A DNA stretch of 28,694 nucleotides from IMG/VR virus record IMGVR_UViG_3300022843_000050, positions 1 to 28,694 of that record; one strand, given 5' to 3'. The notes beneath the pieces were generated by a model. The model was given only the letters and a program-made list of their open reading frames with translations, had not been told where the DNA came from and did not search any database. The number at the start of each line of letters is the position of its first letter. Within the stretch, counting starts at the first letter, position 1. The stretch comes from a virus. The translations under genes were made by a program, and so were the position numbers. Shown piece after piece: positions 1 through 28,694 of the stretch.

Positions 1-1591
1 TTTTAGAAAATAATCCATATGCTATACTTCCAGAAGAAGCATCACCCCAAGATATATCAGTTCCATCTGATGTTAATACTTGATCTGCCGTACCTTTAGT
101 TAAAATTGCTGTAGCAGCACTAGCATTTCCATAAAGAATACTTCCTCTACTTAATGCGTCTAATTTATTTAATTCTGTTGCAGTAGAAGTTACTACTACA
201 TCTTCATTTATTTTAGGTGAAGTTAAAGTTTTGTTTGTAAGCGTTTCTACTCCAGCTAAAGTTGCAAAACCAGATGTACTTACTGCTACGTTTTCCCATG
301 CACTACCACTATAAATACGCATAATATTTGAAGTAGTATTATAATAAAGCATACCAGCAGCTAAAGCATCACCATCATTATCTGTAGTTGGATCAGAAGA
401 TTTAGAACCTAAATAAACATCATCAAAAGCATCAGCAGATGCTGCGGCTTCATTTGCAGAAGTAGCTGCGTTAGTTTCAGATGTACTAGCATTGGAAGCA
501 GAAGTAGAGGCATTAGAAGCAGAAGTTCCAGCATTAGTTTCAGAAGTTCCAGCATTTGTTTCACTTGTACTTGCGTTACTTGCTGATGTACTTGCATTTG
601 ATGCTTGAGTAGTAGCTGTACTTGCAGATGTTGAAGCATTACTTGCTGATGTAGCAGCATTTGTTTCTGATGTAGCTGCGTTAGTTTCTGATGTTGCAGC
701 ATTTGTTTCGGATGTACCAGCATTTGTTTCAGAAGTTGCTGCATTAGTTTCTGATGTTGCAGCATTAGTCTCTGCTGTCTCTGCATTAGTCTCTGCTGTT
801 TCAGCATTTGTTTCAGCTAGTTCGGCAGCTGTTTGTGCGGTTTCTGCAGCAGTTTGTGCAGTTTCTGCATCAGTTGCTGATGCTGCGGCAGCTGTAGCAG
901 ACGTTGCGGCACTATAAGCATCTACAATTAAAATCCAGTAAGATGTATTAGTTAATAAAGTACCAATAGGTGATGCTTGAATACAAATATAAATATTATT
1001 AAGTTGTCCAGCAGTTGAACTTTTAACTAAATCTCTAATAGAAAAAGCTGATGTTGTAGTAGTAGCAGAAGTTCCTTGATAAGTTCCAAGTTCTTGTGTT
1101 ACTGAAATTTCTCCAGAACTATCAAAGGCTAAAATTTTATTTGCTCTATTTGTTGCACTAACTGTGAACTCCGTAGAAGTCATAGTATTTGCTCTTGAAA
1201 TTTTTATAGAACGATCAAGCTGTTCTTGTAATTCTTGAGAAATAGATAAGTTTTTATCAAAAGCGGTTTCCAATGAATTAGCTGGAAGGTTATCATTTTC
1301 AATTAAATCTAAGGTTTGAGTTTGTGTAGTTGATCTTCTTAATACAACTGTCTCTGTTGCAAGAGGCGCTGTAACAAAAGTTACCGTTCCACCAGCAGCT
1401 TCATTTACTCCAGTTACTGCATAATTAGTAGCAGCAGTTCCAATAGCTCTAACGCTTTCAGCTCCAGTAGAATTGGTTTTAACAATTACTTCGATGAATG
1501 CTGCATCAGCAATTTTAAAGGTGTAAGTAAATGCTACAACTGAACCGTCTCCGCTGTAACTGTTTTTAATTGTAGTAGTTGATATTGTCAT
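1..1591 (-). CDS. Tail fibre protein, N-terminal part (cut by window edge)
   Basis: Reading from the ATG at 1591 gives about 530 codons with no stop before the window edge, so the C-terminal receptor-binding part is missing. The first 150 or so residues (start MTISTTTIKNSYSGDG, then YTFKIADAAF and a VLRRSTTQTQTLDL-like stretch) resemble the T7 gp17 N-terminal domain that anchors the fibre to the tail. A shaft of about 20 Ala/Thr/Asn-rich heptads follows (repeat listed separately). After it comes a region with TLTNKTLTSPKIN, a motif common in phage fibres and tail spikes. It is the last virion gene seen, 21 bases after the 1001-residue ejection protein, as gp17 follows gp16 in T7. Family assignment is by eye; the fibre role is well supported by position and shaft architecture. 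Confidence 0.88.
   Translation of the reverse strand, partial: MTISTTTIKNSYSGDGSVVAFTYTFKIADAAFIEVIVKTNSTGAESVRAIGTAATNYAVTGVNEAAGGTVTFVTAPLATETVVLRRSTTQTQTLDLIENDNLPANSLETAFDKNLSISQELQEQLDRSIKISRANTMTSTEFTVSATNRANKILAFDSSGEISVTQELGTYQGTSATTTTSAFSIRDLVKSSTAGQLNNIYICIQASPIGTLLTNTSYWILIVDAYSAATSATAAAASATDAETAQTAAETAQTAAELAETNAETAETNAETAETNAATSETNAATSETNAGTSETNAATSETNAATSETNAATSASNASTSASTATTQASNASTSASNASTSETNAGTSETNAGTSASNASTSASNASTSETNAATSANEAAASADAFDDVYLGSKSSDPTTDNDGDALAAGMLYYNTTSNIMRIYSGSAWENVAVSTSGFATLAGVETLTNKTLTSPKINEDVVVTSTATELNKLDALSRGSILYGNASAATAILTKGTADQVLTSDGTDISWGDASSGSIAYGLFSK
427..915 (-). repeat. Heptad repeat array coding for the fibre shaft
   Basis: In the fibre reading frame this stretch encodes about 20 consecutive seven-residue units of the types SETNAAT, SETNAGT, SASNAST, AETNAET and AQTAAET. 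The unit is 21 bases, with synonymous variation between copies. The regular Ala/Asn/Thr spacing suggests a long trimeric coiled-coil-like shaft. Neighbouring copies are close enough for copy number to change by recombination or slippage. Confidence 0.85.
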
Positions 1592-1612
1592 AGTTGTTTA
1601 TTGGTTTGGTTG

Positions 1613-4600
1613 TTATTGATTTTCAAATATTTCCATAAATCTATTTGTTTCGTCTTGAGATCCTTGAGAAGCTCTAATTTTCTTTATTGCTAATTCTTGA
1701 GCTTTAATTTTTATTCTTTTAGCATATGAGCTATCTTTAAATTCTTCAGTTGCTTCTGTTCTTGCTTCGCTTTCTATTTCTTTTATTCGACCTCTTTGAT
1801 TTTCACGAATAGTCTCTTCTGTATAAGTTTTGTCTTTTAAAAGTTTTTCACCTTTTTGTTTTAATAATTTTCCAGCAAAAGTTTCAAGAACCGAATATTC
1901 TTCTGAATTTAAAACTACATTAATTTGTACGTCTTGATCCAATCCAAGATCTACAGCTATCATCATTTTCTTTTTGATCATGCCTGGAACTATCTCTAAC
2001 TTTTCATATTCTTTAATTAGTGGATGAACTTTAATACCAGACAGCATTCCTTGCTTCATTACTTCATCACCTAAAAAGTCTGTCTGAACTGGTAAATCAT
2101 TTTCTAAACCAGGAATTTTTTTCTTAATCATTTCAATGAAAGAAAGATTTAATTTATTAAAATCGTCTTTATTAACTAAACCCCACTTTTCACTATCAAC
2201 TTTTTCAGATCCTAAATCGTTAAATTGATTTAAGAATGTTGTATAAGGAACTTGACCAGCCATCATTTTTTTAAATTCTTTCATAACAATAGGACCGTCA
2301 TTATCTGACATCTTGATAGAGGTATAAACGTCAACCAATCTTGCTGTTCCTTGCATGAATGCGGAGTTACCAACGTTATCACCTATGGATAAAGCATAAC
2401 CTTGAAGAAAATCTTGTATGTCATCCCAGTCGTTATGATCTTCTTTTAGTTGACTTAACAAGGCACCAAGATCAGCAGCTACTGAAGCAATCAATACTGC
2501 TGGCTCAAATCCATTAAAACTTAATTGTAAATCTTCTGCTTCTTGAACGCCTAAATATTCTGCTAATTTATCTAATCCAACAACTTCACCCCACTCATCA
2601 TTTAAAAAATTATGAAATCTAAATGACTTAGGTTGTTTGTTAGAAGCTTCTCTTAATTGATAACCTTCAAAACCTCTTTTATCTGGATCAGATCCACTAA
2701 ATTTTCCAAAGTAACCTAACGGAACAAACGCTGCTAAAAAAGCCCAACCCATAGCATGTTTAGCTTTTGCTAATTGTTGTGTTGCTCCACCAGCTTTTAA
2801 ATCATCTCTATGTTTTTTAAGCAGTTTACTTAATATCGGATTTCTTTCAGTAGCAGTTCCAGCTATATTTGCTGGTGTTCTTAAAAAAGGAAAATACTGA
2901 CTAGATAGAATACTTACACCAGATAAGAACCTGGTATTTTTAAGTTCAGAAATAAAGTTAGCAGTATCACCAATAGCATCACCTCTTTTTTTTAAAGGTG
3001 TTTGAAAAGTTCTTTCTTGTGCAAGTTTAAAAGCTTGTTCTGTAAATTCTTTTGGTGGACTTACAACTAATGTTGCTAAAAATTCTGGAGCTTTTTCCAT
3101 TGTTAAAGTTCCAGCTTTAATTGCTGCTATAGTTTCTCTATAAGCTAATGCATAAATTTCACTTATATATGCACCATTTTTAAAATAATCATCACCATTT
3201 TGTAGCCATCGATAAGGCATTCTGTCTCCAGTAACTACTCTACCAACAACATCTACAAAAGTTTTTAATGGACCATCATCCATTCCAAAGGCTTCTCCAG
3301 AAAAAGCATTAATATCATGCTCTGCTTTAGTTCCAGCTATTTGACTTTTAAAACCAGGAAATTCTTTGTAAACTTTTTTAGCTTTTTTAAATGGACTTTT
3401 AAGTGTGTCTTTGCTTATTAAATTTAATTGTTTAAAATCATCTTTTAATGTTCTCCACATCGCAGTTGTTGCCATGTGTTCAGCAAATGCTACAACTTCA
3501 TTTTCAAATTCTGCAACACCGTCTGTAACTTTACCACCCCACCTTTTGACAGCATAACGTCTTTCTGAACGTTGCATTGTTTTAAATATCCAGCTACCTG
3601 CTATATTCTTAACATGTGTCATAGTACCAAATAAGATATTGTTTAAAAATATCTCAATCATCGCCTTATTACCTTTGACTAACCAACTCTTCTCTAAAAA
3701 TTTAACTTTGTTTTTTATGCCAGGTGTTCTTAAGTAAGCTTCAGCAATATTTAAAATTTGATCTTTACCACCAGCTTTTAATAAAATTGCTTCTCTATTT
3801 AATCGATCTAAATTTAGATTAGGAACAACTCCAGTATCATAAATTTGTCTATAACTTTGCAATGCTCTACCAGCTTCTGCTCTAGCACCAATAAACATTT
3901 TTTGTAATTCAGTAACTACAGCGTGTTCTTGCATAAAAGCTAAAGCATTTGCTGAAGTGTCTCCGTTTTCACTTCTTAATACTAAACCTAATTGTTCAAC
4001 TTTTTTATGTTTAGCAATTAATAACCTTGTAAGAGCTTCAATTTCATAATCAGCTAAAGCAGTACCTGGTTTCATCTTTAAGAAACCATTTGTTAATTTT
4101 GCTTCATCTACACCTAGTATTGCAGCTAATTTACCTTTGGCTGTCCAAGTCTGAACACCTCTTGTTTGTGTAACAACTTCTTTAGGATCTAATTGTTTGG
4201 CAATGATTTGAGCAGATCTAAAAACATCATCACTATTATTAAGTGTATTAATATTTAAACCATCTACAATCTTAGGATCAACATCTCTTGTTTGTCTTAA
4301 AATATCATCTTCTTCTAAATATTCTGTAGCATTAATTTTATTTAACTTTGTCTTTTGTGGAAATTTTTCATTAAAAGATTTAAGTAAATTAGTACCTTTT
4401 TGAATTATTGATGGAGCTAAAGGTTCTTCAATAGCAACTGGTGGTTCTACATAACCTACGTCAGTTGGACTTAAAGGTTTTCTATTACCAGCATTAATAT
4501 CATCAATAATACCTTGACTGTCTTTTATAAGATCAATTGCTTCATCAGCATTCTTTAAGATTGGCTTTATCGGTTTTGGTTTTATTTTCGATATAGCATT

Positions 4601-4618
4601 GACAATAGCTTTAACCAT
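1613..4618 (-). CDS. Giant internal virion (ejection) protein, 1001 residues
   Basis: This long, mostly helical, Lys/Glu-rich protein has no signal peptide. It sits in the slot of T7 gp16, between the other internal proteins and the fibre, and probably enters the cell with the DNA. Visible marks are a conserved-looking stretch around residue 250 (MFIGARAEAGRALQSYRQ), a hydrophobic segment with LNNILFGTMTHVKNIAG near residue 330, and YFPFLRTPANIAG near residue 570. The last two resemble short motifs that recur in very large phage virion and 'polyvalent' proteins. The C-terminal 150 residues are strongly charged and probably coiled coil. I see no lytic transglycosylase motif, which T7 gp16 carries at its N-terminus. 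The start ATG has an upstream AGGA. Role from position and size; no enzymatic activity is claimed. Confidence 0.72.
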   Translation of the reverse strand: MVKAIVNAISKIKPKPIKPILKNADEAIDLIKDSQGIIDDINAGNRKPLSPTDVGYVEPPVAIEEPLAPSIIQKGTNLLKSFNEKFPQKTKLNKINATEYLEEDDILRQTRDVDPKIVDGLNINTLNNSDDVFRSAQIIAKQLDPKEVVTQTRGVQTWTAKGKLAAILGVDEAKLTNGFLKMKPGTALADYEIEALTRLLIAKHKKVEQLGLVLRSENGDTSANALAFMQEHAVVTELQKMFIGARAEAGRALQSYRQIYDTGVVPNLNLDRLNREAILLKAGGKDQILNIAEAYLRTPGIKNKVKFLEKSWLVKGNKAMIEIFLNNILFGTMTHVKNIAGSWIFKTMQRSERRYAVKRWGGKVTDGVAEFENEVVAFAEHMATTAMWRTLKDDFKQLNLISKDTLKSPFKKAKKVYKEFPGFKSQIAGTKAEHDINAFSGEAFGMDDGPLKTFVDVVGRVVTGDRMPYRWLQNGDDYFKNGAYISEIYALAYRETIAAIKAGTLTMEKAPEFLATLVVSPPKEFTEQAFKLAQERTFQTPLKKRGDAIGDTANFISELKNTRFLSGVSILSSQYFPFLRTPANIAGTATERNPILSKLLKKHRDDLKAGGATQQLAKAKHAMGWAFLAAFVPLGYFGKFSGSDPDKRGFEGYQLREASNKQPKSFRFHNFLNDEWGEVVGLDKLAEYLGVQEAEDLQLSFNGFEPAVLIASVAADLGALLSQLKEDHNDWDDIQDFLQGYALSIGDNVGNSAFMQGTARLVDVYTSIKMSDNDGPIVMKEFKKMMAGQVPYTTFLNQFNDLGSEKVDSEKWGLVNKDDFNKLNLSFIEMIKKKIPGLENDLPVQTDFLGDEVMKQGMLSGIKVHPLIKEYEKLEIVPGMIKKKMMIAVDLGLDQDVQINVVLNSEEYSVLETFAGKLLKQKGEKLLKDKTYTEETIRENQRGRIKEIESEARTEATEEFKDSSYAKRIKIKAQELAIKKIRASQGSQDETNRFMEIFENQ

Positions 4619-4649
4619 TAATTAATTTTCCTGTGTTTGTAAAATTTTT

Positions 4650-4671
4650 GAGAATATTTGAAGATACTCTC
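4650..4671 (-). other. Intercistronic hairpin between two ejection protein genes
   Basis: In the 62-base gap between the two largest genes, the minus-strand RNA can form an 8-pair stem (GAGAGUAU with AUAUUCUC, one G-U pair) closing a six-base loop. The bases 3' of it are A-rich before a short U run, so it is not a standard intrinsic terminator. It could be a weak attenuator or a processing or stability element. Confidence 0.4.
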
Positions 4672-4680
4672 TATTTATTA

Positions 4681-7521
4681 TTATTGTGTTAGATTTGAAA
4701 TAGTATTGTTTCCTTGACTATCCGATACTGCTTTAGCTCCAACAGCTCCAGCACCACCTATTCCTAATATTTCGAATAGTGACTGACCTTCTTCTTGTAC
4801 TGATTTCTTCATTGATGGTGTAATTTCTAATATAGTTACTGGCATTTTGTTCTCTTTAGCATTCTTATAAACATCAGTAGAGAAAATTCCTTGCTTTATA
4901 TCATCTGTATAAAAAGAAATATTATCATCATAAACTTTAGCGTTCCATTTTTTTGAATACTTCTTAAGAAAGCTTGGAATAGCTTTGTCATATAATTGAT
5001 GTTTGCCTAAACCTGATCCAATAGCGATTTCTTTTTCTAAATTAAAATCTGTTTTATGATCAGCATTTTTAGGACTAAATTCTTCTATTTCTTTATAAAC
5101 TTTCTCTCCTACTTCTTTTTTTAATTCATCAAATGTTTTTGTTAATTTAGCTCCATCCTGAGAATAAACATGACCAATTAAAGCTTCATTGTTGCTATTT
5201 TTAAAGAACACATAAACTTGACCTTTAGAGTTTTTAGAAACATTAACGGTTTTTATACCTGATGTAATATCTTCTCCATATCTTTTAGCAGAGACTATTC
5301 CTTTAGGTATGGCAACTGCATCGAAGTCATTATCGGCAGCATATCTAATTAATCTTTTTGTTGTTAATTCATACCAATTATTTTTAAATGGAAAGTCTGT
5401 AACTCTTTGATTGTCAAATTTTGAAGATAATGTGTTAGCCTTTCTTGTTGCAATAGCAAAATCAGATTGCATTTCTTCAACTGTTAAAACCTTTTTACCA
5501 TTAAGATCTCTAGTTTTAAATCTAACATGAGCTATTTCTGATTTAACATTCATGTGATTTGGATTTCTATATGGAGAATTATATATTTTTGTATTTAAGA
5601 ATTTATTAATTACTTTACCATCTTTATTTTTCTGTATTAAACCATCAGAAACTTGATTTGGAATACCAACATCCATTCCACCTTTTTTAATCTTAAAGAC
5701 TAGCTCTGTATAATCTTCTCCGCCAGGCGCTGTGTAAGAGCTATCTTCAAACTTAGGTTGATTACCTTCAGATTTTATTAATCTTTGTTGAGCTTCAATC
5801 TTAAATTTTTCTAATTCTAAATCAGTAATTGTGTATTTAGCTTCTGGACCAGAAAATAATTCGTTAGCTTTTATTTTTCCACTTGTAATTTGTTCACCAA
5901 AATAAGTATCCATAGCATCAAAATGTACTGTGATGTCCTTACCATCTGTTTTATTAGATAGTTTATAACTATCGTAATTAAGATTGTTTTGTACGAGAGC
6001 ACCTTGTTCTGCTAAACTAAAAGGTCTATTTGGTAATCTATTTTCTGGAGCAATACTTGGATCAGAAGAATTTAAAACTTTCATTTCATTTTCTACCCAC
6101 TTATCCTCAAAAGCTCTTCTTCTAGTAATTAGCTCTTCTGGCATTTTACCACTTCCACCACCAAATTTTACTTCTTCAATATCAATATTGTTTTGATTAA
6201 CAAAATCTACTACTTCTTTTTTAGTTACGGATTTTTTACCTTTTAAAAAATCATCAAGACCTATCCATTTAATTTCATTAGCTTTAACGCCAGGTACATT
6301 TTTAATTGAGCCAAGTATCTGATCACCAGTTCCTTTTTCTGCAATATTTTCTACAGCTTGTTTTACTGCTGAATTAAATACTGGAGTTTTTTTTGGTATG
6401 ACAGCATTTACTAAAGCTTTTAACGATGCGGTTTTTTCAAAACCATATTGATTAACAGTTCCTGGAATAGCTGATTGATCATCAAAGTTTATTTCTGATT
6501 TTTTTTTTCCTTGATCAATGCCTAGATTAAATTCTTGATTAGGTTCTTCAGTATTTGGATCTACACCTTCTATAGCTCCAGCTACTGCACCACCGACTGC
6601 AAACGATGGTAAATTAGTTTTCATAAATTTAGCAGCTTGAATAACTGGACCAATAGCAAAAGCAAAAGCTGTGTATTCTAAAGTTTGAATTACCTCATCA
6701 GCGATTGCATCAATTGGAGTATCTGGAATAATACTTAATATCTTTTTAAGAGCATTAACCTCTTCTTTACCAAATTCTTGAATGAATGTGCTTTCCATAC
6801 CAAACAATTTATCTTCTAATGCTATAGCACTACCCATACCAAAACCTAAAACTGTAGCCCAAATTCTAGGTACACCAGCTTTAGTTAAGCCTTCATATAA
6901 TGGAATTGATACCATGCTGTCTTGAACAACAAGATTAGCAAATTGAGAAGCCATGTTAGCATCTTCTTGAATTGCTTTAAATTTTGCTCTGTTATCTTTA
7001 AAGTATTTAACTTTCTCTCCAGACCATTCCATTAACTTTTCATCGTTATTAAATACATCAGGAATTTTGCCATCTGGTCCAGGAGTTTTGCCCATAAAAT
7101 CTACAAGCTTATCCATAACAGGAAGTAAGTTTGCTCCAAACTCACCAATGTTATTTGCTAATATTCCAAACGTAGGAGGTATTTTTTCTTTATCAAAACC
7201 ACTAGCAGTATAATCAACCGTATCACCAATAACGCTTTGATCTACAAAATCAAATAAGTTATTACCTATTTCTTTAATAGAGTTTAAATAAAATTTAGCG
7301 TTACTTTCTTTATCTTTTTCTTGGTACTTTTTCATTGTTATTGGTTCAAGCATTTCATTCTTTTGACCAGTAAACAATTCAGTTACATCTTGTTTGTTCT
7401 CTTTAAGAATTTTAAAAGGTTTGCTATTTTCAATATCAGCTTTATTTTTAGCTGGTAAATAAATATCGTTTAATAATTCAGAATTTTTATCTTGGAATGA
7501 TCCGTCTATTTCTTTAATCAT
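4681..7521 (-). CDS. Large internal virion protein with a C-terminal polyvalent-protein-type domain, 946 residues
   Basis: The N-terminal half is a helical ejection-protein type with hydrophobic, glycine-rich segments near residues 215-235 and 285-315 that could insert in a membrane. The C-terminal half (about 590-930) carries an ordered motif set: IAHVRFKTRD, GKKVLTVEEMQSDF, FPFKNNWYELTTKRLIRYAA, FDAVAIPKG, GLGKHQLYDKAIPSFLKKY and KWNAKV. I recognise this series from other very large phage and prophage proteins, where it has the same order and an acidic EEMQSD-type core; its biochemical function is unknown to me. The gene overlaps the next upstream gene by four bases (ATGA), and the SD-like GGAAGG lies just before the start. 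It is probably packaged and ejected with the genome. A catalytic role for the C-terminal domain is possible but unproven. Confidence 0.72.
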   Translation of the reverse strand: MIKEIDGSFQDKNSELLNDIYLPAKNKADIENSKPFKILKENKQDVTELFTGQKNEMLEPITMKKYQEKDKESNAKFYLNSIKEIGNNLFDFVDQSVIGDTVDYTASGFDKEKIPPTFGILANNIGEFGANLLPVMDKLVDFMGKTPGPDGKIPDVFNNDEKLMEWSGEKVKYFKDNRAKFKAIQEDANMASQFANLVVQDSMVSIPLYEGLTKAGVPRIWATVLGFGMGSAIALEDKLFGMESTFIQEFGKEEVNALKKILSIIPDTPIDAIADEVIQTLEYTAFAFAIGPVIQAAKFMKTNLPSFAVGGAVAGAIEGVDPNTEEPNQEFNLGIDQGKKKSEINFDDQSAIPGTVNQYGFEKTASLKALVNAVIPKKTPVFNSAVKQAVENIAEKGTGDQILGSIKNVPGVKANEIKWIGLDDFLKGKKSVTKKEVVDFVNQNNIDIEEVKFGGGSGKMPEELITRRRAFEDKWVENEMKVLNSSDPSIAPENRLPNRPFSLAEQGALVQNNLNYDSYKLSNKTDGKDITVHFDAMDTYFGEQITSGKIKANELFSGPEAKYTITDLELEKFKIEAQQRLIKSEGNQPKFEDSSYTAPGGEDYTELVFKIKKGGMDVGIPNQVSDGLIQKNKDGKVINKFLNTKIYNSPYRNPNHMNVKSEIAHVRFKTRDLNGKKVLTVEEMQSDFAIATRKANTLSSKFDNQRVTDFPFKNNWYELTTKRLIRYAADNDFDAVAIPKGIVSAKRYGEDITSGIKTVNVSKNSKGQVYVFFKNSNNEALIGHVYSQDGAKLTKTFDELKKEVGEKVYKEIEEFSPKNADHKTDFNLEKEIAIGSGLGKHQLYDKAIPSFLKKYSKKWNAKVYDDNISFYTDDIKQGIFSTDVYKNAKENKMPVTILEITPSMKKSVQEEGQSLFEILGIGGAGAVGAKAVSDSQGNNTISNLTQ

Positions 7522-9227
7522 TTACCTTCCTTTTTTTTACCCATCATCTCATCTAAAAGATTTGGAGCTTTACCTTCAAGAGCATAAGTAAGTTTTTCTT
7601 CAAGTGTTCCATCAACTAAACTCATTCTTGTCGTAAATACTTTTTCTAAAAAATCTATATCTGCAAGTTCTTGATAAAATTTTTCATAATTTTTATGACC
7701 AGCAATTGTTTGTCCATTTTTTTCAAATCCTTTTAAATATAATACGGCACTATTATTTAGACCATCAAACATATCTAAACCTTGTTTGTTTGATTGTTTG
7801 TATAATTCTTCTAATTCCATACCTCTCATCCATTGTGGTTTTGATATTACATTTAATTTAGGTACCAAATCTTCAAGGAATGAGCTTGAGCTTAAAACTT
7901 TTAAATAAGCATTTTGTGCTGAATAACCTTGATCAATAAACTCATGGTATTCATTTAAAATATTACCTTTTAATGTGTCCAATGAAGATTTCTTTTTAGT
8001 AGAAGATGAAGAGCTAGCATTAAAGGTACTAATGTTATTCTTAATCATATCTTCATATTTTTTAGTTTCTTTATGAGCTGGAAAATTCTTTTTGGCTCTT
8101 TCAACAATTTTTGTAAGACTTGTCATATCTTGTAAGCCAATTTTTCTTAAAATATTTTCATCTAAAAAAACAGCTCTTTTAATATCTTCTAACATTTCTA
8201 TGCTTCCAGCTGAATAAAATGCTGAAGTTATAGCTCCAGTAATTTCACTATCAGTTTGTGCATCACCATCTATTAAAGCATTAGTCAGCATATTTAACAT
8301 TGACTTGTTAATCATCTGATCGTTATAAGCATCAAAAAGCATTGCAGCAGTTGGAGCTTCATTTTTTAATGTTGGATCTTTTTTAAAAGCATTTACTCTT
8401 AACAACATATCTGTAAAAATTTCTATTTTAGTATTGTTGTCTTTTATTTCTTCCCAAGTTCGGTCAGCATCAAGATCTTTCATCTTGGCGTTTAATGTAT
8501 TTTTTGCTTTATCTGTATAATAATCAGCCTTATCTGTTCCGACAGCTGCTACTAATAAATCTCTATTTTTAACTACTTTAGTAGGATTTAAATCAATATT
8601 ACTATCAATCATTAATTCCGCTAATTGTAATTCTTTAGCTTCAGTTATTTTATTCCACTCTTCAGCTCCAAAAAATTCTTCTAAAGCTTTATTGTTTTTT
8701 AATTCGGCAAATTTATTTGCACCGATACCAATTAAATCATTATCACCACTTACTATGTCTAGCATGGCTGTATTAAACTGTTTACCAATGCCATCTTTAT
8801 ATTTGTAAATTGCATTATCAGTAAGATTGTTAATTAGTTTAGGTAAAAGTTTTATTTTATTTTCAAAAACACCTTGTTGAACTAATCGTTTAACATTCTC
8901 ATTATATCCAGATAAATCTTTTTTCCATTTTGAAATATCCACATCTTTTTCAAATAAACCTGGAACATTAACTACATCAGAACTATTTTTATATTTATTG
9001 TAAGCTGTTGACATATCAGATGTAATCTTTGGCATGATTTCATTGTATTGATTTGTATCTTCAATTTTATGTAGATCTGCTTGAATTTCGCTAATAGCAT
9101 TACCAATACTTGATATACCAGAGCCTAAGTTTGTTGCATAAGATGGTGAGATAGCTAATGCAGAAGCATTAACACTAGCGCTATCTTTTAGTTTTGTGTT
9201 GTTTGCAATTATTTGAAGTTTAGCCAT
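7518..9227 (-). CDS. Internal virion protein (gp15-like position), 569 residues
   Basis: The protein is almost entirely predicted helix, with long amphipathic stretches (for example around residues 50-130 and 240-300), a serine run (SSSSST) near residue 405, and a lysine-rich C-terminus ending MMGKKKEGK. It has no signal peptide or enzyme motif. It lies between the small gp14-like protein and the giant proteins, the place of T7 gp15, which with gp14 and gp16 forms the ejection channel. It is shorter than T7 gp15 (747 residues). Its start overlaps the stop of the preceding gene by one base and its stop overlaps the following start, which implies translational coupling. Assignment rests on position and composition. 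Confidence 0.66.
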   Translation of the reverse strand: MAKLQIIANNTKLKDSASVNASALAISPSYATNLGSGISSIGNAISEIQADLHKIEDTNQYNEIMPKITSDMSTAYNKYKNSSDVVNVPGLFEKDVDISKWKKDLSGYNENVKRLVQQGVFENKIKLLPKLINNLTDNAIYKYKDGIGKQFNTAMLDIVSGDNDLIGIGANKFAELKNNKALEEFFGAEEWNKITEAKELQLAELMIDSNIDLNPTKVVKNRDLLVAAVGTDKADYYTDKAKNTLNAKMKDLDADRTWEEIKDNNTKIEIFTDMLLRVNAFKKDPTLKNEAPTAAMLFDAYNDQMINKSMLNMLTNALIDGDAQTDSEITGAITSAFYSAGSIEMLEDIKRAVFLDENILRKIGLQDMTSLTKIVERAKKNFPAHKETKKYEDMIKNNISTFNASSSSSTKKKSSLDTLKGNILNEYHEFIDQGYSAQNAYLKVLSSSSFLEDLVPKLNVISKPQWMRGMELEELYKQSNKQGLDMFDGLNNSAVLYLKGFEKNGQTIAGHKNYEKFYQELADIDFLEKVFTTRMSLVDGTLEEKLTYALEGKAPNLLDEMMGKKKEGK

Positions 9228-9694
9228 TATATAACCAACCTTCCAGCTTTATTAGAATTGTAACCTATGGTCAGTAAGCTACCAGCCGCTTTAGCGTAAG
9301 CAGCATTTCTAGTTATGTCACCTTTAAATCTTTCACCATCTGCTTTTGCCATAAGTAATATAGATTGATTTTTTAAATCATTAACAGAAACTGTATTGTT
9401 ATAATCTGCCATTGCTAATTCATTAACAATATTTTGTTTATTTCTTAAAGATACTATTCCTGAAGTTTCTCCAGCTCGTAACTCAATACCAGATTTAAAA
9501 ACTGAAACTTTAAAATCTGCATAGGCGGTATCTAAATCTCTTATTAATTTTGGCTTTTCAATTGTTTTATAAATTTTATCTCTAACTTCTGCTTTTGCTG
9601 CATCAATTTTAGCTTGTTCTTTTGTTACAGATGAATTGTATTTACCAAGTTGACTAGCACCGTAGCCACCTATTATGTCTCCAAAAAAACTCAT
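9227..9694 (-). CDS. Internal virion protein, gp14-like, 155 residues
   Basis: I use the ATG at 9694 (start MSFFGDIIGGYGASQLG) because it falls one base after the stop of the preceding gene. The longer reading (from 9742) would overlap that gene by 47 bases. The protein has a glycine-rich hydrophobic N-terminus, a central Lys/Glu/Ala-rich helix (AKIDAAKAEVRDKIYKTI), and a second Ala/Gly-rich hydrophobic stretch near the C-terminus (AAYAKAAGSLLTIGY). This small, membrane-seeking layout fits T7 gp14, the outer-membrane part of the ejection channel. Its place between the gp13-like and gp15-like genes supports this. Confidence 0.66.
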   Translation of the reverse strand: MSFFGDIIGGYGASQLGKYNSSVTKEQAKIDAAKAEVRDKIYKTIEKPKLIRDLDTAYADFKVSVFKSGIELRAGETSGIVSLRNKQNIVNELAMADYNNTVSVNDLKNQSILLMAKADGERFKGDITRNAAYAKAAGSLLTIGYNSNKAGRLVI

Positions 9695-9695
9695 A

Positions 9696-10145
9696 TTAAT
9701 ATATTTTCCCCAGTTGATAAAAATCTGATCCATCTGGACCATATTTCTTTTTTAATCCTTCAATTTCTAAACCGCACCATTCAGCTAATCTTAAGCCTTT
9801 CTTAAAATCTGCCTTAACGGATGTTTGTAATCTTCGAATTTTGTTTTCCTTACAAAGTTTGTCTTGTAATTCTAATATTGTTCTTGCTGCTAAAAATTTC
9901 ATTTCATAAACATTCTGTGATGCTAAAACCCAGCATTCAGCTACGCCTTCCCACAAGATAACAATTCCACAAGCAAAGACTGGTTTATCATTAACAAACA
10001 TTGTGTAAGCATTGCCTGGTTGTGAGTGATCGCAAATTCTATTGTCAGAATAACTAGCGTCAATTTCCATAAGCTTATCATTTAAGCCTATAGCAATTAT
10101 TTGATCAGCGTGTTCTGGTAAAAAAGGTTTTAATTCACTAGCCAT
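9696..10145 (-). CDS. T7 gp13-like protein with acetyltransferase-like fold, 149 residues
   Basis: The sequence has the pattern of the phage gp13/DUF2833 group, which looks like a GNAT N-acetyltransferase. It shows an N-terminal ASELKPFLPEHADQII, a central VFACGIVILWEGVAECWVLAS strand pair, a long helix (residues about 80-100), then LQTSVKADFKKGLRLAEWCGLEIEG and a KYGPDGSDFYQLGKI ending. The EGVAECW block and the WCGLEIEG block are the strongest matches. In T7, gp13 is needed for virion assembly and is not known to acetylate. The gene overlaps tail tubular protein B by eight bases and leads directly into the ejection protein genes. Confidence 0.78.
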   Translation of the reverse strand: MASELKPFLPEHADQIIAIGLNDKLMEIDASYSDNRICDHSQPGNAYTMFVNDKPVFACGIVILWEGVAECWVLASQNVYEMKFLAARTILELQDKLCKENKIRRLQTSVKADFKKGLRLAEWCGLEIEGLKKKYGPDGSDFYQLGKIY

Positions 10146-12915
10146 CGTTAGTTACAATAGTTGGATATAAAGCTAATATTGTTAATGGTAATGGCTGTTC
10201 TTGTTTAACAAAAATAAATCCGTCTGTGTTGTAATCATCTGCAAATTCTACTTCTTTATCTCCAGCTAAGAATGTTGATACTGGTAAATCCATTGCACCA
10301 GATGTCGTTCTAAATGGTACGGTTTCAAGGTTATCCAATGAAGGACCAACTTTAGCTCCAACAGTTTCAAATAATCTTAATACTACTTTTGAAATTCTTT
10401 TAATTTTTCCTTGAGCTGTGCCTTCGTATTGACCAGCTCCGCCTTCTATTCTCATTGTTTGTAATACTGAACTATATGGTAAACCCACAACAACTTTTGT
10501 TGCAGCTCTATCTAAACTTATTGCACCACTTGAAACAACTTTTGTGGCATGAGTAGCTCCATCCGCCAGGATAGATACTGTTTCTCCTTCTAAATGATCT
10601 AGTCCAGATAATGAACTAACTGCAACACCTGAATAAGATAAATGACTATCTAAAAATTTAAAATCTTCTGGAGCGGTTTCATCAAAATCAAAATCAGAAA
10701 AGCATTCGACAAAACGTCTGACAGCTCCGTTAACCCATCTTTGAGAAATGATCCAAAGTTCATCTTCGTTTAAGTCTCCAGATATTGTTGCCACACTTTC
10801 AACTTTTGCATTTTGTAGAATATTATCAACTTGCTCTGATGTATGAGCTGAAGTTAAAGAAACTACATTAACAAGATTACTATCGCTATAAAGTTTAAAC
10901 TGATTATCATCTACTCTTGAAACATAATATGAAGTGTTTTCACTTAATCCACCAATAGTTGTTCCAACATTATCGTAAAATATAATATCTCCAGTTTTTA
11001 ATCCATGAGCTGCTGAATAAATAACATTAGAAGATATATTAACACCTTGATAAATAGATTGTGTTGATGCTGTGCTTGGTGCAGTTAAACTAATTGCAGT
11101 GCCAGCCGCAGACAATGCAGCAGTTAAAGAAAGTTTAATTGTATTAGCATCAGTTGTAATTACATAATAAAGACTACCGCTTGATATTCCAGTAATTGGA
11201 TTAACAGCAGCATAATAATAAATTGGATCATTGGTTGCTAAACCATGTGAAGCTAAAGTAATTGAGTTGGTTGTACCATTAACAATTGTACCATTAGCTG
11301 TAAAATTTATTTTTTGTTGAATAATATTTTTACCAGTATCTGATTTACCACCGATAATATGTCTGTGCCAAGCAACAACATTATCTGTTCTTTGATAAGT
11401 CAGACCAGCTAAAACTCCATCGTCTCTAACACACCATAAAATACTATCTGGTGCTTGTTGATAAGCCATTTCAGTTATTCCACTATTAGTAACGGTTTCG
11501 TTAAGAATAGTTAAATCAGGTGCAACATAACCATCACTATCGTAGTTGTAAGCTAGTTCTCTAATTTTTCTTTTAGCACGTTGTAAAAACAAAACAGCAT
11601 TACCAGCTGGTTGAGCATCAACATTAGCCGCACCAAAAGATGATTGTCTTTTAATAGTTACATTTGTTGGAGTAACCGCTGCATCCGTTCCATCTGCTGA
11701 TACAGAAAACTCTCCACCAGTAGTTCCAATCAATAAAGTTCTTACTGCTTTTAAATATCTAATTTTATTAACCTGGTTACTGGCAATGGTATAAACCATA
11801 GCGTCATCAGCATTTGTACCAGTTGTCATGTTTTCGTAATCTCCAGATTTAGAGAAATACAAAGTTTGTGGTTCATCAGTTGTTCCAGCAAATACTAATC
11901 TTTGTTCAAAGAATGAGACGCAAGAAGGATGACCAGTAGTGTCAGAAAATGCTCCTAAATTAAAAGCAGCTGTCGCATCAGTATTAGTAAATGCAGTAGT
12001 TATTGTAGCAACAACAACAGTCGTATTCGTTCTTGCTGTAATTATAGCTTTACCAGAATTAAATTTTAATATTCTTCCAACATCAGTTGTTTGAAATCCA
12101 GCACCACTATTTATTCCAGTTACTGCAGAAGCTGTTATATCAACTCCAATTCCAACTGAAGCAGAGGCTGGTGTTAAAGTAGTGTCTGTAGTATTTGTTG
12201 CAAGATAAGGTCCATCAGTAAAAGCAACTTCAGTTAATGTCCAAGCTGTATGACCAGTTCTTGATAGTTTCATCACTTCGTGATTTGGATGAGTGATATA
12301 CATAACGTCTGCTGATTGAGCAAACTTCAATTCAAATAATTCTGCTGTTAAATACGGACTTACAATTTCATAAATTTTATTTGCATCACCACCAGAAGAA
12401 TAGGTTGTAAAGTCAGATGTATCAACATCAGCTCCATCAACATTTTCTAGTTCAAAAGTATTGGTAGCTTTGTTTGATACTTTAAATGTTTTACCATTTA
12501 CTTCTGTCATACCTACAACACTTGATAAAATTACAATGTCTCCATCAGCATAACCATGACTGGTAGCAGTCACTACTCCTGGATTAGCTTTAGTAATTGC
12601 AGTTACTGTTACATCACCTTCAGTAATTTGACCTTTATCCTTAAACATTCGGATATAAGTATTACCAAATTCTAAAACATAAGTTTGTGTTGTTGAAAAT
12701 TCAAAAGGTATTAATCTTGTTTTAGCAGAGCTTGTTTTGACTTCAGAAATAAATTGAGTACCTACTCTTCTTGCTGCTGCACCTTGCGGATGCACCAACA
12801 TATTTTCTAATGTTTTACAGCCAGAAGCATATTTTTCAAAATCAGTTCTGCCATCTAATTTTGCAGAAAACTCTCCAGATACAAAACTGTTTAGAGCAGC
12901 AGTTGTTCTAGGCAT
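10138..12915 (-). CDS. Tail tubular protein B (nozzle), 925 residues
   Basis: The N-terminus (TAALNSFVSGEFSAKLDGRTDFEKYASGCKTLENMLVHPQGAAARRVGT) is the typical opening of T7 gp12-type nozzle proteins, and phrases such as LIPFEFSTTQTYVLEFG and SCVSFFEQRLVFAGT are also characteristic. It closes the distal end of the short tail. At 925 residues it is longer than T7 gp12 (794). Much of the excess is three inserted beta-rich units with an (S/A)HG followed by GD or ND signature, near residues 115-165, 555-600 and 630-680. The start overlaps the stop of tubular protein A by one base, and transcription continues into the gp13-like gene. Confidence 0.93.
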   Translation of the reverse strand: MPRTTAALNSFVSGEFSAKLDGRTDFEKYASGCKTLENMLVHPQGAAARRVGTQFISEVKTSSAKTRLIPFEFSTTQTYVLEFGNTYIRMFKDKGQITEGDVTVTAITKANPGVVTATSHGYADGDIVILSSVVGMTEVNGKTFKVSNKATNTFELENVDGADVDTSDFTTYSSGGDANKIYEIVSPYLTAELFELKFAQSADVMYITHPNHEVMKLSRTGHTAWTLTEVAFTDGPYLATNTTDTTLTPASASVGIGVDITASAVTGINSGAGFQTTDVGRILKFNSGKAIITARTNTTVVVATITTAFTNTDATAAFNLGAFSDTTGHPSCVSFFEQRLVFAGTTDEPQTLYFSKSGDYENMTTGTNADDAMVYTIASNQVNKIRYLKAVRTLLIGTTGGEFSVSADGTDAAVTPTNVTIKRQSSFGAANVDAQPAGNAVLFLQRAKRKIRELAYNYDSDGYVAPDLTILNETVTNSGITEMAYQQAPDSILWCVRDDGVLAGLTYQRTDNVVAWHRHIIGGKSDTGKNIIQQKINFTANGTIVNGTTNSITLASHGLATNDPIYYYAAVNPITGISSGSLYYVITTDANTIKLSLTAALSAAGTAISLTAPSTASTQSIYQGVNISSNVIYSAAHGLKTGDIIFYDNVGTTIGGLSENTSYYVSRVDDNQFKLYSDSNLVNVVSLTSAHTSEQVDNILQNAKVESVATISGDLNEDELWIISQRWVNGAVRRFVECFSDFDFDETAPEDFKFLDSHLSYSGVAVSSLSGLDHLEGETVSILADGATHATKVVSSGAISLDRAATKVVVGLPYSSVLQTMRIEGGAGQYEGTAQGKIKRISKVVLRLFETVGAKVGPSLDNLETVPFRTTSGAMDLPVSTFLAGDKEVEFADDYNTDGFIFVKQEQPLPLTILALYPTIVTNDG

Positions 12916-13493
12916 TATAACCTTGCGTTAGTAAATTCGTTAGATTCAATAGTTTCTAAACTATTTTCAGTAGCATCTATAAATCTTGCTTCTCTTAATC
13001 TTTCATCAGCTCTAGTCATGTATTGATTTGCTAAAGTTGCATTGTTAGTTATTGCATAACAAAGATCGGCTGCTAGTTGATGTGAGATACTTTCTCTTAA
13101 ATAAGTATCGTAATTATTTGGATCGGTGTCTAAAGCTATATAGATTGCATAGACGGTATCTTCATCAGTAATAATGTTTCTACCTTCTAATTTATAATTT
13201 AAAGCATCCGCTATACTGTCTGTTGTACCATTGTGAATTTTTAATACTCTTAAGCAATCTGAAGGTAATGCGTAAGCATGATCATATTCAATTACTGGAG
13301 CTGTACTATTTTGAGCTAGTTGAACTCTTTTATGTAAACAGTTCCAAGCATGAGATCTAAATACTCTATTTCTTACTGGCTCATATCTTTGATTGCATAA
13401 ACGAGCATTTTTAGTGTCGTCTGTTAAAGATGATATTGTTGATGCACCCAGCAAATTTAAAGCTGAATTACACATATTTACTACTGATGCCAT
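12915..13493 (-). CDS. Tail tubular protein A (gatekeeper/adaptor), 192 residues
   Basis: The protein matches T7 gp11 in size (196 residues) and pattern. It opens VNMCNSALNLLGASTISSL, followed by NARLCNQRYEPVRNRVFRSHAWNC, a YALPSDCLRVLKI block, and a helical YLRESISHQLAADLCYAIT segment near the C-terminus. It forms the ring between the portal and the nozzle. An AGGAG lies at good spacing before the start, and the stop overlaps the nozzle gene by one base. Confidence 0.93.
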   Translation of the reverse strand: MASVVNMCNSALNLLGASTISSLTDDTKNARLCNQRYEPVRNRVFRSHAWNCLHKRVQLAQNSTAPVIEYDHAYALPSDCLRVLKIHNGTTDSIADALNYKLEGRNIITDEDTVYAIYIALDTDPNNYDTYLRESISHQLAADLCYAITNNATLANQYMTRADERLREARFIDATENSLETIESNEFTNARL

Positions 13494-13496
13494 TGA

Positions 13497-13715
13497 TTAT
13501 ACTCCTTGAAGTTCCTTACATTCTATTTTGATAGCTAATTTGTTATCGTTAATTTCTTTAATTTCTAAAGTATTTAAGCTTTCATAAGCAGATTGATAAC
13601 CAGCTCTTACACAAGAATAATAATCCTTAAATTGATAAGGTATTATTTTTTCTGAAAAACATTGTGGTTCTCCTTCAAACATACAGAGATGCAGAATTAG
13701 AACAAATTTTGTCAT
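13497..13715 (-). CDS. Small cysteine-containing protein, 72 residues, function unknown
   Basis: The short gene lies between the capsid accessory gene and tail tubular protein A, three bases before the latter. It begins with a hydrophobic stretch (FVLILHLCMF) that could be a signal or membrane-associated segment. Cysteines are at positions 11, 19, 35 and 66, and aromatic residues cluster in the middle (YQFKDYYSCVRAGYQSAY). Even spacing of four cysteines in a small exported-looking protein suggests disulfides. The composition and coupling to the next gene support a real gene. It could be a small structural or host-surface protein; no function is assigned. Confidence 0.62.
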   Translation of the reverse strand: MTKFVLILHLCMFEGEPQCFSEKIIPYQFKDYYSCVRAGYQSAYESLNTLEIKEINDNKLAIKIECKELQGV

Positions 13716-13731
13716 TTATGATATTGCAATC

Positions 13732-13763
13732 TAGGCGGCTTCCACTTTCGCTTCCACCGCCTA
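13732..13763 (-). other. GC-rich hairpin between capsid accessory and small cysteine gene
   Basis: A 7-pair stem (TAGGCGG with CCGCCTA) encloses an 18-base loop. Read on the transcribed strand, the loop is TGGAAG-CGAAAG-TGGAAG, so a six-base unit is repeated on both sides of a GAAA. It lies in a 58-base gap of a densely packed operon and is much richer in G+C than its surroundings. No U-tract follows on the transcribed strand, so it is not a textbook intrinsic terminator. Confidence 0.6.
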
Positions 13764-13773
13764 AAATTATTTA

Positions 13774-14253
13774 TTAATTAACTGCGTAACTTATATCCCA
13801 AGATAAAGTTCCAGCTGTTCCGCCAGTTGCGTCAAACGTTATAGAAACATATAACATTCCTCCTGGATCTTCACTTAAGCCAGCTAATTCCCACAGCTTT
13901 TGTCCAGCTGTATTAATTGTAGCTACTTCATATCTAACGTCAGTCATTGCTGCAGCATCTGCTACTGAAGTTGCAAAAGCATCTTCATCGCCAACTGTGC
14001 CGTCATAGTTATGAACGCCAACATTGAATGTGCAAGTACCACCAAGTGTATCTGATCCAATTAAAAGTTTAGATATGGATGCTTTACTTGATATAGGTGC
14101 TAACAAAACAACATCGTCGTCTGTGCTATCGCCAGCAAGAAGTTCAACTGTACCTGAAGCCGTTCTTAAAACGCCATGCAATTCTGCAGCGTCATTAAAG
14201 ACTTGAGGTGAAGCTAAAGCGTTTGCTACGAGGTCTGTATTTCTTGTAGTCAT
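13774..14253 (-). CDS. Probable capsid accessory/decoration protein, 159 residues
   Basis: The protein is small, acidic, lysine-poor and beta-rich, with many Thr, Ala, Asp and Gly residues (GSDTLGGTCTFNVGVHNYDG, LYVSITFDATGGTAGTLSWDISY). It follows the major capsid gene by 19 bases, with a strong AGGAGA before the start. Such a protein directly after the capsid gene is often a head decoration or stabilisation protein, and the good ribosome binding site fits a product needed in many copies. I do not recognise a named family, so the role comes from position and composition. Confidence 0.58.
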   Translation of the reverse strand: MTTRNTDLVANALASPQVFNDAAELHGVLRTASGTVELLAGDSTDDDVVLLAPISSKASISKLLIGSDTLGGTCTFNVGVHNYDGTVGDEDAFATSVADAAAMTDVRYEVATINTAGQKLWELAGLSEDPGGMLYVSITFDATGGTAGTLSWDISYAVN

Positions 14254-14272
14254 TTATATTCTCCTATGATTA

Positions 14273-15145
14273 TTATTCGTTGCAAGGTATTTGAACTACA
14301 GCTTTTTCTTCCATTCTTACTGCGCCTAAAGACATAGCGTAATAAACTTGTGTACTGTAACTCTTATCTGCTCTTTCAGAAATTTGAGCTTTGATGTCAC
14401 TTCCGATAGCAAGTTTAATTGCATCTTCTGTGTAAGCAAAAATTAATCTGTCGTCAGTATTAGTTGCGTCGAACTTTAGTCTTGTTGACATTATGAACTC
14501 AAATCCTAAGAATGAGTTTATATCTCCTTGAGCCAACGCCTTAACGGTGTTGAAATCAGAAGATGTTACTTCCGTAACAGCTAACAGATCAGCAACTTGC
14601 TGTGGTCCACAACAAAGATAACGTTTTCTTGAACTGTCGATGTCATTGTTATCTAGGATCTTCTTCGCAGACAAAAGTTTAGCAATAGTCAAACCATCTG
14701 ATTGATTTGAAGTTGCTGTTTTTTGCGTTGAAGGTAAAGGCGTAGATGTACCACCAGCTACACCAGTTGAAGCAGAAGCATTAAATGCTGTAATAATTAC
14801 ATCATCCATTGCTCTATTCATTGCTGCTGCTGCATTTTTTGCATAAGCTGAAGTTGGATCAACTAATGCTCTGACCTTATCTTGATCGTCGATTAAGTCT
14901 GCCCATTCGTAGTCTGAAAGACTAACTCTTCTTCTGCTATGTGGAGTATCGATTTGAGGTGTATCGCCATGTCTTGACGTTCTCAATACCGCTGCTGTAG
15001 AACCAATTTGTTCAAAGAACGCATTTTTTCCTACAATAGATTCCTCATCCACAGAAGATCTTAGTTTGCTACCCATTTGTTGTGATAGCAAGTTTACATT
15101 CGAAGAATATTGTTCAACGAATGAAGTTGTTATGTTGATACTCAT
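14273..15145 (-). CDS. Major capsid protein, 290 residues
   Basis: The protein has the features of an HK97-fold podovirus capsid protein. These are an N-terminal arm (TTSFVEQYSSNVNLLSQQMGSKLRSSV), an FFEQIG segment, a conserved-looking RRVSLSDYEWADLIDDQDKVRALVDPTSAYAKNAAAAMNRAMDD stretch with the RALVDP motif, a central helix beginning SAKKILDNNDID, and FLGFEFIMSTRL followed by FAYTEDAIKLAIGSDIKAQI. This pattern occurs in the capsid proteins of many marine podoviruses. The gene follows the scaffold gene and has the strongest ribosome binding site in the window (GAGGAGG at spacing of about eight). A 168-base hairpin-rich leader separates it from the scaffold gene, as expected for the most heavily expressed product. 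Confidence 0.9.
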   Translation of the reverse strand: MSINITTSFVEQYSSNVNLLSQQMGSKLRSSVDEESIVGKNAFFEQIGSTAAVLRTSRHGDTPQIDTPHSRRRVSLSDYEWADLIDDQDKVRALVDPTSAYAKNAAAAMNRAMDDVIITAFNASASTGVAGGTSTPLPSTQKTATSNQSDGLTIAKLLSAKKILDNNDIDSSRKRYLCCGPQQVADLLAVTEVTSSDFNTVKALAQGDINSFLGFEFIMSTRLKFDATNTDDRLIFAYTEDAIKLAIGSDIKAQISERADKSYSTQVYYAMSLGAVRMEEKAVVQIPCNE

Positions 15146-15313
15146 AATAAGTACCTCCTCTATTTATGTTAGTTTAAGTTAAATTAAACGGTCGATTATC
15201 CTTGCGGATCTTCCTGAAATTTACATCATTCAGATGTTAGTCTTTCCTAACGTCAACAAAGGTCTTACGATTGTCTTTGATTTTATTCATCTAACTTTCG
15301 TTAGATAAAACTT
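15146..15313 (-). promoter_or_regulatory. Structured leader of the capsid gene with four candidate hairpins
   Basis: The gap between scaffold and capsid genes holds no ORF. Along the transcribed strand it can form: a 7-pair stem capped by a GAAA tetraloop (15289-15306); a GUUAG/CUAAC stem with a six-base loop (15236-15251); a four-pair stem capped by GCAA (15198-15209); and a GUUUAA/UUAAAC stem (15172-15189). The SD sequence AGGAGG at 15154-15159 follows. Two of the loops are GNRA tetraloops. No U-tract follows any stem. Likely roles are transcript processing, mRNA protection or control of capsid translation; a promoter inside it is possible but no clear -35/-10 pair was found. Confidence 0.55.
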
Positions 15314-16168
15314 TTAAGCATCTACTTCGTTATTTTTTTTACGAATTAATGCTTGAACTTCATCAACTGATACAGCGTGTCCTGGATGTTTCTTATCCCA
15401 ATATGCTGAACCTTGTTGTTGTAAAGCTGCAATTTGTTTTGTTATATCATTAGTCGTCATATAATCAGGAGTGTCTCCTTTAACTATATCATCTTCAGAT
15501 AATTTTTCAGATAGATTGGCAAAAGCTCTTACTATTTTTGGATTATCTCCAAGCTTACTACCATCGGCTAACATTGTTGTATTTAAAAAGTCAGCACCTA
15601 AAGTAGCTGTGGCTAAGTTCCTAGCACCAGTTATTTTATTATCAAAAGTAGATCCAAACTCTTTACGTAGTTCTTGTTCAGATACTTTTCTGGCTTCTTC
15701 AGATTTAATATTCTGTTCATTAATTCCGTTATTAATAACATCATTATAATATTTCATAATGCCATCAGCTTGATTAGGAAGTAGTCCTAACTTAACAGCT
15801 TGTTCAGAAAAACTTTTTAAAGTATCTTCTGGTACTGCATGATCTTCTGGTAAAGAATATTTATAAGCATCAGCAGTTTCTGGACTACCTAATCTTTTAT
15901 AAACTTCTTTCCAATCTTCATCAGTTGCGTGTTTATTCGGTACTGGAATTTTGTCTAAACCTACCATCTTCTGTGAATGGAGATATGATTTAACAAAGTC
16001 ATCCATCTTACTAAAGTTTTGTAATGACTTCTCTTCTCTATATTCTTCTGGAATAAGAGATTTAAAATCAACAGTTGGTGTTGCTGTTGTTTCTGCTGGT
16101 TGTTCTGCTGTAAGCGTAGTTGTCTGCGTTACATCAGGTTGAACTACTTGTTCAGTTGTCTGATCCAT
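15314..16168 (-). CDS. Capsid scaffolding protein, 284 residues
   Basis: An acidic protein with a Thr/Gln-rich disordered N-terminus (TTEQVVQPDVTQTTTLTAEQPAETTATP), then SLIPEEYREEKSLQNFSKMDDFVKSYLHSQKMVG, a segment with KRLGSPETADAYKYSLPED, and a long helical middle. This order is typical of podovirus scaffolding/assembly proteins, which sit between the portal and capsid genes as here. It chaperones the procapsid and leaves or is degraded during maturation. The start is three bases after the stop of the Bbp19-like gene, with AGGAG in good position. It has the charge and helix content of T7 gp9-type proteins, but confirmation needs a profile search. Confidence 0.85.
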   Translation of the reverse strand: MDQTTEQVVQPDVTQTTTLTAEQPAETTATPTVDFKSLIPEEYREEKSLQNFSKMDDFVKSYLHSQKMVGLDKIPVPNKHATDEDWKEVYKRLGSPETADAYKYSLPEDHAVPEDTLKSFSEQAVKLGLLPNQADGIMKYYNDVINNGINEQNIKSEEARKVSEQELRKEFGSTFDNKITGARNLATATLGADFLNTTMLADGSKLGDNPKIVRAFANLSEKLSEDDIVKGDTPDYMTTNDITKQIAALQQQGSAYWDKKHPGHAVSVDEVQALIRKKNNEVDA

Positions 16169-16171
16169 AGA

Positions 16172-16396
16172 TTACTCCTTATGATTGATCATGCTTTTTA
16201 TAAATAACAGAACTGTTCTCTGTCCTTCGAAAAAAGCGGTCTCGTTAGTGTCGCCTTTAGCAAATGTCGTAACATTGTAAAAGCATCTTTTTTCAAGATC
16301 ATCCATGACTGATTTAGCCTCGTCTGATCCAAAAACTATTTTGTAGTGTTTTATTAAATCTTTAAATTTCTGATTACTGTTGTTGTTGTTCTGCAT
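16172..16396 (-). CDS. Bbp19-like small phage protein, 74 residues
   Basis: The pattern KDLIKHYKIVFGSDEAKSVMDDLEKRCF followed by a spacer and NETAFFEGQRTVLLFIKSMI matches the small Bbp19-type proteins found near the portal and scaffold genes of many podoviruses. These have a conserved F.S.EG/AK.VL.DL start and a TxFxEGQR motif. The function is not known to me. I start it at the ATG at 16396, which overlaps the portal end by 23 bases; a GTG at 16441 would extend it by 15 residues but overlap by 68 bases. The overlap is a (CAA)n run read as Gln in the portal and as Asn here. Confidence 0.75.
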   Translation of the reverse strand: MQNNNNSNQKFKDLIKHYKIVFGSDEAKSVMDDLEKRCFYNVTTFAKGDTNETAFFEGQRTVLLFIKSMINHKE

Positions 16397-18002
16397 TAGA
16401 TACTGCCTGTATTGCTGGTGCTGCATTTCTAGCCATTTCACTTTCAGCCATTTGTTGTTGCGCTTCCATTTGTTGTTGTTGTGCTTGAGCTTTCTCTTCT
16501 GCTATTTGTTGAACTTCCGCATCTGATCTAATCATCGTAGCTGGTAGTCCAAGAATTTTTATTAAGTTTTTAATTAGTCCAGGAGGATCTATGTAATCCA
16601 ATGTTGATGGTGCTAATTGAGATATGTTGCCAAATAATTCTAAACCTTTAACAATTGAATTAAGTTCTTCACCTCTTTGTGCAAGAGCCATTGGTGATAC
16701 ATACTCAACATCTATTTCTTGGTTTAATAAAATTTCTGGAGCATCTGGGAATAAACCATTTCTCATCATAATATTAAATATTCTAATAATCATTGGCTGT
16801 AATAATTCAGATTGTAATCTTCCTAATACTGGTCCTAGTATTCTCATCTTCTCTTGATTACGTTGAACAACTTCCGTTGCTGTCATGTTTCTATTTTCAG
16901 TAATTAATAATTGATCTACATGGAAAGTAGCAGAGATTGCTTTTCGTCTCTGATCTTCCATATTTAATCCTAACGGATTGTTTGCACCAATATTTAAAGT
17001 TTCAATTCTATCTCTTGAACCAGATCTATAATAATTAATAGAGCCTGGAGACATTCTAATTGGCATTAGCATACTGTCATCAGGTACTAGCAAAGGTGGA
17101 TCAACTTGTTTAGCTGCCGCCTTCATACCTACTTCAACCATTTTGTTTAAAACTTTAACATCAGGTAAAGCATTCATACCTGGAGATCTTCCATAAATCT
17201 CATTAGATGCTTTTAAATATCTTGGAACTACATAAGGAAACTCTTTAAAGCCACCTTCTGAAATAATATGTCCAGCATCGTATTCAAAATAAACAGAAGT
17301 GTAAGGCATATTCTGTTTATCCATTTTTCTTGGATTGTACATATCTCTTGGTTTAACAACATGGCATAAATCAATATCGTCAAATTGAGATTTCTTAAAT
17401 ATGTTTTGAGTTTTTGAACTTAAGTTTTCAATACCAAATTTTTCTACAGTTGCTTTAGCAGACATTTTAAATCTTCTGTAAATACAGTTGACCATGCCTT
17501 TAGCATCTTCTGAAATATATAATTCTTTTATATGTCTTGATGAAAACCGAACGATGTCATCTTTATCTTCTTCAATTTGTAAACAAGAAGTTCCAAAAGC
17601 AATAAGATCAAAATAAGATTCGAACACCTCTTGCTGAAAGTTAGATCTTGATATTGCAAGATACATTTTATCAGTAACATCTTCTAACCATTCTCTAGCT
17701 TCATCATCTTCATTAACTACTGTTTCTTTAAATCTTAAACCAAACCATCTATTAACTGATGATGTTAGCATTCCATGTAATGAGCTAGCTAACAATTCCA
17801 TTGAATGGATCGCTGTACCATCGAAGATCACAGTATGTCTTTTATCGCCTTTAGGTCTATTTAATGTAATATCGGCTTTACGAGGAAACATATAATCAGC
17901 TACCTCTTGCCAATGAACTTCCCAGTTAGATCTCTTCTCCATCAATTTAGATAGATTATTCTTTAATTCTGCTGCTAGTTTTCGTTTGTCTTGTTCTTGC
18001 AT
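16374..18002 (-). CDS. Portal (head-tail connector) protein, 542 residues
   Basis: The protein matches the T7 gp8 type. Its N-terminal region is LKNNLSKLMEKRSNWEVHWQEVADYMFPR, followed by VIFDGTAIHSMELLASSLHGMLTSSVNRWFGL, then YFDLIAFGTSCLQIEED and YGRSPGMNALPDVKVLNKM. The ENRNMTATEVVQRNQEKMRILGPVLGRLQSELLQPMI segment is the helical block conserved in these connectors. It forms the dodecameric ring through which DNA is packaged and ejected. The length is close to T7 gp8 (536). The C-terminal 40 residues are glutamine-rich (QAQQQQMEAQQQM) and probably flexible. The SD lies inside the end of the preceding gene (TTAGGATAATATG). Confidence 0.94.
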   Translation of the reverse strand: MQEQDKRKLAAELKNNLSKLMEKRSNWEVHWQEVADYMFPRKADITLNRPKGDKRHTVIFDGTAIHSMELLASSLHGMLTSSVNRWFGLRFKETVVNEDDEAREWLEDVTDKMYLAISRSNFQQEVFESYFDLIAFGTSCLQIEEDKDDIVRFSSRHIKELYISEDAKGMVNCIYRRFKMSAKATVEKFGIENLSSKTQNIFKKSQFDDIDLCHVVKPRDMYNPRKMDKQNMPYTSVYFEYDAGHIISEGGFKEFPYVVPRYLKASNEIYGRSPGMNALPDVKVLNKMVEVGMKAAAKQVDPPLLVPDDSMLMPIRMSPGSINYYRSGSRDRIETLNIGANNPLGLNMEDQRRKAISATFHVDQLLITENRNMTATEVVQRNQEKMRILGPVLGRLQSELLQPMIIRIFNIMMRNGLFPDAPEILLNQEIDVEYVSPMALAQRGEELNSIVKGLELFGNISQLAPSTLDYIDPPGLIKNLIKILGLPATMIRSDAEVQQIAEEKAQAQQQQMEAQQQMAESEMARNAAPAIQAVSNAEQQQQ

Positions 18003-18023
18003 ATTATCCTAATAAAGTTTTTT
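18003..18023 (-). repeat. 21-base gene-end repeat, copy 1 (before the portal gene)
   Basis: This stretch is identical to 18555-18575. Both encode the C-terminal KTLLG and stop, and both place an AGGA just before the next ATG, so the same bases end one protein and provide the ribosome binding site for the next gene. Confidence 0.85.
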
Positions 18024-18552
18024 TACTTAATTTGTAATCTTTGGCTAAAGTTTTTTTGTTAATATTAGTTATGCTTCTACCTTTTCTTTTATTAGCTAAG
18101 AGAATTTCATCCGCTGACATTTCTGTTGTTGTTGGTCCTTTAACATTGTTAGCAGCTTCTTTTTGAATTTCACCTGGACCTAAAATTGTTGCACTTCCTG
18201 TTGAAGCTTTAGCAAGTTCTATTCCTTTAGGTTGATTGTCATTACCATTAGTAAAAGGATTTTCTTTATAATCTCTTTTTTCGTCAGCCTCATTATATCC
18301 GTAAGCTTCACCACCATAACCATCTTTATTTTTTTTTTTAGAATTACTTGTAAGACTTCTTAATATAGCTCCAACAGTTCCGCCTGTTGCTACAAACTTA
18401 GCAGCTTTCTTTACTGCACTTGAAAATTCATTTCTGTTAGAAGTTTTATTGGCATCCTTTTTAGAACCATAAGATCCATTTGATTTTTTTCCAGCTGGTC
18501 CTACTCCTCCGCCTCCTCCGCCTGTACTTGAGTTGTTACCAAATCCGCCCAT
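18004..18552 (-). CDS. Gly/Lys/Asn-rich virion-associated protein with KTLLG tail, 182 residues
   Basis: Low-complexity and basic. The N-terminus is a Gly/Ser run (NNSSTGGGGGGVGPAGKKSNGSYGSKK), then a helix (EFSSAVKKAAKFVATGGTVGAILRSL), a charged tract, and a C-terminus with KRKGRSITN and an ending SKKTLLG. The same tail pattern (KRMGRRSTI ... EKTLLG) ends the preceding 77-residue protein. Small proteins with a GR-STI block and a LLG ending sit beside the portal in many podoviruses, in a position comparable to T7 gp7.3, a small protein needed for tail or fibre attachment. That comparison is by position and character, not by clear sequence identity. Probably a minor virion component. Confidence 0.6.
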   Translation of the reverse strand: MGGFGNNSSTGGGGGGVGPAGKKSNGSYGSKKDANKTSNRNEFSSAVKKAAKFVATGGTVGAILRSLTSNSKKKNKDGYGGEAYGYNEADEKRDYKENPFTNGNDNQPKGIELAKASTGSATILGPGEIQKEAANNVKGPTTTEMSADEILLANKRKGRSITNINKKTLAKDYKLSKKTLLG

Positions 18553-18554
18553 AA

Positions 18555-18575
18555 ATTATCCTAATAAAGTTTTTT
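18555..18575 (-). repeat. 21-base gene-end repeat, copy 2 (before the 182-residue gene)
   Basis: Identical to 18003-18023; it ends the 77-residue gene with KTLLG-stop and supplies an AGGA before the start of the 182-residue gene. Confidence 0.85.
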
Positions 18576-18789
18576 CACTAATCTCTGCATCTGCATCGTT
18601 AAGACCAGAACTAGTTGTTAATATTGTAGATCTTCTACCCATTCGTTTATTTTCTGCACGTCTCATTTCTTCTGCTAGTCTTGCTGTTTCTTCAGGACTA
18701 TCGACTTCAGGTACATCCTCTACTTTAGGCATAATGAATTGAGGTACTGGAGGCATCTTCGGCGTAAATATTTTGGCAATGAATGACAT
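18556..18789 (-). CDS. Small virion-associated protein with KTLLG tail, 77 residues
   Basis: A short protein with a proline-rich N-terminus (FTPKMPPVPQFIMPKVEDVPEVD), a charged helix (SPEETARLAEEMRRAENKRMGRR), then STILTTSSGLND and the ending EKTLLG. The MGRRSTILT block followed by a KTLLG end is a pattern I recognise from small proteins near portal genes of diverse podoviruses and prophages; its function is unknown to me. It lies two bases after the large terminase stop. The shared tail suggests it and the next protein bind the same partner, perhaps portal or scaffold. Confidence 0.68.
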   Translation of the reverse strand: MSFIAKIFTPKMPPVPQFIMPKVEDVPEVDSPEETARLAEEMRRAENKRMGRRSTILTTSSGLNDADAEISEKTLLG

Positions 18790-18791
18790 AA

Positions 18792-20063
18792 TTATATAAT
18801 TTGGTAACTGCTTTCAGCTACTCTTTGTAAGTTTTTGTTAGTTGTTTTATTTTCATCTAATGCAGTTGCTAATACTCTTAAAGCATCACACATATGTGAA
18901 CTGAAATCGTGAACTGGTTTTGATTTAAAAATTCTTTCCTTGTCATTAAACTTTCTATGATAGTGACGTAAGGCTATTAAAAGATCTGCACAGTTATTAC
19001 TATCGATCTTACATCTTGGTAAAATCATCTTAACTGCATGGATGCCGTCTTCTAATAATATTCTTGGAGCAATTCTAAATCTAACTCCGAGTGCGGATGC
19101 TACTTCTCTTCTTGTTTTACCATTACTAAATTCTGTAACGTCTAAATCATGTGGTCCGTAATGAGTATCGTAAATGTAATCTTTATCTTGTAAAAATTTT
19201 ATATAATGCGGTAACGCTTCGTTATCATTCTCGTAAGTTTCAATGATATTAAGTTGGTGGTTTAGCAATTGAAAAAAGATAATAGAGGTACTATCGTTAT
19301 AACCTATATCCCACGCAGTATTTACTGGTAAACTTGGATCATAAGGTACTGCTCCAATATTACCTTTATCGTCTAATTCTTGAACAAGATCGCCATATAT
19401 TGAGCCTTCTAAATTGCCAATAAATGAGCATTCAAATTCCTGGTTGTATTTAGCCGTACCCATTACGGTAAGTGCATTACTTAATTCTTCTTCGTCAACA
19501 ATCTTTGTTTCAGAAGCTTTAGCTTTATATAGAAACCATTTAGGATCCGCTTGAGCTTTTTGATAATAATCATAAAATATATTATTCATTCCTTTTGGTG
19601 TACCAATTAAAAATAGTTTTCCTTTTCTATCCGATAAAGCTGGTACAATAACTTCATCTATTAATCCTTGCGAAACTTGAGCTACTTCATCAATTGCACA
19701 AGCATCTAAATAGATACCTCTTATGCTGTCAAAATTTTCTGATGATAGTAAAGTTATCCTAGCGCCATTAACTAAATCACAACGTAATTCACTTTCATTC
19801 CATTTCGTGCCTGGAATATTCTTTGTATAGAATTTTAAGTAATCCCATGCGATTGATTTAGCCTGTTTATATGTTGGTGCTATATATGCATATCTGGGAT
19901 TGTGATTTGTATTAGTTAAGGCAGCACGAATTAAATGGTTAAGAACCATAACGGTCTTACCAAATCTTCTGTGACAGCAAAGTACAGCGTATCTATGCTT
20001 GTCTAATTCTTGATGAATGTATGCCTGGTGCTTTCGTGGCGTGTACGGAATTTGTATTTTCAT
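18792..20063 (-). CDS. Terminase large subunit (DNA packaging ATPase/nuclease), 423 residues
   Basis: The ATPase part shows a Walker A-type loop HRRFGKT at residues 31-37, an adenine-region motif AYIAPTYKQA near 59-68, a Walker B ACAIDE near 121-126, and a coupling motif LIGTPKG near 152-158. The C-terminal nuclease part shows AWDIGYNDS near residue 250, a GPHDLDV segment, and HMCDALRV near 390-397, consistent with the three acidic positions of the RNase H-like nuclease. It cuts concatemers and drives DNA through the portal. The length is rather short for the family but all motifs are present. The start overlaps the preceding stop by one base. Confidence 0.96.
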   Translation of the reverse strand: MKIQIPYTPRKHQAYIHQELDKHRYAVLCCHRRFGKTVMVLNHLIRAALTNTNHNPRYAYIAPTYKQAKSIAWDYLKFYTKNIPGTKWNESELRCDLVNGARITLLSSENFDSIRGIYLDACAIDEVAQVSQGLIDEVIVPALSDRKGKLFLIGTPKGMNNIFYDYYQKAQADPKWFLYKAKASETKIVDEEELSNALTVMGTAKYNQEFECSFIGNLEGSIYGDLVQELDDKGNIGAVPYDPSLPVNTAWDIGYNDSTSIIFFQLLNHQLNIIETYENDNEALPHYIKFLQDKDYIYDTHYGPHDLDVTEFSNGKTRREVASALGVRFRIAPRILLEDGIHAVKMILPRCKIDSNNCADLLIALRHYHRKFNDKERIFKSKPVHDFSSHMCDALRVLATALDENKTTNKNLQRVAESSYQII

Positions 20064-20251
20064 TAGTGAATAGTTGGTGGTCTATCGCTAAAGTTTGAGT
20101 TCATATTAATTTTGTTAAAGACAAACTCACAGAAATCGTAAAGATCTTCTTCTTCATCAAATCCTGAAAAACTTATTAGTAATTCGTTGTTATAAGCCTT
20201 GAAGCTTATGGCGGTCACATTCTTATATTTGTCTTTGATATATTTATTCAT
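20063..20251 (-). CDS. Small acidic protein before the large terminase, 62 residues
   Basis: A short gene whose stop overlaps the terminase start by one base (TAATG). It has a basic N-terminus (MNKYIKDKYKN), a predicted strand pair (TAISFKAYNNELLISFSGF), and an acidic helix (DEEEDLYDFCEFVFNKI). I do not recognise a family. The tight coupling and compact alpha/beta pattern support a real gene; a packaging-related role is only a guess from position. Confidence 0.55.
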   Translation of the reverse strand: MNKYIKDKYKNVTAISFKAYNNELLISFSGFDEEEDLYDFCEFVFNKINMNSNFSDRPPTIH

Positions 20252-20498
20252 GTGTCTGTTTGTTTTAATTACCGATGATTAATGTAATAGTGTCGGCGGT
20301 CAAAATCTGGGGTATGGCTCTTTAATAAAAACGCTAAAAAGATAGTCCAGAAATAAATAGATTGTACGACAGGCAATCGCTCTACGGTAACTACCAATGC
20401 TTATTCAAACTTTGGTGCTGTAGTGGTGCTGATTATCCTATAACTCTATTAATACTGTAACTATCGAACCTCATGTCGTGTGTGAGAACTGTGTTTGT
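20252..20498. other. 247-base non-coding spacer between the terminase genes
   Basis: No credible ORF is present on either strand, which is notable in an otherwise packed operon. Structure seen: the 8-base direct repeat TGGTGCTG at 20413-20420 and 20424-20431, 11 bases apart; a short GATTG/CAATC stem at 20360-20378 whose minus-strand sequence resembles a tRNA anticodon arm; and an imperfect CCGAT/GTCGG inverted repeat near 20272-20296. Candidate roles are a packaging recognition (pac/cos) site, an attachment site or an internal promoter region. Confidence 0.5.
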
Positions 20499-20921
20499 CT
20501 AAACAATACCGACATCTGACACTCTCTTAATCTCATTCTCGAATGTCTTATCTGCATCTGGATCATTCCAGGTTATTTCTATCTTCTGATCTACTTCTAT
20601 TTGTTGCTTGTCACCATAGACTGCTACTAACTTCGAAGCCATCCAACGATAATGAATTAGCTTCTCTCTTGTGATTGCAATACTTTTATTGTCTGCAGTC
20701 TCAAGTTCCGTAATCATCTTATCAAGGTAAGTTTGAGCTGCTATCTTACGAGCAGTCAATATCTTGTTGGCAAATTCTTTATCAGTTCTGATCCACTCAT
20801 AAACTTTACTTAATGATGGAGAACCTTTGGTTTGGCAAATAGTAGTAAGAGGAGTACCATTCATCAATAAGGTTTCTATATCAGCTGATATTGCTGGTGT
20901 TAATTCTAGTTTATTAGACAT
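20499..20921 (-). CDS. Terminase small subunit, 140 residues
   Basis: The pattern is typical of small terminases with an N-terminal helix-turn-helix. ISADIETLLMNGTPLTTICQTKGSPSLSKVYEWIRTDKEFANKILTARKIAAQ corresponds to the DNA-binding repeat (the SPSLSKVYEWI-D-EFA part is the most diagnostic). A coiled-coil oligomerisation region and HYRWMASKLVAVYGDK follow, the latter a phrase found at the end of this domain in many phages. It recognises the viral DNA and loads the large subunit. It overlaps the HGG protein by eight bases, and 247 non-coding bases plus one small gene separate it from the large subunit gene. Confidence 0.88.
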   Translation of the reverse strand: MSNKLELTPAISADIETLLMNGTPLTTICQTKGSPSLSKVYEWIRTDKEFANKILTARKIAAQTYLDKMITELETADNKSIAITREKLIHYRWMASKLVAVYGDKQQIEVDQKIEITWNDPDADKTFENEIKRVSDVGIV

Positions 20922-21108
20922 TATTCTGTTTTAAGTTAAGTAAAGCTTTAGCCTTACCTTCTGGTGTTTTAGGTCCTGTACTCCAACCTCCATGCATTCT
21001 GCATCTAATGTTACCATTATTCATTCTGATACCTGATGCTTTGCAAGGAAGTTTATTCTGTTTATTTATTGTCTGACATTTAAGTCTGTATTTGTGTCTT
21101 GCTGCCAT
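20914..21108 (-). CDS. Small HGG-motif, putative zinc-binding protein, 64 residues
   Basis: A basic protein with Cys11, Cys22, Cys36 and His39, followed directly by GG, then STGPKTPEGKAKALLNLKQ. The C-x10-C-x13-C-x2-H spacing followed by HGG and GPKTPEGK is a signature of small phage proteins found just before the small terminase in many phages. A zinc ribbon or treble-clef fold is likely. It overlaps the small terminase by eight bases, suggesting coupled translation and perhaps a role in packaging initiation, though the function is not established. Confidence 0.72.
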   Translation of the reverse strand: MAARHKYRLKCQTINKQNKLPCKASGIRMNNGNIRCRMHGGWSTGPKTPEGKAKALLNLKQNNV

Positions 21109-21287
21109 AAACGGTTTTAGAAATTAAAAAGAAAATATATATTTATTGAAATCCGTTCTGGTACGGTTTTAAGAAAGAGTAAGAAGCTGTATAGTTTCAT
21201 TATACAGTACCTGGATAGATATACTAGATACTATTTTCTAACTTTATTTATAGGAGAGTTTATTTTTTTAAAAAGATTTTAAGACTA
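21109..21287. promoter_or_regulatory. 179-base non-coding region before the HGG/terminase genes
   Basis: AT-rich and without an ORF. It holds a 7-pair stem CTGTATA/TATACAG with a seven-base loop (21187-21193 with 21201-21207) and a 4-pair CCGT/ACGG stem at 21153-21166. It also has two near-identical copies of ACGGTTTTA(A)GAAA (about 21112-21124 and 21163-21176). The second copy lies just upstream of the HGG gene on the minus strand. The region probably contains a promoter or operator for the packaging and virion operon; no convincing sigma-70 -35/-10 pair was found. Confidence 0.42.
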
Positions 21288-21764
21288 TCAAATTAAGTAC
21301 AATATTTCGTTTAATTTGCAATACTTTTTATTGTTTATTTTAATTTTATTACACAACCTACTTAGGACTTTCTCATACCTATTTCTTATTTGATGACGTG
21401 TAAATCCAAAGTGTTTTCCAATGTCTGTCCATTTATGTCTGTTGGCTCTCATCCAAATAATTTGTCTATCAAGTATAGGATCTTCTGAAATGTCTGCATC
21501 CACCGCCAACAATGCTTCAATAGCAAACTCCCAACGTGTAACTTGTCTTGGTGTTGCTCTTAACTTTAGCAATTGCTTTTCATAGTAAGCCCAGTCGCCT
21601 TGCATATAAGTAGTAGCCAGCAAATCATACATGCTGCTCGCTCTAGGAGGCTTTGGTTTGCTTAAGTATCGTTCTGTCCTAGCTGCCTCATCAATTAAGC
21701 TGACAAGGTTTGTAAATGCAAATACAGCGGTTTTAAGTTGAATTTCAATTGTCATAGTTACCAT
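21288..21764 (-). CDS. DUF6362-like helix-turn-helix protein, 158 residues
   Basis: The C-terminal half (about residues 70-140) reads RQVTRWEFAIEALL ... DRQIIWMRANRHKWTDIGKHFGFTRHQIRNRYEKVLSRLCNKI. It matches the DUF6362-type pattern of a TRWEEA-like start, an IW-RA segment and a sigma-factor-like HTH (WTDIGKHFGFTRHQIRNRYE). The N-terminal half is helical with a basic PKPPRASSMYDLL stretch. Such proteins are common next to the small terminase in phages. Role inferred: DNA binding, either regulating late genes or helping packaging. It overlaps the preceding gene by 20 bases. Confidence 0.7.
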   Translation of the reverse strand: MVTMTIEIQLKTAVFAFTNLVSLIDEAARTERYLSKPKPPRASSMYDLLATTYMQGDWAYYEKQLLKLRATPRQVTRWEFAIEALLAVDADISEDPILDRQIIWMRANRHKWTDIGKHFGFTRHQIRNRYEKVLSRLCNKIKINNKKYCKLNEILYLI

Positions 21765-22113
21765 TTTGATAAGTGTAAATATTCTGTTTAACTTTATTGA
21801 AACCTTTATTAGAAAAGTTCTTTACAAACTTAATAGTCTCTAAGAAATGTTTGTATCTTGGCATATCAAAGTATGTGAAGTTCTTATGTGTGATCAATGG
21901 TTTGTAATCTATATTCATTAAAGATAATCTTTGAAGAGCTGCTTTAATTTTATCTAATGGAACTATCATGTGGTCAGCACAATCAATCATTCTTACAAAC
22001 GAAGTTAATCTTTTAAGATCATAGTTTTTACAAAGATAAGAATATAATTTAAAATCAAAGTCTGACATTTTAAGTTCAAACATTCTGGGATCACTAATAT
22101 AAAATTGACGCAA
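21745..22113 (-). CDS. Possible winged-helix protein, 122 residues
   Basis: The first 80 residues (DFDFKLYSYLCKNYDLKRLTSFVRMIDCADHMIVPLDKIKAALQRLSLMNIDY) have the helix spacing of a winged helix-turn-helix of the kind found at the N-termini of phage replication and regulatory proteins. The remainder is basic and Asn/Lys/Tyr-rich (KHFLETIKFVKNFSNKGFNKVKQN). I do not recognise a named family. It overlaps its neighbours on both sides by 20 bases, so the three genes from 22567 to 21288 are translationally coupled. It could be a DNA-binding accessory protein; sure as a gene, unsure of function. Confidence 0.5.
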   Translation of the reverse strand: MRQFYISDPRMFELKMSDFDFKLYSYLCKNYDLKRLTSFVRMIDCADHMIVPLDKIKAALQRLSLMNIDYKPLITHKNFTYFDMPRYKHFLETIKFVKNFSNKGFNKVKQNIYTYQNGNYDN

Positions 22114-22567
22114 ATGCTTTCCTCCTATGTGCTATTGGATCTTGATTTAATTTTTTAATAAATAATTCTTTATTTTTGCAATGAGGATAATGTTCAACTT
22201 GTTTATGCTCCAGGAACTGAAGCCATTGATCTGGATATAATTTAATTGGTTCTGATAAAAATCCATTCTTATAATCTGGTGCTATCTTCTTGATATGGAC
22301 ATAAGCCATCTGATCTTCGATGAGTTTATACCAAACAATAAAAGCTGGTATTCCAGCCATTTCAGCTAATTGCTTTGTAACTTTATGAGTTTTATTCCAG
22401 TCTTGATTATTGTCGAAAACTGTCTCTGCGAGAAAAAGTGGCTTTAAACAAGCATTACAAGTCGAGACCTGGTCAATATCAGAAAAACCCAATAAATTAT
22501 GCTGTTCTCTATGCCAATTCGAATATCCAGAGAATTTAACTCCTTTAAAATAGACTTTTTTACTCAT
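22094..22567 (-). CDS. PD-(D/E)XK-like nuclease-fold protein with a CxxC pair, 157 residues
   Basis: The protein shows SNWHREQHNLLGFSDIDQVSTCNACLKPLFLAETVFD, then KTHKVTKQLAEMAGIPAFIVWYKL. This order (WHR, DIDQ, a beta hairpin with CxxC, an acidic position in LAET, then a helix and a strand with IPAFIVWY) resembles a phage family with the restriction-endonuclease-like core. The lysine expected two residues after the catalytic Glu is not there; the Thr-Val at that place may mean an altered or inactive site. The Cys pair could bind zinc. It is the first gene of the minus arm, next to the divergent control region, where early host-takeover genes are often placed. Confidence 0.52.
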   Translation of the reverse strand: MSKKVYFKGVKFSGYSNWHREQHNLLGFSDIDQVSTCNACLKPLFLAETVFDNNQDWNKTHKVTKQLAEMAGIPAFIVWYKLIEDQMAYVHIKKIAPDYKNGFLSEPIKLYPDQWLQFLEHKQVEHYPHCKNKELFIKKLNQDPIAHRRKAFASILY

Positions 22568-22665
22568 AAATAGCCATTAAACTACTGAAATAGATAAACA
22601 AGTAAAAGTTTGCATAAAACATTTTTTGTCTTGCATATATGCGAAAAGTGTATAAATACCTATAT
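22568..22665. promoter_or_regulatory. Divergent control region with operator-like sequences
   Basis: The region separates the two transcription arms. It has a perfect 10-base palindrome GCATATATGC (22633-22642) and two copies of TTGCATA (22610-22616 and 22631-22637), 21 bases (two helical turns) apart. A weak plus-strand sigma-70-like element is TTGTCT (22626-22631), 19 bases, TATAAA (22651-22656). No Shine-Dalgarno lies before either candidate start of the plus-strand regulator. The layout fits an autoregulated switch region. Confidence 0.5.
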
Positions 22666-24198
22666 ATGAAACTTATAAATAAATTTGAGCCAGAATTAAA
22701 AGATAGGCACGCAGAAAGACAATTAGTTTCAACATTCGTAGATGTAAAAGAACTTCCAGTAATAGAAATGAAATTGTTAGATAATATTGTTGAAGCAACA
22801 GTTAAATTTAAATTTTATTATAACAAAAGTTTGAAAGCTCCAATTCATAAAAAAGATATTAAAAGAACATCAATCTTAAAAACTTTAGAAATAGTAACTA
22901 GAGTTATCAGCGGTCCATCAGAATTAGTTTATTCAGTAGCAGCCAAACAAGCGTCAAAAATAAGTCTAAGTTTATCGACACAATTTAATCATCAATGGCA
23001 AAGAACATTAATGAATTTATTAAACGCACCTAGTAAAAATAAAACTATTTTAAATTTAGGTTTATATAAAAATAATAATTATGGAATTTTTGATATTGAA
23101 GAACCAAAAAATTTATTACAAAGATTAATGTCAGAGAATGATATTCAAAAAAAAGATTTAGCAACATTAGCTGGTGTTGATCAAGCAACTATTTATAGAC
23201 ACCTTAACGGAGAAACTGAAATTTCAAGAAACGCTGCTGTTAAATATGCAAAAGTTTTAGGATGTGATCCAACTAAAATTTTATTTAATGATTTAGTAAT
23301 TCCAGTCTGGGGATCTACAGATACAATGGAACAATTATTAATAGAAAAATTATATGTTTATGCAAGTGAGATTATTCCTTTAAAGGATCCTTTGAGTGTA
23401 ACATGTCCAAGAGAAATTTATAGACCTGATGTTAAAGCTATAAAAATAGATAGTCCAAATTCATCGTATCATGGTCATGTTGCTTATTATCATAATACAA
23501 ACTCACATATAGTTCTTGAAAATCAAATAGTTGTTATTGGAACTAAAATAAATAATGAAACTAGAATGAGATATTTTATTGGTACTTATAAAAAAAACAA
23601 AGATGGTAGAACTGTAGATCTACACACTATTGATACATCAGCTATTGATGTTTCTGGTGTTGAGCCAGATGAAGATCTTAATTCATTCGAAGATATAATT
23701 GGATTAACAGAAGAACAAAAAATTATAATTGAAAATATTACTCCAGAATTTGTAGCTCCAGTTGTAGCTTTAGTTGAAGATCGAAAAGTTAATGATCCAA
23801 TTAAATCTGCCATATTAAAAGCCTACGAAGAAATTTATACAAAAAGTAGAAAAGGTGATGCTCAAGTAATAGAATTTTATAAAGACCTACAGCGTAAAAG
23901 TGCTGCACAAAGTGAAATAGAAGATTTTGTTGATGAAGATACAACAGATTTTATGGATCTAATGGAAGCTAGAAAAGTAAAATCATTAATTAAAGCCGAC
24001 AAAGAACTTAATAAAGTTATTAGTACAGCTACTTATGGTTCAGAAAAAGATAGAAAAATAATTGGTGATAAAGTTAAAAAGATTAAATACGTATTAGATC
24101 AAGAAGAACAAAAAACAGTTGATGAAATGATTGCTAATTATGAAGAAGATTATGGAATAGATAGTTTAAATTTAACTCCAGAGGAGGTTGGCAATTAA
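22666..24198 (+). CDS. Long XRE-type DNA-binding regulator, 510 residues (519 from an earlier ATG)
   Basis: I choose the ATG at 22666 (MKLINKFEPEL) because the ATG at 22639 lies inside the palindrome and upstream of the likely -10. Neither has an SD. Numbered from the first ATG, the HTH spans about 158-217: LLQRLMSENDIQKKDLATLAGVDQATIYRHLNGETEISRNAAVKYAKVLGCDPTKILF, a clear Cro/CI-type domain. The 150 residues before it are helical and unrecognised. After it, residues about 250-345 are beta-rich (AIKIDSPNSSYHGHVAYYHN, IVVIGTKINNETRMRYFIGTY) and resemble a LexA/CI C-terminal fold, but I see no Ser/Lys catalytic pair. The last 170 residues are acidic and helical. It is probably the master regulator of the divergent operons, and its size is unusual for a phage repressor. 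Confidence 0.7.
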   Translation: MKLINKFEPELKDRHAERQLVSTFVDVKELPVIEMKLLDNIVEATVKFKFYYNKSLKAPIHKKDIKRTSILKTLEIVTRVISGPSELVYSVAAKQASKISLSLSTQFNHQWQRTLMNLLNAPSKNKTILNLGLYKNNNYGIFDIEEPKNLLQRLMSENDIQKKDLATLAGVDQATIYRHLNGETEISRNAAVKYAKVLGCDPTKILFNDLVIPVWGSTDTMEQLLIEKLYVYASEIIPLKDPLSVTCPREIYRPDVKAIKIDSPNSSYHGHVAYYHNTNSHIVLENQIVVIGTKINNETRMRYFIGTYKKNKDGRTVDLHTIDTSAIDVSGVEPDEDLNSFEDIIGLTEEQKIIIENITPEFVAPVVALVEDRKVNDPIKSAILKAYEEIYTKSRKGDAQVIEFYKDLQRKSAAQSEIEDFVDEDTTDFMDLMEARKVKSLIKADKELNKVISTATYGSEKDRKIIGDKVKKIKYVLDQEEQKTVDEMIANYEEDYGIDSLNLTPEEVGN

Positions 24199-24202
24199 GA
24201 TT

Positions 24203-24634
24203 ATGGCTATTAATAAAAAAATAAAACTAGCTAAACAATCAACAGTAATTGAATTACCAAAGCAGATTAAAGAATTAAAAATTACATTAGATAGAGGTAC
24301 TGATGGAAAATGGATTAAAGATTTAAATTATTATTATAATGTAAATCCTGATCGAACAGTAACTACTGATGATGCGGTTTTATTATTAAATAATATTATT
24401 TCAAAAAGTACACTTGAAAGAAACAGAAGAGATAACAAAGATGATGCTGGAGAAAGAGGTCCTCAATCTAGGTCTATATCACCAAGAGTTGTTGTTTATA
24501 AAATTATGTGGTTGATGCGATACAGAGAAGGTTTAGCTTGGATTAAAATAGAAGATGAACTTAAGCCTTCATATACAGTCACAGCTAGCAATATACCTTT
24601 GTCAAATGTCTTTGGCATTAAGAAGAACTCTTAA
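24203..24634 (+). CDS. Basic protein of unknown function, 143 residues
   Basis: Basic N-terminus (INKKIKLAKQ), a predicted beta strand and helix (VIELPKQIKELKITLDRGTDGKW), a TTDDAVLLLNNIISKSTLERNRRD helix, then a basic disordered linker (DAGERGPQSRSIS) and a C-terminal helix-rich part (RVVVYKIMWLMRYREGLAWIKIEDEL). No family is recognised. GAGGAGG at 24181-24187 lies inside the end of the preceding gene. The ATG at 24203 is 15 bases from it, and a TTG at 24188 would abut it, so the start is uncertain. It is probably co-transcribed with the XRE regulator and may be its partner. Confidence 0.5.
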   Translation: MAINKKIKLAKQSTVIELPKQIKELKITLDRGTDGKWIKDLNYYYNVNPDRTVTTDDAVLLLNNIISKSTLERNRRDNKDDAGERGPQSRSISPRVVVYKIMWLMRYREGLAWIKIEDELKPSYTVTASNIPLSNVFGIKKNS

Positions 24635-24695
24635 GACTTAAGATCCTAAACAAGCACTAATTTACATTTACATCCAATAACTGAATTTTCGTATC

Positions 24696-24713
24696 TGTCG
24701 TAAAATTTCGACA
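24696..24713 (+). promoter_or_regulatory. Operator-like inverted repeat over a start codon
   Basis: TGTCG and CGACA flank eight AT bases, and the right arm ends at the first base of the ATG of the nuclease gene. In DNA this is an 18-base near-palindrome suited to a dimeric HTH regulator; in RNA it would hide the start codon. No SD sequence is visible before this gene. Confidence 0.42.
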
Positions 24714-25783
24714 TGATTAAACAAACAAAGATTATAGATCCTTTAAAAGAATTACTTCTTTCTGGAAATGAAAACTTAACAAGCTTTGAAAAATTAAATG
24801 AACTTTTAAAAATTAACCATCACTCCCCCACTTCAAGTTCAATGCCTTTAGGAATATATGCGTACCGTTATTTGTTTAGTACTCAAGAACAAAGAAGAGA
24901 ATTTGATGGATCCGCAAATATGGCTTCAGGTGTTGCAGTCAACGATGCGATGCAATGGCATTACTCAAATAAAATTTGGTCGTTCAATCCAAACAAAAGA
25001 AAATTAGCACCACACTCTAATGATAAATTATCTAAAGACGAAGCTATTGCAAAAGCAATGGAAAAATTTAATGAGTATGTTCCTGTAAATGAAACAGACA
25101 GATTAAAAAAAGAATATTACCAAGAAACTATACCGCAAACTTGTCAGCAAGGCTTTATAGCTTTTGACAAAATCGGTGTTCAAAATTCAAATGAAGTTGT
25201 TGCAGAAGATAGCATCAACCATACAGACAACAGACTTTCTCTTCCAATCGTTGGTAGGACTGATTTACATTTCAAGGATTTTAATGCTTCAGAGCAATCT
25301 GTTGCAGCAACTTCTAGCGTCATGGCTAGGAGCAATGTCCTTTCGGTCCTTGAATTGAAAACGTCTTGGCAACGACCTGGTAGAGTAAAGAAGGATGGCA
25401 CTAGGTCTTTCTCATCGGCTAAACTGCCATCCACACCTAACATACTTCACCTTCAGCAGTTGGCGTTTTATTGTTGCGCTCTAAGAAAACAGATGACGGT
25501 ATCTCCGTATCTCATCTACCTAACTGAAGGTGATTTTATTATTTTTACAGAAAAGAATTGTGCTGATTTAGAACCAGCAAACTTAAAAAATTATTATGAG
25601 CAGTTAGTACAAAACTGTATTCGAAAAGAAAGGTTGTTGGCTAGATATGTTGACCTGGATGAACCAGATATGATTCTTTCTGAAATTGCTAAGGATTGTG
25701 AGCCTAATTTTGAGCATCCTTTTTACTGGAATATTGGAGCTAAACACCTCGCAAGAGCAAAAGAAATTTGGAGTACGAAATGA
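24713..25783 (+). CDS. RecB/Cas4-like PD-(D/E)XK exonuclease, 356 residues
   Basis: The core motifs are in the right order: a GVAVNDAMQWH helix near 73-83, GRTDLHF with Asp184, VLELKT with Glu214 and Lys216, and HLQQLAFYC near 246-254 (the QxxxY-type motif of RecB-family nucleases). Between the Asp and Glu motifs there is a 20-residue insertion. It ends with a helical region (YYEQLVQNCIRKERLLARYVD). Lying directly before an annealing protein, it most likely resects double-stranded ends to give single-stranded tails for recombination, like lambda Exo and its partner Beta, though its sequence type differs. The central part (about 25200-25450) uses more G+C-rich codons than its neighbours. Confidence 0.82.
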   Translation: MIKQTKIIDPLKELLLSGNENLTSFEKLNELLKINHHSPTSSSMPLGIYAYRYLFSTQEQRREFDGSANMASGVAVNDAMQWHYSNKIWSFNPNKRKLAPHSNDKLSKDEAIAKAMEKFNEYVPVNETDRLKKEYYQETIPQTCQQGFIAFDKIGVQNSNEVVAEDSINHTDNRLSLPIVGRTDLHFKDFNASEQSVAATSSVMARSNVLSVLELKTSWQRPGRVKKDGTRSFSSAKLPSTPNILHLQQLAFYCCALRKQMTVSPYLIYLTEGDFIIFTEKNCADLEPANLKNYYEQLVQNCIRKERLLARYVDLDEPDMILSEIAKDCEPNFEHPFYWNIGAKHLARAKEIWSTK

Positions 25784-25835
25784 TCTCTCCAACACTAATC
25801 ACTTACACAATCATACTAACAGGAGGTTACTACAT

Positions 25836-26417
25836 ATGTCAGCTGATAAATTAGTCTTAACTATTAACGACTTTAAGAAAAGTTTAAATGGTCAAACTAT
25901 AAGAATACACAACAACGATTACGCAACTGTTGCATTGCGGATTGGAATCTTACGAAGAAATTTAGGTACTACTGCAACAATATCATCAGACATAATTCAT
26001 CAAGACGATAAAAAAGTTATCGTTAGATCTGAAGTATTTATAGATGGTAAATTAGTATCAACTGGATTAGCAGAGGAATTAAGAGCTGCATCCAGGATCA
26101 ATCAAACTTCTGCGTTAGAAAACGCTGAAACTTCTGCTGTTGGAAGAGCTTTAGCAATGCTTGGCTTAACTAATGACAGAATAGCAAGTGCTGAAGAAGT
26201 ATCTGGTGCAATAGTTCAACAGGACCAGAAACTTACAGCAGCACTAAACGACTTGGCACAAGTCTCGCACGTCGGCAGTTACAAATCTTGGCTAACAACT
26301 AATCAAAAACTTATGCAAGAAGTTAAAGGATCTAATCCTATAGCTTATGCAGAATTTCTTGAAAGGTTTAACCAAGTTAAATCAAACCTAGAGACTAAAG
26401 GAGTTATCAATGGATAA
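25836..26417 (+). CDS. ERF/Rad52-like single-strand annealing protein, 193 residues
   Basis: The ATG at 25836 has the best SD of the plus arm (AGGAGG at 25821-25826), so I use it rather than the upstream in-frame extension. The core reads YATVALRIGILRRNLG, VIVRSEVFIDG, then LRAASRINQTSALENAETSAVGRALAMLGL. The last block is the signature of the ERF/DdrA group of annealing proteins (N-TSALENAETSA-GRAL). It coats ssDNA and pairs complementary strands. The preceding gene is its nuclease partner. The C-terminal 60 residues are variable and helical, suitable for SSB or nuclease contact. Confidence 0.85.
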   Translation: MSADKLVLTINDFKKSLNGQTIRIHNNDYATVALRIGILRRNLGTTATISSDIIHQDDKKVIVRSEVFIDGKLVSTGLAEELRAASRINQTSALENAETSAVGRALAMLGLTNDRIASAEEVSGAIVQQDQKLTAALNDLAQVSHVGSYKSWLTTNQKLMQEVKGSNPIAYAEFLERFNQVKSNLETKGVING

Positions 26418-26706
26418 CGCTACAACACAACCAATAACAGAGGCAGCTCCAAGAGCTGAACGTAAATCATTAGGAGTTGTTTTTCCTAATGTTAATAAAG
26501 AAAACCCAAAGTCGTACGATCTCAAAGGTACAATTACTTTACCTGAAGAGTTAGGTGGTAAGAAAATTAGGATCGGTGGTTACAAAGCTGAAGCTACTGG
26601 TGCTGGTAAGCTTCCAGCTGGTTCAACCTATTACTGGATGCACAGAGTAGAAGAGTTGGAGTTAAACGATGCAGCGACATCATTTGATCCAGCGAACTTG
26701 GAGTAA
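26410..26706 (+). CDS. Conserved-looking small protein next to the annealase, 98 residues
   Basis: The protein has a disordered N-terminus (NATTQPITEAAPRAERKSLG), then a beta-rich part with PKSYDLKGTITLPEELGGKKIRIGGYKAEATGAGKLPAG and YYWMHRVEELEL. It overlaps the annealase gene by eight bases and has AGGAG before its start. A compact beta domain of this size next to an annealing protein could be an ssDNA-binding or accessory factor, but I do not recognise a family. The acidic tail (LNDAATSFDPANLE) is reminiscent of SSB tails in character only. Confidence 0.5.
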   Translation: MDNATTQPITEAAPRAERKSLGVVFPNVNKENPKSYDLKGTITLPEELGGKKIRIGGYKAEATGAGKLPAGSTYYWMHRVEELELNDAATSFDPANLE

Positions 26707-26708
26707 TC

Positions 26709-26891
26709 ATGGACACCGATAAATATAAATCCATCGCACTTAATATGGAAACTTATAAAAAGCTACGTGTATTATCTGATGATCAATTTGAAATGCCGCA
26801 ATCTATGGCAAAGACTGCATCATACTTTATCGATAATGCTTTCGTAACATTTGAAGAAAACAAATCTAAAAATGCAAAACGAAAAGCTTAA
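26709..26891 (+). CDS. Ribbon-helix-helix-like protein, 60 residues
   Basis: The sequence KSIALNMETYKKLRVLSDDQFEMPQSMAKTASYFIDNAF has the spacing of an Arc/CopG-type domain: a short beta strand, helix 1 and helix 2 with a serine at the turn. Small dimeric DNA-binding proteins of this type are common phage regulators. The start follows the previous stop by two bases, with a GGAG about nine bases upstream. The C-terminus is strongly basic (EENKSKNAKRKA). It could be an early regulator of either arm. Confidence 0.58.
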   Translation: MDTDKYKSIALNMETYKKLRVLSDDQFEMPQSMAKTASYFIDNAFVTFEENKSKNAKRKA

Positions 26892-27141
26892 ACAGATCCG
26901 TTTAATCAAAGAAGCAGAGTATGGCTCATTCTCTAACAATATGAATAGTATTGGTAAAGCGTGGTCTGCTCTGCTGGGGTTAGATAGAGATATTCCAGGA
27001 CATTTAGTTGCCAATATGTATGTCGCTGCAAAACTTATTAGGTCTAGTCATAAATTTAAACAAGACACATACGATGATGCAGCAAACTATCTGCACCAGG
27101 CGGAGTTAATGCAAAAAGATAAAAATGCCAAAAATAATTAA
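26872..27141 (+). CDS. DUF6378-like small protein, 89 residues
   Basis: The series EAEYGSFSNNMNSIGKAWSALLGLDRDIPGHLVANMYVAAKLIRSSHKFKQDTYDDAANYL matches the pattern of the DUF6378 family: YG near the start, a conserved N-IG-W-A block, a VA-M...KL-R block, and D-Y-DAA-Y-L at the end. These are small helical phage proteins of unknown biochemical function that resemble MazG-like all-helical folds in layout. I use the ATG at 26872 over a TTG at 26851. It overlaps the RHH gene by 20 bases and the next gene by 17. Confidence 0.62.
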   Translation: MQNEKLKQIRLIKEAEYGSFSNNMNSIGKAWSALLGLDRDIPGHLVANMYVAAKLIRSSHKFKQDTYDDAANYLHQAELMQKDKNAKNN

Positions 27142-27418
27142 ATTTCCAAACACAATGATTAACCAATTGTCTGATGCACAAAAATTAGCAATGGAAATGC
27201 AAGCTGAAAAAAATATGTACGAAGAGCATATCGAAGACATTATGAAAGCTAAAGACTGGGATAGATTACCAAAGATTGATGGCAGAGCTTTAGAAATGTT
27301 AGCTTTGTTTGGAGATGTAATGACTTTCACACCAGAAATATCATCAAGACTTATCAGCAAGTTAGCTGAACAAATCAAACGTAACGAAGTTTACGATCCA
27401 TTGGAGGAATATAAATAA
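27125..27418 (+). CDS. Unknown acidic helical protein, 97 residues
   Basis: It is mostly helix, starting MPKIIKFPNTMINQ, with a Lys/Glu/Met-rich middle (AQKLAMEMQAEKNMYEEHIEDIMKAKDWDRLP) and a C-terminal amphipathic helix (SSRLISKLAEQIKRNEVYDPLEEYK). I do not recognise a family. It overlaps the previous gene by 17 bases and the next start by one (TAATG). It is clearly part of the small-gene operon. Confidence 0.5.
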   Translation: MPKIIKFPNTMINQLSDAQKLAMEMQAEKNMYEEHIEDIMKAKDWDRLPKIDGRALEMLALFGDVMTFTPEISSRLISKLAEQIKRNEVYDPLEEYK

Positions 27419-27762
27419 TGTCCAGAAAACTAGGCGACAAAGGCTACGACAGTTACATGAATTACCAGGCATTCAGTTCAGATATGCCAGTACAACAAAT
27501 TAATCAAACACAATGGTACTTAAAATTTGAGAAAGGCTTACCAGGTTTTTATCTAAAAACTGATGATGTCTTTCAACAAATGCCTACTTCAACTTTTATT
27601 GTAACAGCTACAAGAAGCACAATTTATGACTTCAGCGGCTGGCAACAACAGATGGAGAATTACTTTAACCTAACCAAAGAAGAAATATTATGCCTAACCG
27701 ACATAGAACACCTGAAGAGTTTGCCTTCAACAGAATCGTTGGAATTAACCTCAAATACTTAA
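27418..27762 (+). CDS. Unknown protein, 114 residues
   Basis: The sequence is rich in aromatic, Gln and Ser residues, with a beta-like WYLKFEKGLPGFYLKTDD and STFIVTATRSTIYDF, and a helical end (MENYFNLTKEEILCLTDIEHLKSL). GGAGGA lies at good spacing before the start. Its last 24 codons overlap the XRE gene in another frame. No family is recognised; the overlap and SD support both genes being real. Confidence 0.48.
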   Translation: MSRKLGDKGYDSYMNYQAFSSDMPVQQINQTQWYLKFEKGLPGFYLKTDDVFQQMPTSTFIVTATRSTIYDFSGWQQQMENYFNLTKEEILCLTDIEHLKSLPSTESLELTSNT

Positions 27763-28064
27763 GAAAAAATAGAAGCTTAACCCAAACAAGAGTTGCAAAA
27801 GAAATAGATGTTACTTTTCAACAAATCCAAAAATATGAAAAAGGTGCTAACGGCTTGTGCGCAAACAAGCTGAAAAAATTAGCAGACTTTTTTAAAGTTA
27901 AAATGGATGTCGTATTGGATCCAAATTTTATTACAGCTCACAGAGACTTTTCTGGCAAGATGGATTGGTTGCAGCATGAAGCAGATATTGAAATGGAACA
28001 AGAACGTCAAACTTTCCAAGAAAAATTTATGAAGGAGAATAAAGATGTCAATCATAAAAGCTAA
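27690..28064 (+). CDS. XRE/Cro-type helix-turn-helix protein, 124 residues
   Basis: The HTH covers residues about 14-70: FNRIVGINLKYLRKNRSLTQTRVAKEIDVTFQQIQKYEKGANGLCANKLKKLADFFKVKMDVVL. It has the classic LTQ-VA--I-VT-QQIQKYE-G pattern of phage Cro/CI proteins. The C-terminal 50 residues are acidic and helical (WLQHEADIEMEQERQTFQEKFMKEN). It is the second XRE protein in the arm and a candidate counter-regulator to the long one at 22666. It starts 73 bases before the preceding gene ends, with AAAGAAGAAA just upstream, so the start is uncertain but the HTH is not. Confidence 0.8.
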   Translation: MPNRHRTPEEFAFNRIVGINLKYLRKNRSLTQTRVAKEIDVTFQQIQKYEKGANGLCANKLKKLADFFKVKMDVVLDPNFITAHRDFSGKMDWLQHEADIEMEQERQTFQEKFMKENKDVNHKS

Positions 28065-28305
28065 ATATTGTGAGGTAGAAGTTCAGGAGCAAACAGCTGA
28101 AGATGCTGGAGCCAAATATATGGTGGTCCTGTCTTACGAGCCTGAAGATTCTTTTAGTAAGGAAATTGTATCTATAGTTATGACTAATAATAAGCCTAAT
28201 ATTAAAACGACTATAGATCTTGGAGATAAGATTGTTAACTCTGGAGTTCCTTTAACTGAAAAACCAAAACCAATAACAACGCCAGAAGGATTGTTTGGTG
28301 AGTAA
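28045..28305 (+). CDS. Unknown small protein, 86 residues
   Basis: It looks like a beta-rich domain (AKYCEVEVQEQTAEDAGAKYMVVLSYEP, IVSIVMTNNKPNIKTTIDLGDKIV) with a proline-rich C-terminus (EKPKPITTPEG). AAGGAGA lies at good spacing and the gene overlaps the XRE gene by 20 bases. No family is recognised. It could be a small nucleic-acid- or protein-binding factor. Confidence 0.48.
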   Translation: MSIIKAKYCEVEVQEQTAEDAGAKYMVVLSYEPEDSFSKEIVSIVMTNNKPNIKTTIDLGDKIVNSGVPLTEKPKPITTPEGLFGE

Positions 28306-28471
28306 GATTATTAAAACTACTACAGGCGAAGCTCAATTCATTATTGAAGAAGAATATCTGAACGAAGATAAAGCTATCGAAGGTAAGGATCCTGAAATTT
28401 CAAATGCGAATGTTTCAGATATTAAAATTGAGAATATTAAATATAAATTAAAAGAGGTTTTAAATGACTGA
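28298..28471 (+). CDS. Small acidic protein, 57 residues (GTG start)
   Basis: Translation from the GTG at 28298, overlapping the previous stop by eight bases, gives an acidic peptide: TGEAQFIIEEEYLNEDKAIEG, then NVSDIKIENIKYKLKEVLND. The stop at 28469-28471 overlaps the next start. Even packing and codon use like its neighbours suggest a real gene. Its function is unknown. Confidence 0.4.
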   Translation: MSKIIKTTTGEAQFIIEEEYLNEDKAIEGKDPEISNANVSDIKIENIKYKLKEVLND

Positions 28472-28694
28472 TCAAAAATTATCAAGATTAGAAAAAAGAC
28501 ACAAAGGTTTAGCAAGAGTAACAGCTAGTATTAATGATCTATATATCTACGGTGTTTATGAAAGTAATTATCCAGCTTTAATGGAAATATTAAATAATGC
28601 TAAGGATGCTTGTAAAGAAGAGCTAAGAGATACTCATATTGAAATTGTATCAATTACTAAAGCTAATGAGATAACTAAATTAACTCCGAGTACC
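28464..28694 (+). CDS. Unknown helical protein, 3' end outside the window
   Basis: The ATG at 28464 follows AGAGG at good spacing and reads 77 codons to the window end with no stop. The sequence is helical and charged (RLEKRHKGLARVTASINDLYIYGVYESNYPALMEILNNAKDACKEELRDTHI). It is too incomplete to assign. Confidence 0.5.
   Translation, partial: MTDQKLSRLEKRHKGLARVTASINDLYIYGVYESNYPALMEILNNAKDACKEELRDTHIEIVSITKANEITKLTPST

Follow-up and report, generated by a model that had tools for sequence, protein, structure and literature searches.

Why should a phage operon with otherwise tightly packed genes leave 168 nucleotides free in front of its major capsid gene? We examined this question in a 28,694-nt stretch of viral DNA (IMG/VR record IMGVR_UViG_3300022843_000050), referred to here as the window, which is judged from its DNA and protein matches to be an HTVC010P-type podovirus of Candidatus Pelagibacter (a pelagiphage). 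Its capsid protein is 58-62% identical to those of pelagiphage isolates, Hodr excepted. The late genes are encoded on the minus strand, where ORFs continue to about position 409, and the leader RNA therefore corresponds to the minus strand of 15146-15313. This gap separates the capsid ORF from an upstream ORF whose equivalents in the isolates carry the annotation 'capsid assembly protein' or 'protease'. A second non-coding gap, of 246 nt and without an ORF of at least 60 aa, lies at 20252-20498, upstream of the terminase end of the operon.

Conserved pairing in the capsid leader

The minus strand of the gap folds at -36.6 kcal/mol, compared with -24.7 +/- 4.1 kcal/mol for shuffled sequences (z -2.9, 2/200), and the plus strand folds less well (z -2.0). 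Folding alone is misleading here, since the minimum-energy structure of the window lacks P1, a highly conserved helix. In the energy models for the window's lineage, P1 is displaced by pairing of the Shine-Dalgarno region, such that in the window and L001-L006 the P1 pair probability is near 0 and the Shine-Dalgarno sequence is partly paired. The computed fold also contains a hairpin, GUUUAA/UUAAAC, 3' of P4, which is not conserved.

We took 80 capsid loci from IMG/VR and cut out the gap upstream of the capsid gene in 77. An alignment of 36 cores (A1) has 98.0% of cells paired and 12 of 21 pairs changed on both sides, where slid controls pair in at most 48.5% of cells. The covariance model built from A1 (R1) matches leaders outside its build set, namely those of HTVC010P (E 1.8e-5), L086 (3e-8), L095 (9e-6) and L081 (2e-4). 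A larger alignment of 69 sequences (A2), which was fitted to the model and hence leans towards it, has 97.8% of cells paired (slid versions, at most 54%), with 19 of 21 pairs double-changed (0/500 shuffles) and 283 doubly changed cells against 61 in shuffles. The middle helix of the enterobacterial (YeP4) lineage covaries as well. The capsid leader is a conserved structured RNA in which pairing is kept through compensatory changes; a preliminary description of this DNA had proposed a structured 5' leader on the capsid mRNA and named such changes as the check, and on this point it was right.

The conserved core (15189-15281, minus strand) comprises four helices, P1-P4, with an extra hairpin, HP0, standing 5' of it (Table 1). 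P1 is built from an outer stem of about 5 bp, a 4x1 internal loop, a 2-bp inner stem and a GNAA loop, and its outer pairs show double changes at four of five positions in A1 and at all five in A2. The P2 loop is conserved as GAAAGN, and in distant lineages other helices take the place of P2. HP0 is a real, conserved hairpin: its stem score reaches 8 or more in 65 of 86 upstream stretches and in 13 of 86 shuffled ones.

The four hairpins listed in the preliminary description correspond to HP0, P2, P3 and P4, each recovered on the minus strand; P1, among the most conserved helices, had been missed. Both GNRA-type loops to which it drew attention are present, GAAA in HP0 and GCAA in P4, but GNRA is not the conserved feature, the HP0 loop being GAAA or UUCG in the window's lineage, GCAA in L058 and larger and A-rich elsewhere. 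The CTAAC/GTTAG stem said to be common to two hairpins is a coincidence, as HP0 and P2 vary independently. Its dismissal of termination holds: no U-tract follows the hairpins and a terminator search gave no match, and we likewise rejected a terminator or attenuator.

Table 1. Features of the capsid leader and flanking genes in the window
Feature	Position	Strand	Basis or remarks
Capsid assembly/scaffold-type ORF, 5' of leader	15314-16168	-	phrog_3742; weaker match phrog_458 'protease'
HP0, 10-bp hairpin UUUAUCUAAC-GAAA-GUUAGAUGAA	15286-15309	-	stem kept with altered sequence in relatives
P1, CAAAG[ACAA]UC-GUAA-GA[C]CUUUG	15257-15279	-	outer-stem cells paired 99.4% (A1), 98.5% (A2)
P1 module, 4-nt side ACAA opposite C15262	15271-15274	-	4x1 internal loop
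P2, GUUAG-GAAAGA-CUAAC	15236-15251	-	97.9% of cells paired; 4/4 pairs double-changed
P3, 4-bp hairpin CAUC-UGAAU-GAUG	15224-15236	-	94-95% of cells paired; double changes in 3/4 pairs
P4, GG-AA-GA[U]CC-GCAA-GG[AUAA]UC-GA-CC	15190-15214	-	97-100% of cells paired; double changes in 5/6 pairs (A2)
P4 module, permuted, 4-nt side AUAA opposite U15208	15196-15199	-	P1 module with 4-nt side on the 3' strand
A/U-rich spacer, P4 to Shine-Dalgarno, little conserved structure	15161-15188	-	A+T about 71%, G 7% (unique leaders)
Shine-Dalgarno AGGAGG of capsid gene	15154-15159	-	sequence
Major capsid protein gene	14273-15145	-	phrog_3437 major head protein, E 2e-91

The twin 4x1 module

One and the same 4x1 internal loop occurs twice per leader, in P1 and in P4. 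The module is typically AYAA opposite C, with the general form R-Y-A-N opposite a pyrimidine and the variants GUAGxU and AUACxC; the P4 loop is U x AUAA in the window and C x AYAA in most leaders. The first base of the P1 loop and the base opposite are A.C in 66 of 69 sequences and G.U in the remaining three, and never A-U or G-C. This exchange points to isosteric wobble pairing with a bulge of three bases after it, a three-dimensional arrangement that we infer from the sequences. The module duplexes can be capped at either end, in the arrangement A+B in pelagiphages, VP5, CKB-S2 and ctHz, A+A in ZP6 and L142, and B+B in YeP4 and Baldr, so that what is conserved is the duplex module and not the hairpin topology.

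The two copies also change together. Among 78 leaders of the YeP4 lineage, from enterobacterial prophages and phages, loop position 4 is the same in both hairpins (C/C in 51, A/A in 27, mixed in none), and loop position 2 is uncoupled between them. Position 4 changes 11 times on the capsid tree and three times on the leader tree, each time in both hairpins jointly, which implies that most of the 11 changes are explained by exchange of leader blocks. Three independent concerted switches are too few for significance alone (sign test p 0.25); taken with the GUAG, AUAC, AUUA and ACUA pairs of other leaders, they point to a constraint probably common to both copies. Discordant phages are L057, L079 and ct3Et, the last with one A.C and one G.U loop. 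Pairing between the two loops was considered and rejected, since AUAA, ACAA and AUUA are not usefully self-complementary.

Distribution and transcript context

A core-pattern scan over IMG/VR that ignored context gave at least 94 matches just upstream of relatives of the window capsid, some of them only about 25-37% identical to it. There were 24 further matches among those listed, three with an outer stem of at least 5 bp, all of these being true copies cut by contig ends, and thus no convincing match outside the capsid context among the IMG/VR matches listed. Pairs of modules with the same loop were found in CKB-S2 (AUAA x C), VP5 and ZP6 (GUAG x U) and ctHz (AUAC x C), with 0/60 shuffles each, and in K292 (GUAG x U; 0.02); YeP4 carries AUAC x C, and Baldr, L142, L155 and L188 have module pairs as judged by eye. 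Two-module leaders stand before relatives of the window capsid in HTVC010P, the Vibrio phages VP5, K292 and CKB-S2, Alteromonas phage ZP6, Yersinia phage YeP4 and E. coli prophages. The module is absent before the capsid gene in the relatives Hodr, PG9A-1 and Piluca and in an Acinetobacter phage. Close relatives of the enterobacterial leader reside in E. coli chromosomes, and these prophage copies make a question that is hard to test in SAR11 accessible in laboratory strains.

Several loci have features of their own. In L188 an HNH endonuclease-like ORF (2823-3434) separates the leader RNA from the capsid gene; it opens with MGS, as the capsid does, which gives the impression of an insertion at the start codon, and the close relative L155 lacks the ORF. 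A small 'hypothetical protein' ORF overlaps P1 in HTVC010P (L199, 5622-5798), HTVC204P and Lederberg (L218, L221), part of which is probably RNA and not gene. The GenBank records of Hodr and Baldr (L201, L220; OQ414635, OQ414636) bear each other's locus tags, and one label looks swapped.

A sigma-70 promoter with 11-12 of 12 consensus bases is located 16-33 nt before the first module in VP5, L302 (phiVC8-like), K292, ZP6, L304 and L306, so in those lineages the element should form the very 5' end of the capsid transcript. Comparison with the sigma-70 consensus revealed no recognizable promoter before the element in the window or HTVC010P. HP0 itself was rejected as a pelagiphage promoter (CTTTAC-17-TATAGC): in most genomes the coding sequence of the upstream gene ends in this segment, whose bases also form the HP0 stem. 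In VP5 (L200, approximately 1300-1350) the strong promoter shares bases with a long inverted repeat, GTTCTCCCTATG..CATAGGGAGAAC, which may serve as an operator. Between the scaffold gene and the leader, the YeP4/enterobacterial lineage (L222-L301) has two hairpins: GCCAGC..GCTGGCTTTTTT, which resembles an intrinsic terminator, and another strong one, GGTCGG..CCGACC. The scaffold stop codon, UAA or UAG, falls inside the P1 internal loop in L052, L055, L057, L061, L063, L065, L079, L086 and L119, from which it follows that: (i) in several pelagiphages the element is also cotranscribed with the scaffold gene and (ii) ribosomes finishing that gene would open P1.

Possible roles and relation to known systems

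The alignments and scans establish a structure with covariation, present in two module copies that change in near concert and strictly associated with one capsid family. With slightly less than even confidence, we propose that the element is a cis-acting 5' leader of the capsid mRNA, in which two identical modules are read by one partner and set capsid expression with the ribosome-binding site left uncovered. A single specific partner is the best explanation for an RNA that is kept across wide capsid divergence and whose module is both duplicated and orientation-independent. The likeliest candidate for reading both modules is an RNA-binding protein, dimeric or bound in several copies, which the phage would make or recruit and whose binding would fix the folded 5' leader. 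The bound leader may then set the amount of capsid by protecting or loading the mRNA, a direction of effect and a step in expression that are proposed because about 43 nt separate the end of the modules from the downstream AUG and the A/U-rich ribosome-binding region stays free. The same spacer and distance argue against simple ribosome occlusion, and hence a positive or timing role is favored.

The main rival, which we consider unlikely, is a processive antitermination RNA of the put type, whereby the nascent leader would bind its host RNA polymerase and allow read-through of the capsid-tail operon. The start of the element a few tens of bases past a strong sigma-70 promoter in VP5, K292, ZP6, L304 and L306 is consistent with this, as are its place at the head of a long late operon and the two hairpins that HK022 put likewise has near its 5' end. 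The pelagiphage leaders, however, have no recognizable promoter, and concerted position-4 variation among phages of related hosts is unexpected if the target is a constant polymerase. A descriptor scan of the HK022 stretch at 25-40 kb found no comparable 4x1 module pair, and put sites were rejected as homologues, a result that lowers membership and not the analogy. Natural antitermination RNAs are rare, and the leader would join them if it modifies RNA polymerase. An autogenous operator, at which unassembled capsid or scaffold protein would bind both modules and match capsid synthesis to assembly, seems less probable still. Every real copy found precedes one capsid family, two copies would suit a dimeric or oligomeric protein, and the scaffold stop codon lies within the P1 loop in several phages. 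Position 4 can nevertheless switch beside a nearly unchanged capsid gene, so that the neighboring capsid protein probably does not read the loop in a sequence-specific way, and its candidacy as reader of this position is weakened; with the ribosome-binding site about 43 nt from P4, simple occlusion is again unlikely.

No specific reader is needed if the leader is a generic 5' mRNA stabilizer or an RNase processing site, which we rate as just as doubtful as the operator. Capsid should outnumber every other phage protein, and the arrangement of stacked 5' hairpins ahead of an A/U-rich ribosome-binding region is reminiscent of stable mRNA leaders such as that of ompA, yet a barrier requires no conserved internal loop, let alone the same loop twice, in either orientation and with A.C/G.U exchange. 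The twin internal-loop modules favor recognition by a specific partner over generic protection. Very improbable, in our view, is a translational switch confined to the window's lineage, in which the 3' strand of P1 would pair alternatively with the Shine-Dalgarno sequence and P1 formation would free the ribosome-binding site. The minimum-energy fold of the window and the P1 pair probabilities in its lineage agree with such a switch; against it, the P1 arm and Shine-Dalgarno sequence are near-constant in this lineage and so lend it no covariation support, and in other lineages the P1 arms differ and the site is more open. A wider generalization is rather unlikely as a whole: that the leaders form a widespread undescribed class of phage RNA, common to the abundant SAR11 phages, to Vibrio and Alteromonas phages and to enterobacterial prophages, whose duplicated 4x1 module would switch on capsid by modifying the host polymerase in the manner of put or by recruiting a dedicated protein.

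Rfam release 15 gave no match at the gathering threshold for the window and ten related loci, the best sub-threshold match scoring 24 bits against a cut-off of 112, and we therefore rejected a known Rfam RNA, riboswitch or leader family. The open-access full-text literature searched contained no description of such an RNA, and a pelagiphage transcriptome paper mentions neither leaders nor promoters. The element looks like a candidate for an RNA switch or signal, so far undescribed, that would act in the production of phage shells. Its two bulged hairpins resemble those of HK022 put, which also stand in a phage leader; a host-type promoter nearby, as in put, is clear in the VP5, K292 and ZP6 lineages and not in the window. 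Unlike the capsid leader, put acts on early transcripts. In the ompA stabilizing leader, too, the ribosome-binding region is unstructured and comes after 5' hairpins, and we know of no conserved recognition loop there. The leaders of T7 gene 10 and other RNase III-processed phage capsid leaders are likewise structured and stand directly before the capsid gene; here, by contrast, no phage RNA polymerase promoter was identified, and to our knowledge those leaders have no twin internal-loop module. Structured capsid leaders are thus already a known kind, and it is the RNA family and its twin module that appear to be new.
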